The notes beneath the pieces were generated by a model, which ran no database searches, had not been told where the DNA came from, and saw only the letters and a list, made by a program, of their open reading frames with translations. From contig NZ_JARBTK010000005.1 of assembly GCF_029240215.1 (NCBI RefSeq), positions 124,015 through 188,014 on the forward strand: a stretch of DNA of 64,000 nucleotides, in the 5' to 3' direction. This DNA comes from Chryseobacterium sp. Its GTDB lineage: Bacteria > Bacteroidota > Bacteroidia > Flavobacteriales > Weeksellaceae. Each line of letters opens with the position of its first letter. Position 1 is the stretch's first letter. Made by a program: the position numbers and the translations under genes. Below, one piece after another: positions 1 through 64,000 of the stretch.

Positions 1-8
1 AAGTTCTT

Positions 9-16
9 TATTTTTG
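9..16 (+). promoter_or_regulatory. Bacteroidota -7 promoter box (TATTTTTG)
   Basis: It matches TAnnTTTG and ends 4 nt before the ATG at 21, so transcription would begin at or next to the start codon. The upstream -33 element lies outside the window. Confidence 0.5.
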
Positions 17-20
17 CATT

Positions 21-410
21 ATGGAAAAGCAATATAAAGAATACAGTTATTTTGATGAAGATCCGAAAAAAGGATGGGGTTTTATTTTGGCTTTAGCTGC
101 TCTGCTATTGTTTACTTTGATGGGAGTCGGGTTAGATTTTGATGAATATTTACAGCATAAAACCCTGAATATTCCTTCCGGATATTTCTACTTTATTTTC
201 TCGATAGATATCTTAATGATTGCAGGAATTGCGCTGATGTATTTTTACAGAAAAATAGGCATCATTCTGTTTCCTTTGATGCTGGTTTTTCACTTTTTTA
301 TGCACAACTATTACTTATCCACATTCTTGTATTCTGACGTAACTAATCTGTTCCTTTTCACGGGTTTTGGTATGTTGGCGATTATTCCGAAGTGGAAGTT
401 TTTTAGATAA
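21..410 (+). CDS. Small integral membrane protein, unknown function
   Basis: The 129-residue product has a charged N-terminus (MEKQYKEYSYFDEDPKKG) followed by four hydrophobic stretches at about residues 18-38, 54-76, 79-98 and 108-122, so it should sit in the inner membrane. No catalytic motif is visible and I do not recognise a named family. The ATG is preceded at exactly 4 nt by a perfect -7 box (TATTTTTG), which suggests a leaderless mRNA and supports this start. It is monocistronic: a hairpin terminator follows about 100 nt downstream. Confidence 0.7.
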   Translation: MEKQYKEYSYFDEDPKKGWGFILALAALLLFTLMGVGLDFDEYLQHKTLNIPSGYFYFIFSIDILMIAGIALMYFYRKIGIILFPLMLVFHFFMHNYYLSTFLYSDVTNLFLFTGFGMLAIIPKWKFFR

Positions 411-508
411 TGAATTTCAAATTTTCTTGAACCATTAAAATTGTATTGAAGCTGTTAAGGATTAAGCTGAGCCTCGATCAAAAGAAAATATTTAAAATGT
501 CAATAGAA

Positions 509-535
509 ACGGGCTTTAGTCCGTTTTTCTTTTTA
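509..535 (+). terminator. Rho-independent terminator
   Basis: AACGGGC / GTCCGTT stem with a TTTA loop is followed by a T-rich tail. It serves the small membrane protein gene upstream. Confidence 0.6.
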
Positions 536-615
536 AGGAAACCATTCGAAATGACTTTAGCTTAAGTTTATAACCGTTCGGTTTTTTAGTTCTAAAATGA
601 AATCACACGTAAATA

Positions 616-686
616 TTGTTCCAGAGGAGCAAAAACGTTCGTAGCAATAAAGAAGTATAAAAATATTGAGCTCCGTAGGAGCGATA
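616..686. repeat. Degenerate dispersed-repeat-like segment
   Basis: The segment contains GTTCCAGAGGAGC, then ACGTTCGTAGC, then the palindrome GCTCCGTAGGAGC. Similar 'CCGTAGGAGC' elements are, from memory, scattered through flavobacterial intergenic regions. Only one copy is visible in this window, so calling it a repeat is inference. Confidence 0.3.
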
Positions 687-756
687 CATAATATGCAAAG
701 TTGTTAAAGATTAATTAAAATAAAAATTGCTAAATTTTAAATTCAATTAAAGAACA

Positions 757-787
757 AAAAAAAGCATCCAATTTGGATGCTTTTATA
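757..787 (-). terminator. Rho-independent terminator of the transketolase operon
   Basis: AAAGCATCC / GGATGCTTT stem with a 5-nt loop; on the minus strand it is followed by a run of T. It lies just past the stop codon of the C-terminal transketolase subunit. Confidence 0.8.
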
Positions 788-808
788 ATACATTTCAAAT
801 GAAATGTA

Positions 809-1753
809 TTATGCTAAAATTCTCTTCACTGCTTCAATTACAGCCGCAGAATCGATTTTATATTTTTTCATTAACTCAGTAGGAGTCGCAGATTCTCCGA
901 ACGTATCATTTACTGCTACAAATTCCTGTCTTGTAGGTCTTTTTCTTGCCAACATTCCGGCAATTGATTCACCTAAACCACCTAAATAATTATGCTCTTC
1001 AGCAGTAACTATTTTTCCTGTTTTTTCGACTGATTTTAAGATGATTTCTTCGTCAAGAGGTTTAATCGTGTGGATATTGATTACTTCGCAAGAGATTCCT
1101 TCTTTTTCAAGCTCTTCAGCTGCAACCAGAGATTCCCAGACAAGGTGGCCCGTAGCAACGATCGTTACGTCAGTTCCTTCCTGTAAAAGAATACCTTTAC
1201 CGATTTCGAAAGGCATATCTTCAGGAATGAAAACAGGAACTACAGGTCTTCCGAATCTTAAATATACAGGACCTTCAAAGTCAGCAATAGCTAAAGTTGC
1301 AGCTTTTGTCTGGTTGTAGTCACAAGGGTTGATAACGGTCATTCCGGGAAGCATTTTCATCATTCCGATGTCTTCCAAAACCTGATGGGTTGCGCCGTCT
1401 TCACCCAAAGTAAGACCTGCGTGAGAAGCACAGATTTTAACATTCTTTCCGGAATAAGCGATAGACTGACGTATCTGGTCATAAACTCTTGAAGTAGAAA
1501 AGTTAGCGAAAGTTCCCGTAAAAGGAATTTTTCCCGTAATACTCAAACCTGCAGCCAATCCCATCATATTTGCTTCGGCGATACCAACCTGGTAGAATCT
1601 TTCAGGAGCTTTTTCGATGAATTTTTCCATTTTTAAAGAACCGATAAGGTCTGCGCAAAGTGCCACCACATTCGGGTTTGTGTCAGCCAATTCTGCCAAA
1701 CCAGCCCCGAATCCTGAACGTGTATCTTTTTTTTCTGTATATGTATATTTCAT
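809..1753 (-). CDS. Transketolase, C-terminal subunit (split transketolase)
   Basis: This 314-residue protein carries the pyrimidine-binding and C-terminal domains of transketolase. The family signature VGIAEANMMGLAAGLS (about residues 56-71) supplies the catalytic Glu of the cofactor-activating half, and ATGHLVWESLVAAEEL begins the C-terminal domain. It pairs with the N-terminal half encoded just upstream to form a ThDP enzyme that transfers two-carbon ketol groups in the non-oxidative pentose phosphate pathway. Transketolases of about 660 residues are single chains in many bacteria; the split two-gene form is common in Bacteroidota and Firmicutes. A DXS-like activity is less likely because the N-terminal gene is transketolase-like. 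Confidence 0.9.
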   Translation of the reverse strand: MKYTYTEKKDTRSGFGAGLAELADTNPNVVALCADLIGSLKMEKFIEKAPERFYQVGIAEANMMGLAAGLSITGKIPFTGTFANFSTSRVYDQIRQSIAYSGKNVKICASHAGLTLGEDGATHQVLEDIGMMKMLPGMTVINPCDYNQTKAATLAIADFEGPVYLRFGRPVVPVFIPEDMPFEIGKGILLQEGTDVTIVATGHLVWESLVAAEELEKEGISCEVINIHTIKPLDEEIILKSVEKTGKIVTAEEHNYLGGLGESIAGMLARKRPTRQEFVAVNDTFGESATPTELMKKYKIDSAAVIEAVKRILA

Positions 1754-1847
1754 GAGGATTTCTAATTTTTATTATAGAATCATGTAACCTTACGGTTTCA
1801 TTTTTACTAATTATTAATTAAGATTACTTATTACCAATTACTTATAA

Positions 1848-2699
1848 TTAATAATCTGCCGGAGCTTCTAAGTACAATTGTTTAAAAGCCGTATCCAGCT
1901 GCTCGTCGTTCGGAGCTTTACCGTGCCAAGCGTGGCTTCCCATCATGTAATCAACGCCATTACCCATTTCTGTATGAAGAATGATTACAACAGGTTTTCC
2001 TTTTCCTGTTTCAGTTTTTGCTCTTTCAAGAATTGCAATTACCGCTTCAAGGTCATTTCCGTTTTTTTCTTCCAAAACGATCCATCCGAAAGCTTCTAAT
2101 TTGGCATGAAGATTTCCTAATGAAAGTACATTTTCTGTGCTTCCGTCAATCTGTTGTCCGTTATAGTCAATTGTTGAAATGATATTATCTACTTTTTTAG
2201 CTGCAGCATACATCAATGCTTCCCAAACCTGACCTTCTTGTAATTCTCCGTCACCATGAAGCGTGTATACCAAAGAATCGTCACCGTCTAGTTTTTTACC
2301 CTGAGCAACACCAAGAGCAACAGAAAGTCCCTGACCCAAAGATCCTGAAGCAATTCTGATTCCCGGCAAACCTTCGTGAGTGGTTGGGTGACCTTGTAAT
2401 CTTGAATCTAATTTTCTGAAAGTCTTCAATTCAGCTACCGGAAAGAAATCAAATCTTGCCAGAGTAGAATAGAAAACCGGCGAAATATGTCCGTTTGAAA
2501 GGTAGAAGTGATCTTCATTTTTACCTTCCATTGTGAATGGTAAATTATAGTTCATTACCTTACCGTAAAGTGCTGTGAAATACTCTGTACAGCCTAAACT
2601 TCCACCAGGATGTCCTGAATTTACAGCGTGAACCATTCTTAAAATGTCTCTTCTGATTTGTGTAGTAAGAGATTTCAGCTCTTCAATACTTTTACTCAT
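1848..2699 (-). CDS. Transketolase, N-terminal (ThDP-binding) subunit
   Basis: The 283-residue product holds the pyrophosphate-binding domain: HAVNSGHPGGSLGCTEY near the N-terminus and HGDGELQEGQVWEALMYAA around residue 142, the GDG metal/ThDP motif. The ORF track begins 24 bases further out, but MSKSIEELKSL is the better start because the extra residues lie in AT-rich leader and do not look like the family. The C-terminal subunit follows after 94 nt, so the two are probably one transcript making equal amounts of each half. The terminator of the upstream symporter gene separates this operon from it. Confidence 0.9.
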   Translation of the reverse strand: MSKSIEELKSLTTQIRRDILRMVHAVNSGHPGGSLGCTEYFTALYGKVMNYNLPFTMEGKNEDHFYLSNGHISPVFYSTLARFDFFPVAELKTFRKLDSRLQGHPTTHEGLPGIRIASGSLGQGLSVALGVAQGKKLDGDDSLVYTLHGDGELQEGQVWEALMYAAAKKVDNIISTIDYNGQQIDGSTENVLSLGNLHAKLEAFGWIVLEEKNGNDLEAVIAILERAKTETGKGKPVVIILHTEMGNGVDYMMGSHAWHGKAPNDEQLDTAFKQLYLEAPADY

Positions 2700-2756
2700 T
2701 TTATAGGATTTATTTGCACGCAAATCTACAATTTTTTACTGGCTTACGGAAATGCA

Positions 2757-2786
2757 AAAATCCGGATTTCAAACCCGGATTTTATT
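2757..2786 (-). terminator. Terminator after the SSS symporter
   Basis: AAAATCCGG / CCGGATTTT stem; on the minus strand it reads into TTTTTGC. It separates the symporter transcript from the transketolase genes. Confidence 0.75.
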
Positions 2787-2831
2787 TATAAAATTATTTT
2801 CGTTGATTCTTGGGTTATTGTAAAGCCAAAC

Positions 2832-4406
2832 TTAAACCAACTTCAAATAATTCTTATTCTTCACCAGCCACAACCCGATAAACGTCAGCAAACCATTTAA
2901 AATAATCAGTTCCACACCAATTCTGTAATCGGTGTAAGTTGTTACAAGATAGTTAATTAAATAAGTAAGAACCGGAGCCAAAAGTGTTACTGCAAGAATT
3001 GAATATTTCTTTGAAATTTTAAATTTGGTGAAAATTCCGAAGGCAAAAAGCCCTAAAAGCGGTCCATAAGTATAACCCGCAATTTCCATGATCAGATAAA
3101 CGATCGATTTGTCATTCATCGCTTTAAAGACCATAATCAAAATAAAGAAAACCACAGTAAATGTCAAATGGATCTTCATTCGAAGATGTTTTTTCTGTTT
3201 TTCTGTTCTGGTTTTATCTTCATTTAAATTTAATAAATCAACACAGTACGAGCTGGTAACGGCTGTCAATGCTCCATCTGCGGATGGGAATAATGCCGAA
3301 ATCAACCCGATGATAAAAATAACGGAAATCGTCATTGGAAAATATCCGTTAAGCGATAAAGCAGGGAACAAATCGTCTCCCATGATGTTTTTCACATTTC
3401 CTGCAGCATCTTTAAATCCGAAAATGTTTGAAACGACTTCTTTCCCGTCGACAATATTTGTGATTTGTGAATATCCGGCACCGTTCTGCAAAGCAAAAAG
3501 ATAAAGTAAGCCTCCTAAAAACAGGAATGCAAGATTGACGAAAAGTAAAGTTCCTGCGAAAGTCAGCATGTTTTTCTTAGAATTCTGGAGATTGTCTACA
3601 GAGATATTTTTCTGCATCATTTCCTGATCCAGACCAGTCATTGCAATGGTAATGAAAATTCCGCCTAAGATGGTTTTCAGGAAAAATGTTTTGGAATTGG
3701 GATCAAAATTAATAAAATGAGTGTAGTTTTTTTCGCCTAAAATAGTATAAGCTTCGCCAAAAGACAGATTTAAATTTGATAAAATATAAACAATACACGC
3801 AATCAAACTAATGATCATAAACGAAGTCTGCAAAGTATCGGTAATTACAATTGTTTTTACACCGCCTTCAAAAGTATAGAGAAGTACCATCAGCAAAAGT
3901 ACCATCGCAGTCAGCCAAAACGGAACGCCTAAACCTTCCAATAGAAATATTTGTAATACATTGACAACAAGATACAATCTCGCAGTTGCGCCGATCGCTC
4001 TCGAAACGATAAAAAATACTGAACCAATTTTATGTGCTTCTACGTTAAATCTTTTTCCTAAATAAGTATAAATAGAGGTCAGATTCATCTTATAATAGAG
4101 TGGAAGCAGGATTGCCGCAACAATAAAATATCCGATGAAAAACCCGATTACCATCATGTAATATTCAAATCCGCCATAAATATATTCGCTTCCGGTCATT
4201 TTCCCGACAGTTCCGGGAACGGAAATGAAAGTAACTCCGCTTAAGCTGGTTCCGATCATACCGAAAGCAACAAGCCACCATTTACTTTTTTTGTTACCGA
4301 TGAAAAACGATTGGTTGTCAGAATTCCGGCTCGTAAAATATGAGATCACCAAAAGACCGACGAAGTAAACAAAAACAAACAGCAAAAGGACAGTTCCTGT
4401 ATTCAT
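2832..4406 (-). CDS. Sodium:solute symporter (SSS/SLC5 family)
   Basis: At 524 residues with about 13 hydrophobic segments, this is a typical SSS-family carrier coupling Na+ influx to solute uptake across the inner membrane. Visible hallmarks are FGMIGTSLSGVTFISVPG in the first helices, LYTFEGGVKTIVITDTLQ in the fifth to sixth helix region (the classic GG.k..v.tD..q signature), and SALFPSADGALTAVTSS later. The substrate cannot be read from sequence: sugars, sialic acid, proline and pantothenate carriers all share these motifs. It has its own terminator, so it is probably a single-gene unit. Confidence 0.85.
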   Translation of the reverse strand: MNTGTVLLLFVFVYFVGLLVISYFTSRNSDNQSFFIGNKKSKWWLVAFGMIGTSLSGVTFISVPGTVGKMTGSEYIYGGFEYYMMVIGFFIGYFIVAAILLPLYYKMNLTSIYTYLGKRFNVEAHKIGSVFFIVSRAIGATARLYLVVNVLQIFLLEGLGVPFWLTAMVLLLMVLLYTFEGGVKTIVITDTLQTSFMIISLIACIVYILSNLNLSFGEAYTILGEKNYTHFINFDPNSKTFFLKTILGGIFITIAMTGLDQEMMQKNISVDNLQNSKKNMLTFAGTLLFVNLAFLFLGGLLYLFALQNGAGYSQITNIVDGKEVVSNIFGFKDAAGNVKNIMGDDLFPALSLNGYFPMTISVIFIIGLISALFPSADGALTAVTSSYCVDLLNLNEDKTRTEKQKKHLRMKIHLTFTVVFFILIMVFKAMNDKSIVYLIMEIAGYTYGPLLGLFAFGIFTKFKISKKYSILAVTLLAPVLTYLINYLVTTYTDYRIGVELIILNGLLTFIGLWLVKNKNYLKLV

Positions 4407-4621
4407 TCTGAAATTTTAAATTTCAGCAAATATAGTTTTTTTTGGAAAGAGGGAAGAAAGAAGTTGGGGATTGAGGAATTACCTTTGATTTTCAAATCTA
4501 TTTATCAGATTTAAATCTATATTATTTTTTATTCTAACTGATCTTGCAACTTCAAATCAACAATAAATCAGCTCAAGCTATGAGATAAATAATTTTAATA
4601 AATTATATTCTATATTGTACG

Positions 4622-4662
4622 AAAAAAAAACCTCTCAGCATTTGAAAGCCGAAAGGTTTTTA
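4622..4662 (-). terminator. Terminator of the redox/OsmC operon
   Basis: AACCTCTCAGC pairs with GCCGAAAGGTT (two G-U pairs), 8-nt loop, then nine T on the minus strand. It lies 24 nt after the acetyltransferase stop. Confidence 0.8.
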
Positions 4663-4686
4663 TGTCAAAATTTTATTTTAATTTAA

Positions 4687-4968
4687 TTAAAGAACATCCT
4701 GCAAATCCTCATTTTTTTGAAATGTCGCCTTAGCAAACGGACAAAGCGGGATGATTTTCTTACTGTTTTCTCTGGCAAATTCTACAGCTTTGACCAGCAT
4801 TTCTTTTCCAACGCCTTTTCCGTTATATTCTTCTTCTACCTCAGTGTGGTCGATGATGAATCTTTCTTCACCTGCCCAAGTATAGGTCATTAATCCTGCT
4901 TTTTTTCCGTCTATTAAAGCTTCAAAGCTTCCGTGTTTTTCGTCGTTGTTTTGTTTTACTTCTATCAT
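4687..4968 (-). CDS. Small GNAT-fold N-acetyltransferase (YjdJ-like)
   Basis: The 93-residue protein is the minimal GNAT domain. It has LMTYTWAGEERFIIDHTEV strands, then EEEYNGKGVGKEMLVKAVEFA, whose G-K-G-V-G-K loop binds the acetyl-CoA pyrophosphate, and IIPLCPFAKATFQK at the end. The substrate is unknown; members of this short family are often found beside OsmC and Fe-S mono-cluster proteins. It is the last gene of a four-gene minus-strand operon, starting 1 nt after the OsmC stop. A paralogue of similar design lies at 7855-8172. Confidence 0.8.
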   Translation of the reverse strand: MIEVKQNNDEKHGSFEALIDGKKAGLMTYTWAGEERFIIDHTEVEEEYNGKGVGKEMLVKAVEFARENSKKIIPLCPFAKATFQKNEDLQDVL

Positions 4969-4969
4969 A

Positions 4970-5368
4970 TTATGAAAATTTGGTTTGAATTTCTATTTGG
5001 TTGGTTAAAATTTTGTGTACCGGACAGGCATCTGCAATTGCGTGAAGTCTTTTCAGTTGATCTTCATTTAAACCCTGCCCTTCAAAACTAATATTTCTTT
5101 TAAAAACTGCCAATTTTGTGAGTGGGAAATTTTCAAGTTCTACCTCTACGTCAATTCTTTCTACGTCCCATTCTTTTCTTTCAATATACATTCGCAGCGT
5201 TGCAGCAGTACAGCTTGCCAGAGAAGTTGCCAGGATTTCAAAAGGATTAAATCCTTCATTTTTTCCGCCTTTATCAATGGGTTCGTCGGTGATCAGCTTA
5301 TTGTCACCTGCAACGACTTCTGTATAATATTTTGTTTTACCTAAACTCGCTTTTACAGTTACAGCCAT
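4970..5368 (-). CDS. OsmC family protein
   Basis: This 132-residue OsmC/Ohr-fold protein has the two family cysteines, in LATSLASCTAATLRMYIE (about residue 53) and ADACPVHKILTN (about residue 114). In OsmC/Ohr proteins these form the thiol peroxidase site that reduces organic hydroperoxides, or, in the YhfA-like branch, a related activity. The C-terminal CPVHKIL signature is characteristic. It overlaps the Fe-S protein gene by one base and is followed after 1 nt by the acetyltransferase, which implies translational coupling and a shared redox-stress role. Confidence 0.88.
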   Translation of the reverse strand: MAVTVKASLGKTKYYTEVVAGDNKLITDEPIDKGGKNEGFNPFEILATSLASCTAATLRMYIERKEWDVERIDVEVELENFPLTKLAVFKRNISFEGQGLNEDQLKRLHAIADACPVHKILTNQIEIQTKFS

Positions 5369-5586
5369 TATTTTTCAGTTTTTAATTCGTAAGTTAATGC
5401 ACCGGAAGGGCATTGGTTGATCTGATTTTTTAGTTCATCAGAAGTTGCGTTTTCTGCCTTGATCCAAGGTCGTGCCTTCGGATCATAAACATTTGGAAGC
5501 ATTTTTACACAAATTCCGGCGTGAATACACTTTTGAGGCTGCCATATTACATTAATGTTGCCATTAGAATATTTATGTGTTTCCAT
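5368..5586 (-). CDS. (4Fe-4S) mono-cluster protein, YjdI-like
   Basis: The 72-residue protein has the Fer4_19 pattern: WQPQKCIHAGICVKMLPNVYD with Cys residues spaced C-x5-C, and a third at QCPSGALTYEL. In this family one [4Fe-4S] cluster sits in a small ferredoxin-like fold; the exact electron partner is unknown. Its position between an NADPH-dependent FMN reductase and an OsmC protein suggests that it relays electrons or senses redox state there, which is inference. The ATG lies 5 nt after the reductase stop. Confidence 0.82.
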   Translation of the reverse strand: METHKYSNGNINVIWQPQKCIHAGICVKMLPNVYDPKARPWIKAENATSDELKNQINQCPSGALTYELKTEK

Positions 5587-5591
5587 AATCT

Positions 5592-6125
5592 TTAAGATTT
5601 AGTCTGATTTTTAAAACTTTCAATTTTTTTATTTAATTCTTTCAGCATTTCCGGATTGATCACACCGCTTTCCAAATCGAAGTTTTCGTAAAATTTAGAT
5701 AAGGAAAAAGTTTCTTTTACATCAGCCGCAAATTGCGGGAAGAACGTTTTCGCAGTATTCATTACGTTTCCGCCACCGTAACCACCAGGAGAAGTGCTCA
5801 TTAAAAGCATCGGTTTGTTCTGGAAAACTTTTACATTGATTCTTGAAGCCCAGTCGAAAATATTTTTAAAAGCTGCACTGTACGATCTGTTGTGTTCGGC
5901 GAGAGAGCAGATAATCACATCACATTCTTCAATTTGCTTCAAAAAATGATGTGCTTCGTCGGGAAAACCTTTTTTTTCCAGATCAACTGAGAAAACAGGC
6001 ATTGAAAAATCATTAAGGTCAATAAAATTGATTTCGTTTTCCTGAAAACTTTTCAGAACAAATTTTACTAATTCTCTGTTGATGGATGTGGAGGATGTAC
6101 TTCCGGCAAATGCTAATATTTTCAT
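5592..6125 (-). CDS. NADPH-dependent FMN reductase
   Basis: This 177-residue flavodoxin-like protein begins MKILAFAGSTSSTSINREL, the phosphate-binding loop that holds FMN, and contains CSLAEHNRSYSAAFKNIFDWASR and LMSTSPGGYGGGNVM, the ribose/isoalloxazine contacts of the NAD(P)H:quinone/FMN reductase family. It should reduce FMN or quinones in the cytosol using NAD(P)H. It is the first gene of the four-gene redox operon (reductase, Fe-S protein, OsmC, acetyltransferase), so its promoter in the 292-bp gap upstream probably drives all four. Confidence 0.85.
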   Translation of the reverse strand: MKILAFAGSTSSTSINRELVKFVLKSFQENEINFIDLNDFSMPVFSVDLEKKGFPDEAHHFLKQIEECDVIICSLAEHNRSYSAAFKNIFDWASRINVKVFQNKPMLLMSTSPGGYGGGNVMNTAKTFFPQFAADVKETFSLSKFYENFDLESGVINPEMLKELNKKIESFKNQTKS

Positions 6126-6385
6126 TGTTATTTTTTTATAAAACTAATCAAAATTTAATTTAAAATAAGGACATTACATAAAACTGTACTCAAATATATA
6201 AAGAGTTTGGGTAGCTGATTATTATTCAATTAAGTTTAATTTAATGATACAGTCATTATTGCTCCTATTTTGTAAAGATTTGTTATTATGGAATAATTGC
6301 TTTATTGATTTATTATGCTATGCTTAGTTTTGTTGAATAATTTTATGTTAAATATATTTTTGTTTAAATTATTCATAAATTAAAT

Positions 6386-6393
6386 TATATTTG
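6386..6393 (+). promoter_or_regulatory. -7 promoter box (TATATTTG) of the 6418 lipoprotein gene
   Basis: It matches TAnnTTTG, with a TTTG at 6359-6362 about 23 nt upstream acting as the -33 element. The leader would be about 20-25 nt. Confidence 0.5.
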
Positions 6394-6417
6394 TAATACA
6401 GATAAAATCAAATATTT

Positions 6418-6816
6418 ATGAAAAAAACTATCCTCATGTTGGGTGCTGTTGTGCTAATCTGCATTACAGCATGCAAAAAAGAAGAAGCCTCAAAAACTGA
6501 GAGCCCGAAAACAGAAAATTCTGTTGCGTCGGAAGAAAAAGTTTCGAACGGATCTGGTGTTACTGTTGATGGAGTACAAGTCCCAAAATTCAGTAACCCG
6601 GAAGTTCAGCAGTTTGCAAGTGAATACGCAACAATGGTTTCTGAAATGTCTGCAGCTTCAAAAGCCGGAGATGTAGCAAGAAGCCAGGAACTTACTGCAA
6701 AATCACAGGAATGGACTGCACAACACGCTTCCTGGTCGTCTAAAATGACCCCTGAAGATTCTAAACTTTGGACAGATTTTATTACGAAACTTTCTGAAGC
6801 TCAAAGAGAGAATTAA
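6418..6816 (+). CDS. Small secreted lipoprotein, unknown function
   Basis: The 132-residue product has a lipoprotein signal ending ICITAC (lipidation Cys at about residue 19), then a Lys/Glu/Ser-rich linker and a helical domain rich in Ala, Ser and Gln (FASEYATMVSEMSAASKAGD onward). Nothing identifies a function; the helical region is reminiscent of small periplasmic proteins. It stands alone with its own promoter and a strong terminator. Confidence 0.7.
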   Translation: MKKTILMLGAVVLICITACKKEEASKTESPKTENSVASEEKVSNGSGVTVDGVQVPKFSNPEVQQFASEYATMVSEMSAASKAGDVARSQELTAKSQEWTAQHASWSSKMTPEDSKLWTDFITKLSEAQREN

Positions 6817-6838
6817 TCTTTTAATTTTTTTTCAAAAA

Positions 6839-6870
6839 AGGTAAGCCACTTGTACAAAAAGTGGCTTTAC
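6839..6870. terminator. Bidirectional terminator between convergent genes
   Basis: GTAAGCCACTT / AAGTGGCTTTAC hairpin with a T-run on both strands, placed between the plus-strand lipoprotein and the minus-strand pirin. Confidence 0.85.
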
Positions 6871-6878
6871 TTTTTGTT

Positions 6879-7778
6879 TTATTTTCGGTTTAAAATTGCT
6901 TTCGGAAGCGGAACAAATTCATTCTCATCTCCCGGAACTAATGGGAAAGCTTCGTGATTCTGGTCATTCCAGTTTACTTTTGCCTGATCAATCAGTTCTT
7001 TATCTGAATTCACAAAATTCCAGAAAATGAAACGTTCTTCATCAAAAGGTTCGCCTCCGAAAAGGTAAACAGTCGCATTTTCGCTCATTTCAAACTCACA
7101 AAGTTGAGTATTTTTGGCGATCAGCAATTGTTTTGATCCGTAATTATTATCTTCAATATTTACGGTTCCGTCAAGAACATACATTGCAGCTTCTCCATAA
7201 AGATCTTGTCCGATGCTTATTTTCTGAGCCGTTTTAGTTTTAATTTCAATAAAAAATAATTTGCTGTGAACCGGAACCGGAGATTTTCTTCCGAAGGCTT
7301 CACCTGCGATTAATTTATACTGAACTCCGTTTTCTTCCCAAACCGGAAGTTCATCTGCTTCGATGTGGCTAAAAGTCGGCTCGCTTTGCTCTAAATGTTT
7401 CGGAAGTCCTACCCAGATTTGAAATCCGTGAAGTCTTTTGTCGGTTTCTCTCAAATATTCCGGAGTTCTTTCCGAGTGTACAACGCCTTTTCCGGCAGTC
7501 ATCCAGTTGACTGCGCCAGGTTTTATTTCAAGTGCGCTTCCGATACTGTCTCTGTGGAAAATAGAACCTTCCAATAGATAAGTTAAAGTTGAAAGTCCGA
7601 TATGCGGATGTGGCGGAACGTCTAAATTTTGATAATTTTTCAGTTCTGCTGGTCCCATGTGATCGATAAATACGAAAGGTCCGACTGCTCTTTTTTCACG
7701 GAAAGGCAAAAGTCTCCCCACCAAAAAATTTCCTATATCTGCTGATTTTTCTTCTATAATAAGTCCGATGTTTGACAT
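6879..7778 (-). CDS. Pirin family protein
   Basis: This 299-residue protein is a bicupin of the pirin family. The metal-site signature appears as VPPHPHIGLSTLTYLLEGSI (about residues 55-74) with HRDS and GKGVVHSER downstream, which supplies the His/Glu ligands of the N-terminal cupin. Pirins bind one Fe/Ni-type ion; several have quercetin 2,3-dioxygenase activity and others act as redox sensors, and the sequence alone does not say which. A second pirin (8318-9193) lies upstream on the same strand, separated by an acetyltransferase gene. Confidence 0.88.
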   Translation of the reverse strand: MSNIGLIIEEKSADIGNFLVGRLLPFREKRAVGPFVFIDHMGPAELKNYQNLDVPPHPHIGLSTLTYLLEGSIFHRDSIGSALEIKPGAVNWMTAGKGVVHSERTPEYLRETDKRLHGFQIWVGLPKHLEQSEPTFSHIEADELPVWEENGVQYKLIAGEAFGRKSPVPVHSKLFFIEIKTKTAQKISIGQDLYGEAAMYVLDGTVNIEDNNYGSKQLLIAKNTQLCEFEMSENATVYLFGGEPFDEERFIFWNFVNSDKELIDQAKVNWNDQNHEAFPLVPGDENEFVPLPKAILNRK

Positions 7779-7854
7779 GATAGATTTGGTTTTTGTTTTT
7801 CAGATAAGCTAATGTAATCAAATATTTCCAATGCTGATGCTTGTTTGCGTAAAT

Positions 7855-8172
7855 TTAAAGTTTGTCATACCCTTCAAATCTCTCGTCAACAATACGTTTC
7901 CATTCCGGATGTTTTCTGATAAAAGCGAAAACATAAGGACAGAAAGGAAGAAGTTTTTTTCCGCTTTCTTCGATATAAATCAAAGTCTTTTCAACTACGG
8001 CTGCAGCAGCTCCGGTTCCTGCTAATTCAGGTTCGGCTTCTGTGTGAATGAGAGCAATTTGCTGACTTGTTTCTTTACAGTCGATAAATGCAAAATGACC
8101 ATTGTATTCTATTTCGAATCTCTTTTTTTCTTCGTTTTTTACTAACGGGATGTTTTCAAATTCTGGTTTCAT
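7855..8172 (-). CDS. Small GNAT-fold N-acetyltransferase (YjdJ-like), paralogue
   Basis: The 105-residue protein resembles the 93-residue acetyltransferase at 4687. It has EPELAGTGAAAAVVEKTLIYI in the acetyl-CoA-binding loop position and KLLPFCPYVFAFIRKHPEW matching the other copy's C-terminal CPFAKATFQK. The loop sequence G-T-G-A-A is less canonical than G-K-G-V-G. It lies between two pirin genes on the same strand. The substrate is unknown. Confidence 0.8.
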   Translation of the reverse strand: MKPEFENIPLVKNEEKKRFEIEYNGHFAFIDCKETSQQIALIHTEAEPELAGTGAAAAVVEKTLIYIEESGKKLLPFCPYVFAFIRKHPEWKRIVDERFEGYDKL

Positions 8173-8223
8173 GATTTTTTATATTTTATGTTTGTGAATT
8201 AAATTTTCATACTTAAGCGTTTA

Positions 8224-8292
8224 GTTTGTCATCCTGGAAGGATCTCAATGTTGATGATAACTCTGAATTTAGATTCCTATGGAATGACAAAC
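8224..8292. repeat. Dispersed palindromic repeat, copy 1
   Basis: GTTTGTCATCCTGGAAGGAT at the left and TTCCTATGGAATGACAAAC at the right form a near-perfect inverted repeat of about 20 bp arms. It is the most divergent full copy of the family seen at 27535, 47368, 49569, 59035 and 60719. It lies between two minus-strand genes. Confidence 0.8.
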
Positions 8293-8317
8293 ATACTTCT
8301 AAATTAATGGCTATGTT

Positions 8318-9193
8318 TTAATCTTCCAGATACCCGAATTTTCCGGTATTGAAATCTTCAAAAGCCTGCATGATTTCTTCTCTGGAATTCATTACAAATG
8401 GCCCGTGAGGAAAGATTAGTTCATTGATCGGCTCTCCGCTGATGATTAATATAATGGAATCTTCTGTTGCTTCAATAGTAAAACTTTCGCCTTCATTTTT
8501 AAATAAAACAAAATTGTTGGTTGGAACTTTTTCTTCACCATTTACAATGATGTTTCCTTCAATAACTAATGCAGCAGTATTAAAATTTGCCGGGAAATTA
8601 AAGTTTGCTTTTCCGCCTGATTTTAATTTTGCATTCATCAGATTGACCGGACTGAATGTAAATGCAGTACCTTTATTTCCTTCAAATTCTCCGGCAATAA
8701 TTTCAATGAATCCGTTTTCACCTAAATCTGCTTTCTTCATTTCTGAATTTGAAATCGCCTGATATTTCGGTTTGCTCATTTTATCTTTTGCAGGAAGATT
8801 TACCCAAAGCTGAACCATCTGGAAGATTCCGCCTTGTTTAGACCATTCTTTCTCGTGATATTCTTTGTGAAGCACGCCACTTGCTGCGGTCATCCATTGT
8901 ACATCACCTTCACCGATGATTCCGCCACCACCTGCGCTGTCATGATGTTCCACTTTTCCCTGATAGGCGATTGTTACGGTTTCAAAACCTCTGTGCGGAT
9001 GAACACCGACACCTTTTGGGGTTTCGGAAGGATTAAAATGAAATTTAGAATTATAATCCAGCATAATGAAAGGATCCATTCTTTTCATATCGAGCTTCTG
9101 AACACTCGGAATAAAATTATGCACCCTAAAACCGTCACCTACAAAATGCGCAGGTTTTGGTGGAATTACGATTTCTACTTTTTTAGTTGTCAT
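8318..9193 (-). CDS. Pirin family protein (second copy)
   Basis: The 291-residue bicupin has the pirin metal signature VGVHPHRGFETVTIAYQG (about residues 62-79) followed by HHDSAGGGGIIGEGDVQWMTAASGVLHKE. It differs enough from the 6879 copy (HPHRGFETVT versus HPHIGLSTLT) to be a separate subfamily, not a recent duplication. Its C-terminal segment GEPINELIFPHGPFVMNSREEI is typical. It is probably a cytosolic metal-binding protein, with either quercetinase-like or regulatory function. Confidence 0.88.
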   Translation of the reverse strand: MTTKKVEIVIPPKPAHFVGDGFRVHNFIPSVQKLDMKRMDPFIMLDYNSKFHFNPSETPKGVGVHPHRGFETVTIAYQGKVEHHDSAGGGGIIGEGDVQWMTAASGVLHKEYHEKEWSKQGGIFQMVQLWVNLPAKDKMSKPKYQAISNSEMKKADLGENGFIEIIAGEFEGNKGTAFTFSPVNLMNAKLKSGGKANFNFPANFNTAALVIEGNIIVNGEEKVPTNNFVLFKNEGESFTIEATEDSIILIISGEPINELIFPHGPFVMNSREEIMQAFEDFNTGKFGYLED

Positions 9194-9327
9194 AATATGT
9201 TTGTTTTAATTTTAAACAAAATTAGAACAGTGAGACTAAAATTACATTGATGTGTGGTAAGTAGTGAATTTTTTGAGTTTGAATTGTAAAATGGGAGGGT
9301 TTGAGTGTTTTGGAGTTGGATGAATTT

Positions 9328-10734
9328 TTATTCTTCAGATGATCGCATGTTTCTGCCATCAAAGGTGTGGAGTCTTCTGAAAACTAAACTTGATAAAATC
9401 GTTAAAATTCCTACTGTAAGAAATGTATATCGGAATGCATTGTGAGTTTCATGTCGGATAAGTTCAGGGCTATTTTCGTAAATTTTAAGAACAATTAAAC
9501 CGAATGCGATTCCGAATCCGATCGCTAACTGCTGATTCACAGAGATTAAAGAATTTCCGCTACTGGTCTGGAAATTCCGTAAATCTGCAATAGAAATCGT
9601 ATTCATTGAAGTGAATTGGATCGAGTTGAAAAATCCTAAAATGGCAATGATTGGAATAAACCAAAACAAAGATGAGTGAATATCCGGAATGGCTAGACAG
9701 CAAATTAAAATGCCGATGATGAATGTATTGACCATTAAAGTTCTTTTATAGCCGTACTTATTTAAAATTTTAAGGACTGAAGATTTTCCAAACATTGCTG
9801 TGAGGGCCATCGGAGCAATAATCCAACCAGAAGTGACTGCCGATTGACCGTATGCAATCTGAATCATCAGAGGAAGCAAGAGTGGAACCGAACTGATTCC
9901 TAGCCTTGTTGCAAGATTGCCTACAATTCCCACCCTAAAAGTACGAACCTGAAATAAATTTAATGGGAAAATAGGATTTTCACCTTTTTTTGCATGTCGG
10001 TAATAATAATACAGGAACAAAAATCCCAAAATAAAAACTAATAAAACCGGCGTGATATTCTGCATATCTCCGAATAGTTCAAGTGAAATTGAAAGCAGGA
10101 GAGAGGCTGCCGCAAAAATCATAAAACCTTTAAGGTCAAAGTCGGTTTCCCGTGAATTGTAATTGGGCATATATTTTAAACCTAAAATAATTCCTAATAA
10201 TCCAATCGGAATGTTAATCAGGAAAATCCAGTGCCATGAAAGATAATCAACCATATAACCTCCGACCAAAGGACCTAAAACCGGTCCGATCAAAGCTGGA
10301 ATGATGGCGAAATTCATTGCTTTCAGCAATTCGTTTCTTTCAAATGTTTTGATTAAAGCCAATTTTCCAACAGGTGTCATCAGACTTCCGCCAACTCCTT
10401 GAATTACTCTTGAGATTACCAAATGGGTAAGATTTTGAGAAAGTGCACAAAATACCGAGCCTAAACTAAAAAGTACAAGAGCAAAAATAAAAACTCTTCT
10501 GGTTCCAAAACGGTCTGCCAAAAATCCGCTTGCGGGCATGAAGACAGCCAATGTCAAAACATAGCTGATAATTGCATTCTGCATATTCAGCGGAGATTCC
10601 TTTAAATCTCTTGCAATAGAAGGTAGTGAAGTATTCAGGATGGTGGAATCGAGCATCTGCATAAAGATTGCAGTCGCCAGAATCAGTGGAAGAACTTTTT
10701 TTACGGTTTGTCTTGTAGAGATTTTTGTAGGCAT
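9328..10734 (-). CDS. MFS drug efflux transporter, DHA2 family (EmrB/QacA type)
   Basis: The 468-residue, about 14-helix protein begins with MLDSTILNTSLPSIARDL, the first-helix D-x-T-I-x-N-x-A-L-P motif of DHA2 pumps, has ASGFLADRFGTRRVFI (MFS motif A) and VIQGVGGSLMTPVGKLALI (motif C region). It should export hydrophobic drugs by proton antiport. No HlyD/EmrA adaptor or TolC gene adjoins it, so it probably works alone or with partners encoded elsewhere. A hairpin just upstream terminates the previous gene on the same strand, so this gene has its own promoter. Confidence 0.88.
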   Translation of the reverse strand: MPTKISTRQTVKKVLPLILATAIFMQMLDSTILNTSLPSIARDLKESPLNMQNAIISYVLTLAVFMPASGFLADRFGTRRVFIFALVLFSLGSVFCALSQNLTHLVISRVIQGVGGSLMTPVGKLALIKTFERNELLKAMNFAIIPALIGPVLGPLVGGYMVDYLSWHWIFLINIPIGLLGIILGLKYMPNYNSRETDFDLKGFMIFAAASLLLSISLELFGDMQNITPVLLVFILGFLFLYYYYRHAKKGENPIFPLNLFQVRTFRVGIVGNLATRLGISSVPLLLPLMIQIAYGQSAVTSGWIIAPMALTAMFGKSSVLKILNKYGYKRTLMVNTFIIGILICCLAIPDIHSSLFWFIPIIAILGFFNSIQFTSMNTISIADLRNFQTSSGNSLISVNQQLAIGFGIAFGLIVLKIYENSPELIRHETHNAFRYTFLTVGILTILSSLVFRRLHTFDGRNMRSSEE

Positions 10735-10746
10735 TGTATAAAAATA

Positions 10747-10778
10747 AAAAAGTCCTGTGACATTTCACAGGACTTTCT
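10747..10778 (-). terminator. Terminator of the secreted protein gene
   Basis: AAAGTCCTGTGA / TCACAGGACTTT hairpin followed by TTTATTTTT on the minus strand. It lies between the secreted protein and the MFS gene. Confidence 0.8.
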
Positions 10779-10781
10779 TAT

Positions 10782-11594
10782 TTATTTTCTTGGCTTTTCT
10801 ACTCCGATCCACGCTTCGCCTTCTCTTTTTACCTGACTTAGTGTGAATGTTTCAAAATCATCCGTTTTGTATTCGATGTTGTCTACGTTTCGCTCAAATG
10901 GCATGATGTAGAAGAAATCTTTGTCTGTTTTATCAGCTTTAGTTCCTTTTTTCACAGTCGGCATATACTTTTTCTCGAATTTGTATTTTGGCAAATATTG
11001 TTTCAGAGAAGCGTAAAACTTCTTGTCTTTCTCGCTTGGAATGATATCTACAATTTTGAACTCATCTTTTTTCTTGTCAACCCAAAGATAATAGTTGGTT
11101 TCTTCCATTGTCTTTTTGTTTAAAGAAGCAAAACCGAAAAATTCTTTTGGTACCAGTTCTTTAATTTTTTCAGCATCTACTTTAGTGAAATATTCACCTT
11201 GAGAAGGATCTACATAAGTTTCCAAATTGTACAGTAATACCTGGTTGTTTTGGAAGTTTTTGTTTTTAAAATATTGATCCAGAGATAATTCTGCTGTTTT
11301 TCTTAATTCTTTACCTCTGTCATCCAATTTTTTTGTAGGATTTTGCGGGTTTACTTTTTTTACAAAGTTGTAAAGAACTACAGGCTTTATATCCTTCAGG
11401 TGAGGAAATGTTTTTAATTGTTCAGCTTTTACTAACCAATAATATTGCTGATAGTAATCATCTTTCTCAGCAGGTTTTACACTTTTATAGGTAAGAGCCA
11501 GCTTTTTAGAATTAAGATATTTTCCATATTTACCTTGTCCAAAAGCGAAGCTTACAGATAGTAAAGCAAATAAAATAGTAATGTTTCTTTTCAT
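10782..11594 (-). CDS. Secreted protein, unknown function
   Basis: The 270-residue protein begins MKRNITILFALLSVSFAFGQ, a clear Sec signal peptide with cleavage before or after Gly-Gln. The mature part is Lys- and Tyr-rich and contains no motif I recognise; alternating charged and aromatic segments suggest a beta-rich periplasmic or outer-surface protein. It has its own terminator. I would leave the function as unknown. Confidence 0.72.
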   Translation of the reverse strand: MKRNITILFALLSVSFAFGQGKYGKYLNSKKLALTYKSVKPAEKDDYYQQYYWLVKAEQLKTFPHLKDIKPVVLYNFVKKVNPQNPTKKLDDRGKELRKTAELSLDQYFKNKNFQNNQVLLYNLETYVDPSQGEYFTKVDAEKIKELVPKEFFGFASLNKKTMEETNYYLWVDKKKDEFKIVDIIPSEKDKKFYASLKQYLPKYKFEKKYMPTVKKGTKADKTDKDFFYIMPFERNVDNIEYKTDDFETFTLSQVKREGEAWIGVEKPRK

Positions 11595-11696
11595 TTTACA
11601 GCAAAGATTTTTTTAATTTTTCAAATATAATTATTTATTAGATAATAAGTTTAATAGTTAGTTAAATTATCCAAATATTATTGATTTTATTCAAGA

Positions 11697-11728
11697 AAAA
11701 ATCCTGTACGAATACAGGATTGATAAAT
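11697..11728 (-). terminator. Terminator of asnB
   Basis: ATCCTGTA / TACAGGAT stem with a 4-nt loop and a T-run on the minus strand. Confidence 0.78.
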
Positions 11729-11737
11729 TTATTGATT

Positions 11738-13405
11738 TTAATAAGACGTTCCGTGTACTTTTACGGCTCTTCCGCTTGGGTCATTCATTTTTTTAAAAGC
11801 TTCATCCCATTCTAATGCGATAGGAGTAGAACAAGCTACAGAAGGTACAGAAGGTACGGTTTCAGCTGCAGTTTCACTTGGGAAATGCTCTTCGAAAATC
11901 GTCCGATAACGATATTCTTCCTTATTTTGAGGTGTGTTTAGAGGAAATCTGAATTTTGCATTCGTCATCATTTCATCAGTTACGTATTTTTCTGCGATGT
12001 CTTTCAGTGTGTCAATCCATGAATATCCGACTCCGTCAGAGAACTGTTCTTTCTGTCTCCATGCAATAGATTCTGGTAAAAGATCTTCAAAAGCTTTTCT
12101 CAAAACCCATTTTTCGATTTTTCCTTCTTCTTTGCTGATCATTTTATCCTGTGGATTTACGTTCATGGCAACATCCATAAATTCTTTATCCAAAAACGGA
12201 ACTCTGCCTTCAATTCCCCAACTCATCAATGCTTTGTTGGCTCTTAAACAATCGTAAAGATGAAGTTTCCCAAGTTTTCTTACCGTTTCATCATGAAATT
12301 CTTTTGCATTCGGAGCTTTATGGAAATATAAATATCCACCGAACAATTCATCTGCACCTTCACCTGAAAGGACCATTTTTATTCCCATCGATTTAATCAC
12401 TCTTGCCAAAAGATACATCGGTGTGGAAGCTCTGATTGTCGTAACATCATAAGTTTCCAGGTGATAAATTACATCACGGATTGCATCTAAACCTTCCTGA
12501 ACGGTAAAATTAACTTCATGATGAACCGATCCGATATGTTCCGCTGCTTTTTTTGCTGCCGCCAAATCTGGAGAACCCTCTAAGCCAACTGCAAAACTGT
12601 GCAATCTCGGATACCAAGCTTCCTGAGTGTCGCCACTTTCAATTCTCTGTCTCGCGTATTTTGCAGTAACTGCAGAAATTATCGATGAATCTAACCCACC
12701 TGAAAGCAAAACTCCATAAGGAACATCACTCATCAATTGTCTGTGGACCGCCTCTTCCAATCCTTTTCTGATCGCCTGAATATCTGTAACGTTATCTTTT
12801 ACTGCATCAAAACTTTCCCAGTCTCTTTTGTACCATTGCTGAAGCTCCGTTCCCTCAATGTTGTACACATAATGTCCCGGAAGGAAAGTGTCAATTTTTT
12901 TACAGACTCCTTCCAAAGCTTTTAGTTCAGATGCGATATAATAGTTTCCGTTTTTGTCCCAACCTTGATATAAAGGACAAATTCCCATATGATCACGGGC
13001 AATCAGATAAACGTTGTTTTCGATGTCGTATAGGGCAAAGGCGAAAATTCCATTTAATTTTTCGATGAAATCTTTTCCGTATTTTTGATACAAGGCTAAA
13101 ATAACTTCGCAGTCAGATTTGGTTTGAAACTCATAATCCGGAAATTCTTCTTTTAGCTCACGGTGATTATAGATTTCTCCGTTTACGGCTAAAACAATTT
13201 TTCCGTCTTTAGAAAATAGAGGTTGTTTTCCGGAAGTAGGATCTACGATGGCAAGTCTTTCGTGAGAAAATAAAACTTTCTCATTTTGAAAAACACCACT
13301 CCAGTCCGGTCCACGATGACGGATCTTTTTAGACATTTCCAAGACTTGAGGTCTTAATATTTCAGTTTGTTGTTTGGCATCAAACAAGCATACGATTCCA
13401 CACAT
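11738..13405 (-). CDS. asnB: Asparagine synthase B (glutamine-hydrolysing)
   Basis: The 555-residue enzyme matches the length of E. coli AsnB (554). Cys2 of MCGIVCLFD is the N-terminal nucleophile that hydrolyses glutamine, and NGEIYNH and RHRGPDWSG belong to the class II glutaminase domain. The synthetase domain has the PP-loop VLLSGGLDSSIISA (about residue 235), which binds the ATP used to adenylate aspartate, and LSGEGADELFGGY. It therefore makes asparagine from aspartate, ATP and glutamine in the cytosol. It is monocistronic, with a -7 box 17 nt before ATG and its own terminator. Confidence 0.95.
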   Translation of the reverse strand: MCGIVCLFDAKQQTEILRPQVLEMSKKIRHRGPDWSGVFQNEKVLFSHERLAIVDPTSGKQPLFSKDGKIVLAVNGEIYNHRELKEEFPDYEFQTKSDCEVILALYQKYGKDFIEKLNGIFAFALYDIENNVYLIARDHMGICPLYQGWDKNGNYYIASELKALEGVCKKIDTFLPGHYVYNIEGTELQQWYKRDWESFDAVKDNVTDIQAIRKGLEEAVHRQLMSDVPYGVLLSGGLDSSIISAVTAKYARQRIESGDTQEAWYPRLHSFAVGLEGSPDLAAAKKAAEHIGSVHHEVNFTVQEGLDAIRDVIYHLETYDVTTIRASTPMYLLARVIKSMGIKMVLSGEGADELFGGYLYFHKAPNAKEFHDETVRKLGKLHLYDCLRANKALMSWGIEGRVPFLDKEFMDVAMNVNPQDKMISKEEGKIEKWVLRKAFEDLLPESIAWRQKEQFSDGVGYSWIDTLKDIAEKYVTDEMMTNAKFRFPLNTPQNKEEYRYRTIFEEHFPSETAAETVPSVPSVACSTPIALEWDEAFKKMNDPSGRAVKVHGTSY

Positions 13406-13723
13406 GTTATTTTTATTTGAAGCAAAAGTAAACTATATGTACAAATTTTAAAATAAAAATTTAATTAAAGTTTATATTTTAAATTAAATAGCATTAATTG
13501 GTTTAAAATGTTATTTGTGTGTTGGTTTTTACTACGTGTGTGGTTGATATTTTTCATGGTCTGATTTACCTGATGAATGAGCAAAAACAAAAAAAGTTTA
13601 AAAATATTGATGTATGATAATTAATAATTCAAATATTTTTCATTCCTTTGTTGCTCGAAATAATTTTTTTTCATCATTTGTGTTTTTACCTCCTTGTAAT
13701 AATATTGCAAGGAGGTTTTGTTT
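13406..13723. other. 318-bp intergenic stretch, possible small-RNA locus
   Basis: It contains the asnB promoter on the minus strand at its left end and a plus-strand terminator at its right end. No ORF above 30 codons with a credible start is present. The middle is AT-rich and shows no other recognisable element. Confidence 0.4.
13423..13430 (-). promoter_or_regulatory. -7 promoter box (TACTTTTG) of asnB
   Basis: The minus-strand sequence TACTTTTG lies 17 nt before the asnB ATG. No clear TTTG -33 element was seen at the expected 19-23 nt distance, so this is a moderate call. Confidence 0.4.
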
Positions 13724-13725
13724 TT
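13688..13725 (+). terminator. Strong plus-strand terminator without an upstream gene
   Basis: ACCTCCTTG / CAAGGAGGT stem with an AT loop; the T-rich tail (TTTTGTTTTT) is on the plus strand, while the minus side reads into TAAAAACAC. It points away from any annotated plus-strand gene, yet it lies next to the 3' end of the minus-strand glycoamidase gene, which could also use it imperfectly. Confidence 0.55.
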
Positions 13726-15388
13726 ATTCAGAACCCAGTAAAACACCGGAAACGTTCCATGCGCTGAAGCTCGTTCCTTCCGGTTTTCCCTGAGGAATTT
13801 TTACTTGAATGGTATGTTTTCCTGCTTTTAAATCTCCCAATTGTATATAATTCGGATTGGTTATCGTTCCCGGACACCAATTTGATCGACTGAGATCAGA
13901 AGACGAAAGTCCGTCAGGAAAATTTCCTGAAGCGGGATTATAAAGTCGGTAAGATCCGCAATCGGTTCTCCAGGGTGTAAAAGAGAATGTCATTTTTCCA
14001 TCCAGATAAATAGAGTTTACCTTAGGAATAAACTCATCACCGTTTTCCCAGCCACCATGTCCGGTTGTGATATATCTTAACTGAGCATTTTTAAGGTTTT
14101 TTTCTAAATTAAATTCCACAAAAAGTCCTTTTTCATTATCAAACATCGTTGCATAATCCTGTCCCGCCATTTCCATAATATTCGTCGTATTAAAAAGTGA
14201 AATGACCTGATTGTTTTTGTTGACAATCTGATCACTTTTATGAATGGTAATGTCTAACCTTACTTTATGGCCACCCTTATCGTAATTTCCTATAAAAGTT
14301 CCGATCCAGATTTCTTTTTCCGAAAGAGAAGGTTTTAACTCGGTAATGTCTTGTCGAAACGGACTTACAGTTTGCCAGGTCTTATCTTTTAGTTCTAAAT
14401 TATTAAACTTATTGATTCCGAAAGCTGTAAAAAATCTCATCAGCTCTATCGCCGGCTGATACTTTTCATTAGAGATAACTCCGAAATATTGTTTGCCGTT
14501 TCCGTTTTCAAAAAGGGGAAGTGTTTTTACGCCTTTTTCCAGTCCATCAAAAAATGATTGTGATTTGTTTTCCGGAATAAAAAATACCGTTCCGGTTCTG
14601 TCGTAAGCATCACCGTTGGATTGCTGTTTCAGTTCCACAAAAACATTTTCACCCTCAGAAATCTTCGGGAATTTGATTTTCTTTAAAATGATCGTTCCGT
14701 TGGCAAATCTTTTTATGTTTTCATCAGATTTTGACTGATCTGAGAAATTAATGATTTCGTTTTCAAAGACTTTTAAAGTGGTGAATCTGCTTTTCCAGAG
14801 TAAATCTTTATAACTCAAAAGATCTGTGGTTGTTATGGGCTTGTTGATGATGTTTTCGATGCCTGATTTTTTGATCTTTTTTAATGAAGTTGCAGTCGTT
14901 GCAGAATTTCCGTTTCGTTCGATTTCTAAGACCAAACCTAAATTTTGTCCGAGGCTCGAGGGTCCGCCTTTCAGTTTGAGATCATTTGTGTACCAAACTT
15001 CAATAGTGTTTGAATTTATTTTTGTGACTGCTTTTTTACAGTTGTAGCCTAAGATTTTTTTAGTTTCAGAAGTGAATTCAAAGCTTTGTTTACTCACCGA
15101 TTCTGCATCAGAAGTTGATATGATTTCTCCGGGTTTTAAAAATCCGTAAGAAATGATCGTATTTGAAGGTTTTTCTATTTTACTGATTTCAAACGGATAA
15201 TCGTTTTTTTGTTCTTTGGTTTTGGTATTTAAAATGTAATTTTCATTCTCATTCACCCAAACAATTACAGGATTTTGATTGGGCTGAGTTTTTCCGTTGT
15301 ACGAACTTGTGTATTGAATTTCGTAGGTCTGCGCAAAGTTTAAAGCAAATGAAAAAATAAAAAAACTGATGAATAATGCTCTTATCAT
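13724..15388 (-). CDS. Secreted peptide-N-glycosidase F-like amidase with N-terminal GLPGLI-like domain
   Basis: The 554-residue protein has a signal peptide (MIRALFISFFIFSFALNFAQ). An N-terminal beta domain (about 20-180) carries SLGQNLGLVLEIERNG, the GLPGLI-type motif. Two domains then resemble the eight-stranded halves of PNGase F: GDAYDRTGTVFF (matching the segment with catalytic Asp60) and KGGHKVRLDITIH, then TGHGGWENGDEFIPK and SNWCPGTITNP (matching the conserved GWCPG region). PNGase F removes N-linked glycans from asparagine. From memory this layout matches PNGase F-II of Elizabethkingia, which has an extra N-terminal bowl-like domain. Catalysis is inferred, not shown. Confidence 0.8.
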   Translation of the reverse strand: MIRALFISFFIFSFALNFAQTYEIQYTSSYNGKTQPNQNPVIVWVNENENYILNTKTKEQKNDYPFEISKIEKPSNTIISYGFLKPGEIISTSDAESVSKQSFEFTSETKKILGYNCKKAVTKINSNTIEVWYTNDLKLKGGPSSLGQNLGLVLEIERNGNSATTATSLKKIKKSGIENIINKPITTTDLLSYKDLLWKSRFTTLKVFENEIINFSDQSKSDENIKRFANGTIILKKIKFPKISEGENVFVELKQQSNGDAYDRTGTVFFIPENKSQSFFDGLEKGVKTLPLFENGNGKQYFGVISNEKYQPAIELMRFFTAFGINKFNNLELKDKTWQTVSPFRQDITELKPSLSEKEIWIGTFIGNYDKGGHKVRLDITIHKSDQIVNKNNQVISLFNTTNIMEMAGQDYATMFDNEKGLFVEFNLEKNLKNAQLRYITTGHGGWENGDEFIPKVNSIYLDGKMTFSFTPWRTDCGSYRLYNPASGNFPDGLSSSDLSRSNWCPGTITNPNYIQLGDLKAGKHTIQVKIPQGKPEGTSFSAWNVSGVLLGSE

Positions 15389-15436
15389 GATGTAATGATG
15401 GTTTTTACAAAGGTAAATGTTTGCATTAGTTTACTA

Positions 15437-15468
15437 AAAAAAACTACTCCAAAAATAGAGTAGTTTGT
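15437..15468 (-). terminator. Terminator of the RNA methyltransferase gene
   Basis: AAACTACTC / GAGTAGTTT hairpin followed by TTTTTTTT on the minus strand. Confidence 0.8.
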
Positions 15469-15487
15469 ATGTTATATTTAAATAAAT

Positions 15488-16636
15488 TTAAGCCAATCTT
15501 TCAATAAGAGCCATATAGAATCCGTCGTAGCCTTGACTTGGCATTATTTTTTCGTCTTTGATCAATTTGAAATCAGGGTTGTTTTTCAAAAATTCGGCAA
15601 CCTGTTCGTTGTTTTCTGATGGAAGAATTGAGCATGTAGCATACACCATTTTTCCGCCTTTTTTAAGAATTTTAGAATAATTCCACTTGCTGTCAGGATT
15701 TCTTTTTAAAACTCCCAAACCTGAACATGGCGCATCAATCAAAAGTCTGTCGGCAGTTTCATGAAGACGTTTGATCACTTTGTTGTCAGAAATCATACGG
15801 GTTTCAATATTGTGAGCTCCGGCTCTTTTTGCACGGCGCTTCAATTCAGCCAATTTCCATTCGTAAATGTCTAAAGCAATAATCTGACCTTTGTTTCCCA
15901 TCAATGCTGCTAAGTGAAGTGTTTTTCCACCTGCTCCTGCGCAAACGTCAACCACTCTCTGACCTTCTTTTACATCAAGAAAATATCCGATTTTTTGAGA
16001 AGTTGCATCTTGTACTTCAAACAATCCGTCTTTGAATGCACTGGTAAGAAAAACATTCTTTTTTTCTTCTAACTGCACTGCATCAGGATAATTTTTTACG
16101 GTGTAAGCCACTACGTTTTCAACCGCAAGATCTGCAATCAGTTCTTTTGCTGAGGTTTTCAACGAATTTGCTCTTAAAACTGTCGGAGCTTGCTCGTTCA
16201 AAGCCTTCATTTCTTTTTCCCAGATAGGGCCCAGTTCTTTTTCTAAAGTTTCAGCCAGCCATTCAGGAATTGAATATTCAATAGATTTTGTAGGAACTGT
16301 TCCTTTTTTCAGTTTTGTAGTAATGTCAGCGATTTTGATGCCTTCAAACTCTTCAAATCTTTTGTAGTTGGTTTTGCTATAAAGACAGTAAGCAACAATT
16401 AATTTATAGACATTATCAGGTTTTACACTTTCACCCATATAATATTCAAGGCGTCTTTTCCAACGGATGATGTTGTAGAAAATCTCAGAAACAACTGCTC
16501 TGTCCTGGCTTCCCCACTTTCTATGAGCTTTTAAAAGTCTTTCGATTACTTTATCGGCGTATTTATTTTTCTCAAAAAAAGTTTCTTGTAAAGCATCGTG
16601 AATTCCGATGGCCAAGTTTCTGTGTATTAATTCCAT
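15488..16636 (-). CDS. RsmB/NOP2-type RNA (cytosine-5) methyltransferase with apparent internal deletion
   Basis: The 382-residue product, from ATG at MELIHRNLAIG (the track ORF adds 37 leader residues), has the SAM-binding VVDVCAGAGGKTLHLAALMG, the DAPCSGLGVLKRNPDSKW motif with its release Cys, and MVYATCSILPSENNEQV with the nucleophile Cys. It should methylate cytosine C5 in rRNA or tRNA. Between NPDSKW and YSKILKKGGK the usual stretch of about 20 residues, which ends in a Q..IL helix in E. coli RsmB, is missing while the frame stays open. Whether the enzyme still folds is unclear. The N-terminal part (about 1-150) resembles an RNA-binding domain. Confidence 0.8.
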   Translation of the reverse strand: MELIHRNLAIGIHDALQETFFEKNKYADKVIERLLKAHRKWGSQDRAVVSEIFYNIIRWKRRLEYYMGESVKPDNVYKLIVAYCLYSKTNYKRFEEFEGIKIADITTKLKKGTVPTKSIEYSIPEWLAETLEKELGPIWEKEMKALNEQAPTVLRANSLKTSAKELIADLAVENVVAYTVKNYPDAVQLEEKKNVFLTSAFKDGLFEVQDATSQKIGYFLDVKEGQRVVDVCAGAGGKTLHLAALMGNKGQIIALDIYEWKLAELKRRAKRAGAHNIETRMISDNKVIKRLHETADRLLIDAPCSGLGVLKRNPDSKWNYSKILKKGGKMVYATCSILPSENNEQVAEFLKNNPDFKLIKDEKIMPSQGYDGFYMALIERLA

Positions 16637-16794
16637 TGTTGCAGTATGCTGTTTGAACTTGCAAAAATACGAATTTAAGTTGAGAGTTAAGAGTTTATGC
16701 GTATGACTTATATTAATGTTGGTTTTTGAATTTAATTTCAAGATCACTAAGATTTAATCTGTTATAAAATGAATTTCTTTTTACTCAATTTCAA

Positions 16795-16827
16795 TTTGAA
16801 ACTTATAATTCAAAAAAATTATCTTTG
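16795..16827 (+). promoter_or_regulatory. Promoter of yjdM (TTTG - 21 nt - TATCTTTG)
   Basis: TTTG at 16795-16798 and TATCTTTG at 16820-16827 match the Bacteroidota -33/-7 pattern with 21 nt between. The ATG follows 15 nt after the -7 box. Confidence 0.6.
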
Positions 16828-16842
16828 CAAAAATTTAAAAAT

Positions 16843-17187
16843 ATGAGTGATGTAGTTATTTGCCCGAAGTGTAGTTCTGAGTTTACTTATGAACAGGATG
16901 ATTTGATGGTTTGCTCTCAGTGCTTTTATGAATGGAATCCAAAAGAAACTGCTGCCGAAAATGATAATTCGGGGAAAATTTTTGACGCTAACGGAAATGA
17001 GTTACAGGATGGAGATTCTGTAGTTGTAGTGAAAGATCTTCCAGTAAAAGGTGCTCCGAAACCGGTGAAAGCAGGTACCAAAGTAAAGAATATCCGTCTA
17101 AGACCTGAAAGCGATCATAATATCGACTGTAAAATTGACGGCTTTGGTTCTATGGCACTGAAGTCTGAATTTGTAAAAAAGGCTTAA
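16843..17187 (+). CDS. yjdM: YjdM/PhnA family zinc-ribbon protein
   Basis: The 114-residue product has [16 protein letters not shown] and [11 protein letters not shown], a four-cysteine zinc ribbon, followed by the PhnA-type C-terminal domain ([31 protein letters not shown]) that forms a small beta barrel. The track's start is an upstream TTG; ATG at 16843 is favoured by the family N-terminus and the promoter. The name alkylphosphonate protein PhnA is historical; no phosphonate genes are nearby and the function is unknown. It is monocistronic. Confidence 0.88.
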
Positions 17188-17208
17188 GAAATATTTCTTT
17201 TAAAAAAA

Positions 17209-17240
17209 TAAAATGCGTTCCCATTCGGACGCATTTTTTT
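17209..17240 (+). terminator. Terminator of yjdM
   Basis: AAATGCGT / ACGCATTT stem with a 10-nt loop and seven T downstream on the plus strand. Confidence 0.85.
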
Positions 17241-17462
17241 CATAAAAAAAGGAAAAGATTGGACAGTGTTATCTTCCAGAAACTTGATTGCAGGAGAAAA
17301 AATGCTAATTTCAGTCTCAATGGCGGAAGAAAATTGACCAAAAGTTTCCTTATGCTGTTGTAATAACAAATGTATTAAATAGCTTGATAATCAGAAAGAT
17401 ATTTAAATTAAATTTATCCACAAACTAACATTGAGAGTCTGAATAAAATGTTAATTTTTAAA

Positions 17463-18395
17463 TTAAAAAGTAATTTTTAAACTTCCTTCCAATACTTTAT
17501 CGGTATGAATGATGATCTCTTTACCTTTAGAAATGATCTTATTCCAATAATGATTTCCGGCAAATCTGCTTTCCGAAACTTCTGCATCAAAACCATGATC
17601 TGCAACTTTTATCTGATGTGGATAATAGGCAAAATTTGAAATTCCAAACTCAGATTTTTCGGTTTCTGAAAAAATATTGACCTCACCAAAAAGTTTAGCA
17701 ACATATATATTATAAGGGGTTTTGTAAGTTTCTTCAGCATTGTCATTCTGTATCAATCTTCCATTTTCCAGAATCACGATCTGATCAAGCCACGGAATAA
17801 TGTCCTGAAGTTCGTGCGTTGAAATAATCAGAGAAATGTTTTTATCTTTTACATATCGGAAAAGCTTTTCTCGAAGTTCAATTTTACGTGCAAAATCAAG
17901 ATGACTGAAAGGTTCATCCAGTAAAAGTAATTTAGGTAAAACTGAAAGTGCTCTTGCAATGGCAACTCTCTGCTGTTGTCCGCCACTCAGGTTTTTTGGC
18001 AGTACATTTGCAAACTCCGATAGCCCAACGACATCCAAAAGCTCATTCACAGTCTCTTTTTTCTTTGCAAAATTAATATTTGAAATAAATTTCCCCACAT
18101 TTTCGGCTACAGTTGCATATGGCATCAAGTCGAAATTCTGAGCAACAAATTTCATTTCGGCTTCTCCTGGAACAAGATTTCCTTTAGGGCCCATCAGTTT
18201 TTTACCTTCAAAAGTGATCTCGCCCTCTTCCCAATTCAGAAGTCCGTAGATAAGACTCAGTAAAGTAGATTTCCCGCAACCACTTTCTCCTGCTAATGCA
18301 ATTGTTTTTCCTTCACCCAGTTTGAGATTGAAATTTTGGAACAAAGTTTTTTCTTTGGTATGCGAAAAATGTAAGTTGTTTATCTCTAATAGCAT
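17463..18395 (-). CDS. Orphan ABC transporter ATP-binding protein
   Basis: The 310-residue protein has Walker A GESGCGKSTLLSL (about residue 36), the Q-loop near FVAQNFDLMPYATV, the signature LSGGQQQRVAIARAL, Walker B LLLLDEPFSHLDFA and the H-loop IISTHELQD. It is the ATPase of an ABC importer of the iron, sulfate or spermidine type, where an extra C-terminal stretch of about 80 residues often forms a regulatory (TOBE-like) domain; that stretch here is only weakly like TOBE. No permease or binding-protein gene is near, so substrate and partners are unknown. A TATTTTTG box sits 4 nt before its ATG. Confidence 0.8.
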   Translation of the reverse strand: MLLEINNLHFSHTKEKTLFQNFNLKLGEGKTIALAGESGCGKSTLLSLIYGLLNWEEGEITFEGKKLMGPKGNLVPGEAEMKFVAQNFDLMPYATVAENVGKFISNINFAKKKETVNELLDVVGLSEFANVLPKNLSGGQQQRVAIARALSVLPKLLLLDEPFSHLDFARKIELREKLFRYVKDKNISLIISTHELQDIIPWLDQIVILENGRLIQNDNAEETYKTPYNIYVAKLFGEVNIFSETEKSEFGISNFAYYPHQIKVADHGFDAEVSESRFAGNHYWNKIISKGKEIIIHTDKVLEGSLKITF

Positions 18396-18399
18396 TATA

Positions 18400-18407
18400 C
18401 AAAAATA
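18400..18407 (-). promoter_or_regulatory. -7 promoter box (TATTTTTG), leaderless-type
   Basis: On the minus strand TATTTTTG lies exactly 4 nt before the ATG of the ABC ATPase, the same spacing as for the genes at 21, 30468 and 47274. Confidence 0.5.
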
Positions 18408-18464
18408 GTGGTTTTACATTAGACTGGCATATTTTTAGTAATTTAGCATAACGTTAAAATTATT

Positions 18465-18517
18465 ATAAAAAAATCGCATCATCAGAGAAATTTTATCCTG
18501 CTACAAGCAGATGCGAT
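18465..18517 (-). promoter_or_regulatory. Terminator-like structure upstream of the ABC ATPase (attenuator candidate)
   Basis: On the minus strand ATCGCATC (18517-18510) pairs perfectly with GATGCGAT (18480-18473), enclosing a small TGCTTGTAGCA hairpin, and is followed by a T-run (TTTTTTTA). No minus-strand gene lies upstream, so it would end a short transcript or attenuate one entering the ABC gene. On the plus strand the same stem falls in the yceI leader. Confidence 0.4.
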
Positions 18518-18547
18518 CTCTAAATCTTTAAAAAAATACCTTACAAT

Positions 18548-19204
18548 ATGAAAAGAAGATTATTTTCCCTTGCTATTCCTGTGCTTTTTGCAGCTGTATT
18601 AGTTTCGTGCCAGAAAGAAAAACCTGTAACGGGTGAGAGTAGTGATGTTACAACCACAAAAGACGGTAACAAATATGTGCTTGATACTTTAAACAGCAAG
18701 GTAGAATGGAAGGGTTATAAAGTTTTCAAATCTGAAAATACAAGTCATTTTGGAACGATAACTTTTGAAAGCGGAGATGTTACTGTAAAAGACGGGAAAC
18801 TAGAAAGTGGAAAATTTGTTGCAGATATGAATTCTCTTACTTCTGTAGATTTAAAAGATGATGCAGATCAATTAGGAAAGCTAAACGGTCATCTGAAAAG
18901 CGGAGATTTCTTTGAAACAGAAAAATTCCCGACTGCTTCTTACGAAATCACAAAAGTAACTCCATCCGCAGAAGGTGATTATAATACACTTTTGGATGGA
19001 AATTTAACGATAAAAGGAATTACAAAACCTATTCAATTTAAAGCAAATGTTTCTGTAAACGAAGGAATGGTGAGCATTGCAACGGAACCTAAAGATATTA
19101 TGAGAGAAGAGTTTGGAGTGAAATTTCAAAGTCCTGCTGAAAATGGAGTGATCAAAGATGAGGTGACTCTTCAGATTAATGTAAAAGCTTTAGAAAAAAA
19201 ATAA
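18548..19204 (+). CDS. YceI family lipoprotein
   Basis: The 218-residue product begins with a lipoprotein signal (LFAAVLVSCQK, Cys at about residue 21) and then has the YceI fold: VLDTLNSKVEWKGYKVFKSENTSHFGTITF, DLKDDADQLGKLNGHLKSGDFFETEKFPTASYEI and GNLTIKGITKPIQFKANVSV. YceI proteins are lipocalin-like beta barrels that bind polyprenoid chains in the periplasm. Here it is anchored by lipid, probably to the outer membrane. A short membrane microprotein follows after 6 nt and may be co-transcribed. Confidence 0.9.
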   Translation: MKRRLFSLAIPVLFAAVLVSCQKEKPVTGESSDVTTTKDGNKYVLDTLNSKVEWKGYKVFKSENTSHFGTITFESGDVTVKDGKLESGKFVADMNSLTSVDLKDDADQLGKLNGHLKSGDFFETEKFPTASYEITKVTPSAEGDYNTLLDGNLTIKGITKPIQFKANVSVNEGMVSIATEPKDIMREEFGVKFQSPAENGVIKDEVTLQINVKALEKK

Positions 19205-19210
19205 TTTAAA

Positions 19211-19330
19211 ATGAATTCTTACGAAGGAACTTATGATTTTGGATATTCTTTGGCGCCATTTCTCATATGTGGATTATTGGTGGTGATAATTTATTTCCTC
19301 ATTCGCTTTATAAGAAAAATGAAAAAGTGA
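19211..19330 (+). CDS. 39-residue single-pass membrane microprotein
   Basis: This ORF is too short for the supplied track. It starts 6 nt after the YceI stop: MNSYEGTYDFGYSLAP, then a hydrophobic segment of about 20 residues (FLICGLLVVIIYFLIRF) and a basic tail (IRKMKK). The charge pattern (acidic N-terminus, Arg/Lys-rich C-terminus next to the membrane) gives a consistent orientation with the C-terminus in the cytosol. A terminator hairpin follows 20 nt after its stop, so it probably ends the YceI transcript. The function is unknown. Confidence 0.5.
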   Translation: MNSYEGTYDFGYSLAPFLICGLLVVIIYFLIRFIRKMKK

Positions 19331-19348
19331 TTTTCACAAAAAATATTA

Positions 19349-19378
19349 CAATCTGTCTGAAAAGGCAGATTTTTTTAT
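19349..19378 (+). terminator. Terminator of the YceI transcript
   Basis: ATCTGTC / GGCAGAT stem (one G-U) with a loop of six bases and seven T downstream. Confidence 0.75.
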
Positions 19379-19411
19379 GATAATTTCAAAACTTTTTTAA
19401 TTGGAAAACCT

Positions 19412-19419
19412 TATTTTTG
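19412..19419 (+). promoter_or_regulatory. -7 promoter box (TATTTTTG) of pheS
   Basis: It lies 28 nt before the pheS ATG. A -33 TTTG element at a good distance is not obvious. Confidence 0.4.
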
Positions 19420-19447
19420 CAGATACATTTTTGAAAGGGTTAATATA

Positions 19448-20458
19448 ATGACAGAAAAGATAGAAGAATTACTGATCGAAGTAAACAACTTCAGCGCAAC
19501 ATCCAAAGATGAAATTGAAAATTTCCGAATCAAGTATAATGGTAAAAAAGGAGTTTTAAATGATTTTTATGAAACATTAAAAACCATTCCCAACGATCAG
19601 AAAAAAGATTTCGGACAAAAGATCAATTCTTTGAAACAGGCTGTTGCAGCAAAACTGGAGGATTTTAAAAACTCTTCCGAGTCTTCTGTTGTTCTTGAAA
19701 AAGAAGATCTTACAAGACCTGCTTTTCCGTTAGATTTAGGATCAAGACATCCGATCAATTTAGTAAAAAACAGAATTATCGATATTTTTAAATCGATCGG
19801 TTTTGCTGTTGCAGACGGACCAGAGATTGAAGATGACTGGCATAATTTTACGGCACTTAATTTACCGGAATATCACCCGGCAAGAGATATGCAGGATACT
19901 TTTTTTATCGAGCAGAATCCTGATATTCTTTTAAGAACACATACTTCTTCGGTTCAGATCCGTTATATGGAAGAAAACCAGCCGCCGATCAGAATTTTGT
20001 CTCCGGGAAGAGTTTTCAGAAACGAAGCAGTTTCTTCTCGTTCGCACTGTATTTTCCATCAGATCGAAGGTTTGTATATTGATGAAAAGGTAAGTTTTGC
20101 AGATTTGAAACAGACGATTCAGTTTTTTACAACAGAGCTTTTCGGGAAGTCAAAAATCAGAATGAGACCTTCATATTTTCCTTTTACAGAGCCAAGTGCA
20201 GAGATTGATGTGTATTGGGGACTAAATTCTGAGACAGATTACAGAATTACAAAAGGAACAGGATGGCTTGAAATTATGGGTTGCGGAATGGTAGACCCCG
20301 CAGTTTTAAAAAACGTAAATATAGATTCTGAAAAATATTCCGGTTATGCTTTCGGAATGGGTATTGAGAGAATTACGATGCTTCTTTACCAAATGAGCGA
20401 TATCAGGATGTTCTTCGAAAATGATAAAAGAACACTAGAACAATTTAAGACATTATAA
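19448..20458 (+). CDS. pheS: Phenylalanyl-tRNA synthetase, alpha subunit
   Basis: The 336-residue protein is the class II catalytic subunit. It has an N-terminal coiled coil (about 1-80), [19 protein letters not shown], motif 2 [27 protein letters not shown] region, and motif 3 [18 protein letters not shown]. It charges tRNA-Phe with phenylalanine as an alpha2beta2 enzyme; the beta-subunit gene (pheT) is not next to it, which is common in Bacteroidota. A TATTTTTG box sits at 19412. It has its own terminator. Confidence 0.96.
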
Positions 20459-20481
20459 TCAATTTATAATTAAATAAATAG

Positions 20482-20518
20482 AATTCCTGTAAAATGATTT
20501 TTTACAGGAATTTTTTAT
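20482..20518 (+). terminator. Terminator of pheS
   Basis: AATTCCTGTAAAA / TTTTACAGGAATT hairpin followed by six T. Confidence 0.88.
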
Positions 20519-20547
20519 TACTTTTATAAGAATAATTTACACAAAGA

Positions 20548-22278
20548 ATGTTTAAAAAGACGTTGAATTTTAGGTTGAGAAAAATTGTTCTTTATTCTCT
20601 TATTTCATGTATTTTATTAATACAGATTACCATAGCAGGTTTTTTTTATAACGAGTTTGTCAGCCGGAGAAATTTAACTTTTATCGAAAACCAGTTAAAA
20701 GAACTTCGTCAACTTGAGAATCTTACAGATGCCTCGAAAAAAGAACTTGTGAATGCACAGGTTTTTTTTCAGAAATATGTAATCAGCAATGATGATGAAT
20801 ATTTAAAATCTTACTTTAATTCTATAAACAGACTTACAAAAAAATTAGACAGTATCAATCATTTCAGATATAAAAATCCGAAACTGAAAAATATTCTGAT
20901 ATCACTTAAAAAAGATACTTTAGAAGTGAAGAATTTAAAGCTTCTTGTTGATTCGACTTCTCAATTATCAACAAATTCAAATCTCAAAATCCGTGATCAG
21001 ATGCCCAAACTCAAAAGATTTGAGTACGATTTTAACTTTGATAAATTTGAAGTACAGAAAAAGACTTACACAGATACTATAAAAAAGAAAGGATTATTCG
21101 GACGTTTGGGAGATGCAATCGCAGGAAAAGAAAACGTACGAAAAGACAGTATAGTTGTAACTGTGAAAAACGGTACAACACCCATGGCTACAAGGATGAA
21201 GACGGAATTAGACAGTGTGATGAATCTGGTTAATAATCATTATTCTAAGGAAGTTAAGAAGATACAATATAATATTATCAAAAAGCAAAATAATAGCAAC
21301 ACCAACAGTACCAATCTTTATACAACTTTTAATCATCTTTTGGTCTACAGTAATGAATTGATGAATGTTTATGAATTTGCCGTGAAAGATTCTAAAGCTG
21401 ATCTTGAAAAAGAATATGCAGACCAAAATTCGGAAAGTAATACCATCAGGATGTATCTGGTTTTGGGACTAATGATTCTGATGTTCATCGTTTCTATATT
21501 GATCATGTATTTTACGAGAATAGCATTTATTTATGAAAGAAAACTGAATGCTGCGAACAGACAGATCAAAGAAAATTTAAATTTCAAAAACAGAATTCTT
21601 GGGATGTTGAGCCACGAACTGAGGTCACCATTGAAAATCATCGGAATTTTCATCAACAGAATTAATAAGAAAACTACTGATGAAAGCATTAAAGAATATT
21701 TAAAGTCAATAAGCTTTACCAATAATACTTTGTTGATGCAGGCGAATCAGATTCTTGAATATACCAAAAATCAGCATGTTGAAAATAAATTAATCCCTGT
21801 CGTTTTTAATCTTAGCAACGAGATTGATTCAATTTTAAACTCAATAGAACCTTATATTCAGACAAGAAATAACAAATTTATCATTCATAAAAACATCAAT
21901 CCGAATCTTGTAGTGTATTCTGACAACACAAAAATCAATCAGCTTTTTATGAATATTCTTGGTAATGCTAATAAATTTACAGAAAACGGAGAGATTACCG
22001 TAAGAACTTCAGCAGAACCTGTTGATGAAAATACGGTTGCTTTGGTAACGAATATTACAGACTCAGGTGTTGGGATTTCAAAATCAGATCTAGAAAAAAT
22101 ATTTGAACCTTATTATCAGGGAGTTATTTCTGATGAGGTTGAAAATCTGGGTGCAGGTCTTGGTTTGAGCCTGTGTAAAGAACTTGTGGAACTATACTCA
22201 GGCAATATTTCGGTTGAAAGTGAGTTCAATGAAGGAACAACTGTTTCTTTTTCTCTTAATTTAAAGATCAATAAATGA
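20548..22278 (+). CDS. Membrane sensor histidine kinase
   Basis: The 576-residue protein has a first membrane helix at about residues 14-34, an extracytoplasmic region of some 260 residues without a known domain, a second helix at about 302-322, and a cytosolic kinase core. The core has MLSHELRSPLKIIGIFINRI (phosphoacceptor His), MNILGNANKFTENGEITV (N box), VTDSGVGISKSDLEKIFEPYYQG (G1) and NLGAGLGLSLCKELVELYSG (G2). It overlaps the downstream response regulator by 4 bp (ATGA), so it almost certainly phosphorylates that protein. The signal is unknown; the sensor region is rich in Asn and Lys and mostly helical. Confidence 0.9.
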   Translation: MFKKTLNFRLRKIVLYSLISCILLIQITIAGFFYNEFVSRRNLTFIENQLKELRQLENLTDASKKELVNAQVFFQKYVISNDDEYLKSYFNSINRLTKKLDSINHFRYKNPKLKNILISLKKDTLEVKNLKLLVDSTSQLSTNSNLKIRDQMPKLKRFEYDFNFDKFEVQKKTYTDTIKKKGLFGRLGDAIAGKENVRKDSIVVTVKNGTTPMATRMKTELDSVMNLVNNHYSKEVKKIQYNIIKKQNNSNTNSTNLYTTFNHLLVYSNELMNVYEFAVKDSKADLEKEYADQNSESNTIRMYLVLGLMILMFIVSILIMYFTRIAFIYERKLNAANRQIKENLNFKNRILGMLSHELRSPLKIIGIFINRINKKTTDESIKEYLKSISFTNNTLLMQANQILEYTKNQHVENKLIPVVFNLSNEIDSILNSIEPYIQTRNNKFIIHKNINPNLVVYSDNTKINQLFMNILGNANKFTENGEITVRTSAEPVDENTVALVTNITDSGVGISKSDLEKIFEPYYQGVISDEVENLGAGLGLSLCKELVELYSGNISVESEFNEGTTVSFSLNLKINK

Positions 22279-22919
22279 ATCATTTAGATAGCACTTCTGT
22301 CAACTTTCTTCTTGCGGATGATCACAGCCTCATAAGACAGGGAGTTGCATTTCTATTGGAAGATTTGTTTTTGGAGCATGTAGTTTTTCATGCTTCCAAT
22401 CTACAGCAGACACTGGAAATAATAAAAATAAACCCCATTGATATTGCCATTATTGATGCTCATTTTCCTGATGGAAATAGTCTTAATATTCTGCCGGAAA
22501 TAAAAAAAATACGTTCGGGAACGAAAATCCTTATTTTTACAGGAATTGATGAAAGTACGCATTCTCTTAAATTCATCAACGCCGGAGCAAACGGCTTTCT
22601 AAGTAAGTTGAGTGAAGAAGAAGAGATAAAAAGGGCTATTCTCAAAATAAAAGAAGAAGGAGAGTATATTTCTGCTGCAACCCAGGCTTTACTGATGAAT
22701 TCTTTTAGAGATCAAAAACTTATTAATCCCCTGTCTGTTCTAGCAGAAAGAGAATTACAGATTGCAGAGCTGTATGCTAAAGGTTATGGAAACCTTGAAA
22801 TTGCCAACCTTCTTGATCTTAAACAAAATACCGTAAGTACAATCAAAAAACGCATATTCGAAAAATTGAAAGTTGAAAATATTGTGGAACTGATTGAATT
22901 AGTTAAAGAACATCATTAA
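22275..22919 (+). CDS. LuxR/NarL-type response regulator
   Basis: The 214-residue protein has a receiver domain with the acidic pair in LLADDHSLIRQG, the phosphoacceptor Asp in IDIAIIDAHFPDG, and the conserved Lys in SKLSEEEEI. It ends in a LuxR helix-turn-helix (ERELQIAELYAKGYGNLEIANLLDLKQNTVSTIKKRIFEKL). It binds DNA once phosphorylated, very probably by the kinase encoded upstream. The 530-bp structured intergenic region directly downstream is a plausible target, but that is inference. Confidence 0.92.
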   Translation: MNHLDSTSVNFLLADDHSLIRQGVAFLLEDLFLEHVVFHASNLQQTLEIIKINPIDIAIIDAHFPDGNSLNILPEIKKIRSGTKILIFTGIDESTHSLKFINAGANGFLSKLSEEEEIKRAILKIKEEGEYISAATQALLMNSFRDQKLINPLSVLAERELQIAELYAKGYGNLEIANLLDLKQNTVSTIKKRIFEKLKVENIVELIELVKEHH

Positions 22920-22965
22920 AGTTCCTATCTGAATTTTTTCTTAATTCAAATAATCATTTTAAATT

Positions 22966-22985
22966 TTGTAGATAAATATCTACAA
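22966..22985. promoter_or_regulatory. Perfect 8-bp palindrome TTGTAGAT-N4-ATCTACAA
   Basis: Arms TTGTAGAT and ATCTACAA are exact reverse complements separated by AAAT. It lies 47 nt after the response-regulator stop and could be an operator or a weak hairpin; no T-run follows. Confidence 0.5.
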
Positions 22986-23001
22986 TCAATGCGACATTTA
23001 T

Positions 23002-23027
23002 CTATATGATTTTAAGTAATCATATAG
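23002..23027. promoter_or_regulatory. Perfect 10-bp palindrome CTATATGATT-N6-AATCATATAG
   Basis: The arms are exact reverse complements with a 6-nt spacer TTAAGT. The symmetry and spacing fit a dimeric regulator site; the neighbouring response regulator is the obvious candidate, but this is unproven. Confidence 0.5.
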
Positions 23028-23264
23028 TGATATGTTAGTATTTTTGTCTCAAGATAAATGTTACTATTTAATCTTTCATAAACATAATGATATTTTGAAA
23101 AAAAATTAATATTGAAACTGTAGAATTTTAATTTGGGGAGGTAGAAACACAAATGAAAAATACAGAGTGCTGTTTTACAAGAGTTGAAAGGCTTTGTAAA
23201 TCATACTCAAACCCTAAATGATTTAGAAGATTCTAAAAACACAACTGTTGTAATCCTTAGTATA

Positions 23265-23290
23265 GTCGCAGAGCTCTTATGCTCTGTGAC
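23265..23290 (+). promoter_or_regulatory. RNA hairpin GTCGCAGAGC / GCTCTGTGAC
   Basis: Ten paired bases (one G-U) close a 6-nt loop TCTTAT. No T-run follows, so it is a structural stem rather than a terminator. Confidence 0.6.
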
Positions 23291-23384
23291 AGATACAGGA
23301 GAAATTCAGATAGCTGAATTTTTTATTCAAATTTTCAATGATTGTCAAATAATAAACTTTACTATAATTAACCTTAATATTTTA

Positions 23385-23420
23385 AGAGCGGCTTCTGCAA
23401 AGAAGCCGCTCTGTTTTTTT
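23385..23420 (+). terminator. Strong plus-strand rho-independent terminator
   Basis: An 11-bp GC-rich stem (AGAGCGGCTTC / GAAGCCGCTCT, loop TGCAAA) is followed by GTTTTTTTA. It is about 470 nt past the response regulator stop, so it ends either a long leader or a separate small RNA. Confidence 0.85.
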
Positions 23421-23449
23421 ATCAAGTTTTATTTAAATTATAATTGCAA

Positions 23450-24220
23450 TTATTTTACAAATTTCAAAGGATATTTTACATTTTTATAATTATCAATACT
23501 TGCTTTTAAAGAGCCTACAGCCAATTCAGCTTTCAGCAACAGCGGAATATGGTTTGCATCATTTGATACCCACATTGTAACACCCTCTTTCTGTTTAAAC
23601 ACTCTTCCGCTTTTTACAGATGGAATAATTTTCAGAGCATTGATAGTTCCGAATTTTGTCTTTAAATTTTCAGTTCCTATTACTTTAAGCTGAAAAGGAA
23701 ACATCTCATCATCAATCCACACATTCATATTAAAAACAGTACCGGTCTTCAGTTCTGCGGGAGTTTTACTTCTTAAAAAATAAAAGCATGAAAGCATATC
23801 CTGAACACCTTTTACAGATTTTATGGTTTTGGAACCATTTGCAGGTGTTTTTTTATCCGTTAAAACCAAAGTATTGTTGTCGTGATTGAAAACGGTCTGC
23901 AAATGTTGAGAATAGCTTCCTTCTTTTACGTTTCTTACATAGTAACTTGGCAGCTCTGTCTGCATATTGATGTAGCTTTCATATAAATCTTCCACTTTAA
24001 AAAAAGCTTTCACTGCACCGGTTGTCTGTCCTGTCCCTTTTACATATAAGTGAGGAACGCCTTTATAGTTGGTTTTCTTTGCTGTAAGGTTTGCCGATCC
24101 TGCGGTCAGAAAACCGTAGTGAATTCGGAGTGTTAAAGATTCTCCATCATTAATATTTGTGATCTGGCTTTTACCTGAAAAGAAAACAAATATCGCTGCT
24201 ATATAAAATAATTTCTTCAT
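23450..24220 (-). CDS. DUF3108 domain secreted protein
   Basis: The 256-residue product starts with a signal peptide (MKKLFYIAAIFVFFSGKSQ). The DUF3108 hallmarks are ESLTLRIHYGFLTAGSANL near the N-terminus, YESYINMQTELPSYYVRNVKEGSY, MLSCFYFLRSK and KTKFGTINALKIIPSVKSGRVF. The domain is a periplasmic or outer-membrane-facing beta fold of unknown role; it is widespread in Bacteroidota. Its 3' end overlaps the tail of the structured region on the opposite strand. Confidence 0.85.
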   Translation of the reverse strand: MKKLFYIAAIFVFFSGKSQITNINDGESLTLRIHYGFLTAGSANLTAKKTNYKGVPHLYVKGTGQTTGAVKAFFKVEDLYESYINMQTELPSYYVRNVKEGSYSQHLQTVFNHDNNTLVLTDKKTPANGSKTIKSVKGVQDMLSCFYFLRSKTPAELKTGTVFNMNVWIDDEMFPFQLKVIGTENLKTKFGTINALKIIPSVKSGRVFKQKEGVTMWVSNDANHIPLLLKAELAVGSLKASIDNYKNVKYPLKFVK

Positions 24221-24336
24221 AATTTAAATTTTTACAAAAACACTGCCAATTAAAATGCAGGTTTTAAAGGTAGGGAATTTGATAAATCTCAGTTTTTTAT
24301 TTAAGTTCAATTAAATATGCTTCGCATTAAAATTAG

Positions 24337-24344
24337 TAAATTTG
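24337..24344 (+). promoter_or_regulatory. -7 promoter box (TAAATTTG) of the ferredoxin reductase gene
   Basis: The perfect TAnnTTTG match lies 31 nt before the ATG at 24376. No clear -33 element is seen. Confidence 0.4.
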
Positions 24345-24375
24345 CAGCTACATACAATTAAATTATCTTTATATT

Positions 24376-25431
24376 ATGATAACGACAGACATATTGATTA
24401 TTGGGGCGGGACCAACGGGACTTTTTGCTGTATTTGAAGCAGGTTTGCTTAAAATGAAATGCCATATCATCGATGCTCTTCCTCAACCTGGAGGACAATT
24501 GGCAGAGTTGTATCCTAAGAAGCCTATTTTCGATATTCCTGGTTATCCGTCTGTAAATGCAGGTGAATTGGTAGATAATTTAATGGAACAGATTAAACAG
24601 TTTCAACCTGGTTTTACTTTAGGGGAAACTGCAGTTTCTTATACTAAAGTGGATGATGAATGGTTTGAAGTTGTCACCAACAAAGGAACGGTTCACAGAT
24701 GTAAAGCGATTGCAATTGCAGGAGGATTGGGAACTTTTGAACCAAGAAAACCAACAATGGAGAATGTTGCTGATTATGAAGAAAAAGGTCTTGAATATTT
24801 CGTAAAAGAGCCGGAACATTTCAGAAACAAAAAAGTTGTAATTGCGGGAGGCGGAGATTCTGCACTTGACTGGAGCGTTTTCTTATCAAATGTTGCAAGT
24901 GAAGTGACATTAATTCACAGAAGAAATGAGTTCAGAGGAGCTTTGGATTCTGTAGAAAAAGTTCAGGATCTGAAAAATCAGGGGAAAATTAAATTAATTA
25001 CTCCTGCAGAAGTTACTGCTATAAAAGGGGACGGAAAAGTGGAGGCAATCACAGTTCAGGTTGACGGTCAGGAAGCTTTTGATATTGAAACAGATTACTT
25101 TATTCCATTATTCGGGTTGACTCCTAAGTTGGGAGAAATTGCTCAGTGGGGACTGAATATTGAGAAAAATGCCATTGTTGTCAACAACGCTTTAGATTAT
25201 CAGACCAATATCGAAGGAATCTATGCAATCGGTGATATTAACACCTATCCAGGGAAACTAAAGTTGATTCTGTGTGGCTTCCATGAGGCGACTTTAATGT
25301 GTCAAAGTGTTTATAACAGATTAAATCCGGGTAAAAAATACGTTTTAAAATATACCACAGTAAGTGGAGTAGACGGTTTCGACGGAAGCCGTAAGGAAGC
25401 TGAGAAAGCGGTTGTGAAGAAAATAGATTAA
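24376..25431 (+). CDS. Thioredoxin reductase-like ferredoxin--NADP+ reductase
   Basis: The 351-residue flavoprotein has ILIIGAGPTGLFAVFEAGLL (FAD-binding), KKVVIAGGGDSALDWSVFLSN (NAD(P)H-binding GxGxxA variant) and IYAIGDINTYPGK (second FAD motif). The redox-active Cys pair of true thioredoxin reductases (CATC) is absent in the middle domain, which places it in the ferredoxin/flavodoxin-NADP+ reductase branch seen in Firmicutes and Bacteroidota. The [2Fe-2S] ferredoxin gene begins 75 nt downstream, so the pair probably passes electrons between NADPH and that ferredoxin. Confidence 0.88.
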   Translation: MITTDILIIGAGPTGLFAVFEAGLLKMKCHIIDALPQPGGQLAELYPKKPIFDIPGYPSVNAGELVDNLMEQIKQFQPGFTLGETAVSYTKVDDEWFEVVTNKGTVHRCKAIAIAGGLGTFEPRKPTMENVADYEEKGLEYFVKEPEHFRNKKVVIAGGGDSALDWSVFLSNVASEVTLIHRRNEFRGALDSVEKVQDLKNQGKIKLITPAEVTAIKGDGKVEAITVQVDGQEAFDIETDYFIPLFGLTPKLGEIAQWGLNIEKNAIVVNNALDYQTNIEGIYAIGDINTYPGKLKLILCGFHEATLMCQSVYNRLNPGKKYVLKYTTVSGVDGFDGSRKEAEKAVVKKID

Positions 25432-25506
25432 TTTAGTTTTTGGATTTTGGTTGTCGGTTTACAGCAAATTTTTTCAAATTACCAACAACTAACAACATCA
25501 AGAAAA

Positions 25507-25836
25507 ATGAGTGATATAAATATAAGAATTACTGACAGGGAAGGTTTAACCCACGATATCGTAGCTCCTACAGATATGTCAATGAACCTGATGGAAATTA
25601 TCCGTTCGTACGAATTGGCAGAGGAAGGAACCATCGGAGTTTGCGGCGGAATGGCAATGTGCGCCTCATGTCAGGTTTACGTCATTAAAGATCCGGGACT
25701 TGAACCAATGGGCGATGAGGAAGATGCTATGCTTGGTGAAGCATTCCATGTAGAGCCAAACAGCAGATTGGGTTGTCAGCTTCACATTGCAGATGCGATG
25801 GAAGGTCTTGAGGTGGCGATTGCTCCTTATCCTTAG
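25507..25836 (+). CDS. [2Fe-2S] ferredoxin (adrenodoxin-type)
   Basis: The 109-residue protein starts at MSDINIRITDREG; the track adds 20 upstream residues in an AT-rich leader. Cluster ligands are in EGTIGVCGGMAMCASCQVYV (C-x5-C-x2-C) and RLGCQLHIAD (the fourth Cys), the adrenodoxin/ISC-ferredoxin arrangement. It should carry one electron for biosynthetic or cluster-assembly enzymes. It follows its likely reductase and ends at a bidirectional terminator. Confidence 0.93.
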   Translation: MSDINIRITDREGLTHDIVAPTDMSMNLMEIIRSYELAEEGTIGVCGGMAMCASCQVYVIKDPGLEPMGDEEDAMLGEAFHVEPNSRLGCQLHIADAMEGLEVAIAPYP

Positions 25837-25860
25837 GAAATTTTTAGCTTTAAAATATAA

Positions 25861-25899
25861 ACTCCCGAAAAAACAATTTTCGGGAGTTCTATTTTTTTA
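25861..25899. terminator. Bidirectional terminator between ferredoxin and HNH genes
   Basis: ACTCCCGAAAA / TTTTCGGGAGT hairpin with T-runs on both sides, between convergent genes. Confidence 0.88.
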
Positions 25900-25907
25900 T
25901 ATTAATC

Positions 25908-26824
25908 TTATTCATTTTTTATTAATTGCTTTAGCTCTTCTAATTTACTTGGATCTTCAAGTCTGTGTATCATCCTGTGACAATTACTACATAAAGTGGC
26001 GAAGTCAGTAACTAAATCCATTTCAACTTCACCAGGATCTAAACTAGAAATTGGAATTAAATGGTGAACTTCCACAAATTCATGACCAAGATCTCCATAT
26101 TTATTTGTAAAATCAAAATTACAAGCTTCACATACATATCCTTTTATCTTTTTTACTTTATTAGATATACTCTGATTTCTTTCAATTCTATAATGATATT
26201 TTAATTTTTTGTGCTCTAATACTTTATTAGACGAGATGTCATTAATTTCTTCATTATCATTATAAATTAATTCTTGATAAATACTTAAAAAATAATTTAA
26301 ATCATTAATTAAAGTATCAGATTCAGGAATAGTTTTACTATCATAAAATTTAGCATATATATTACCATATTCATACAATTTTGCTGGTAGTTGGTTATTT
26401 GAAAGTTTTAAATCAATTTTTTTTAAATTAAAATCATTCTTAACAGTTATTTTTGCTCGATAATTTTCAGATCTAATTTGTAAAACGTCTTTTTTTCTTT
26501 TTTTGTATGTTTTAGAAATTTCAGTAACACCTTGATTTAAAGATAGATAGAAACCTGTCATATCTTCTCTGAAAAGAAAAACAGGATAATAGCCATTTTG
26601 TGCGGTAGTAGTTACTAACTTATCAAAAATAGCAATCAAGGAATATTTGCCCAATTACCACCGCCAACGGAAGATTTTATTTTATATTGATTTGAATTTA
26701 AAATATTGCTTTCAATGGATTTTAGAAAACCATCTTTAAATTTAATTGCGAAGTTTGTATTACCATAATTTTTCTTCTTTTCATTTAAGTAGTTTTCAAT
26801 TGTTTCTGTAAAAATATATTTCAT
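25908..26824 (-). pseudogene. Frameshifted McrB-N (DUF3578)/HNH endonuclease
   Basis: Two overlapping ORFs encode one protein. The first (from ATG at 26824, MKYIFTETIENYLNEKKK) ends GGNWANIP then TGA at about 26636. The second, in another frame, continues LIAIFDKLVTTTAQNGYYPVFLFREDMTGFYLSLNQGVTEIS. In homologues these are one stretch, as in NWAxIPWIAIFDK; restoring one G (TTGA to TTGGA) joins them exactly. The C-terminal half has an HNH motif: CEACNFDFTN, VEVHHLIPISS, TLCSNCHRMIH. The type would be a modified-DNA restriction nuclease of about 300 residues. It is AT-richer than its neighbours, suggesting transfer. A sequencing error is also possible. Confidence 0.8.
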
Positions 26825-26889
26825 AGTTGAGTTTTTATTAAGGAAATGAATTGTAAAAGTCAAATACTTATTATTAAAAGATAAAGGAT

Positions 26890-27471
26890 TTAAACATCCT
26901 CCTTAGAAATCCACTTCCCAACCGTCGGAGCTTTATAATTTCTCATTTTTTCTAAAACCCCATCAATAGTATCACTCACCAAAAGCATTTCCTGATTGAT
27001 CTGTTTTAAAAATCCTTTGTCAACCATTATCTGAACCATTTTAATCAAATCATCATAAAATCCGTTGATATTCAGAATAGCAATAGGTTTTTTATGGAGT
27101 CCGAGCTGTGCCCAGGTAATCATTTCGAAAAATTCTTCCAAAGTTCCGTAACCGCCCGGAAGAACAATTACACCGTCGCAGAGGTCGTTCATCTTGGTTT
27201 TTCTTTCGTGCATGGTTTCTACGAGAATGAGTTCTGTAAGATCTTTATGTGCAATTTCTTTTGATTGTAAAAAGTGTGGAAGAACGCCGATCGCTTTTCC
27301 GCCTTCAGATAAAACCCCGTCTGCAACTGCACCCATCAATCCGACATTGGCACCTCCATAAACGAGTTGTATATTTTGTTTGGCTAAAGTCTGTCCGAGT
27401 AAAGTTGCCTGTTCTTTATAAATGTCTTCCGAGCCAAAACTCGATCCGCAGAATACGGTAATACTTTTCAT
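26890..27471 (-). CDS. LOG family protein (TIGR00730, phosphoribohydrolase)
   Basis: The 193-residue protein has the Rossmann-type N-terminus MKSITVFCGSSFGSEDIYKEQ and the family signature PGGYGTLEEFFEMITWAQLGLHKKPI (PGGxGTxxE, about residue 105). LOG proteins hydrolyse nucleoside 5'-monophosphates carrying N6-modified adenine, releasing the base; bacterial homologues may act on AMP or in nucleotide salvage. It is a single gene, following the frameshifted endonuclease gene upstream on the map. Confidence 0.88.
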   Translation of the reverse strand: MKSITVFCGSSFGSEDIYKEQATLLGQTLAKQNIQLVYGGANVGLMGAVADGVLSEGGKAIGVLPHFLQSKEIAHKDLTELILVETMHERKTKMNDLCDGVIVLPGGYGTLEEFFEMITWAQLGLHKKPIAILNINGFYDDLIKMVQIMVDKGFLKQINQEMLLVSDTIDGVLEKMRNYKAPTVGKWISKEDV

Positions 27472-27534
27472 TATTTTAATTTTTTGGTATTTAAAAACAC
27501 AAATATCTCAAATGATTTTACTAATTATCACAAT

Positions 27535-27561
27535 GTTTGTCATTCCGGAGGAATCTAAGCA
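27535..27561. repeat. Dispersed palindromic repeat, copy 2 (half copy)
   Basis: GTTTGTCATTCCGGAGGAATCTAAGCA matches the left arm of the family. The right arm is not recognisable: the sequence downstream reads into the LOG/PepD gap without GATTCCTACGGAATGACAAAC. Confidence 0.65.
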
Positions 27562-27593
27562 AGTGTAATTTTATGAAATAGGATCATTTAATT

Positions 27594-27630
27594 AAAATAT
27601 CCAAAATCAAAAGACTTTGGATATTTTATT
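27594..27630 (-). terminator. Terminator of pepD
   Basis: AAAATATCCAAA / TTTGGATATTTT stem with an imperfect inner part; it lies just past the pepD stop. Confidence 0.7.
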
Positions 27631-27633
27631 CTT

Positions 27634-29079
27634 TTATTTTTGTGGAATATTCGCTAGAATATCTTTCAGAAAAGCCCAGAATTTCTGTGCTGAAGGGATG
27701 TTTGCCTTTTCATCAGGAGAGTGAGCTCCTCTAATAGTAGGTCCAAAACTTACCATTTCCATTTCGGGATAGTTGGCTCCGATGATACCACATTCCAAAC
27801 CTGCGTGACAAGCTACAACATGAGGCTTTTCTGTGAATTTTTCTGTATAGATCTTCTCCATCAGCAGTACAATTTCAGAACCTGGTTTTGGTTTCCAGCC
27901 TGGATATGACCCGCTGAATTCTACATTCATTCCTGCCAATTCTGAAACTGATTTCAATTGCTCCGAAACAGAATCTTTTGATGAATCAACGGATGATCTT
28001 GAAAGATTTAAAATTCTAAGATTCCCGCCTTTTAATTCTACTCTTGCGACATTATTGGAAGACTCCACAAGATTTTCTACATCAGGGCTCATTCTGTAAA
28101 CACCATTGTGAAGAGATTTTAAAACCAAAATGATTTTCTTTGAATCTTCTTCAGAAATTGCCTTTTCAGAATTTGTAGAGTTTTCAATATTGATCTGAAG
28201 TCCCGCTTCAATCGAAGCAAATTCTTCTAAAATTTCTTTTTTAAGCCCATTACTTACCTGCTCGATAAATTCATTGGCATTTCTTACAGAAATAAGTGCT
28301 ACAGATTCTCTCGGGATCGCATTTCTCAAGCTTCCGCCATCCACAGAAATCAGCTGAATATTTTGATTTTCCAGACCTTTATAAAGAATTCTCCCTAAGA
28401 TTATATTGGCATTTCCAAAACCTTTATGAATATCCATTCCGGAATGTCCGCCTTGCAAACCTTTTACTTCGATTCTTACGATTTGCCCTTTCGATGTTTC
28501 TGTAGCATATGATTGGCTTATTGTTACATCAATTCCACCTGCACACCCGATGTCGATTTCGTCATCTTCTTCTGTATCTAAATTTAAAAGGATTTGTCCG
28601 GTCAACTGTCCCGGTTTTAAACCTAAAGCTCCTGTCATTCCTGTTTCTTCATCGATGGTGAAAAGAGCTTCCAGATCTGGATGAGGAATGTCTGAACTTT
28701 CAAGAATTGACATGATTGTGGCAACTCCCAAACCGTTGTCGGCACCCAAAGTTGTACCTTTTGCTTTTACCCAGTCTCCGTCGATTTCCATTTTGATTCC
28801 TTCTGTTTCAAAATCAAAATTTACATCGTTATTTTTCTGGCAAACCATATCAAGATGCGACTGCAGAACAATCGACTTACGGTTTTCCATTCCTGCGGTT
28901 GCAGGTTTTTTAATGATTACATTTCCCACTTCATCCACCGTAGTTTCTAAACCTAAATTTTCACCAAATTCTTTGATAAAAGCAATTACTTTTTCTTCCT
29001 TTTTTGATGGTCTTGGAACAGCATTCAGCTTGGAAAAATTCTTCCAAATGATCTGCGGTTCTATGTTTGATAGTTCCAT
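27634..29079 (-). CDS. pepD: Aminoacyl-histidine dipeptidase (M20 family)
   Basis: The 481-residue enzyme, starting at MELSNIEPQIIWKN (the track adds 25 leader residues), is a di-zinc M20 peptidase. Metal-binding segments are LQSHLDMVCQKN, GADNGLGVA and FTIDEETGMTGALGL (the catalytic Glu-Glu), with HSGMDIHKGFGNAN in the lid region and ACHAGLECGIIG at the end. It hydrolyses Xaa-His dipeptides such as carnosine in the cytosol. The TAATTTTG box lies 15 nt before ATG. Confidence 0.93.
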   Translation of the reverse strand: MELSNIEPQIIWKNFSKLNAVPRPSKKEEKVIAFIKEFGENLGLETTVDEVGNVIIKKPATAGMENRKSIVLQSHLDMVCQKNNDVNFDFETEGIKMEIDGDWVKAKGTTLGADNGLGVATIMSILESSDIPHPDLEALFTIDEETGMTGALGLKPGQLTGQILLNLDTEEDDEIDIGCAGGIDVTISQSYATETSKGQIVRIEVKGLQGGHSGMDIHKGFGNANIILGRILYKGLENQNIQLISVDGGSLRNAIPRESVALISVRNANEFIEQVSNGLKKEILEEFASIEAGLQINIENSTNSEKAISEEDSKKIILVLKSLHNGVYRMSPDVENLVESSNNVARVELKGGNLRILNLSRSSVDSSKDSVSEQLKSVSELAGMNVEFSGSYPGWKPKPGSEIVLLMEKIYTEKFTEKPHVVACHAGLECGIIGANYPEMEMVSFGPTIRGAHSPDEKANIPSAQKFWAFLKDILANIPQK

Positions 29080-29106
29080 AAAATTTATTTTTATCAAAAT
29101 TACGAA

Positions 29107-29144
29107 ATTAAAAATGCTCCCGAAATTCAGGAGCATTATTTTTG
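29107..29144 (-). terminator. Terminator of the 29167 lipoprotein gene
   Basis: AATGCTCC / GGAGCATT stem with T-run on the minus strand, between the lipoprotein stop and the pepD promoter. Confidence 0.78.
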
Positions 29145-29166
29145 TTAGAAGCAAGCTAGAAACTGT

Positions 29167-29658
29167 TTAGCATCCGCATTCACCGTAAATCGGCATTGTG
29201 ATAACACTGCCATCGGGTTTTGTAATAGTAAGTGTTCCTTCAAACAGTAGCACTTCTTCGTTTTTTATTTTTTTGCCCTTTACAGAAATTTTATAATTCT
29301 CATTTTCAATTTCTTTGGTGAGTTCTTCATCTGCTTCCATATCGCTTGATGACAAGAGGTTCATTGCGAGTCTTTTACCATCTAATTTCATGTAAGCTGT
29401 TTTTCCTGCATCATCGGCGTAAATGTATTTTTCGTTTTCAAAATCTGCTTTGTTCTTAGCAAAATAACAAGAGCATTCTTTGATCTCTTTCGGAAAAGGA
29501 AATACATCAACCAAAACATTTGCAGATGTAGAATCTGTTTTTACAGAATCCTTTACTACTTTCAGAGAATCAGTCGGAGTTGTATTTGAGACGTTTTCTT
29601 TCTCCTTCTTACAGGCTACTAATAATAATGCTGAAAAGAAGATAATAAGATATTTCAT
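29167..29658 (-). CDS. Lipoprotein, unknown function
   Basis: The 163-residue protein starts at MKYLIIFFSALLLVACKKEKE, a clear lipoprotein signal with Cys at about residue 16; the track ORF adds 20 residues that run into the neighbouring gene's frame. The mature part has PKEIKECSCYFAKNKADFEN and ends with IYGECGC, so several Cys are present and could form disulfides or bind metal. I do not recognise a family. It follows the LURP-one-like gene by about 40 nt. Confidence 0.7.
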   Translation of the reverse strand: MKYLIIFFSALLLVACKKEKENVSNTTPTDSLKVVKDSVKTDSTSANVLVDVFPFPKEIKECSCYFAKNKADFENEKYIYADDAGKTAYMKLDGKRLAMNLLSSSDMEADEELTKEIENENYKISVKGKKIKNEEVLLFEGTLTITKPDGSVITMPIYGECGC

Positions 29659-29698
29659 CTGTTGAAATTTATTTAAAATTGAACGCTTTACTTTGTGC

Positions 29699-30301
29699 TT
29701 ATCCTCTTGCTCTCTCAAGCAGAACCATCATTAATAAAGATAAAACTACCAAACTTTCGTCCTCGTCATCAATATCAATAAGTCTGTCAAGCTGGAATCT
29801 TCTTCCAAACATCGACGGCATTTTTTTTAGCTTAAAATATTCTTTGCCATCAATGCCTTTTACTGTGTAAGTCGGATTTAAAAAATATCCTGTAAACATT
29901 CCGATAATCGGAATTTCACCAACCATTCCGTCGAAAAATTTTACCCAGGCATTGTCTTCAGTAATTGTAAATTTAGCCTGATCAGCTTCATCCAAAACAT
30001 CATAAGTCGATTTCCAGATAGAACGCATTCCTTTTCTGGCTAATCTCCCGAAGTTTTTTCCGATGGTGTCTTTAATAGAATAAGAGGCATTAAAATCAAT
30101 CCATTGATTTGCCTGAATTCTGAAAAGCTCTTTGGTTTTGCTTTCGTCATTGAAAACAATCACGTCTTCTTTCAGTTTAAACATTTTTTGACGAACATAT
30201 GCTACAGAGCTTCCTTGTCTGTCTGTAATGTTGAAGTCGCTGGCTAAAGTGGTGATTTTGAATTTGAAATCCAGAGGATAATTGAGGTTGTTAAGTGCCA
30301 T
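29699..30301 (-). CDS. LURP-one-like / tubby-fold protein
   Basis: The 200-residue protein has the pattern of the LOR/tubby-like superfamily: short beta strands carrying SSVAYVRQKMFKLKEDVIVF, KTKELFRIQANQWIDFNASY, TYTVKGIDGKEYFKLKKMPS and RRFQLDRLIDIDDED, with VLSLLMMVLLERARG as a hydrophobic C-terminus. Such proteins bind phospholipid or membranes in other systems; the bacterial role is unknown. It lies upstream of the lipoprotein gene on the same strand. Confidence 0.65.
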   Translation of the reverse strand: MALNNLNYPLDFKFKITTLASDFNITDRQGSSVAYVRQKMFKLKEDVIVFNDESKTKELFRIQANQWIDFNASYSIKDTIGKNFGRLARKGMRSIWKSTYDVLDEADQAKFTITEDNAWVKFFDGMVGEIPIIGMFTGYFLNPTYTVKGIDGKEYFKLKKMPSMFGRRFQLDRLIDIDDEDESLVVLSLLMMVLLERARG

Positions 30302-30455
30302 TAAGTTTATTTTTTTCTGTTTAATATTTTGCTGATCAAAGATAACGGTTTTATATAATTTAAAGATGAAAACATTAAAGAATTAAAAAGAAAAATTGAA
30401 ATCAAAATGTATTGTTTCTACATATTTCGATCTCAAAACTCTCAACTATAATTCT

Positions 30456-30463
30456 TATTTTTG
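30456..30463 (+). promoter_or_regulatory. -7 promoter box (TATTTTTG) of recR, leaderless-type
   Basis: TATTTTTG ends 4 nt before the recR ATG (30468), the same geometry as at 21. The -33 element is weak. Confidence 0.5.
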
Positions 30464-30467
30464 CCTT

Positions 30468-31079
30468 ATGGATTATCCAAGTAAAGTATTGGCAAAAGCA
30501 GTTGAAGAAATCTCCGGACTTCCGGGTATTGGCAGGAAAACGGCTTTGCGTTTAGCACTTCATTTACTTAAACAACCCAATTCAAGAGCGACAAGTTTAG
30601 GGACTTCTATCATCAATCTGGTGAATGAAATCAAATACTGCAAAGAATGCCACAACTTTTCCGATTTTGATATTTGCGAAATCTGCAGCAACGATAAACG
30701 CAGTGATGAACTGATTTGTATCGTTGAAGATGTACGTGACGTTATTGCTATAGAAAATACAGGAAAATACAGAGGGAAATATTTGATTTTGGGCGGAAAA
30801 ATTTCTCCGATGGAAGGAGTAGGACCTCATCAGTTGAATATTCCAAGTATCGAAAAGAAGTTACAGCAAGGTCATGCCAAAGAATTTATTTTTGCTCTGA
30901 GTGCAACGATGGAAGGTGATACTACTGCTTATTACATTTACAAGAAATTCAAGAATTCAGGCATTCAGTTTTCGAGTATTGCAAGAGGAATTTCTGTAGG
31001 CGACGAATTGGAATATGCTGACGAAATTTCTCTCGGAAGATCAATCACCAACAGGCTTCCATATAACGAAAAGGATTAA
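30468..31079 (+). CDS. recR: Recombination protein RecR
   Basis: The 203-residue protein has the RecR order of domains: the N-terminal helix-hairpin-helix (EEISGLPGIGRKTALRLALHLL), the zinc motif (KYCKECHNFSDFDICEICSN, four Cys) and the Toprim domain (LICIVEDVRDVIAIENTGKYRGKYLILGG). It binds DNA as a clamp and loads RecA with RecO at gaps. ATG at 30468 gives the family N-terminus; the track adds 24 residues. The glycosyltransferase ATG begins 2 nt after its stop, so the two are probably one transcript. Confidence 0.95.
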   Translation: MDYPSKVLAKAVEEISGLPGIGRKTALRLALHLLKQPNSRATSLGTSIINLVNEIKYCKECHNFSDFDICEICSNDKRSDELICIVEDVRDVIAIENTGKYRGKYLILGGKISPMEGVGPHQLNIPSIEKKLQQGHAKEFIFALSATMEGDTTAYYIYKKFKNSGIQFSSIARGISVGDELEYADEISLGRSITNRLPYNEKD

Positions 31080-31081
31080 AA

Positions 31082-31921
31082 ATGACTCAGAAACTTTCGA
31101 TCATCATCGTTAATTATAATGTGACTCAGCTCCTGAGAAACTGTCTTCTTTCTATTCAGAAATATGCAGAGGAAACCGATTATGAAGTTATTGTGATTGA
31201 TAACAAATCTACCGACACTTCGTGGGGTGATCTCATTCCGGAATTTCCAAACGTGAAATTTATTGCATCCGAAAAAAATGAAGGCTTTGCCAAAGCCAAT
31301 AATAAAGCAATACAAACTGCAGAAGGAGAATATCTTTTGATCCTAAATCCCGATACAGAACTGGAAGGTTTTTATTTAAATGAAATTTTAAATTTTGCTG
31401 ATTCTAAAAACAATTTCGGCTGTCTTGGTGTAAGAATGCACGATGCCAACGGAAATTTTTTACCTGAAAGCAAACGTTCAGTTCCCGATATGTTTAATTC
31501 TTTTGAAAAACTGTTTACTAATTTTAAAAAGAAAAATTCAAAATCATATTATCGAAATGATGTTGATGAATTTGAGATTGCAGAAATTGAAGTCATCACA
31601 GGTGCTTTTTTTCTTGTTAAAAAAGAAATTTATCAGAAAGTAGGCGGACTTGATGAAAAGTATTTCATGTATGGTGAAGACATCGATTTGTGCTATACTT
31701 TATTGAAAAATGGCTATCAGAATTATTATTACGGCAAAGTGTCAATCTTACATCACAAAGGCGAAAGCACCATAAAAGATGAAGTTTACCTCGAAAGATT
31801 TTACGGAGCGATGCAGATTTTTATAGATAAATATTACCGTGAAGCAAAACCCTTGCAATATTCATTTCTGAAAGCAGGTTTAAGATTAAGACACAAAATA
31901 GAGCTTATCAAACTCAAATAA
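31082..31921 (+). CDS. Glycosyltransferase family 2
   Basis: The 279-residue protein has the GT-A fold: SIIIVNYNVTQLLRNCL, EVIVIDNKSTDTSWG, LLILNPDTELEGFYL (DxD motif PDTE) and DEKYFMYGEDIDLCYTLLKNG (the catalytic ED region). It is closest to rhamnosyl-type GT2 enzymes that transfer a sugar to a growing glycan such as lipopolysaccharide. It has no membrane helix. It follows recR by 2 nt and ends at a bidirectional terminator. Confidence 0.9.
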   Translation: MTQKLSIIIVNYNVTQLLRNCLLSIQKYAEETDYEVIVIDNKSTDTSWGDLIPEFPNVKFIASEKNEGFAKANNKAIQTAEGEYLLILNPDTELEGFYLNEILNFADSKNNFGCLGVRMHDANGNFLPESKRSVPDMFNSFEKLFTNFKKKNSKSYYRNDVDEFEIAEIEVITGAFFLVKKEIYQKVGGLDEKYFMYGEDIDLCYTLLKNGYQNYYYGKVSILHHKGESTIKDEVYLERFYGAMQIFIDKYYREAKPLQYSFLKAGLRLRHKIELIKLK

Positions 31922-31954
31922 AAAAGCAACTCAATTGATTGAGTTGCTTTTGTT
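31922..31954. terminator. Bidirectional terminator between the glycosyltransferase and secG
   Basis: The near-perfect stem AAAGCAACTCAAT / ATTGAGTTGCTTT has a 2-nt loop and T-runs on both sides. Confidence 0.9.
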
Positions 31955-31974
31955 TTATCTTGAAAAATAATTTC

Positions 31975-32325
31975 TTATTTGGTAGCCGGAACATTTACCG
32001 GAGCTGTAGTTTTAGAAGCAGGTGCTGTTTGTTTAGCAGGAGCTTCAGTTTTTGTAGGACCTGTTGGAATTACCGGTGCAGCCTGTTTAGGTTTCCCTGT
32101 AACAACTACGCTGATTAAGATTAGAACGATGATTACCGCTCCTAAAGTCCATGTAGACTTCTCCATAAAGTCGTTAGTTCTCTGTACTCCAAACTGTGCA
32201 GAAGATGCACCTCCGAATGTACTTGAAAGGCCGCCTCCTTTAGGGTTTTGAGCCATAACAACGATTACCAATAAAATGCTGGCAATCATAATAAGAACCA
32301 TCAATAGTGTAAATATAGTATCCAT
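31975..32325 (-). CDS. secG: Protein translocase subunit SecG
   Basis: The 116-residue protein has two membrane helices (about 1-25 and 53-77) with MAQNPKGGGLSSTFGGASSAQFGVQRTNDFMEKSTW between, the SecG signature. The C-terminal tail is Pro/Thr/Ala/Lys-rich. SecG stabilises SecYE during protein export. It is monocistronic; a TAAATTTG box lies upstream at 32358-32351 on the minus strand. Confidence 0.93.
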   Translation of the reverse strand: MDTIFTLLMVLIMIASILLVIVVMAQNPKGGGLSSTFGGASSAQFGVQRTNDFMEKSTWTLGAVIIVLILISVVVTGKPKQAAPVIPTGPTKTEAPAKQTAPASKTTAPVNVPATK

Positions 32326-32350
32326 TAATTCTAATATCTTTTTGAATGGG

Positions 32351-32358
32351 CAAATTTA
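32351..32358 (-). promoter_or_regulatory. -7 promoter box (TAAATTTG) of secG
   Basis: The minus-strand TAAATTTG lies 25 nt before the secG ATG. Confidence 0.45.
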
Positions 32359-32399
32359 ATGTTTTTTTACAGAACCGCAAAATAAAGATTTCACTAAAA

Positions 32400-32434
32400 A
32401 CAAAAAGCGGCAACAATTGTCGCCGCTTTTTTAT
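32400..32434 (-). terminator. Terminator of the M16 pair
   Basis: AAAGCGGC / GCCGCTTT hairpin with T-tail on the minus strand, 15 nt past the stop of the downstream M16 gene. Confidence 0.8.
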
Positions 32435-32448
32435 GATATGTGTATTTC

Positions 32449-34494
32449 TTATTTGAAATCAGTGTCTTTTGCCTGATTTACTTCATAAGATTTTACGTTC
32501 ATTGTCATATCCATACCCATCTGATTTACAGTGATTGTGTAAGGCATTTTCACACCTGCAACATCTTTGTAATTAGAATACACAGTAGGAACTGTCATTT
32601 CCTGACCTTGAGCTTTTACAGTTTCAGTTTCTCCGGTTTTAAGACCAGTTTTTACACTGTAATAATAAGTTTTGTCGGTAGTTTTGATTGCATAAGAATC
32701 TTCTCCGCCAATTTTCTCAATTCCGGCTAATTTGTAATCAGCAGATTTAGCAAAACCTAACTCTTCAAAAAGTTCAGTATTTTTCAGGTTGTCAGCGATT
32801 TCTTCTTTTGTCATCTGAACTTTCTGTCCTTGTTGCTCAGAATATCCAGTTTTACCGTCAAACATTTGTTTCTGAAGAGTCATTGCTCCCATTGAGACAA
32901 TTTGAAGTTCTTTCCCTCCCTGAGCTTTTGTCGTTTTAAAATCAATAGTTTGACCTTGCATAGACATTGAAGCTGTCATCGTGTAAGAAGAAACTTTAGC
33001 TAAGTTTGCTTTTCCACCGATTGCTGTAATGTATTTATCTACAACAGAAGCAACCGTTACGCTTGCATCAACTTTCTGAGTAGTTGGTTTTGCAACAGGA
33101 TTTGCATCCGTATCGTAATATTTTACAGGATAACCTAATTTTTCTAAACCTTCAGATATATCAGACGCTTTACCAGCGATGAAAATTCTGCTTTGGTTTG
33201 GTAAAACAGTAGCTTTTACAGCGTTTGAAACATCTGCAGCAGTTACTTTATCAATTGATTTTAAGTAATTTGTATAAAAATCAGCAGGAAGATCATTCAC
33301 TTTTTGACTTACTGCAAATCTTGCGATGGTTGCAGGCTGTTCTAGTGACATGATGAAGCTTCCTTTTAATTTAGCTTTTGCGTTTGCCAATTCGTCAGCT
33401 TTCACAGTAGAAATTCCGTTGATTTCATTCATGAATTCTTTTACTGCTTTGTCGGTTACTTCATTTCTTACGCTTGCTTCTGCTGAGAAATCAGGAGAAT
33501 ATTTGCTTGCGTTCATGCTTGAATATGCACCATAAGTAAATCCGTTTTTCTCACGAAGATTCATGAAAAGCCTGGCTTCACCACCACCACCAAGAATATA
33601 ATTGGCAATTGTAGCAGGGAAGTAATTAGAGTCTTTCATTTTCAACGTGTTGATATTTCCTACTGAAACTACAGATTGCACTGCAGAAGGTACATCTACT
33701 ACGTTGATCTCTGTCTTAGCAACGTTAGAAGCAGGTTCAAGAGGTGCGAAAGTTGTGTTGGCTTTTTTCCAGTTGCTGAATGCTTTTTCAACCAATGGTT
33801 TTACCTTATCAAATTTCACATCACCTACGATTACCAAATATGCATTATCCGGAGCGTAGTATTTTTTGTAAATATTCTGAACGTCAGCTAATTGAATTTT
33901 GTTTACAGATTCTACCGTTTCAAATTCTCCTCTTGAAGTATTTTTTCCGTAGATCAAAGCGTTAGAAACTCTTGAAGCGATAGCAGAAGCGTTTTTTTCT
34001 TCACTTTTAATTCCTTCAATAGATCTTTCTTTTGATTTTTGAATTTCGTCAGCAGAAAATTTAGGATTGATAATCGCATCTGCCATCAAACCTAAAACTT
34101 CAGGGAAATATTTTGAAAGTGAATTAGAAGAGGCTCCTCCGGTATTAAAACCTAAGTTTGCTCCTAAGAAATCTATTTTTTTGTTGAATTCGTCTTTGCT
34201 TAAAGTCGTTGTTCCGTTACCAAGCTGATCTGCCATGATCTCGCTTACTCCTACAACATCACCTTCGAAATAAGGTTGTCTGTCCATAGAAAGGCTCATG
34301 TTTACTCTTGGTAATTTGTTGTTTTCAACCACCATTACGGTCAAGCCGTTTTTAAGCTGAAAAGTTTTTGGCTGGGCAATGTTGATCACAGGAGTTGGTC
34401 CCGGTTTCGGCATTGCATTAAGGTCAATTTTTTGTGCAGAAAGCATTCCTGTGAATAAAAATGCTACTGCTATATATGTTAATTGCTTTTTCAT
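32449..34494 (-). CDS. M16 peptidase-like protein, probably inactive subunit, with LolA-like C-terminal domain
   Basis: The 681-residue secreted protein (signal MKKQLTYIAVAFLFTGMLSAQ) has two M16 domains. The zinc site HxxEH is not kept: the expected position reads VGVSEIMADQLGNGT, so it should not cleave by itself. In paired M16 enzymes such a subunit completes the substrate chamber; the R/Y pair expected in its C-terminal domain was not checked. From about residue 490 an extra 190-residue beta domain (YTMTASMSMQGQTIDFKTT, MPYTITVNQMGMDMTMNVKSYEV) resembles LolA/outer-membrane lipoprotein-sorting folds. The active partner gene lies just upstream. Confidence 0.85.
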   Translation of the reverse strand: MKKQLTYIAVAFLFTGMLSAQKIDLNAMPKPGPTPVINIAQPKTFQLKNGLTVMVVENNKLPRVNMSLSMDRQPYFEGDVVGVSEIMADQLGNGTTTLSKDEFNKKIDFLGANLGFNTGGASSNSLSKYFPEVLGLMADAIINPKFSADEIQKSKERSIEGIKSEEKNASAIASRVSNALIYGKNTSRGEFETVESVNKIQLADVQNIYKKYYAPDNAYLVIVGDVKFDKVKPLVEKAFSNWKKANTTFAPLEPASNVAKTEINVVDVPSAVQSVVSVGNINTLKMKDSNYFPATIANYILGGGGEARLFMNLREKNGFTYGAYSSMNASKYSPDFSAEASVRNEVTDKAVKEFMNEINGISTVKADELANAKAKLKGSFIMSLEQPATIARFAVSQKVNDLPADFYTNYLKSIDKVTAADVSNAVKATVLPNQSRIFIAGKASDISEGLEKLGYPVKYYDTDANPVAKPTTQKVDASVTVASVVDKYITAIGGKANLAKVSSYTMTASMSMQGQTIDFKTTKAQGGKELQIVSMGAMTLQKQMFDGKTGYSEQQGQKVQMTKEEIADNLKNTELFEELGFAKSADYKLAGIEKIGGEDSYAIKTTDKTYYYSVKTGLKTGETETVKAQGQEMTVPTVYSNYKDVAGVKMPYTITVNQMGMDMTMNVKSYEVNQAKDTDFK

Positions 34495-34612
34495 TTGTAA
34501 AAATTTAATTTTAATAATCCTTTATTTAAATTGATCATTTTATTGAGATTAATAAAAAACGGGTTGAAAAGTCTTTTATCTGAAATCTAATATCTAATAA
34601 TCTATTCAATGA

Positions 34613-35926
34613 TTATTTTTTTTCAGGAACGTAATTAATGATTACTCTTTGGTTAGGATTAAGATACTTTTTAGCAGCATTTTGAAGATCTTGCTTAGTG
34701 ATCGATCTGTAGATGTCAATTTCTTTATTGATCAAATTGGTATCTCCCATCAACACGTGGTTTGTTGCCAATGAAGCAGCAATTCCCTGAATGCTTGAGT
34801 TTGCATTTACAAACTGGTTTTCAAACTGATTCTGAAGTTTTTGATAATCTTCCTGAGAAATTAATGTTGTCTGAAGTTTTTTGATTTCAGCATCAATATC
34901 TGCCTGCAAAGTCTGCTTCGTTGTAGCTCCCATCGGGATCGCAAAGAATGCAAAAATACCGTAATCTTCAAGACCTTGGTTGAAAGCCTGTACCTGAAGC
35001 GCTTTTTTCTCCTGATCTACTAATTTTTTGTATAAAACTGAAGATTTTCCGCTGCTTAAGTAAGAAGAAAGCATATCAAGAATATAAGCATCTTTTTCTT
35101 TGTTAGCCGGAGTTCTGTATGCGAAAACATAAGCAGGAAGCTGAATGTTCGGATCTGTAGCTGTTACTTCTTTTTCCTGAGTGATAGGAGCGTCCTTCGG
35201 GAAGTTTTTAGGATAAACAGTTCCTTTAGGAATTCCACCATAATATTCCTGAATCCATTTTTTAGTCTGCTCAGGTTTGATGTCTCCTGCTACAACCAAA
35301 GTTGCGTTGTTCGGAACGTAATATTTTTTATAAAAAGCTTTGAATTCTTCTAATTTAGCACCGTTCAGATCTTCCATAGAGCCAATTGTAGGCCAGTTGT
35401 AAGGGTGATTGGTGAAAAGGTTTTTCTGTACTGTTGTGAAAAGATTTCCGTAAGGCTGGTTATCCATTCTCAATCTTTTTTCTTCTTTTACAACCTCTCT
35501 TTGTGTGTCTACACCGATTTGGTTAATTTCCGCATGGCGTAATCTTTCAGCTTCCATCCAAAGCCCCAACTGCTCGTTGTTTGACGGGAAAGTTTCATAG
35601 TAATACGTTCTGTCGTTTGTAGTGTTTGCGTTGTTTTGTCCTCCGTTGGAAGATACAATTTTAAACCATTCTCCTCTTTTGATATTTGGAGTTCCTTCAA
35701 ATAAAAGGTGCTCAAAAAAGTGAGCAAAACCAGTTCTTCCTATTACCTCGTCTTTTGCTCCGACGTGATACATTACCCCTGTTGTAACTACCGGTGCAGA
35801 ATTATCCTGATGAAGAATTACGTGTAAACCGTTTGGTAAATCATACTCTTCGAATTTGATTTGTTGTGCATTTAGCATTACTCCAAAAAAAGCAGCTGCT
35901 GCAGCACTAAGAAGTCGTTTTTTCAT
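34613..35926 (-). CDS. M16 family zinc peptidase, active subunit
   Basis: The 437-residue protein starts at MKKRLLSAAAAAFFGVMLNAQ, a signal peptide (the track adds 7 residues), and has the inverted zinc motif HFFEHLLFEG (HxxEH) with the distant Glu ligand further on (E in EKEVVKEEKRLRM region). It should cleave peptides in the periplasm as a heterodimer with the inactive M16 subunit that follows after about 120 nt. This pair arrangement is common in Bacteroidota. A TATTTTTG box lies 28 nt upstream of the ATG. Confidence 0.92.
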   Translation of the reverse strand: MKKRLLSAAAAAFFGVMLNAQQIKFEEYDLPNGLHVILHQDNSAPVVTTGVMYHVGAKDEVIGRTGFAHFFEHLLFEGTPNIKRGEWFKIVSSNGGQNNANTTNDRTYYYETFPSNNEQLGLWMEAERLRHAEINQIGVDTQREVVKEEKRLRMDNQPYGNLFTTVQKNLFTNHPYNWPTIGSMEDLNGAKLEEFKAFYKKYYVPNNATLVVAGDIKPEQTKKWIQEYYGGIPKGTVYPKNFPKDAPITQEKEVTATDPNIQLPAYVFAYRTPANKEKDAYILDMLSSYLSSGKSSVLYKKLVDQEKKALQVQAFNQGLEDYGIFAFFAIPMGATTKQTLQADIDAEIKKLQTTLISQEDYQKLQNQFENQFVNANSSIQGIAASLATNHVLMGDTNLINKEIDIYRSITKQDLQNAAKKYLNPNQRVIINYVPEKK

Positions 35927-36085
35927 AAATAGAAATTGTTTTGTCAATTAGTGCCAAAAATACATTAAATGTTACAGATTTTTAAGAAAATTTTGTAGTT
36001 TTAAAAGTTGGAATCTGAATTTGATTTCAATCATAAAATTCTTTCATTTTTAGAATTAATTTTAAATCGCAATTACACAGACTTC

Positions 36086-37954
36086 ATGAAAAGTTTTTTA
36101 GAGCAGAATGTTTCACAGGAATCATTGATCACTTTATTCAGCCAAGCTCCTGTAGCAATGTGTTTGCTGATAGGTGATGATCTTATCATAGAGAATGCCA
36201 ATCCTCAGATTATAGAGCTTTGGGGAAGAGATGCCTCCGTTGTTGGCAAGCCGCTGTTTGAGGTTCTTCCGGAAATCAAGTCTCAGGGTTTCGTGGAAAT
36301 CTTCGAAAATGTATATCATAAAGGAGAAATTTTTAAAGGTAATAAGCTTTCCATTTTTTTAGAAAAATTCGGGAATCTGGAAGAACATTTTTTCGACTTT
36401 ATTTATTCGCCGGTTTATAATGATGATAAAAAAATTATCGGGGTAAGTGTAGTTGCTACAGAGATGACAGATCAGGTCATATCTGAACGGAAGTTGAAAG
36501 AAAGTGAATACCGTTTTGAAGATTTAATAAAAAACTCAGACTATTCTACGGCAATTTATCGTTCAGAAGATCTTTATATAGAACTTGCGAATGACCTTAT
36601 GCTCAAAACATGGGGGAAAGATGCTTCTGTGATAGGAATGAAACTTGAAGATGCTTTGCCCGAGCTCGAAGGGCAGCCGTTTATAGGTATTCTTAAAGAT
36701 ATTTTTAAAACCGGAAAAACTTATACTGCAACAGAAGATCGTGTAGATTTGGTAGTTGACGGAAAACTTCAGACGTATTATTTCAACTTTTCATACAAGC
36801 CTTTAAAAAATCAAAAAGGTGAAGTCTATGCCATTTATAATGTAGCGGTTGATATTACAGATTTGGTTCGTGCAAGAAAGGAAATTCAGGAAAGGGAAGA
36901 AAAGTTCAGAGATCTCGCCGATTCTATGCCTCAGTTCGTATGGACTTGTGACAAAGATGGCAAGATAACCTATATGAATGACAACTGGTACAGATATACA
37001 GGCTTTGAAAGAGATGAAGATCCGGCAGATGGTATCAAAAGAATTATCAATCCTGAAGTTTATGAGAAAGTCATGGTGGTTTGGGAAGAAAGCCTGAGAA
37101 CGAGAAAATCTTTCGAAATGGAGTATCAGTTTTTAGATCCAGATCATCCTGAAGTATACCGCTGGTTTTTGGGAAGGGCAGTTCCCGCATATGATGAAAA
37201 CGGAAACATCAAACAGTGGATCGGAACTTTTACCGATATTGATGATTTTAAACAATTGCAGACACAGAAAGATAATTTTCTCGGAATTGCAAGTCATGAA
37301 CTGAAAACGCCTTTGACGAGTTTAAAAATTTATACTCAGTTTATCGAGAAAAATCTTGTCAGACAAAATGATCTCAAAAATGCACAGGTTGCCCGAAGAA
37401 TGGATGACCAGATTGATTTGCTGACCAATCTGATCAGCGATTTGCTTGATGTAACAAAAATTCAGAACGGAAAGATTCAGCTCAATGAATCTGAATTTGA
37501 TTTCGATCAATTGGCAGAAGAGATTGTTGTCGAACAGCAAATGACTGCAAGACACAAAATCACTTTTCATCATTCCGAGGTAGGAAATGTTTTTGCTGAC
37601 CGACATCGGATCTCGCAAGTCATGAGCAATCTTATAAGTAACGCTGTAAAATATTCTCCCGATGCAGATGAAGTGATCGTTTCGACTCAACTGATCGGAA
37701 ACAATGTCAAATTTTGCGTTAGAGATTTCGGGATTGGTATTCCCGAAGATAAACAGAATAAGGTGTTTGAACAATATTACAGAGTAAGCAGTTCGAAAGA
37801 GCATACAATTTCCGGACTTGGTTTGGGACTTTATATATCTTCCGAGATCATCAAACGTACAGGAGGTCGTATTTACGTGTCATCAATCGAAGAAAAAGGG
37901 TCTGATTTTTGCTTCGAAATCCCCAAAAGTAAAAAAGTACAACAAAATGCCTAA
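36086..37954 (+). CDS. PAS-domain hybrid-less sensor histidine kinase (soluble)
   Basis: The 622-residue kinase has three PAS domains in a row (about 1-120, 130-250, 255-380), each with the N-L-x-x-W-G-R/K-D-A-S-V motif (IIELWGRDASVVGKPL, LMLKTWGKDASVIGMKL, then TYMNDNWYRYTGFERDEDP). The kinase core follows: GIASHELKTPLTSLKIYTQF (His), MSNLISNAVKYSPDADEV (N box), RDFGIGIPEDKQNKVFEQYY (G1) and GLGLGLYISSEIIKRTGG (G2). No membrane helix is seen. ATG at 36086 is used because the track's start is TTG. A single-domain response regulator overlaps by 8 bp. Confidence 0.88.
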   Translation: MKSFLEQNVSQESLITLFSQAPVAMCLLIGDDLIIENANPQIIELWGRDASVVGKPLFEVLPEIKSQGFVEIFENVYHKGEIFKGNKLSIFLEKFGNLEEHFFDFIYSPVYNDDKKIIGVSVVATEMTDQVISERKLKESEYRFEDLIKNSDYSTAIYRSEDLYIELANDLMLKTWGKDASVIGMKLEDALPELEGQPFIGILKDIFKTGKTYTATEDRVDLVVDGKLQTYYFNFSYKPLKNQKGEVYAIYNVAVDITDLVRARKEIQEREEKFRDLADSMPQFVWTCDKDGKITYMNDNWYRYTGFERDEDPADGIKRIINPEVYEKVMVVWEESLRTRKSFEMEYQFLDPDHPEVYRWFLGRAVPAYDENGNIKQWIGTFTDIDDFKQLQTQKDNFLGIASHELKTPLTSLKIYTQFIEKNLVRQNDLKNAQVARRMDDQIDLLTNLISDLLDVTKIQNGKIQLNESEFDFDQLAEEIVVEQQMTARHKITFHHSEVGNVFADRHRISQVMSNLISNAVKYSPDADEVIVSTQLIGNNVKFCVRDFGIGIPEDKQNKVFEQYYRVSSSKEHTISGLGLGLYISSEIIKRTGGRIYVSSIEEKGSDFCFEIPKSKKVQQNA

Positions 37955-38315
37955 CGCAACAAAAGTTTTAGTGGTAGACGACAGTCCTGCAATCGTTGAT
38001 TCGATAGAGATGATGCTGGATTTTGAAGGATTTGAGATTGAAAAATTTTATAAAGGTTCAGACATGCTGAAAACTTTGAATGCAGATTCGAAACCCAATG
38101 TTATTTTAATGGATATGTGGCTTTCCGGGGAAGACGGAAGAGATATATGCAAAGAAATCAAAGCCGATGAAAATTTGAAAGACATTCCGGTTTTGATTAT
38201 GTCAGCGAGCCGTGGATTAGAGCAATCAGCCCTAGAAGCAGGAGCAGATGCTTTTATTGCAAAACCTTTCGATTTGGGTGATATGGTAGACAGATTGAAA
38301 ACTTACGCTAAATAA
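37947..38315 (+). CDS. Single-domain response regulator
   Basis: The 122-residue protein is a bare receiver: VLVVDDSPAIVDSIEMMLDFEGFE (acidic pair), NVILMDMWLSGEDGRDIC (phospho-acceptor Asp) and FIAKPFDLGDMVDRL (conserved Lys). It has no output domain, so it probably passes the phosphate onward or acts by protein contact. The ATG overlaps the kinase stop codon region by 8 bp, which implies coupling. The track ORF starts 43 residues too early. Confidence 0.93.
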   Translation: MPNATKVLVVDDSPAIVDSIEMMLDFEGFEIEKFYKGSDMLKTLNADSKPNVILMDMWLSGEDGRDICKEIKADENLKDIPVLIMSASRGLEQSALEAGADAFIAKPFDLGDMVDRLKTYAK

Positions 38316-38335
38316 ATTTAAAGCTTACAATATAG

Positions 38336-38370
38336 TCAATCAGCAGAATTTTTTTTGCTGATTTTTTTGT
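38336..38370 (+). terminator. Terminator of the PAS kinase/receiver transcript
   Basis: ATCAGCA / TGCTGAT stem with a 10-nt loop and seven T downstream. Confidence 0.78.
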
Positions 38371-38426
38371 TTAAATTTTTAAAGAAATTATACTGAAATT
38401 CTAATTCTGAACATTTACATTGATAA

Positions 38427-38457
38427 TTTGAATTCTCCTTATAATACACTAATTTTG
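38427..38457 (+). promoter_or_regulatory. Promoter of the UvrD/PcrA-type helicase gene (TTTG - 19 nt - TAATTTTG)
   Basis: TTTG at 38427-38430 and TAATTTTG at 38450-38457 match the Bacteroidota consensus with 19 nt spacing. The leader to the ATG at 38481 is about 20 nt. Confidence 0.65.
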
Positions 38458-38480
38458 TGTTCCCAAATTTTTTTTGCCGT

Positions 38481-40811
38481 ATGGATTATCTGAAAGGACT
38501 CAACGAACCACAATATGAAGCCGTTACCACTTTACAAGGACCTCTGATGGTACTTGCAGGAGCCGGTTCCGGAAAAACGCGTGTGCTCACGATGCGTATC
38601 GCTCATTTGATTACCAATGGCGTAGATCCATTCAATATTCTGGCGTTGACCTTTACCAACAAAGCGGCAAAAGAAATGAAAGAACGTATCGCCAAAGTGG
38701 TGGGTCAAAGCAATGCGAGAAGCCTTTGGATGGGAACTTTTCACTCGGTTTTTGCAAGAATTCTGAGAAGTGAAGCGCATTACTTGGGTTATCCTTCCAA
38801 CTTTACGATTTACGATCAGCAGGATGCTCTGAATGTTATCAGAAAAGTGTTAAAAGACATGAATATCGATGCAGATTTATATAAACCTAAAAAAGTTCAG
38901 GCAAGAATTTCCAATTACAAAAATAACCTGATTACCGTAAAAGCATATTACAACAATCCCGAATTAATAGAAGCTGACGAAAAAGCCAACATGAAATTTA
39001 TCGGGAAAATTTATGAAAAATATGTAGAAGCATGCTTCAAAAATGGTTCAATGGATTTTGATGATCTATTGTTGAAAACCAACGAATTGTTAACGAGATT
39101 TCCGGAAGTTTTGGCAAAATACCAGGACAGATTCAGATATATTCTGGTGGATGAGTACCAGGATACGAATCACTCTCAGTATTTAATCGTGAAAGCTTTA
39201 GCTTCAAAATTTGAAAATATTTGTGTGGTAGGAGACGATGCGCAGTCGATTTATTCCTTCCGTGGTGCAAATATTTACAATATTTTAAATTTTAAAAAAG
39301 ATTATCCGGATGCAGTGACGGTTTCATTGGAGCAAAATTACCGTTCGACACAAAATATTGTGAATGCTGCTAACGCTGTGATTGCGAAAAACCTGCAACA
39401 GTTTAAGAAAAATGTTTTCAGTGAAAATGAAGAAGGCGAAAAAATCAAGGTTTACCGTTCACTTTCTGATGCTGATGAAGCCAATTTCGTAGCCGGAAAT
39501 ATTTGGGAACTAAGAAACAGAGAGCAGAAAAAATTCAGCGATTTTGCAATTTTATACCGTACCAATTCTCAGACTAGAGCATTCGAAGATTCTTTAAGGC
39601 GTAAAAATATTCCATATAAAGTTTACGGAGGTTTGTCTTTCTACCAAAGAAAGGAAGTAAAAGATCTCATCGGCTATCTTCGCCTTTTAGTCAATGAAAA
39701 TGATTCTGAAGCTTTGATGAGAATCATCAATTATCCGACAAGAGGAATTGGTGAAACGACTCAAAATAAATTGATCGTTTTTGCAGATTCGCAGAATATT
39801 CCGGTTTCAAAAGTTTTAGACAATTTAGGAATGTATGCTCCGCAATTGAAATTCAATAATGGCGTTTTAACTAAATTGAGCGATTTCTGGTCAATGATCC
39901 AAGCATTTAAGGTGTTGCTTAAAACAGAAACAGCTTACAGTGTTGCAATGGAAGTGGCAAAGCGAAGCGGTTTGATTAAATTTTTAAAAGACGATCAAAC
40001 TCCGGAAGGAATTTCAAGAGTAGAAAACGTTCAGGAATTGATGAACTCAATGCAGGGTTTCATCGAAGAGCAGCAGCAAATTGAAGATGGAGACCCGAGT
40101 TTACCGAATTTTCTTGAAAACATTGCACTTTCTGCTGACACTCAAAGAAAAGATGATGAAGAAGATATGGTTTCTTTGATGACGATTCACCTTTCAAAAG
40201 GTCTGGAGTTTCCAGTCGTTCATTTGGTTGGTTTGGAAGAAAATTTGTTCCCGAGCTTCATGAGTTCGGCGACAAGAGAAGATTTGGAAGAAGAAAGACG
40301 TTTATTTTATGTTGCATTAACGAGAGCTGAAAAGCAGGCATTTTTCTCATATGCAGTTTCCCGTTTTCAATGGGGTAAAATTACAGATGCAGAACCTTCA
40401 AGATTTTTAAGTGAAGTTAATGAAGAGTATATTGAATTTTTAAATCCGGCGATCGAAAAAAGATTTATCAACAATGCAGGTATTACTTCCAATATTTTTG
40501 ATGAGCATCCTTCTGAAATGAAAAGCTTTAAAAAAATTGAAAAGAAAACGATTTCTAAGTCTGAAAATGATAAGCCGATTGCAGAGCCGAGAAAATTAAA
40601 GCCCGTAAGTACAGCAAAAATCATTAATCCGAGTGGAGCTTCTTCACAGGATATTGAAGTAGGAGATAAAGTGAGACACGACCGTTTTGGAATCGGTGAA
40701 GTGAAATTCCTGGATGGAACCGATCCGCAGAATATCAAAGCGAAAGTTGTTTTCTTACACGAAGGCGAGAAGAATCTGATCTTGAAATATGCTAAATTGA
40801 CGAAGATTTAA
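38481..40811 (+). CDS. UvrD/PcrA-type ATP-dependent DNA helicase
   Basis: The 776-residue SF1A helicase has motif I GAGSGKTRVLTMRIAHLI, motif Ia LTFTNKAAKEMKERI, motif II LVDEYQDTNHSQY, motif III GDDAQSIYSFRGA, motif IV LEQNYRSTQNI, motif V SLMTIHLSKGLEF and motif VI EERRLFYVALTRAE. The C-terminal VRHDRFGIGEVKFLDGT module is the Tudor-like domain of PcrA/UvrD that binds RNA polymerase. It unwinds DNA 3' to 5' in nucleotide-excision and mismatch repair. The ATG at MDYLKGLNEPQYEAV matches the family start. Confidence 0.95.
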   Translation: MDYLKGLNEPQYEAVTTLQGPLMVLAGAGSGKTRVLTMRIAHLITNGVDPFNILALTFTNKAAKEMKERIAKVVGQSNARSLWMGTFHSVFARILRSEAHYLGYPSNFTIYDQQDALNVIRKVLKDMNIDADLYKPKKVQARISNYKNNLITVKAYYNNPELIEADEKANMKFIGKIYEKYVEACFKNGSMDFDDLLLKTNELLTRFPEVLAKYQDRFRYILVDEYQDTNHSQYLIVKALASKFENICVVGDDAQSIYSFRGANIYNILNFKKDYPDAVTVSLEQNYRSTQNIVNAANAVIAKNLQQFKKNVFSENEEGEKIKVYRSLSDADEANFVAGNIWELRNREQKKFSDFAILYRTNSQTRAFEDSLRRKNIPYKVYGGLSFYQRKEVKDLIGYLRLLVNENDSEALMRIINYPTRGIGETTQNKLIVFADSQNIPVSKVLDNLGMYAPQLKFNNGVLTKLSDFWSMIQAFKVLLKTETAYSVAMEVAKRSGLIKFLKDDQTPEGISRVENVQELMNSMQGFIEEQQQIEDGDPSLPNFLENIALSADTQRKDDEEDMVSLMTIHLSKGLEFPVVHLVGLEENLFPSFMSSATREDLEEERRLFYVALTRAEKQAFFSYAVSRFQWGKITDAEPSRFLSEVNEEYIEFLNPAIEKRFINNAGITSNIFDEHPSEMKSFKKIEKKTISKSENDKPIAEPRKLKPVSTAKIINPSGASSQDIEVGDKVRHDRFGIGEVKFLDGTDPQNIKAKVVFLHEGEKNLILKYAKLTKI

Positions 40812-40837
40812 GATTAAAAATTTCATCATAAATTATC

Positions 40838-40872
40838 AAACAGACTTTTTCATAAAGTCTGTTTTTTTATAA
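40838..40872 (+). terminator. Terminator of the helicase gene
   Basis: AAACAGACTTT / AAAGTCTGTTT hairpin followed by TTTTT. Confidence 0.85.
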
Positions 40873-40903
40873 ATTCATATCTTTAAATTCCAAAATATTT
40901 AAA

Positions 40904-41725
40904 ATGAAAAAGTTTCTTATCTTTCTCTTTATCACAATAATTTCATATCCACTTTTTTCCCAGGAATATCAAACTATTTCCAATCTTCATTATTACGATG
41001 AGCAAACTAACAAATCAGATGCTTATATTAATGAAAGATGTGTTTTGGATATTTATGTTCCAAAAAATATAAAGAATTTCCCGACAATAATTTGGTTTCA
41101 CGGTGGCGGATTGACTGGCGGACAAAAAGATATTCCCGAAGAATTAAAAAATAAAGGAGTTGCCGTGATTGGTGTAAACTACAGATTGTCACCAAAAGTA
41201 AATGCTCCGAAATATATTGAAGATGCAGCCGCTGCAACAGCCTGGGTTTTTAAGAATATCAAAAAATACGGAGGAAGTGAAAAGTTAATTTTTATTACCG
41301 GACATTCTGCGGGAGGTTATCTTGCCATCATGGTTGGTTTGGATAAATCTTATTTAAATAAGTATAAAATCGATGCCAATCAATTAGCCGGAATTATCCC
41401 TTTCAGCGGACAAATGATTTCTCATTTTACAACGAGAAAAGAAAAAGGAATTGATGAATTGGATGCAAGAATTGATGATATGGCACCACTTCATTTTATC
41501 CGTTCCGATGCACCACCTTTACTTTTAATAACTGGTGATCGTGAGAAAGAATTACTTGGAAGATATGAAGAAAATGCTTACATGTGGAGAATGATGAAGC
41601 TGAAAGGTCATAAAGAAACAGTTTTATACGAACTTGATGGTTTCGATCATGGCGGAATGGCTCATCCTGCTTTTCCGTTACTTTTAAATGAAATTAAGAG
41701 GGTTGAGAAACTTAAGAAAAATTGA
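40904..41725 (+). CDS. Secreted alpha/beta hydrolase (esterase)
   Basis: The 273-residue protein begins with a signal peptide (MKKFLIFLFITIISYPLFSQ) and has HGGGLTGGQKDIP (oxyanion-hole HGGG), GHSAGGYLAIMVG (nucleophile elbow GxSxG, Ser at about residue 133), and later FDHGGMAHP with the catalytic His. It belongs to the BD-FAE/hormone-sensitive lipase-like esterases, which hydrolyse short-chain or aryl esters. It is one of three hydrolases of this class in the window (others at 45113 and 47470). It is monocistronic. Confidence 0.85.
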   Translation: MKKFLIFLFITIISYPLFSQEYQTISNLHYYDEQTNKSDAYINERCVLDIYVPKNIKNFPTIIWFHGGGLTGGQKDIPEELKNKGVAVIGVNYRLSPKVNAPKYIEDAAAATAWVFKNIKKYGGSEKLIFITGHSAGGYLAIMVGLDKSYLNKYKIDANQLAGIIPFSGQMISHFTTRKEKGIDELDARIDDMAPLHFIRSDAPPLLLITGDREKELLGRYEENAYMWRMMKLKGHKETVLYELDGFDHGGMAHPAFPLLLNEIKRVEKLKKN

Positions 41726-41751
41726 ATTTTTAAAATTTAAAAAAGCTTAAA

Positions 41752-41790
41752 AACAAAACAGGCGCAATTAATATTGTGCCTGTTTTATGT
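41752..41790. terminator. Bidirectional terminator between esterase and cstA
   Basis: AAAACAGGC / GCCTGTTTT stem with a CAAT / ATTG inner arm; T-runs on both strands. Confidence 0.82.
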
Positions 41791-41806
41791 ATTGTATTAA
41801 TCTAAA

Positions 41807-43648
41807 TTATCTTTCTACTAATTCTTTCACCGTTTCACCATAGAAATCAGTGTGTGAAGTTTTAACCTGCAGCAATTGATACCATTTTCTAAAAGCTCCT
41901 ACGAATACAATCAACATTAAAACCATCGCAACAACAGCCAAACTTGCCAGTAAATACTGTCCTTTCGGAATATAAATATCTGTAACCTGAATATAGCCTG
42001 CCCAGAAAGTAATGATTGCCATAAAAACTCCCGGAATTGCTGAGCAAAGTGCATATTTTCCTCGATTAAGACGTATGAGCATCGTTGTGCAGACAATCAA
42101 TCCACAAGCTGCGAGAAGCTGATTACTGATTCCAAATAATGGCCAAATGCTGCTTACATTTCCAGTGAAGACTAAATATCCCCAAGCAAAAGTAAATAGT
42201 AAACTGCTGATAATAATTCCGGGAATCCAGTTTTTATCATTGAATTTTGGAATGACAGAACCCAGCATTTCCTGTAAGAAAAATCTTCCGACTCTTGTTC
42301 CTGCATCAATCGCAGTCAAAATAAATACTGCCTCAAACATGATCGCAAAATTGTACCAATAAGCAGTCAGTTGATCCATATAAGGAATTTTATTGAAAAT
42401 ATGAGCCATACCTACTGCAAGCGAAACGGCTCCACCAGTTCTTCCGTGAAGATCAATTCCTATTTTTTCTGAATAATAATTAATGTCAACTCCGTGTAGC
42501 GAAGGATGCGCAGTCAAGAATGCGTCATAAGTATCTTTCGGAGTATTGATTGCGAAATAATCTCCCGGCATTAATGTGCATGCAGCAATTAATGCCATCA
42601 AGGCTACAAAACCTTCAACAAGCATTGCACCGTAACCTACAAAAAGAATTTCTCTTTCTTTATTCAGCATTTTTGGTGTTGTTCCCGTTGCAATGACTGC
42701 GTGAAAGCCTGAGATAGCTCCACAAGCAATAACGATGAAAATGAATGGTAAAACCGGACCTCCAATTACGGGACCTCCACCGTGAATAAATTCCGTCAAA
42801 GCAGGCATCTGTACAGTCGGGTGAATAAATATCACACCAATTGCTAACATAATAATCGTTCCGATTTTAAGGTATGTTGAAAGATAATCTCTCGGAACCA
42901 AAAGCAACCAAACCGGAAGTACAGAAGCTAAAAATCCGTATAAAGGAATAGCAATGGAGATTGTTGTAAGATCCCACGAAAACATATTGTTCATCGTTTC
43001 ATTCTGCATCAGACTGTGTCCGCCGATGATTCCTGCAATCAATAAGATACCTCCCAAAATACTTGCAAACGTCACCGAATTTTTTCTGTAGCGCATTATT
43101 AATCCCATAATAATAGCAATCGGCATTGTAATGACCACTGTAAATAATGACCAAGATGCTTCATGCATTGCATTGATACAGGCAAGTGAAAGTCCCGCAA
43201 GAGTTAAAATTAAAATAAATAAAATAGCAAAACCGGCAACTGTTCCTGTGGTTTTTCCGATTTCTTTTGAGGCAATTGTTGCTAAACTTTGCCCTTTATG
43301 TCGTACTGAAGCAAAAAGTACCACCATATCATGAACTCCGCCTCCTAAAACGCACCCGATTAAGATCCACATTGCTCCCGGCAAATATCCGAACTGTGCT
43401 GCCAAAACAGGTCCGACTAAAGGTCCTGCTGCAGCAATTGCGGCAAAGTGATGTCCGAAAAGTACATTTTTGTTGGTTGGAACGTAATCTTTACCGTCTG
43501 CAAATTCCAGTGCGGGAGTTGTGTTTTTGTCGTTCAAACGCAGCACTTTATTGGCTAAATAAATTCCGTAAAAGCGGTACGCAATTGCAAAAATCAGTAT
43601 CGAAGTGAATACCAATGTCAATGCATTAATTCCATTTAGAAATTCCAT
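41807..43648 (-). CDS. cstA: Carbon starvation protein A (CstA), pyruvate/peptide transporter
   Basis: The 613-residue, about 16-helix protein has the CstA hallmarks: PTNKNVLFGHHFAAIAAAGPLVGPVLAAQFGYLP near the N-terminus, GGGVHDMVVLFASVRHKGQSL and IACGAISGFHAVIATGTTPKM. CstA-family carriers take up pyruvate or peptides under carbon limitation. The length falls short of E. coli CstA (701) by trimming at the ends, which is usual for the shorter family branch. The regulator pair (BtsSR/YpdAB-like) is not next to it. Confidence 0.92.
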   Translation of the reverse strand: MEFLNGINALTLVFTSILIFAIAYRFYGIYLANKVLRLNDKNTTPALEFADGKDYVPTNKNVLFGHHFAAIAAAGPLVGPVLAAQFGYLPGAMWILIGCVLGGGVHDMVVLFASVRHKGQSLATIASKEIGKTTGTVAGFAILFILILTLAGLSLACINAMHEASWSLFTVVITMPIAIIMGLIMRYRKNSVTFASILGGILLIAGIIGGHSLMQNETMNNMFSWDLTTISIAIPLYGFLASVLPVWLLLVPRDYLSTYLKIGTIIMLAIGVIFIHPTVQMPALTEFIHGGGPVIGGPVLPFIFIVIACGAISGFHAVIATGTTPKMLNKEREILFVGYGAMLVEGFVALMALIAACTLMPGDYFAINTPKDTYDAFLTAHPSLHGVDINYYSEKIGIDLHGRTGGAVSLAVGMAHIFNKIPYMDQLTAYWYNFAIMFEAVFILTAIDAGTRVGRFFLQEMLGSVIPKFNDKNWIPGIIISSLLFTFAWGYLVFTGNVSSIWPLFGISNQLLAACGLIVCTTMLIRLNRGKYALCSAIPGVFMAIITFWAGYIQVTDIYIPKGQYLLASLAVVAMVLMLIVFVGAFRKWYQLLQVKTSHTDFYGETVKELVER

Positions 43649-43921
43649 ATTATTTTTTGTTTTTATATGAATAAATATTGGGTTATTTAATCTTTTCTTT
43701 GAAAATAATTTAAAGATTTGACCAAGGTACTTATTTTAAGAATAAATTTTAATAATATGTATATCAATTTAGCAAAGTTCTTTTATTTGAGTTATTTAAT
43801 TATTTAATTCACTGAAAATTAAATATTTATTTTTATGCTTCTTTATGAAACTATATTTGCTTTTATAATGAACTTTAAATCTGTTTTTTTTGTAAAATAA
43901 TGAAATTAAAATGGATAGTTT

Positions 43922-45010
43922 TTAATTAATAACCGCATTTATTTTTTGCCATAAAACATCATCAAAATCAGAAAGTGCAAGATTTACATTATCCGCTGCA
44001 TTTCCCATTCTGATAATTACTATTTTTCTGCTTGGAACAACATATATTTTCTGATCATTCTTACCCAGAGCACAGTACATATCATCAGGAGCGTTCGGAA
44101 TAAGTTTTCCCGGAAACTGTAATTGAGATTGTGGCATATGATAGCTCGTTTTTCCGTTGAGCCACCATAAATAGCCGTAAGAAAGGTTAATGTTCTGAGA
44201 TGTGCTGGTTGCATTAGTGAAATAATTCGTATTGATGATCTGAGAACCATTCCAGTTTCCATTATTTAAAGCTAATAATCCGAAACGGGCCATGCTTCTC
44301 GTTGTGCTCCAGTAAACACTGTTGTCTCCGCTTTGAACCCAGCTTCCGGTCATTCCGATCTTGTCTCTCAGTTTTACATTAAAATACTCAGACCATGATT
44401 TTCCTGTAGCCTGCGAAACGACATCCTGCAATTTTACATACACATTGTGATAAGCCCATCTTGTTCCTGCATCAGCTTTATACTGAAGGTTAGCAGGGGT
44501 TACATCATCTCCCAAACTGTCATCAAGTCCGGAAGTCATGGTTAAGAGATTTTTGCAGGTGATCAGATTTTCTTTGGCGAGGGGTTCGCTTGTCCAGCCG
44601 TTTCCGATGTAATCTGAAACTTTATTATTGATGTTGATAAATCCTTCCTGCTCAGCAATTCCTGTGACAGTTGAGGTTAAGGTTTTTCCTGCACTTGCCC
44701 AATACCATGTGGATGTGGAAGTGTGAGAATCAAAATAATTTTCCATCACGATTCTTCCGTTTTGAAGGATCATAAAGCTTTTTGAATTTTTAGTCTGAAG
44801 ATAATTCAGTAAGTCCTGAACTTTAGATTGATTCCAGCCCAAATTGCTGATAGATTTTGTTTCCCAGTCATTGCTGTTGGATGGCGGAAAATACATAGAC
44901 TCTGTGGTTTCCGGATTTTGTGGTTGAGGTTGCTCTGCAGAATCATCCGAACTGCAGGATACAAACACAATAGAAACTATAAAAGCTGAAAGTAAATTTT
45001 TAAGATTCAT
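43922..45010 (-). CDS. Serine hydrolase lipoprotein (beta-lactamase/class C PBP-like)
   Basis: The 362-residue protein has a lipoprotein signal (FIVSIVFVSCSSDD, Cys at about residue 19). The catalytic motifs are WASAGKTLTSTV (SxxK, Ser and Lys) and YHNVYVKLQDV (YxN). It is of the class C beta-lactamase/esterase fold used by DD-peptidases and esterases; beta-lactamase activity is not implied. A third HxG-like motif is not obvious. It is followed upstream by another secreted hydrolase gene on the same strand. Confidence 0.85.
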   Translation of the reverse strand: MNLKNLLSAFIVSIVFVSCSSDDSAEQPQPQNPETTESMYFPPSNSNDWETKSISNLGWNQSKVQDLLNYLQTKNSKSFMILQNGRIVMENYFDSHTSTSTWYWASAGKTLTSTVTGIAEQEGFININNKVSDYIGNGWTSEPLAKENLITCKNLLTMTSGLDDSLGDDVTPANLQYKADAGTRWAYHNVYVKLQDVVSQATGKSWSEYFNVKLRDKIGMTGSWVQSGDNSVYWSTTRSMARFGLLALNNGNWNGSQIINTNYFTNATSTSQNINLSYGYLWWLNGKTSYHMPQSQLQFPGKLIPNAPDDMYCALGKNDQKIYVVPSRKIVIIRMGNAADNVNLALSDFDDVLWQKINAVIN

Positions 45011-45112
45011 ATGGAATTAGTTTTAATTATGATTTTTAGATGTGCAAAATTGTAATTAGTTAATTCCTGAATATTAAAATTGCTTTTTTTAACGATTAAT
45101 AGAAAAACGGAT

Positions 45113-46111
45113 TTATTTTTTGTGGGCAATAATAAAACTGACCATTGCGTCATTTAGTTCATTCTGATAAGTAACATCGGTAGTTTTAAAACCATGATCT
45201 CCTTTTTTAACGACAATTAAAGAGTTTTCGGTCTGGTTTTTTTTAAGCATTTTTCTTAGCCTTTTCGAATGTCTTATTGGGGCAATTTTATCTTTGTTTC
45301 CATGTAAAATTAAGGTTGGAACCGTATGCTCAGTATAATTAAGCGGTGAAATTGTTTTACAAACTTCAATCACTTTTTTTCTGTTAGTTCTGATATCATA
45401 ACCGGTGATTCCTTTTGCCAGTTTGGTTCGGATATCAATTATTTTTTTTGAAATTAAACCGACAATAAAAAGTAAAGGTTTTGGGGCTCTTGTGTGAAGA
45501 AGTCTGTTCATATCAGTTGGGCCGAAATTATCAACCACATAATTAACTTTTCCTGAATATTTCGAAAGTTCAGGATCGCCTATAAACTCATTATCCTCAG
45601 TATAAGCCGATAAAAGAGAAAGATGAGCACCTGCAGAAACTCCCCAAAAACCGATATTGTCAGGATCAAATCCGTATTGTTCGGCACTTTTCCGAATCCA
45701 TCTCACGACATCTTTGGTATCTTCCACAGGACCGGGGAAATGAATATCTTCACGCACCAAACGATAATTGGCACTGATGACGACAAAATCTTTTTCTACA
45801 AGTTTTAAAATTGTTTTTTCTATATAATTATCAGCATTTATCAATTTATCACCTTCTACCCAAGCTCCACCGTGAAGATAGACGACAACCGGAAGTTTTT
45901 TTTGTGAAGAATTTTTAGGTCGGTAAATATCGAGTAAAATAGAATTTCCCTTACCATCCTTTTTATAACTGACGTCTTCAGTGACTTCAGTTTTTTCTTG
46001 CAGAAGTTCACTTTTTGGCTTTTGTGCAAAGATGAATGTTGAAATGAAGAGAATAAAAAACAGGTTTATAAAAAACCTGCAGATATGAGTGTTGTTAGCT
46101 GATAAATTCAT
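45113..46111 (-). CDS. Secreted alpha/beta hydrolase (BD-FAE-like esterase)
   Basis: The 332-residue protein starts with an N-terminal hydrophobic signal (FFINLFFILFISTFIFAQ) and has YLHGGAWVEGDKLI (oxyanion HGGAW), GFWGVSAGAHLSLL (GxSxG, Ser at about residue 160), LILHGNKDKIAP with the acid and GDHGFK with the His. It is an esterase of the same clan as 40904; the substrate is unknown. It lies between the lipoprotein hydrolase and DUF3037 genes, transcribed the same way. Confidence 0.85.
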   Translation of the reverse strand: MNLSANNTHICRFFINLFFILFISTFIFAQKPKSELLQEKTEVTEDVSYKKDGKGNSILLDIYRPKNSSQKKLPVVVYLHGGAWVEGDKLINADNYIEKTILKLVEKDFVVISANYRLVREDIHFPGPVEDTKDVVRWIRKSAEQYGFDPDNIGFWGVSAGAHLSLLSAYTEDNEFIGDPELSKYSGKVNYVVDNFGPTDMNRLLHTRAPKPLLFIVGLISKKIIDIRTKLAKGITGYDIRTNRKKVIEVCKTISPLNYTEHTVPTLILHGNKDKIAPIRHSKRLRKMLKKNQTENSLIVVKKGDHGFKTTDVTYQNELNDAMVSFIIAHKK

Positions 46112-46130
46112 AAATAAATTTGAAAAGGTG

Positions 46131-46514
46131 TTATTTTACTAACTCTTCAAAAAGTTTACCAAAAGTTTTCTCCAGGTCTTTAGATTTTCCCGGATGAGGT
46201 CTTGAAGTTTGCACTACTGCACTTCGCACCGCCGTCAACCAGCGGAACCTGTCTGGAATATCCATCTGTGCAACAGGACCGCCATCTTTGGCTCCGTTGG
46301 CAATTTTCTGAAAACTTTCTAAATTTTGAATGATGTCATCATAATCTAGCTTACTTTTGATCAGCCTGAATTTATCCGGACATAAATAAAATTCTACTCT
46401 GATATATTTTTCTTTTTTAGAAAACATAATCAACCCAATGTTGAAAAATTCTTCTCTTTCAACCTTTGGAACCAAGCGTATTACGGCGTATTCGTATATT
46501 TTATCTTCTTGCAT
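46131..46514 (-). CDS. DUF3037 family protein
   Basis: The 127-residue protein matches the family pattern YEYAVIRLVPKVEREEFFNIGLIMFSKKEKYI, then GPVAQMDIPDRFRWLTAVRSAVVQTSRPHPG, and a C-terminal helix. Its function is unknown. Its first 14 bases overlap the end of the HipA-like kinase gene, so the two must be translated from one mRNA. In databases the DUF3037 gene is often paired with a HipA-like protein, from memory. Confidence 0.85.
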   Translation of the reverse strand: MQEDKIYEYAVIRLVPKVEREEFFNIGLIMFSKKEKYIRVEFYLCPDKFRLIKSKLDYDDIIQNLESFQKIANGAKDGGPVAQMDIPDRFRWLTAVRSAVVQTSRPHPGKSKDLEKTFGKLFEELVK

Positions 46515-47274
46515 TTTTGGCTTCGTTTACAAAGATTTGGGAATTTTCTAATCGTGTTTTCATAAAGTTAAAATACACTTCACGAATTTCATCCGGACTT
46601 TCTTCAGCATCGTCCCAATGCAGCCAATCTTGAGGTATCAGATTAACAATTGTTCTGAAAATTTCATCATTTAAAACTTCATGGGCAAACTTCTCCGCTT
46701 TATCAAGCATTGTCGCCTGAGGTAATAAAACGTGATCTTTCACATATTTAAAAGGCGTTTTTGCAGCCGTATCAAAATTCTGCCACGAATGATGAAAATA
46801 AAATGATGCACCGTTATCAATCACCCACAATTCTTTATGCCACATCAAAAGATTTGTATTTTTGAAAGTACGGTCAATATTGGTGATAAATGCATCCATC
46901 CAGACAATTTTTGAAGCGAGAAGCGGATCAACTTTAATGCTTGAATCAAATGCAATAGATTCTGAAAGATAATGCAAACCTAAGTTGAGACCTTCAGAAA
47001 ATTTAAGCAAATCCTGAATCTCTTCATCAGCTTCCGTTCTTCCGAAATCTACATCGAGGTTTGCAAAAACCAGCTCTGGAATTTTTAAGCCTAAGGCTTC
47101 TGTGATTTTTCCTCCTAAAAGTTCGGAAATCAGCATTTTTACTCCATGACCGGCACCACGGAATTTTAAAACATACTTAAAATCGTCATCAGCTTCCGCC
47201 AAAGCAGGCAGCGAACCACCTTCTCTCAAAGGAAGAATGTATCGTATTACTGTAACCGTTCTTAAATCCAACAT
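46501..47274 (-). CDS. HipA-like kinase
   Basis: The 257-residue protein has a HipA-type kinase core without the usual N-terminal domain: KYVLKFRGAGHGVKMLISELLGG (ATP-binding Lys in YVLKF), MDAFITNIDRTFKNTNLL (catalytic loop, Asp/Asn) and WVIDNGASFYFHHS (metal-binding DNGA). HipA phosphorylates translation factors, but this compact form is only distantly related. No HipB-type antitoxin is beside it; DUF3037 takes that place with a 14-bp overlap. A TATTTTTG box lies exactly 4 nt before ATG, so the mRNA is likely leaderless. Confidence 0.75.
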   Translation of the reverse strand: MLDLRTVTVIRYILPLREGGSLPALAEADDDFKYVLKFRGAGHGVKMLISELLGGKITEALGLKIPELVFANLDVDFGRTEADEEIQDLLKFSEGLNLGLHYLSESIAFDSSIKVDPLLASKIVWMDAFITNIDRTFKNTNLLMWHKELWVIDNGASFYFHHSWQNFDTAAKTPFKYVKDHVLLPQATMLDKAEKFAHEVLNDEIFRTIVNLIPQDWLHWDDAEESPDEIREVYFNFMKTRLENSQIFVNEAKNARR

Positions 47275-47278
47275 ACCG

Positions 47279-47286
47279 CAAAAATA
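47279..47286 (-). promoter_or_regulatory. -7 promoter box (TATTTTTG) of the HipA-like kinase, leaderless-type
   Basis: On the minus strand TATTTTTG ends 4 nt before the ATG at 47274. Confidence 0.5.
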
Positions 47287-47367
47287 AGATTTTACTTTGT
47301 GTTTAATTCTATTTATCCTATTTTTAAGCTGAAAAAATTGTTTAATGTTCTACTGATTATGCGTAAA

Positions 47368-47440
47368 GTTTGTCATTCCGTAGGAATCTAAGCAGCAATT
47401 TTAGTTTAAAAAATAATCTAGATTCCTCCGGAATGACAAA
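47368..47440. repeat. Dispersed palindromic repeat, copy 3
   Basis: GTTTGTCATTCCGTAGGAAT at the left arm pairs with ATTCCTCCGGAATGACAAA at the right. It lies in the 195-bp gap between divergent promoters (HipA-like kinase and 47470 hydrolase). Confidence 0.85.
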
Positions 47441-47469
47441 AAATGGATATTAACATTACATAAAAAAAT

Positions 47470-48318
47470 ATGAACATCACAAAAAACCTCAACATACAAC
47501 TCTCAAATCCCGACACCAAAGATTTTCTTGCCGATGCATTTTATTCTGAAACTGATGGCAAATTTCCTTTGGTGATTTTCGTTCACGGTTATAAAGGCTA
47601 CAAAGATTGGGGTGCGTGGAATTTAATGGCGGAAAAGCTTGCGGAAGCAGGTTTTTTCTTTGTTAAATTTAATTTTTCGCACAACGGAACCACAATTGTA
47701 AATCCAACAGAATTTGATGATCTGAAAGCTTTTGGTGAAAATAATTATTCAAAAGAACTTTCAGATTTGGGTTTTGTGATCAATCATTTTACAAAAGACC
47801 CGAAAGTTGATGATCAGAAAATTATTTTGATGGGTCACAGCAGAGGCGGAGGGGTTTCTATCGTGAAAACTTGTGAAGATGAAAGGATCAACGCTCTGAT
47901 CACTTTAGCAAGTGTAGATACTTTAGAAAGATTCCCAAAAGGTGACGGTCTTGAAGAGTGGAAAAATAAAGGGGTTTATTATGTAGAAAATGCAAGAACA
48001 AAACAGGAAATGCCACATTATTATCAGTTTTATGAAGATTTTAAAAATAATGAACACCGTTTTGATGTTGAGCGTTCAATGGAAATGGCAAAAGCTCATG
48101 TTTTAATTATTCATGGAACAAATGATGAAGGTGTGAATATGAAAAATGCCGAACATCTTCATATTTTACATCCCAATTCAGAATTATTTTTAATCGAAAA
48201 TGGAAATCATGTTTTCGGTGCCAAAGAACCGTGGATAGAAGATAATTTGCCTGTAGATTTGAATGCTGTGGTTGAGAAATGTATTGGGTTTATTAATGAT
48301 AAAATTGTGAATGAATAA
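47470..48318 (+). CDS. Alpha/beta hydrolase (dienelactone hydrolase-like), cytosolic
   Basis: The 282-residue protein lacks a signal peptide. FVHGYKGYKDWGAWNLM carries the oxyanion HGxxG-type loop, LMGHSRGGGVSIV is the GxSxG elbow with Ser at about residue 126, LIIHGTNDEGV is near the acid and ENGNHVFG holds the His. It is in the BAAT/DLH-like group of cytosolic hydrolases; the substrate is unknown. Its 5' side has the dispersed repeat copy 3. Confidence 0.85.
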   Translation: MNITKNLNIQLSNPDTKDFLADAFYSETDGKFPLVIFVHGYKGYKDWGAWNLMAEKLAEAGFFFVKFNFSHNGTTIVNPTEFDDLKAFGENNYSKELSDLGFVINHFTKDPKVDDQKIILMGHSRGGGVSIVKTCEDERINALITLASVDTLERFPKGDGLEEWKNKGVYYVENARTKQEMPHYYQFYEDFKNNEHRFDVERSMEMAKAHVLIIHGTNDEGVNMKNAEHLHILHPNSELFLIENGNHVFGAKEPWIEDNLPVDLNAVVEKCIGFINDKIVNE

Positions 48319-48433
48319 ATTAAAAATATTTATTTTTCAATCATTTGGGAAAAACATTTGTAATCTGACTTGATTTTCAATTATTTTTAATAATTTAGTC
48401 AATACGTTAAACAAATACCAAAACAAATTTATT

Positions 48434-48649
48434 ATGAAGAAATTAAACTTAAAAAATGCTCAAAAATTAAGCAGAGAAGCACAAAAAAACATTTCAGGAG
48501 GAGATAAGGTTTTACAATGTAACTTAAGTGGTTGCTTTGATAATTATTTTAGTAATGGACAAGGTGGATGTGTTGTACCTCCCTGCGCACCGCCTAATTT
48601 AGGTACAGAAGTGGTAGATTCTCAAGGACGTTGGAAATGTTGTTACTAA
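48434..48649 (+). CDS. GG-leader, Cys-rich small peptide (bacteriocin-like)
   Basis: The 71-residue product has a leader LNLKNAQKLSREAQKNISGG ending at Gly-Gly, the type cleaved by a peptidase-containing ABC exporter, and a 47-residue core with Cys in LQCNLSGC, GGCVVPPCAPP and KCC. The six cysteines suggest disulfides or a modified core. No exporter, modification enzyme or immunity gene is adjacent, so any maturation machinery would be elsewhere. Similar orphans are common in Chryseobacterium, where they are annotated as bacteriocin-like. Confidence 0.7.
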   Translation: MKKLNLKNAQKLSREAQKNISGGDKVLQCNLSGCFDNYFSNGQGGCVVPPCAPPNLGTEVVDSQGRWKCCY

Positions 48650-48668
48650 AAGTCTGGTATTAAGAATA

Positions 48669-48698
48669 AAAAAGGAGTGAAAATTTTCACTCCTTTTA
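48669..48698. terminator. Bidirectional terminator after the GG-leader peptide
   Basis: AAAAGGAGTGAAAA / TTTTCACTCCTTTT perfect inverted repeat without a loop to speak of, with T and A tracts. Confidence 0.85.
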
Positions 48699-48708
48699 AT
48701 TTTGAAAT

Positions 48709-49530
48709 TTATCTGATTAATAATTTCCAAGCTTCTTCAATTTTACTTTCAAGCAAAAATTTCTGAGCTTCAAGATGAATATTTTCATCATCATGACAAG
48801 TTTCTGAAGGTAAAACTTCCACGTTGGCAAGCATTCCCAAATCGTTTCCTGTGAATACTTTGCTGTATTTTATAGCATCAGGAAGGAGATCAAAACCAAT
48901 CCCTTTTGTAACCAAAGGTTTCGGAACTTCAAAAAGATTGTTTTCATTATTTCTCGAATACCAGTTTCCGCCAAGTCGTGCAACCATATCGAGTTTCTTC
49001 TGATCTAAATTTCCTTCTTCATTTAGATATTCTTCACTGATATGAATTTTTTTAACCTCACAAATCACGAGATTTCCGGCGCCACCTTGATCTCCTAAAG
49101 ATTTTATTTCTAAAACTTTACATTCAAAATTGACAGGACATTCTTCAATCAGTTTTGGTTTCACTAAATCAGCATCTTTCATCGTCAATCCGGACTTGAT
49201 AAACTCATTCACTCCATCATCATATTCGGTTGAGGCTAAAGAAATCTGCTGTACAATAGGGAAATTAACCGTTCCAATGACAACTTCAGGAACTTCATAT
49301 ACATTTTCTAAAGTATGTTTTGTGGTATTGTCCCGAACTCTTCTTGATGGCGAAAAAATCAAAATCGGAGGAACCGTACTGAACATATTAAAGAAGCTGA
49401 ACGGCGATAAATTACTGTTTCCGTCCCTATCAACTGTTGAAGCCAGTGCAATTGGTCGTGGTGAAACGGCTGTTTGCATGATGGTTTGCAGTTGTACAGG
49501 AGTTATTTCGGATGGAATTACTGTTTTCAA
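48709..49530 (-). CDS. Flavin reductase family protein
   Basis: The 273-residue protein has the flavoredoxin-type FMN-binding split barrel: TAVSPRPIALASTVDRDGNSNLSPFSFFNMFSTVPPILIFSP (about residues 15-56). It should bind FMN and act as NAD(P)H:flavin oxidoreductase or a related electron carrier; the exact reaction is unknown. It sits at the 3' end of the tyrosine-degradation gene group on the same strand, a context seen often in Bacteroidota, so a role in that pathway is likely but unproven. Confidence 0.85.
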   Translation of the reverse strand: MKTVIPSEITPVQLQTIMQTAVSPRPIALASTVDRDGNSNLSPFSFFNMFSTVPPILIFSPSRRVRDNTTKHTLENVYEVPEVVIGTVNFPIVQQISLASTEYDDGVNEFIKSGLTMKDADLVKPKLIEECPVNFECKVLEIKSLGDQGGAGNLVICEVKKIHISEEYLNEEGNLDQKKLDMVARLGGNWYSRNNENNLFEVPKPLVTKGIGFDLLPDAIKYSKVFTGNDLGMLANVEVLPSETCHDDENIHLEAQKFLLESKIEEAWKLLIR

Positions 49531-49568
49531 AAATATTAATTTAAATTGGATATTTACGTATGTACTTC

Positions 49569-49636
49569 ATTTGTCATTCCTGAGGAATCATACAATATTG
49601 AACTATAATTGCTTGGATTCCTACGAAATGACAAAC
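49569..49636. repeat. Dispersed palindromic repeat, copy 4
   Basis: ATTTGTCATTCCTGAGGAAT at the left pairs with GGATTCCTACGAAATGACAAAC at the right. It lies between the flavin reductase and fahA genes. Confidence 0.8.
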
Positions 49637-49664
49637 TTGGTGAATATTATTTTGTATTTAAAAT

Positions 49665-50912
49665 TTATTTCGTTGGAATAATTTTACCGGAAACTTCACC
49701 GAAACCAACTCTCACTCCATCTTTTTCAGCCCAGGCCTTCATCGTTACCGTATCATTATCTTCAATGAACTTTCTTTCCTGTCCGTTGCTTAATGTGATC
49801 GGGTTTTGACCTCTCCACGTTAATTCAAGCATTGAACCGAAAGACTTTGGATCGCTTCCTGAAATAGTTCCGCTTGCATATAGATCACCGACTTCAAGGT
49901 TACATCCGTTTACGGTGTGATGAGCCAATTGCTGTGTCATGTTCCAGTACATATGTTTGTAGTTGCTTTCAGAAATTAGATTTTCTTCACCGTTTTCAGG
50001 CTGGATATAAACTTCAAGATTGATATCGTAGTTTTTATCTCCTTCAAATTTTAAATAATCTAAAACTTCAGGATCTTGATTTGGAGAAGTAGTTCTGAAA
50101 GGTTCCAGAGCTTCCAGAGTTACCACCCAAGGAGAAACTGACGAACCGAAATTTTTAGCCAAAAACGGCCCTAATGGAACATATTCCCAAGACTGAATAT
50201 CTCTTGCTGACCAGTCATTGAAAATCACCATACCAAAGATTGTATTCTCAGCGTCTTTTGTAGATACGCTTTCTCCCATTTCCGTGTTCTGATTGATAAT
50301 GAAAGCCATTTCCAACTCAAAATCCAGTTGTTTGCAGGGTCCGAAAACAGGTTTGTCTGCATCTGCAGGTTTCATCTGACCTTTTGGACGGTTGATATCT
50401 GTTCCTGAAACGACAATTGAGGAAGCTCTTCCGTGATAACCTACGGGTAAATGTTTCCAGTTTGGTAGCAAAGCGTTTGCAGGGTCTCTGAACATTTTCC
50501 CAACATTCGTTGCATGTTCAATGCTGCTGTAGAAATCTGTGTAGTTTGGAATGTGTACCGGCATGATCATTTTTACCTGATCCAAATCGTAGAATGCATC
50601 TTCAATGGTTTTTTCATCTTTAGATAAAATAGAACCTTCCTGTAATAATTCCTGAATTTTAAGACGTACTGCATTGGTTACAGTTTTTCCTAATTCAATG
50701 AATTCATTTAAAGTATATGCTTCGAAAACGTTGTCATCTAAACCTTCAATTTCTTCGAAATACGAAAGATCATACAAAAGCGCAAGATCAACAACCTGAT
50801 CGCCGATTCTTGTACAACAGGCAATAAATTCTTTGTTAAACACAGCAACTCCAAAAGGAATGTTGTGAATTGAAAAATCTGAATTTGAGTTATATTCTAC
50901 AAATGATTTCAT
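49665..50912 (-). CDS. fahA: Fumarylacetoacetase
   Basis: The 415-residue enzyme has metal-binding LDFELEMAFIINQNTEMG (Asp-x-Glu-x-Glu) and FGMVIFNDWSARDIQSWEYVPLGPFLAKNFGSSVSPW (the Asp ligand and substrate pocket). The N-terminal SH3-like domain starts MKSFVEYNSNSDFSIHNIPFG. It splits fumarylacetoacetate to fumarate and acetoacetate, the last step of tyrosine degradation. The hppD and hmgA genes lie upstream on the same strand. Confidence 0.94.
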   Translation of the reverse strand: MKSFVEYNSNSDFSIHNIPFGVAVFNKEFIACCTRIGDQVVDLALLYDLSYFEEIEGLDDNVFEAYTLNEFIELGKTVTNAVRLKIQELLQEGSILSKDEKTIEDAFYDLDQVKMIMPVHIPNYTDFYSSIEHATNVGKMFRDPANALLPNWKHLPVGYHGRASSIVVSGTDINRPKGQMKPADADKPVFGPCKQLDFELEMAFIINQNTEMGESVSTKDAENTIFGMVIFNDWSARDIQSWEYVPLGPFLAKNFGSSVSPWVVTLEALEPFRTTSPNQDPEVLDYLKFEGDKNYDINLEVYIQPENGEENLISESNYKHMYWNMTQQLAHHTVNGCNLEVGDLYASGTISGSDPKSFGSMLELTWRGQNPITLSNGQERKFIEDNDTVTMKAWAEKDGVRVGFGEVSGKIIPTK

Positions 50913-50961
50913 AAGATGATAGTTTGGAGTTTAGATTTAAAAAGAAAACTTTTAATTGTTA

Positions 50962-51426
50962 TTATTTTGATTTTTTGGAATAAGATTCTTCATCAATCCA
51001 TCGGTCTCTGGAATTGATATCAATAAGGTAAAGAATGTCCTTTTGTTTTGTTAAAAGAAGTGTTTTAGCAACAGGAATCGGGATTTTTTTGTTTTCGAGT
51101 TTATCTGCTCTCAGAGAAATGATATTCTTTTTTCGGATAATGTCACCCGAAAAAACATTCGATGTACTTTGCCCTGTTGATTTATCGTCAAACATTTCTA
51201 CATAAGTAGCATCTTTCCCTTTGATGATGATAAAACTTCTTTCTGTGTGATCTGGAAAATCTTTGATAAGAACAAATTTTTTATTGTCTACACTCACGTT
51301 TTCAAGATGTTGATTGACTCCTAATCTTTCCTCAAGACGGTTAAGAATTTCATTGATAGCTCCGTAATTTTGTGCTTTAAAAGCAAATCCTGCAAAAAAT
51401 AATGTTAAGATGAATAATTTTTTCAT
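50962..51426 (-). CDS. Small secreted protein in the tyrosine cluster, unknown
   Basis: The 154-residue product has a signal peptide (MKKLFILTLFFAGFAFKAQ). The mature part is about 135 residues with VLIKDFPDHTERSFIIIKGKDATYVEMFDD and TLLLTKQKDILYLIDINSRDRWIDEE, a mixed alpha/beta pattern. I do not recognise a family. It lies between fahA and hppD on the same strand, so it may be co-transcribed with them. Confidence 0.65.
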   Translation of the reverse strand: MKKLFILTLFFAGFAFKAQNYGAINEILNRLEERLGVNQHLENVSVDNKKFVLIKDFPDHTERSFIIIKGKDATYVEMFDDKSTGQSTSNVFSGDIIRKKNIISLRADKLENKKIPIPVAKTLLLTKQKDILYLIDINSRDRWIDEESYSKKSK

Positions 51427-51492
51427 ATGCTGTGTTTATAAAAAAGTTTTGCCAAGATCTGCATCCTGACAAAACTTTATATTTATTTAAAT

Positions 51493-52623
51493 TTAAAGAT
51501 TTCCTCTTTTTTCCTGCTCTCTTTCTAAAGCTTCGAAAAGCGCTTTAAAATTACCTGCTCCGAAGCTTTGTGCGCCGTGTCTTTCAATGATTTCAAAGAA
51601 AAGAGTAGGGCGGTCTTCAACAGGTTTTGTGAAGATTTGTAATAGATAGCCTTCCTCATCATGATCGATCAAGATTCCTAGATCCTGAAGTTTTTTAAGA
51701 TCTTCGTCGATGTGACCTACTCTCTCTGGAACCATGTTGTAATATGCTTCCGGTGGAGCAGAAAGGAATTCTACACCGCGTTTTTTTAGCTCAGTTACTG
51801 TATGAATAATGTCTTTTGTGGCAACTGCGATATGCTGTACACCTTCACCTTCATAGAAATCAAGATATTCCTCAACCTGAGATTTCTTTTTACCTTCTGC
51901 TGGTTCATTGATCGGGAATTTTGCAAATCCGTTTCCGTTTGACATTACTTTAGACATCAATGCAGAATATTCTGTGTTGATCTGCTTATCATCAAATGAC
52001 AGGATGTTAACAAATCCCATTACTTTTTCGTACCATTCAACAGTTGGGATCATTCTGTCCCAGTCTACATTTCCTACACAATGGTCAACGTACAGCAAAC
52101 CGGCTTCTTCAGGTTTGTAATCGCTTTCCCATTTTTGATAGCCGGGCATGAACGGACCTGTATAATTTTTTCTCTCGATAAACATATGAACAGTTTCTCC
52201 GTAAGTATAAATTCCTGACATTTTTACTTCACCGTACTCATCGGTCAATGTTACAGGCTCTAGATACGGTTTTCCACCTCTTTTTGTGGTTTCTTCAAAT
52301 GCTGAATAGGCATCATCTACCCACAATGCCAAAATTTTCACTCCATCGCCGTGTTTTTTTACGTGCTCACTGATTGGAGAGTCGGATTTAAGACCTGTCG
52401 TTAAGATCAATCTTATTTTTCCCTGCTGAAGAACATAAGAAGCGCGATCTCTCACTCCGGTTTCGGGACCTGCATAAGCCACAGACTGAAAACCAAAAGC
52501 GGTTTTATAATAATGTGCAGCCTGCTTTGCGTTTCCTACATAAAACTCAATATAATCTGTACCGTTGATCGGCAAAAAATTCTCAGCCTGAGCAATTTTT
52601 TCGGCAAATGTAAGTGTTGACAT
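51493..52623 (-). CDS. hppD: 4-hydroxyphenylpyruvate dioxygenase
   Basis: The 376-residue enzyme has the two-domain vicinal-oxygen-chelate fold. The iron ligands are seen in LLYVDHCVGNVDWD (first His), GEGVQHIAVATKDI (second His) and TLFFEIIERHGAQSFG (Glu). It converts 4-hydroxyphenylpyruvate to homogentisate with O2. It is the first committed step of the tyrosine-degradation genes in this cluster; fahA is downstream, and the CoA-transferase and hmgA genes lie upstream on the same strand. Confidence 0.95.
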   Translation of the reverse strand: MSTLTFAEKIAQAENFLPINGTDYIEFYVGNAKQAAHYYKTAFGFQSVAYAGPETGVRDRASYVLQQGKIRLILTTGLKSDSPISEHVKKHGDGVKILALWVDDAYSAFEETTKRGGKPYLEPVTLTDEYGEVKMSGIYTYGETVHMFIERKNYTGPFMPGYQKWESDYKPEEAGLLYVDHCVGNVDWDRMIPTVEWYEKVMGFVNILSFDDKQINTEYSALMSKVMSNGNGFAKFPINEPAEGKKKSQVEEYLDFYEGEGVQHIAVATKDIIHTVTELKKRGVEFLSAPPEAYYNMVPERVGHIDEDLKKLQDLGILIDHDEEGYLLQIFTKPVEDRPTLFFEIIERHGAQSFGAGNFKALFEALEREQEKRGNL

Positions 52624-52828
52624 ATTTTCTATTTTTACTTTTTATTTAATAGGTTGCAAATTACAAAATTCCTGTAAATAATTAAAAACATTATTGTTGT
52701 GTAGGTGATTTCATTATATATAATAAAAAATAAAGTTTTGTTTAAGTGTATTTAAGTTTATTGTTTTTATGATAAATTTTTTACATTTGTATAAGAAATC
52801 CCAGATAATGAAAAAAAAATGTTAAAAT

Positions 52829-52858
52829 AGAGAAAGCCGTAACTAATACGGCTTTTAT
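52829..52858 (-). terminator. Terminator of the 52855 regulator-like gene
   Basis: AAAGCCGT / ACGGCTTT stem overlapping the end of the ORF; T-tail better on the plus strand. Confidence 0.6.
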
Positions 52859-53655
52859 TTTTTAATATTTAACCTTCCTGCGTCCGGATTGTAATTATCC
52901 CAAATTTTCCAGACATTGTTTATTTTACGAATGAAATAAATTTGAGTATTCAACTGATTGACAAAATGTTGTTCACCTGTTTCACCTACTTTGAAAAGAA
53001 GATTCCAAAACTCCTGAGTTTCAAGTATTTTTTTATCAGGCTCATCTGTGACAATGTTGATGTCAAATACTTCAAAGTTTGACCGATTGTTTTTAGTGAC
53101 CAGTTCAAAGTTTCTCTCACAAAGCTCTTTGCTGAACTCTGAAGCTCTTTCCAGAAAAGGGGAATTTTCAAAAACGAGATCTTTAAACAGCTCAAGCTTC
53201 AGTACAGGAAAGTTTTTATACAGTTCGAAAACGGTAGAACAATATCTGTAAACAATGTCTGTTGAAAAAATATCTTCATCTAAATCCTTATGATTAATTT
53301 CATTTTCTTTGATATAACAGATATACGAATTGAGATCTTTAAAGCCTAAAAATATACAAATCTTATCAAGAGTTTTCAGGAAACGAAGATCATTATGGGT
53401 TTTGTCCTGATAGTCATTTTCAAAAAAGCGCTGTAATGTAATGTGTGAAATCGTATTTCCAAGTTCAAATTTTTTGTCATATCTGAGTTCTTCAGACAAT
53501 GCGAGTTCATTTTTAATAATTTCCGAAAGAATTATATAATGACTTCTTTTCCAACCCTGAACTTTTCCCAAAACCGAATCTTTTACTTTTGAATGTCTTA
53601 CAACTTCATCTTTTATCGAATTATATATGGTCTTCAAATGTGTGTTATTTATCAA
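52855..53655 (-). CDS. Putative regulator with N-terminal DNA-binding-like domain and NTF2-like C-terminus
   Basis: The 266-residue protein has an N-terminal region LRYDKKFELGNTISHITLQRFFENDYQDKTHNDLRFLKTLDKICIFLGF, resembling a DNA-binding-like domain often found in Bacteroidota (TLxRFF ... TLDxlCxFLGF). The C-terminal part QIYFIRKINNVWKIWDNYNP ends like a SnoaL/NTF2-type fold. Function is unknown. Its position in the middle of the tyrosine-degradation block, between hppD and the CoA-transferase, makes a regulatory role there plausible but unproven. Confidence 0.6.
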   Translation of the reverse strand: MINNTHLKTIYNSIKDEVVRHSKVKDSVLGKVQGWKRSHYIILSEIIKNELALSEELRYDKKFELGNTISHITLQRFFENDYQDKTHNDLRFLKTLDKICIFLGFKDLNSYICYIKENEINHKDLDEDIFSTDIVYRYCSTVFELYKNFPVLKLELFKDLVFENSPFLERASEFSKELCERNFELVTKNNRSNFEVFDINIVTDEPDKKILETQEFWNLLFKVGETGEQHFVNQLNTQIYFIRKINNVWKIWDNYNPDAGRLNIKK

Positions 53656-53756
53656 AAAATTTTAGCAAAAAGATTGCCATAAGCTTTCGGTGTTTGTAAT
53701 TTCTCTAATTTCATTAAATATACGTTTTTTAGTCAAACGGAACTTTTGAAATGTTT

Positions 53757-55031
53757 TTAAAGCTTAAATCTTTCATAAGCTGCCCTCTCCAACATCTCTC
53801 TGTCATCCGGGTGTGCGATGCTGATGAGTTCCTGAGCTCTCTGACGAAGGTTTTTTCCATATAAATAAGCGGTTCCATATTCTGTAACCACCCAATGAAT
53901 GTGTCCTCTTGTTGTCACGACTCCTGCTCCTTGTTTTAAAAATGGAACAATTCTGGAAACTCCTTTTTTTGTCCTTGAGGTAATGGCGATAATTGGTTTT
54001 CCGTCTTCGCTTAAAGCAGCACCTCGCATAAAATCCATTTGTCCGCCAATTCCGCTGTACTGCATAGTTCCTATGGAATCTGCACAAACCTGTCCGGTTA
54101 AATCAATTTCAATCGCAGAATTGATGGCAACCATTTTTTTGTTTCTCATAATATTGATCGGGAAATTGACATTGCTTACATCGTCAAATGAAAAAACAGT
54201 ATTGTCATCTACGTAATCGTATAATTTTCTTGTCCCGAAGCAGAAACTTGTGATGGTTTTATTATCGTTGTAGCCTTTATATTTATTATTGATAACATCA
54301 TTTTGAATCAAATCAATCACTCCGTCGCTCAACATTTCTGTGTGAACACCAAGATCTTTATGATTATTCAGACATTTTAAAACCGCATCAGGAATAGTTC
54401 CGATTCCCATTTGTAATGTTGATTTGTCTTCAATAAGTTCTGCAACATTTTTTCCGACAAGCATTTCTTCAGGACCAACTTTTGCTCCATAATCAACCGT
54501 AGGAAGCTCTTCTTCGTGCCAAACCAATTTATTGATTCTGTTTACATGAATCATTCCGTCTCCATGAGTTCTTGGCATTAACGGATTTACTATTGCAACG
54601 ATAATTTTTGCTGTATCAACCGCAGCTCTTGCTACATCCACCGAAGTTCCCAATGTACAAAATCCATGTTTGTCGGGTGGCGAAACGGTGATCAAAGCCA
54701 CATCCAATGGTAAAATGTTTTTTCTGAATAAAATCGGAATTTCACTTAAAAACACGGGAACAAAATCTCCTCTGTCGGAGTTGACCGCATCACGAACAGG
54801 AGTGGAAACGAACAATGAGTTTACAAAAAATTTGTCTCTATATTCGGGTTTTGCAATTTCCACATTTCCCTGTTGAGTTATAGAAACCATTTCTACATTA
54901 TCCAACCGGTGAGATTGTCTCGCCAGCTCATCAATTAAATAATTGGGAGTACATGCACTTCCGTGAAAAAATACCCGATTTCCGCTTTTGATAGTATAAA
55001 TTGCTTCTTCTGCGCTGATATAATTATGCAT
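53757..55031 (-). CDS. Acetyl-CoA hydrolase/CoA-transferase (4-hydroxybutyrate CoA-transferase type)
   Basis: The 424-residue protein has MGIGTIPDAVLKCLNNHKDLGVHTEMLSDG, where HTEMLSDG holds the catalytic Glu that forms the CoA thioester, and VCADSIGTMQYSGIGGQMDFMRGAAL, the family's oxyanion region. It moves CoA between acyl groups, such as acetyl-CoA and 4-hydroxybutyrate or other short acids. In this cluster it might activate acetoacetate made by FahA, though that is inference because the usual acetoacetate enzyme is a different (SCOT) family. Confidence 0.88.
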   Translation of the reverse strand: MHNYISAEEAIYTIKSGNRVFFHGSACTPNYLIDELARQSHRLDNVEMVSITQQGNVEIAKPEYRDKFFVNSLFVSTPVRDAVNSDRGDFVPVFLSEIPILFRKNILPLDVALITVSPPDKHGFCTLGTSVDVARAAVDTAKIIVAIVNPLMPRTHGDGMIHVNRINKLVWHEEELPTVDYGAKVGPEEMLVGKNVAELIEDKSTLQMGIGTIPDAVLKCLNNHKDLGVHTEMLSDGVIDLIQNDVINNKYKGYNDNKTITSFCFGTRKLYDYVDDNTVFSFDDVSNVNFPINIMRNKKMVAINSAIEIDLTGQVCADSIGTMQYSGIGGQMDFMRGAALSEDGKPIIAITSRTKKGVSRIVPFLKQGAGVVTTRGHIHWVVTEYGTAYLYGKNLRQRAQELISIAHPDDREMLERAAYERFKL

Positions 55032-55137
55032 ATTGATTTTTTATAAATTTTTCTTAGTCTTAAAGATACTTCATATCGCTTTTATTAAGTCCAAATATTC
55101 TCAGATATTTATCATGTTTTAGTTAAATCTAGTAAAT

Positions 55138-55173
55138 AAAAGGGCTGAATGTATTACATTCAGCCCTTTTATT
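55138..55173 (-). terminator. Terminator of hmgA
   Basis: AAAAGGGCTGAATGTA / TACATTCAGCCCTTTT, a 16-bp perfect inverted repeat with a one-base gap. It separates hmgA from the CoA-transferase gene. Confidence 0.85.
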
Positions 55174-55188
55174 TATTTAAATTACTTT

Positions 55189-56376
55189 TTACTCCTGAGA
55201 ACGGTCTTCCAAGTTATGATCTTCACTTTCCAGCCATGAGGTTTTGTATGAAGGATCTTCTACTTTCAACGCTTCTTCCGTAATTTTTAAAGGACGGAAA
55301 GGGTCAACCATCACGGCATATTCTTCCGTGAATTTTTTACCGATACTTCTTTCCATTGCTCCAGGATGAGGTCCGTGAACGATTCCTCCCGGGTGAAGCG
55401 TAAAGTCCATTAAATCAATGTGGTTACGGCTCATAAAATCACCTTCTGTGTAGAATAAAACTTCATCAGAATCAATATTGGAGTGATTGTAAGGCGCCGG
55501 AATTGCCATTGGATGATAGTCATACATTCTCGCGCAAAACGAACAAACCACAAAATTGTGCGCCTCAAAAGTCTGGTGAACCGGTGGCGGTTGGTGAATT
55601 CTACCTGTAATCGGTTCGAAATTTTTGATATTAAATTTATAAGGATAAAAATACCCGTCCCAACCTACAACATCGAACGGATGCGTCGCGTAGATGAAAT
55701 CCGTAATTTGATTTTCTTTTTTTACTTTAATTAAAAATTCTCCTTTTTCATCTTTTGGTTCCTTGAAAGTAGGAGCAATGATATCTCTTTCGCAGAACGG
55801 AGAATGTTCTAAAAGTTGCCCGAATTCGTTTCTGTACCTTTTTGGAGTGTAAATCGGAGAATGACTTTCTACTACAAAGAAAACGGTGTCGTCAGAATTT
55901 AATTCAACCTGATAAATTGTTCCTCTCGGAATAATAAGATAATCGCCAACAAAAAATTCAAGATCACCCACAAAAGTTTTTAAAATTCCGCTTCCGTTGT
56001 GAACATATAAAAGCTCGTCACACTCAGCATTTTTGTAGAAATAATCCATTGATTTTCTAGGTTTCGATAATCCCATTTTCAGGTCATTGTTTACCATCAA
56101 AAACTTTCGGCTGTCCATAAAATCGTCTTCAGGAGTGACGTTCATTCCTTTAAACATTCTTGGAGTTACGTTTTTATCAACAGCAATTTTCGGTGTTACA
56201 TCTTTTGCTTCACCGATAGATTTTATCTGAGTCGGACGGTGAATATGGTACAACAGGGAAGAAATTCCGTGAAAACCTTCCGTCCCGAAAAGTTGTTCGT
56301 AATAGAATTTATCTTCCGGAGATTTGAAAATCGTATGCCTTTTTGGTGGGATATTTCCCGACTGATGATATCTCAT
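55189..56376 (-). CDS. hmgA: Homogentisate 1,2-dioxygenase
   Basis: The 395-residue enzyme shows ESHSPIYTPKRYRNEFGQLLEHSPFCERD, VLFYTEGDFMSRNHIDLMDFTLHPGGIVHGPHPGAMERSIG (the Glu and His iron ligands). It opens the homogentisate ring with O2 to maleylacetoacetate. The length is a little shorter than eukaryotic enzymes (445) and typical of Bacteroidota. It starts the tyrosine-degradation block; a separate terminator divides it from the next gene. Confidence 0.94.
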   Translation of the reverse strand: MRYHQSGNIPPKRHTIFKSPEDKFYYEQLFGTEGFHGISSLLYHIHRPTQIKSIGEAKDVTPKIAVDKNVTPRMFKGMNVTPEDDFMDSRKFLMVNNDLKMGLSKPRKSMDYFYKNAECDELLYVHNGSGILKTFVGDLEFFVGDYLIIPRGTIYQVELNSDDTVFFVVESHSPIYTPKRYRNEFGQLLEHSPFCERDIIAPTFKEPKDEKGEFLIKVKKENQITDFIYATHPFDVVGWDGYFYPYKFNIKNFEPITGRIHQPPPVHQTFEAHNFVVCSFCARMYDYHPMAIPAPYNHSNIDSDEVLFYTEGDFMSRNHIDLMDFTLHPGGIVHGPHPGAMERSIGKKFTEEYAVMVDPFRPLKITEEALKVEDPSYKTSWLESEDHNLEDRSQE

Positions 56377-56449
56377 TTTACTTTTATATCTAGATTCTCA
56401 AATTTAATAAATTTTCACGAATTGAATTTGATAAAGATTTTCAGATAGT

Positions 56450-56480
56450 TTTGCTGTTCTAAAAATAATTGTTAGTTTTG
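56450..56480 (+). promoter_or_regulatory. Promoter of the TonB receptor gene (TTTG - 19 nt - TAGTTTTG)
   Basis: TTTG at 56450-56453 and TAGTTTTG at 56473-56480 give the consensus spacing of 19 nt. The -7 box lies inside the 9-bp palindrome at 56467-56490. Confidence 0.7.
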
Positions 56481-56490
56481 CCTAACAATT
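56467..56490. promoter_or_regulatory. Perfect 9-bp palindrome AATTGTTAG-N6-CTAACAATT over the promoter (operator candidate)
   Basis: The arms AATTGTTAG and CTAACAATT are exact reverse complements separated by TTTTGC. The site spans the -7 box, where a dimeric repressor would block RNA polymerase. It looks like a metal-responsive or similar dimeric repressor site; the regulator cannot be named. Confidence 0.6.
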
Positions 56491-56497
56491 TAATTTC

Positions 56498-58570
56498 ATG
56501 AAGCGAATATTATTTTCTGCCATCTTTTTTTCAGGTTATTGTTTTTCACAGGAGGTGGATAGTTTGAATGTAAACCCATCAGAAAAACTGGATTCGGTGA
56601 AAATTTCAGGCAAAAAAGAGATGAAAACAAAATTAATCGATGATGTTGTCATTACCGGAACCATAAAACCAATAAGCAGATCGAAAAGTCCGGTTGCGGT
56701 TGAAATTTACAGTCAAAAATTTTTCCAGAAAAACCCGACTCCCAATATTTTTGAAGCCATTGCAATGGTAAATGGTGTGAAACCTCAATTAAATTGCTCG
56801 GTTTGTAATACGGGAGATATTCATATCAACGGATTGGAAGGACCTTACACGATGATTTTGATCGACGGAATGCCGATTGTAAGTTCGCTTTCCACCGTTT
56901 ATGGTTTAAGTGGAATTCCTAATAGTTTGATTGACAGAATTGAAGTTGTAAAAGGTCCTGCTTCGTCTCTTTATGGTTCTGAAGCAATGGGCGGAGTCAT
57001 TAATATTATCACTAAAAACGCTTTGACTGCCCCAAAATTAAGTATTGATCTTATGACAACAACCTGGGCTGAAAATAATGTGGATCTGTCAACCAAATTT
57101 AACTTTGGAAAAAATGTCGCTTCATTATTAAGCTTAAATTATTTTAATTATGAAAAAAGATTCGATGAGAATAAAGATAATTTCACGGATGCAGCATTAC
57201 AAAACAGAGTTTCAGTCTTCAATAAATGGAATTTCCAGAGAAAGGAAAACCGATTGGCAAGTTTTGCATTGAGATATTTATATGAAGACCGTTTCGGCGG
57301 CGAAATGCAGTGGAATAAATCATATCGTGGAAGCAATGAAGTGTATGGAGAAAGTATTTATACCAATAGAGTAGAGGCTTTCGGGATGTATCAGTGGCCG
57401 ATGAAAGAAAATATTATTACCCAATTTTCGTATAATTTTCATGATCAGAATTCATTTTATGGGAGTAACCCGTTTAATGCGACACAGAAAGTGGCTTTTG
57501 TACAAACGTACTGGGATAAAAAACTCGGAAATCATGATTTGATTTTAGGAGTTACTTATAAAAAAACTTTTTATGATGATAATACACCCGGAACTTCATC
57601 TGTGGACGGATTTACAAACGAACCGATGAAATCTCCAATTTTTGGAGCGTTTATTCAGGATCAATGGGAAATTAACGAAAAAAATACATTGTTGCTGGGC
57701 TACAGATTTGATTACGATAAAATCCATCATTCTGTTCATTCACCGCGTTTCGCGTGGAAATTTTCTCCCAATCCTTATCATACGTTGCGATTCAATTTTG
57801 GGACAGGCTTCAGGGTGGTGAATTTATTTACAGAAGATCACGCTGCGTTGACGGGTTCTCGCGAAGTCGTGATTCAATCAAATTTAAAACCTGAAAAATC
57901 CGTCAACGGAAATTTGAATTATGTCTGGAAAATCCCTGTCGGAGATCGTTTGATTAATGTGGATGCTTCTGCGTTTTACACATATTTCAGCAATAAAATT
58001 GTCGGAGATTTTGATAAAGATCCTGAGAAAATTATTTACGATAATCTTCACGGATACGGAATTTCAAGGGGAGCTTCAATGAATGTGGATTACAGTTTTA
58101 GTTTTCCTTTGAGTATTAATTTAGGCGTGACTTATCTTGATGTGTATCAGAAATTTGATGGTGAAAATGAAAAAGTTCAACAACTTCATGCTCCAAAATG
58201 GAGCGGAACGTACAGTTTGACCTATAAATTTCCCAAGAATCTGACGATAGATTTTACAGGACAGTTTTATGGTCCGATGCGATTGCCTGTTTTACCAAAT
58301 GATTATCGACCAGAATATTCTCCGTTTTATTCGTTGGCGAATATTCAGGTTTCAAAAAGTTTCAAATCCGGGTTTGAAGTATATTGCGGAATTAAAAATC
58401 TGTTCAATTTCACTCCTAAAGATCCGTTGATGCGACCTTTTGATCCGTTTGACCAACATGTTAATGATCCGATCAACAACCCCAATCATTATACTTTTGA
58501 TACGACTTACGGATTCGCTCCGATGCAGAAAATCAGAGGTTTTATGGGAGTAAAATATACTTTGAAATGA
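56498..58570 (+). CDS. TonB-dependent outer-membrane receptor
   Basis: The 690-residue protein has a signal peptide (MKRILFSAIFFSGYCFSQ), a plug domain with IFEAIAMVNGVKPQLNCSVCNTGDIHINGL, and DRIEVVKGPASSLYGSEAMGGVINIITK, followed by a barrel ending in a C-terminal aromatic/Lys strand (MGVKYTLK). The plug lacks the carboxypeptidase-like domain common in SusC. The Cys pair in NCSVCN is unusual for this position. Substrate is unknown; the overlapped thioredoxin gene and the palindromic operator suggest metal, haem or redox-sensitive cargo. Confidence 0.88.
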   Translation: MKRILFSAIFFSGYCFSQEVDSLNVNPSEKLDSVKISGKKEMKTKLIDDVVITGTIKPISRSKSPVAVEIYSQKFFQKNPTPNIFEAIAMVNGVKPQLNCSVCNTGDIHINGLEGPYTMILIDGMPIVSSLSTVYGLSGIPNSLIDRIEVVKGPASSLYGSEAMGGVINIITKNALTAPKLSIDLMTTTWAENNVDLSTKFNFGKNVASLLSLNYFNYEKRFDENKDNFTDAALQNRVSVFNKWNFQRKENRLASFALRYLYEDRFGGEMQWNKSYRGSNEVYGESIYTNRVEAFGMYQWPMKENIITQFSYNFHDQNSFYGSNPFNATQKVAFVQTYWDKKLGNHDLILGVTYKKTFYDDNTPGTSSVDGFTNEPMKSPIFGAFIQDQWEINEKNTLLLGYRFDYDKIHHSVHSPRFAWKFSPNPYHTLRFNFGTGFRVVNLFTEDHAALTGSREVVIQSNLKPEKSVNGNLNYVWKIPVGDRLINVDASAFYTYFSNKIVGDFDKDPEKIIYDNLHGYGISRGASMNVDYSFSFPLSINLGVTYLDVYQKFDGENEKVQQLHAPKWSGTYSLTYKFPKNLTIDFTGQFYGPMRLPVLPNDYRPEYSPFYSLANIQVSKSFKSGFEVYCGIKNLFNFTPKDPLMRPFDPFDQHVNDPINNPNHYTFDTTYGFAPMQKIRGFMGVKYTLK

Positions 58571-59028
58571 AAAATTTAACGATATTTTTAATTTTAGTGC
58601 CTTGTTTTTGTCTTTCACAGATGAAAACTCGCACTTTTTCTGATCTTGAAAATTCGCAAAAACAACAGCAAAAGCCCGTTATTATTCATCTTTATACAGA
58701 TTGGTGTTCGGTCTGCAAGATTGAATCTTTTCAATTAAATAAGAATAAAGAGTTGGTTGAAATGATTAATAAAGATTTTTATTTCATCAATTTTGAAGCG
58801 GAAAAGACAAAAGAGAAAATCAATTTTCAAGGACAGGAATTTGATTATTTACCCAATGGAAATTCCGGAATTCATGAGCTGGCTTTAGCTTTGTCTAAAA
58901 ATAAAAATCAGCCTGTTTATCCGTTGTGGATTATTTTAGATAAGAATCAGAATCTGATTTATTTTCATGAAGGGCAATTTAAGCCTGAAAAAATGAAGGA
59001 AAGGTTAAAAGAAATTACGAATCTCTAA
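58567..59028 (+). CDS. Secreted thioredoxin-like protein
   Basis: The 153-residue protein has an N-terminal signal (MKNLTIFLILVPCFCLSQ) and a thioredoxin fold: KPVIIHLYTDWCSVCKIESFQL with the CxxC site (Cys-Ser-Val-Cys), FYFINFEAEKTKEK and YPLWIILDKNQNLIY with the cis-Pro region. It probably works in the periplasm as a disulfide reductase. The ATG overlaps the receptor stop by 4 bp (ATGA), so the two are co-translated, which suggests it acts on the receptor's cargo or on the receptor Cys pair. Confidence 0.85.
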   Translation: MKNLTIFLILVPCFCLSQMKTRTFSDLENSQKQQQKPVIIHLYTDWCSVCKIESFQLNKNKELVEMINKDFYFINFEAEKTKEKINFQGQEFDYLPNGNSGIHELALALSKNKNQPVYPLWIILDKNQNLIYFHEGQFKPEKMKERLKEITNL

Positions 59029-59034
59029 GACGAT

Positions 59035-59100
59035 GTTTGTCATTCCGTAGGAATCTAAGCAAAGTCTTTTGCGAAGTTGAGATTCCTACGGAATGACAAA
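59035..59100. repeat. Dispersed palindromic repeat, copy 5 (best copy)
   Basis: GTTTGTCATTCCGTAGGAATCT at the left and AGATTCCTACGGAATGACAAA at the right are nearly exact reverse complements (arms of about 21 bp). It lies between convergent genes (thioredoxin and DUF1304). Confidence 0.9.
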
Positions 59101-59131
59101 GACGGGATAAATTTTTTACAGATGAGAAAAA

Positions 59132-59497
59132 TTATTTTAATAAAACCACAATAATCGCCAAAATAGCAGGTAAAGCTTGAACAAAAAATATCTTTTTCGT
59201 CGCAGAAATTGCACCGTAAATTCCTGCAATGGCTACACAACTCAGGAAAAATAGAGCAACATTGGTTTGCCATTTCGGATCTCCAATGAAGAAAGACCAG
59301 ATCAATCCGGCGGCAAGAAAACCGTTATAAAGTCCCTGATTGGCTGCTAAACCTTTTGTGGGCTTAAACATTTCTGCGGGTAAAGCTGCTTTGAAAACTT
59401 CCTTTCCTTTGGTTTCCCACGCAAACATTTCCATCCAAAGAATGTAGATGTGTTCTATTGCGACTAATGCGATCAAAATTTTTGCAACGATTTCCAT
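59132..59497 (-). CDS. DUF1304 membrane protein
   Basis: The 121-residue protein has four hydrophobic segments. The family start is visible in IALVAIEHIYILWMEMFAWETKGKEVFK and the following KGLAANQGLYNGFLAAGLIWSF. It is an inner-membrane protein of unknown function. It converges with the thioredoxin gene and diverges from the Crp/Fnr gene. Confidence 0.85.
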   Translation of the reverse strand: MEIVAKILIALVAIEHIYILWMEMFAWETKGKEVFKAALPAEMFKPTKGLAANQGLYNGFLAAGLIWSFFIGDPKWQTNVALFFLSCVAIAGIYGAISATKKIFFVQALPAILAIIVVLLK

Positions 59498-59562
59498 GAT
59501 TCAATGTTTTGTCATTGTAAAACTAAAAAAATAAAGTTAAGTTTGATTACACAATTTCAAAA

Positions 59563-60135
59563 ATGAATACTTTTAAGGGACATTTAGATAAATTTATCAA
59601 TATCAGTGAAGAAGAATATACTTCTGTTCTCTCTTTTTTTCAGGTTTTAGAAATAAGTAAAAAGGAAAATCTTACCTTAAGTGGTGAGATTTGCAGATCC
59701 TTGTATTTTGTGCAGAAAGGTTGCCTCAGAAAGTTTTTTATTAATGAAAAAGGAGTGGAACAAACCACCGAATTTGCCATCGAAAATTGGTGGATCACCG
59801 ATACTTTTGCCTATGAAAGACAGGCAAAATCCAGTTTTACTATTCAGTCCGTTGAGCGGTCTACAGTTTTGGTAATTGATCTTCAATCTCAGGAAAAATT
59901 ATTAAAGAAACATCCTGTAATGGAGCGTTATTTCAGAATGATCTATCAAAGAGCTTATGCTGCGGCAGAACGAAGAATCAGATATCTGTATGAGATGAGC
60001 AGGGAAGAATTGTACATCCATTTCAGTACTCAATATCCTTGGTTTATTCAGAGGATTCCACAATATTTAATTGCTTCTTTTCTGGGTTTCACTCCGGAAT
60101 ATTTAAGTGAAATTCGGGCAAAATTACGTTCTTAA
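59563..60135 (+). CDS. Crp/Fnr family transcriptional regulator
   Basis: The 190-residue protein has the cyclic-nucleotide-binding-like domain (NLTLSGEICRSLYFVQKGCLRKFFINEKGVEQTTEFAIENWWITD) and a short C-terminal helix-turn-helix (QRIPQYLIASFLGFTPEYLSEIRAKLRS). Fnr-type Fe-S cysteines are absent, so it is a CRP-like, effector-undefined regulator, common in Bacteroidota. The AhpD-like gene starts 65 nt downstream on the same strand, suggesting that it regulates it. Confidence 0.86.
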   Translation: MNTFKGHLDKFINISEEEYTSVLSFFQVLEISKKENLTLSGEICRSLYFVQKGCLRKFFINEKGVEQTTEFAIENWWITDTFAYERQAKSSFTIQSVERSTVLVIDLQSQEKLLKKHPVMERYFRMIYQRAYAAAERRIRYLYEMSREELYIHFSTQYPWFIQRIPQYLIASFLGFTPEYLSEIRAKLRS

Positions 60136-60200
60136 ACCAGTTTAAGATTTTTGATGTTTTAATCATTGACCTTTGTATCAGAAATTTAAAACAAAATAAT

Positions 60201-60644
60201 ATGAGTACAAGAGTAAACATCGCAACTACAGATTCAGCAGCTTACAAAGCAATGATGGGATTGGAAGGATACCTTCAGACTATTTCTTTAAACCACATTC
60301 AGAAAGAATTAATTAAAATCAGGGCTTCACAGATCAACGGATGTGCGTTCTGTCTTGATATGCATACAAAAGACGCGGTGAAGTACGGCGAAACTCCACA
60401 AAGAATCTACCTTCTGAACGCATGGAGAGAAGCCTTGGAACTTTACACGGAAGAAGAACAGGTGCTTTTGGCGATGACTGAGGAGATTACCTTAATCAGC
60501 CAAAAAGGATTGACTGAAGAAACTTATTATAAGGCTAAACAATTGTTTGATGAAGCTCAGATTGCACAAATTATCATGGCGATTGTTACCATTAATGCAT
60601 GGAACAGAATCGCAATCAGTACGCATTTGCCGATCATGAAGTAG
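60201..60644 (+). CDS. AhpD-like / carboxymuconolactone decarboxylase family protein
   Basis: The 147-residue protein has the redox site INGCAFCLDMHTKDAVKYGE (CxxC followed by LDMH) and flanking helices of the AhpD fold. Members reduce peroxides or act as alkylhydroperoxidase; carboxymuconolactone decarboxylase itself lacks the CxxC. It is the likely target gene of the Crp/Fnr regulator encoded upstream and may protect against organic peroxides. Confidence 0.88.
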   Translation: MSTRVNIATTDSAAYKAMMGLEGYLQTISLNHIQKELIKIRASQINGCAFCLDMHTKDAVKYGETPQRIYLLNAWREALELYTEEEQVLLAMTEEITLISQKGLTEETYYKAKQLFDEAQIAQIIMAIVTINAWNRIAISTHLPIMK

Positions 60645-60663
60645 ATTATTAATTATGATTGTT

Positions 60664-60704
60664 AATAAAAGAGTTTTTTCGATTTCGAAAAAGCTCTTTT
60701 ATTT
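60664..60704. terminator. Terminator of the AhpD-like gene
   Basis: ATAAAAGAG-TTTTTCGA / TCGAAAAA-CTCTTTTAT hairpin with T-run on the plus strand and A-tract before it. Confidence 0.82.
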
Positions 60705-60718
60705 TGAAAAATATGATC

Positions 60719-60789
60719 TTTGTCATTCCGTAGAAATCTAAACAAAGTCTTTAACTTTCAACCGTTGAGATTCCTGCGGAATGACAAAC
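60719..60789. repeat. Dispersed palindromic repeat, copy 6
   Basis: TTTGTCATTCCGTAGAAATCT at the left arm pairs with GAGATTCCTGCGGAATGACAAA at the right. It lies between convergent genes. Confidence 0.85.
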
Positions 60790-60859
60790 ACTCTTCTTCT
60801 TCTTTTTCTTAACAGTTTAAATTATTGAAAGTCAGAAAAATGTTTTATTAATAGGTTTT

Positions 60860-62434
60860 TTACTCTTCTTTCCCCAACAGACTAATATAGGATGAAGGCG
60901 AAACTCCCGTTATATCTTTAAAAACTTTTGAAAAAGCATAAGCAGATGAGAAGCCGGTTTCTTCTGCCAGATAACTAACCTTGTATTTTCTGTATTCCGG
61001 GACATTTTCTATTTTTTCTACAATGTAGTTGATGCGCAGCGTGTTGATATAACTGCTGAAATTATCGGCTTTATGCTTTTTGATGACTATGGATAGGTAT
61101 GTCGCATTGGTATTGAGCTGGGATGTGATTTCCCTTACTGCGATTCCTTTCTCGTTGTAGCGGTGCTCTTTTTCAAATTTTTCCAGCCCCTTTAGCAGTC
61201 TCATCTCTACATCTTCGCTCAGGTTTTCGTTTTTCGGCTCTTCTTCGTTATTTCCTGTGATTTGTATGTTTTCTGTATTTTTGTTTTCTGCTGTATGTTG
61301 TTCTTCTGAGTTTCTGTTCTTTCGGTATACTTCAAAAGCGGCTTTCTCGCTAAGACGTTTTTTTCTTTGCCAACCCACTATGATAAGCAGAGCGATGATG
61401 AGAGTACCAAATCCGATGGCAATTTTATAGAAATTGGATGTTATTGATTTCTTCTGGCTGTTTTCGGTTTTAATTAATTCAACAGCAGTATTCAGTTGGG
61501 ATTTCTGCTGTTGGTTTTCCAGTTCCAGAAGATTGGTTCTGTATTCTCTAAGTTTTTCTTTATTATTTGTTTGTTCATACAGTTGTATAAAGTTTTGGTA
61601 GAGCTCTTTCTCTTCATTCAGAAAATGGTTTAGCTTAAATATTTTCTCAGCCCTTTTCAAATAGATTTCTGCTGAATCCGTTTGTTTGGTTTCCAAAAAG
61701 ATAGCCCCTTTGTTCATAAAAGCATTTCCGTCCATATAGGCATTTTTTCCTTGGTTTATGGAAAGAAGCTTATCAAACGCCCAGATTGCAGAATCTTGTT
61801 TTCCCGCTTTTTTGTAACCGATTCCTATATTTCCATAGCCAATCATCGAGAACTGTTCCCTTTCCGTCTTTTTACCAATCTGTAAATAGCTCGACAAAGA
61901 TTTTCGGGCATAGGCAAGGCGCAAAGATGTACTGTCTTTGGACTTTTCTTTCAGCATCGTAAGATAAGCATAGAGATTCCCGAGATAGATTCGGTCGGTA
62001 TCATTACCCGGGTTTTTCACCATTTCTATGCCTTTCTGTATATTTTCTTTGGCAAGGTCATCCATCTCAAGCAGGATATATTCATTACCTATAAGACCCC
62101 GCATACCGGCAGCATCGGCACGATAGCCGTATTTTTCGGAAAGCTGGGCCGCTTTTTGGGCATATTCTATAGCATTTTTCCCTTCTCCCTTTGTAGAATA
62201 GTGGTTGGCAATCACTTCATAGGCACGGATGGTCACAAGATGGAGCTGTTTCCTTTCGGTTTCTTCTATCAGGGCAAGCAATTTTTTCTGTGCTGCTTTC
62301 GGATGGGTTTTCATCTCTGTTTGATGCTGCTCCAGTTTTGCCTGGTAAGATTTTGGAATTTCAGGAATCTGGGCAAAGGATAAAGAGCAGATAAGCAGGA
62401 GTACAAAAGAAGAAAAAAAGTATTGTGTTTTCAT
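60860..62434 (-). CDS. TPR-containing AraC-family transmembrane regulator
   Basis: The 524-residue protein starts at MKTQYFFSSFVLLLICSLSFAQ (signal peptide; the track adds 7 residues), then about 300 residues of TPR-like helices (LIEETERKQLHLVTIRAYEVIANHYSTKGEG, YGNIGIGYKKAGKQDSAIWAF), a membrane helix near residue 340 (FGTLIIALLIIVGW) and a cytosolic AraC-type HTH (VREITSQLNTNATYLSIVIKKHKADNFSSYINTLRINYIVE; VSYLAEETGFSSAYAFSKVFKDITGVSPSSY). It may sense an extracytoplasmic signal and regulate transcription. Its obvious target is the adhesin-like gene divergent at 63159. Confidence 0.85.
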   Translation of the reverse strand: MKTQYFFSSFVLLLICSLSFAQIPEIPKSYQAKLEQHQTEMKTHPKAAQKKLLALIEETERKQLHLVTIRAYEVIANHYSTKGEGKNAIEYAQKAAQLSEKYGYRADAAGMRGLIGNEYILLEMDDLAKENIQKGIEMVKNPGNDTDRIYLGNLYAYLTMLKEKSKDSTSLRLAYARKSLSSYLQIGKKTEREQFSMIGYGNIGIGYKKAGKQDSAIWAFDKLLSINQGKNAYMDGNAFMNKGAIFLETKQTDSAEIYLKRAEKIFKLNHFLNEEKELYQNFIQLYEQTNNKEKLREYRTNLLELENQQQKSQLNTAVELIKTENSQKKSITSNFYKIAIGFGTLIIALLIIVGWQRKKRLSEKAAFEVYRKNRNSEEQHTAENKNTENIQITGNNEEEPKNENLSEDVEMRLLKGLEKFEKEHRYNEKGIAVREITSQLNTNATYLSIVIKKHKADNFSSYINTLRINYIVEKIENVPEYRKYKVSYLAEETGFSSAYAFSKVFKDITGVSPSSYISLLGKEE

Positions 62435-62824
62435 AGTATCGCAAAGATAAAACATTAAAATAAAAAATACCTGTTGACAGGTGTCTACAATAATTTAATA
62501 TGGACGTAAAATTATTTGTAAGTAGTTGATCATTAGTCTAGTGCAAAGGTTATAGCTGCAAGTTTATTTTAAAAAATACCCATATATAATTTCAAATTTT
62601 GTATGTTTTTTTTGATTTTATGTATGCCAATTGGTTGTCTGTATGCGTGTAGTTGTTTCTCTTTGTTCCTTGAAAAAAGATTTTAAAAACTCAGGTAAGA
62701 TTTGTTGTTCTCAGAAAAATTAGAAGTGGTGTTACTAAGGACCGGTGCAAAAAAGTTACAAGTATTTGTAAGACACAATCGTTTCGTTGAACTGTGTAAC
62801 AGAGAGGCGGTTTTATTGTGTTCC

Positions 62825-62972
62825 GGCAATGAGGTTTCTAAGTCCAAAGTTGACGTTGGATGACCTCATTTTTCACGTTACGAACTCCAAAAATGAGGTT
62901 ACAAGCCTCAAAGTTGACGTTCCAGACCTCAAATTTGACCTTACAAACCTCAAAAATGGACTTAACAACGTC
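62825..62972. repeat. 21-bp minisatellite (about 7 degenerate units)
   Basis: Units read AAAAATGAGGTTACAAGCCTC, AAAGTTGACGTTCCAGACCTC, AAATTTGACCTTACAAACCTC and AAAAATGGACTTAACAACGTC, all 21 nt except the second one, which is 22. The consensus is AAANNTGACNTTACAANCCTC. In one frame it encodes heptads such as KVDVPDL and KFDLTNL. Confidence 0.85.
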
Positions 62973-63012
62973 AAATATGTACCACTCAATGGAAATTAAA
63001 GGCAGATGCACC

Positions 63013-63045
63013 GTCACTTCGAGTAGCGCAGCGTATCGAGAAGGG
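63013..63045. repeat. Partial dispersed palindromic element
   Basis: GTCACTTCGAGTAGCGCAGCG followed by TATCGAGAAGGG forms a half-element of a REP-like palindrome that is common in Bacteroidota genomes (from memory). The reverse arm is not present in this window. Confidence 0.45.
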
Positions 63046-63095
63046 TTTTAGGAGAGGTTCTCAATGCAAAATTCTTTCAGGATTTCAATCGAGCT

Positions 63096-63127
63096 GACGA
63101 AACAATAGACAGACGAAACAATAGACA
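63096..63127. repeat. 16-bp perfect tandem duplication
   Basis: GACGAAACAATAGACA occurs twice in a row (63096-63111 and 63112-63127), 32 nt before the adhesin-like ATG. Confidence 0.9.
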
Positions 63128-63158
63128 ATTAAATATTAACAATTAAAAAAATACAAAA

Positions 63159-64000
63159 ATGAAGAAAATTCTAGTTACGGCTGCATTTTTGGCAGCAGCA
63201 ATGGCAGCAGCTCAAGTGGGTATCAACAACGAGGCTCCGAAGGCCACCTTGGATGTAACAGCAAAGACTACAGACGGCACAAAACCGGAAGGTATCATTG
63301 CCCCGAGACTTACGGGAGACCAGATAAAATCCGGAGATACCCAATATGATACCCCTCAGATTGGATCCATAGTCTATGCAACCGCTGCTGTTGGTGGTAC
63401 ACCTGCTGGTAAGACAATAAACATTACATCACCAGGTTATTATTATTTTGATAACAATTTAGTTTGGCAAAAACTTTCCGGGGCTGCTGCTGGTAATTTT
63501 TGGGATTTGACAGGCAATGCGAGTACTAATCCAATTGGTACAGTACCCACTCTTATGGGTGCAACCAACAACTATGTAGGTACCAAAGATGCTCAAAACC
63601 TGGTTTTAGGGGTTAATGGTATTTCAAGAGCTATTATTACTACAACAGGTAGTTTTTATGGTGGTGCAGGAGCAGTTGATAATGGTACGCTTGAAGCAGC
63701 AAATACAGTTACCGGCATAGGTAGTTTTGTATGGGGCAGTGGTAATTCAGCAACGGGTAACTTGGTCTCAATATTTGGAAGGGCTAATTCTACTACATCT
63801 TCTTCTACCAATATATATGGTAATAGTAATGTTATAACTGGCAGCAATAGTGTCAACACATTTGTAACCGGTAATACAAACACTGTTAACAATTTTCAAG
63901 CCTCATTGGTAAATGGTAAGAACAACATCATTAATTATACTGCAGCTGCCGGATCTGGCGTAATGGGTGATGGCGGAAACCTTGTTTCGGGTAAAGAGAA
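63159..64000 (+). CDS. Surface adhesin-like protein with beta-roll head repeats, partial (3' end cut)
   Basis: The ORF is open from ATG at 63159 to the window end (at least 280 residues) and so is absent from the ORF track. It begins MKKILVTAAFLAAAMAAAQ, a signal peptide, then VGINNEAPKATLDVTAKTTDG, a conserved Bacteroidota start domain. From about residue 160 the sequence has short Gly-Asn-rich repeats (GSGNSATGNLVSIFGRANS, YGNSNVITGSNSVNTFVTGN) like the parallel beta-roll heads of trimeric adhesins or of T9SS surface proteins. The AraC-type regulator gene lies upstream in the opposite direction. Confidence 0.7.
   Translation, partial: MKKILVTAAFLAAAMAAAQVGINNEAPKATLDVTAKTTDGTKPEGIIAPRLTGDQIKSGDTQYDTPQIGSIVYATAAVGGTPAGKTINITSPGYYYFDNNLVWQKLSGAAAGNFWDLTGNASTNPIGTVPTLMGATNNYVGTKDAQNLVLGVNGISRAIITTTGSFYGGAGAVDNGTLEAANTVTGIGSFVWGSGNSATGNLVSIFGRANSTTSSSTNIYGNSNVITGSNSVNTFVTGNTNTVNNFQASLVNGKNNIINYTAAAGSGVMGDGGNLVSGKE

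Follow-up and report, generated by a model that had tools for sequence, protein, structure and literature searches.

A putative response-regulator-linked decoy RNA and its antisense small-RNA family in Chryseobacterium

The locus and its features

The window, a stretch of 64,000 nucleotides from a Chryseobacterium sp. genome, contained a 530-bp region bordered by a histidine kinase/response regulator pair (20548–22919) on one side and by a convergent DUF3108 gene (23450–24220) on the other. The response regulator (RR) was of the NarL/FixJ type, with both PF00072 and PF00196 above the Pfam cut-off. Its phospho-acceptor aspartate was D61, located in the stretch IIDAHFP, which was invariant in an alignment of 11 RRs. 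The RR, the RNA region, and often also DUF3108 kept the same order in relatives.

A first-pass annotation had described two palindromes, an RNA-like stem with a 6-nt loop, and a terminator with a T-run about 470 nt beyond the RR stop. All four features were located where it placed them (Table 1), with palindrome 1 within 22966–22985, the stem at 23265–23274/23281–23290, and the terminator stem at 23385–23412 followed by its T tail, 466–493 nt past the stop. That annotation had not noted the box of the promoter, the actual second operator, the repeated motif, or the antisense sRNA family.

Table 1. Coordinates of the features in the window (predicted ends where indicated).
Feature	Position	Strand	Basis
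Sensor histidine kinase, HisKA + HATPase_c, weak CHASE3-like sensor	20548–22278	+	Pfam; found linked with RR and RNA among relatives
Response regulator, receiver + LuxR/GerE (NarL/FixJ type) DNA-binding domain	22275–22919	+	Pfam; 11-homologue alignment
Putative operator 1, TGTAGATAAATATCTACA, palindrome of 18 bp centred near −75 relative to the predicted start	22967–22984	.	Sequence and comparison of relatives
Putative operator 2, core CGACATTTATCTA at 22992–23004, centred 22 bp away from operator 1; CGATATATATCTA in relatives	22989–23006	.	Comparison of relatives
Palindrome 2 of the first-pass annotation, CTATATGATT-N6-AATCATATAG	23002–23027	.	Absent from other fetched genomes, probably incidental
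Promoter box TATTTTTG (TAnnTTTG); predicted start about 23051	23039–23046	+	Relatives; consensus and −12/−5 position from PMC9723704
Putative non-coding decoy RNA of about 370 nt with both ends predicted	23051–23420	+	Fold z −5.63 against shuffles; relatives; no conserved ORF
Main site complementary to the sRNA, GGAGGTAGAAACACAAATGA, predicted to pair with TCATTTGTGTTTTTACCTCC in the 13.67-kb sRNA	23137–23156	+	Predicted decoy–sRNA duplex, −36.9 kcal/mol
Second, degenerate motif copy GATTCTAAAAACACAACTGTTG	23229–23250	+	Sequence; consensus in relatives
Hairpin module GTAT..GTCGCAGAGC-loop-GCTCTGTGAC..GATAC (the RNA-like stem)	23260–23296	+	46 copies including relatives; covariation counts
Intrinsic terminator, 12-bp stem, T7 tail	23385–23420	+	Sequence
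Antisense-sRNA family member, ends predicted, TTTTTTTTCATCATTTGTGTTTTTA directly before terminator	13653–13722	+	Motif search and terminator context

A small ORF at 23157–23384 belonged to no Pfam family and had no match in relatives, and its reading as a small protein was rejected on these grounds. No conserved ORF was found in the RNA region among the relatives. The window stretch gave nothing above the gathering threshold of Rfam 15 and nothing credible at relaxed thresholds, and the relatives and the sRNA loci likewise gave none above threshold. The first-pass annotation had likewise recognised no described RNA family here.

Operator pair, promoter geometry, and distribution

A DNA search over 59 genomes found the region in genomes of the same genus, most strongly at the first palindrome. 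Scanning with the alignment of 11 RRs identified 80 loci. Their genera included Chryseobacterium, Epilithonimonas, Kaistella, Halpernia, Soonwooa, and Moheibacter. The units compared below (72 units in 62 loci) come from the RR-linked loci plus two added loci.

TGTAGA-N6-TCTACA had a single perfect match within the window, and this operator was present at fixed spacing in the 62 loci. The relatives showed a tandem arrangement over the 62 loci and 72 units, in which a TGTAGATAAATATCTACA-like site was followed by CGAnATATATCTA at a centre-to-centre distance of 22 bp. The operator-pair pattern matched 40 of 40 genus genomes, and the reversed control gave few matches. TAnnTTTG is the box of the main flavobacterial sigma factor, at −12 to −5 (PMC9723704). 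Transcription in the window is therefore predicted to start at about 23051, which places the centres of the two operators near −75 and −53. With 66–74 nt allowed, the distance from the operator core to the box was 69–70 nt in 58 of 58 units with a complete box. Another 14 units with one deviating box base were accepted solely at 69/70, so that the box test is unbiased for the 58 only.

Two palindromic operators near the promoter had been proposed at first pass. Palindrome 1 was conserved at fixed spacing, whereas palindrome 2 was seen in no other fetched genome, both loci having it being the window's own, and it was rejected as an operator because it is not conserved. This palindrome is probably fortuitous, and the conserved second element is CGACATTTATCTA instead.

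The operator pair was not found where the RR was not found (G205, G212, G029, and eight genomes of other genera). One further genome, G027, had the operator, and its RR was present as two tblastn pieces, i.e., frameshifted. Control of the RNA by the neighbouring RR, an earlier suggestion, is probable from the comparative evidence.

The operator of Moheibacter-like and some other genomes was partly TGTCGA..TCGACA, with both arms changed, and it was followed by a gene for a GT2 glycosyltransferase. In several loci (L145, L146, L244–L251, L253, and L257) the same RR and operator pair stood directly before a GT2 (chitin-synthase-like) gene, with no RNA; these loci seem to represent a different output of one regulator. 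As no homologue of this exopolysaccharide-synthase-like gene was detected at E ≤ 1e-60 in the own genome and 11 genus genomes, the GT2 gene was rejected as a target of the regulator in Chryseobacterium.

The location of the stretch directly behind the RR gene, together with the lack of an obvious RR terminator, would also suit a long 3′ UTR of the RR mRNA whose structure is incidental. That explanation is hard to reconcile with the fixed operator/promoter geometry, with the complete tandem units of some genomes (two to four), and with units behind pheS without an RR. In G008, two tandem RNA units lie behind pheS and the RR is 690 kb away; therefore, the RNA is not merely the 3′ UTR of the RR. 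We regard the 3′ UTR as very improbable; the comparative evidence supports the independent small RNA already preferred in the first-pass annotation. Judged from sequence, the stretch is a real, independent RNA gene that is conserved well beyond the genus.

The repeated motif and the antisense sRNA family

With no prior motif supplied, overlapping 9-mers revealed the repeated motif AAAACACAAATGATGAAA in up to 55 of the 72 transcripts, against about 1–2 in shuffles. The 9-mers AACACAAAT and CACAAATGA were found in 53/72 and 52/72 transcripts, respectively, with about 1 or fewer in shuffles. The core word ACAAATGA had 104 sense and 0 antisense copies in the 72 units. The best-conserved part of the units was the repeated pairing site, present in up to 9 copies; L105, L126, and L353 were regular arrays of the motif, and it often lay between hairpin arms (L008, L009, L352). 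Its predicted unpaired probability was 0.64, compared with 0.47 for an AT-matched background.

The RNA-like stem proved to be a covarying module in many relatives. Among 46 copies of the GTCGCAGAGC/GCTCTGTGAC module, two-sided changes occurred also outside the selection core; the copies had been picked by CAGAG/CTCTG, so that the covariation is partly biased and the pairs outside the core alone count as evidence. Inside the window by itself, motif enrichment was at chance level, and the window RNA carried degenerate AAAACACAAAUGAUGAAA copies and one extended 20-nt site. The decoy claim therefore rests on the relatives and on the extended site.

Several further elements were observed among the loci. 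A TTTTTAATTACTGACCTAAGAAACAAAACGTAATTAAAAA inverted repeat was conserved just past the decoy terminator in L006, L008, L011, L013, and L015. A second decoy clade (L261, L262, L266, L274, L286, and similar loci) had an extra conserved, apparently paired domain, GTGTATGAATAACCTTA..GACTTCTT .. AAGAAGTT..GGTTA..TACA. Near position 1500 of L014, L017, and L025, a short transcript-like TTTAGAAGATTCTAAAAACACAACTGATAAAG with a terminator-like hairpin was located upstream of a zinc-ribbon protein gene (MSHGKxRxDKTCLNCGH). A minority of the RR-linked units, including L101, L103, L108_196, L109_221, and L124, had no good motif and lay upstream of a small membrane-protein ORF. In these loci (L101, L103, L108, L109, L124) a hairpin RNA module was fused 5′ of the ORF of about 150 aa, and the one tested belonged to no Pfam family.

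The motif search of the own genome led to loci with the motif in antisense preceding a terminator. TTTCATCATTTGTGTTTTT, the exact antisense of the decoy motif, immediately preceded the terminators of sRNAs that form a multi-copy family, and the member in the window sits between asnB and a PNGase F-type N-glycanase gene. A terminator started ≤8 nt after 65 of 89 distinct antisense matches; on the sense side this held for 1 of 89, and random positions gave about 2%. The flanks of the sRNA loci varied and the segment was fixed: a short 5′ part (often a hairpin) led to U-rich CAUCAUUUGUGUUUUU and then to the terminator. TAnnTTTG boxes were about fourfold enriched upstream of the sRNA loci (22 vs. 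5.3). The 20-mer TTTCATCATTTGTGTTTTTA was present in 60 of 60 genus genomes, and the antisense 19-mer in 106 of 150 genomes of the family, covering 24 of 33 sampled genera; reversed controls gave almost no matches in both searches.

Most of the other matches fell in decoy units, in isolated copies scattered over the genomes, or at the beginning of a gene with an HRDC domain that follows ssb. Conserved AAAACACAAATGATGAAA spanned the start codon of this gene in L055, L075, L083, L297, and L324, and in L047 of the own genome. Among the listed matches (E ≤ 1 or 2), the tested sRNA loci had none to FopS, for which a model was deposited in Rfam according to PMC11697453.

A motif that is dispersed through genomes and contains ATG could be a REP-like repeat, or a source of micro-ORFs from its ATGATGA, without any pairing function. 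Both are very unlikely in view of the strict bias in strand and context (104 vs. 0 and 65 vs. 1 of 89), the short and differing peptides that the motif encodes, and the small ORF of the window, which is without a match in relatives.

The window decoy and the window sRNA gave a duplex of −36.9 kcal/mol, mainly through the extended 20-nt site, in which the motif is prolonged into GGAGGU opposite ACCUCC at the base of the sRNA terminator. The duplex of transcript and sRNA segment had z < −3 in 60 of the 72 units, with a median of −5.4 over all units; the generic sRNA segment against the window decoy reached only z = −2.2. The substitution test for kept pairing was neutral, with 4.9% pair-keeping and 4.7% pair-breaking changes (wobble preservation, 185 motif copies). 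The complementarity to an sRNA pairing segment that is expected of a sponge or decoy was found, since sRNA-like loci present in multiple copies contain the exact antisense 19-mer.

Such pairing would equally suit control in the reverse direction, in which the sRNAs destabilise or mask the long RNA and the long RNA, as a leader or trans-acting RNA, has an effect of its own. Some homologous units are indeed fused 5′ of a membrane-protein ORF, but most units are without an ORF, and the most conserved part is the pairing site itself, repeated up to nine times. We consider this direction quite improbable.

The repeats may also bind an RNA-binding protein, such as the single RRM protein of the own genome, giving a strict Rsm/CsrB-type protein decoy, with the sRNAs perhaps bound by the same or another protein. 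Loop repeats under a NarL/FixJ-type regulator recall CsrB/RsmZ, and in Bacteroides the RRM protein RbpB antagonises multi-copy sRNAs (PMC11697453). However, CsrA (PF02599) was not found in the own genome (93.8% complete), while control genomes were positive, and a protein decoy would leave unexplained both the exact 19–20-nt antisense segment before the terminators of dozens of sRNA loci and the 20-nt site over which the decoy is complementary to the sRNA of the window. It is therefore an unlikely explanation. Hfq was not detected in the own genome either; given that neither protein was detectable and that the genome encodes one RRM protein, the RNA may have a protein partner.

The proposed circuit and its relation to known systems

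The operators, promoter geometry, repeats, complementarity, sRNA family, and terminators were shown computationally, and the simplest reading of the operator geometry, the repeats, and the antisense sRNAs is a titrating decoy under RR activation. Because the motif and the conserved sRNA segment are exactly complementary, the RNA is most likely an inducible multi-site decoy (sponge). Overall, we think it likely that an RR-switched multi-site RNA decoy titrates the sRNA family and thereby relieves its targets.

The phosphorylated LuxR-type RR from the upstream gene would bind the two operators, spaced by 22 bp at about −75 and −53, and would activate the TAnnTTTG promoter; we infer activation and not repression because the operators are upstream of the promoter. 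The untranslated RNA, if transcribed as predicted, would carry AAAACACAAAUGAUGAAA in one to several copies, often located in linkers or in the loops of hairpins, together with stabilising hairpins and a strong terminator. It would pair with the seed-sharing sRNAs, for example at the segment CAUCAUUUGUG, and titrate them, which would relieve their targets. These would be mRNAs with the same A-rich motif (AAACACAAATGATGAAA) around the start codon, and the HRDC-domain gene behind ssb is a plausible candidate. Since genomes lacking the RR had sRNAs too, the decoy can be no more than one layer of their control; such persistence is expected if the decoy is an added layer.

The arrangement resembles Gac/Rsm (RsmX/Y/Z under GacA; BarA/UvrY-CsrB/C) in the NarL/FixJ-type RR, in an RNA with a strong terminator and a repeated motif often in loops, in several units per genome in some species, and in an 18-bp palindromic upstream site. 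The GacA site is TGTAAG-N6-CTTACA, at −75 for rsmY, and the site here is TGTAGA-N6-TCTACA, centred at about −75 (PMC4950607). This likeness of the operators is striking, but it is no proof of homology. Differences from Gac/Rsm are the extra operator 22 bp downstream, a motif that is not GGA, the undetected CsrA, and a ligand that is apparently an sRNA family bound by base pairing. As to the NarL/FixJ-driven transcription that characterises CsrB/RsmZ, an 18-bp palindrome as candidate RR-binding site and linkage to the RR were observed. Several GGA (ANGGA) loop motifs were not found, the enriched motif being AAAACACAAATGATGAAA with no Rfam match, and CsrA/RsmA was not found in the host.

FopS/GibS of Bacteroides are multi-copy sRNAs of about 65–70 nt with one shared seed followed by a terminator, and they act at translation starts (PMC11697453). 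The sRNA partners of the window type share the FopS layout; however, FopS occurs in Bacteroidaceae, PMC11697453 describes no decoy RNA and does not contain the word 'sponge', and no Rfam match was obtained here. Rfp18 of Flavobacterium psychrophilum is a conserved flavobacterial sRNA (PMC9723704). It differs as a single structured sRNA acting on protease mRNAs, with no RR operator or repeats reported in the passages of PMC9723704 consulted. Bacterial sRNA sponges are similar in that an RNA pairs with sRNAs and titrates them, as predicted here; the difference is a dedicated, two-component-linked multi-site RNA facing a whole sRNA family. To our knowledge, described sponges mostly target one sRNA. 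A search of the open literature, which does not cover all journals, gave no publication joining a sponge RNA with an sRNA in Bacteroidota.

Post-transcriptional control in Bacteroidota is poorly known. The results point to a large sRNA family, whose segment occurs in 24 of the 33 genera sampled from the bacterial family, and since the decoy, the sRNA partners, the operator, and the regulator all have exact coordinates, the whole circuit is testable. A broader and tentative view, which we hold with somewhat less than even confidence, is that Weeksellaceae may possess an RNA-only Gac/Rsm-like global switch, in which two-component-controlled decoys would buffer a large family of seed-sharing sRNAs that target A-rich translation starts. 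This regulator and its operator stand before the exopolysaccharide-synthase-like gene in some lineages, which suggests that a post-transcriptional output has replaced a direct one. If true, the finding would represent convergence on the Gac/Rsm design, with the same regulator type, a similar 18-bp site, and a repeat RNA, but with a different molecular partner.
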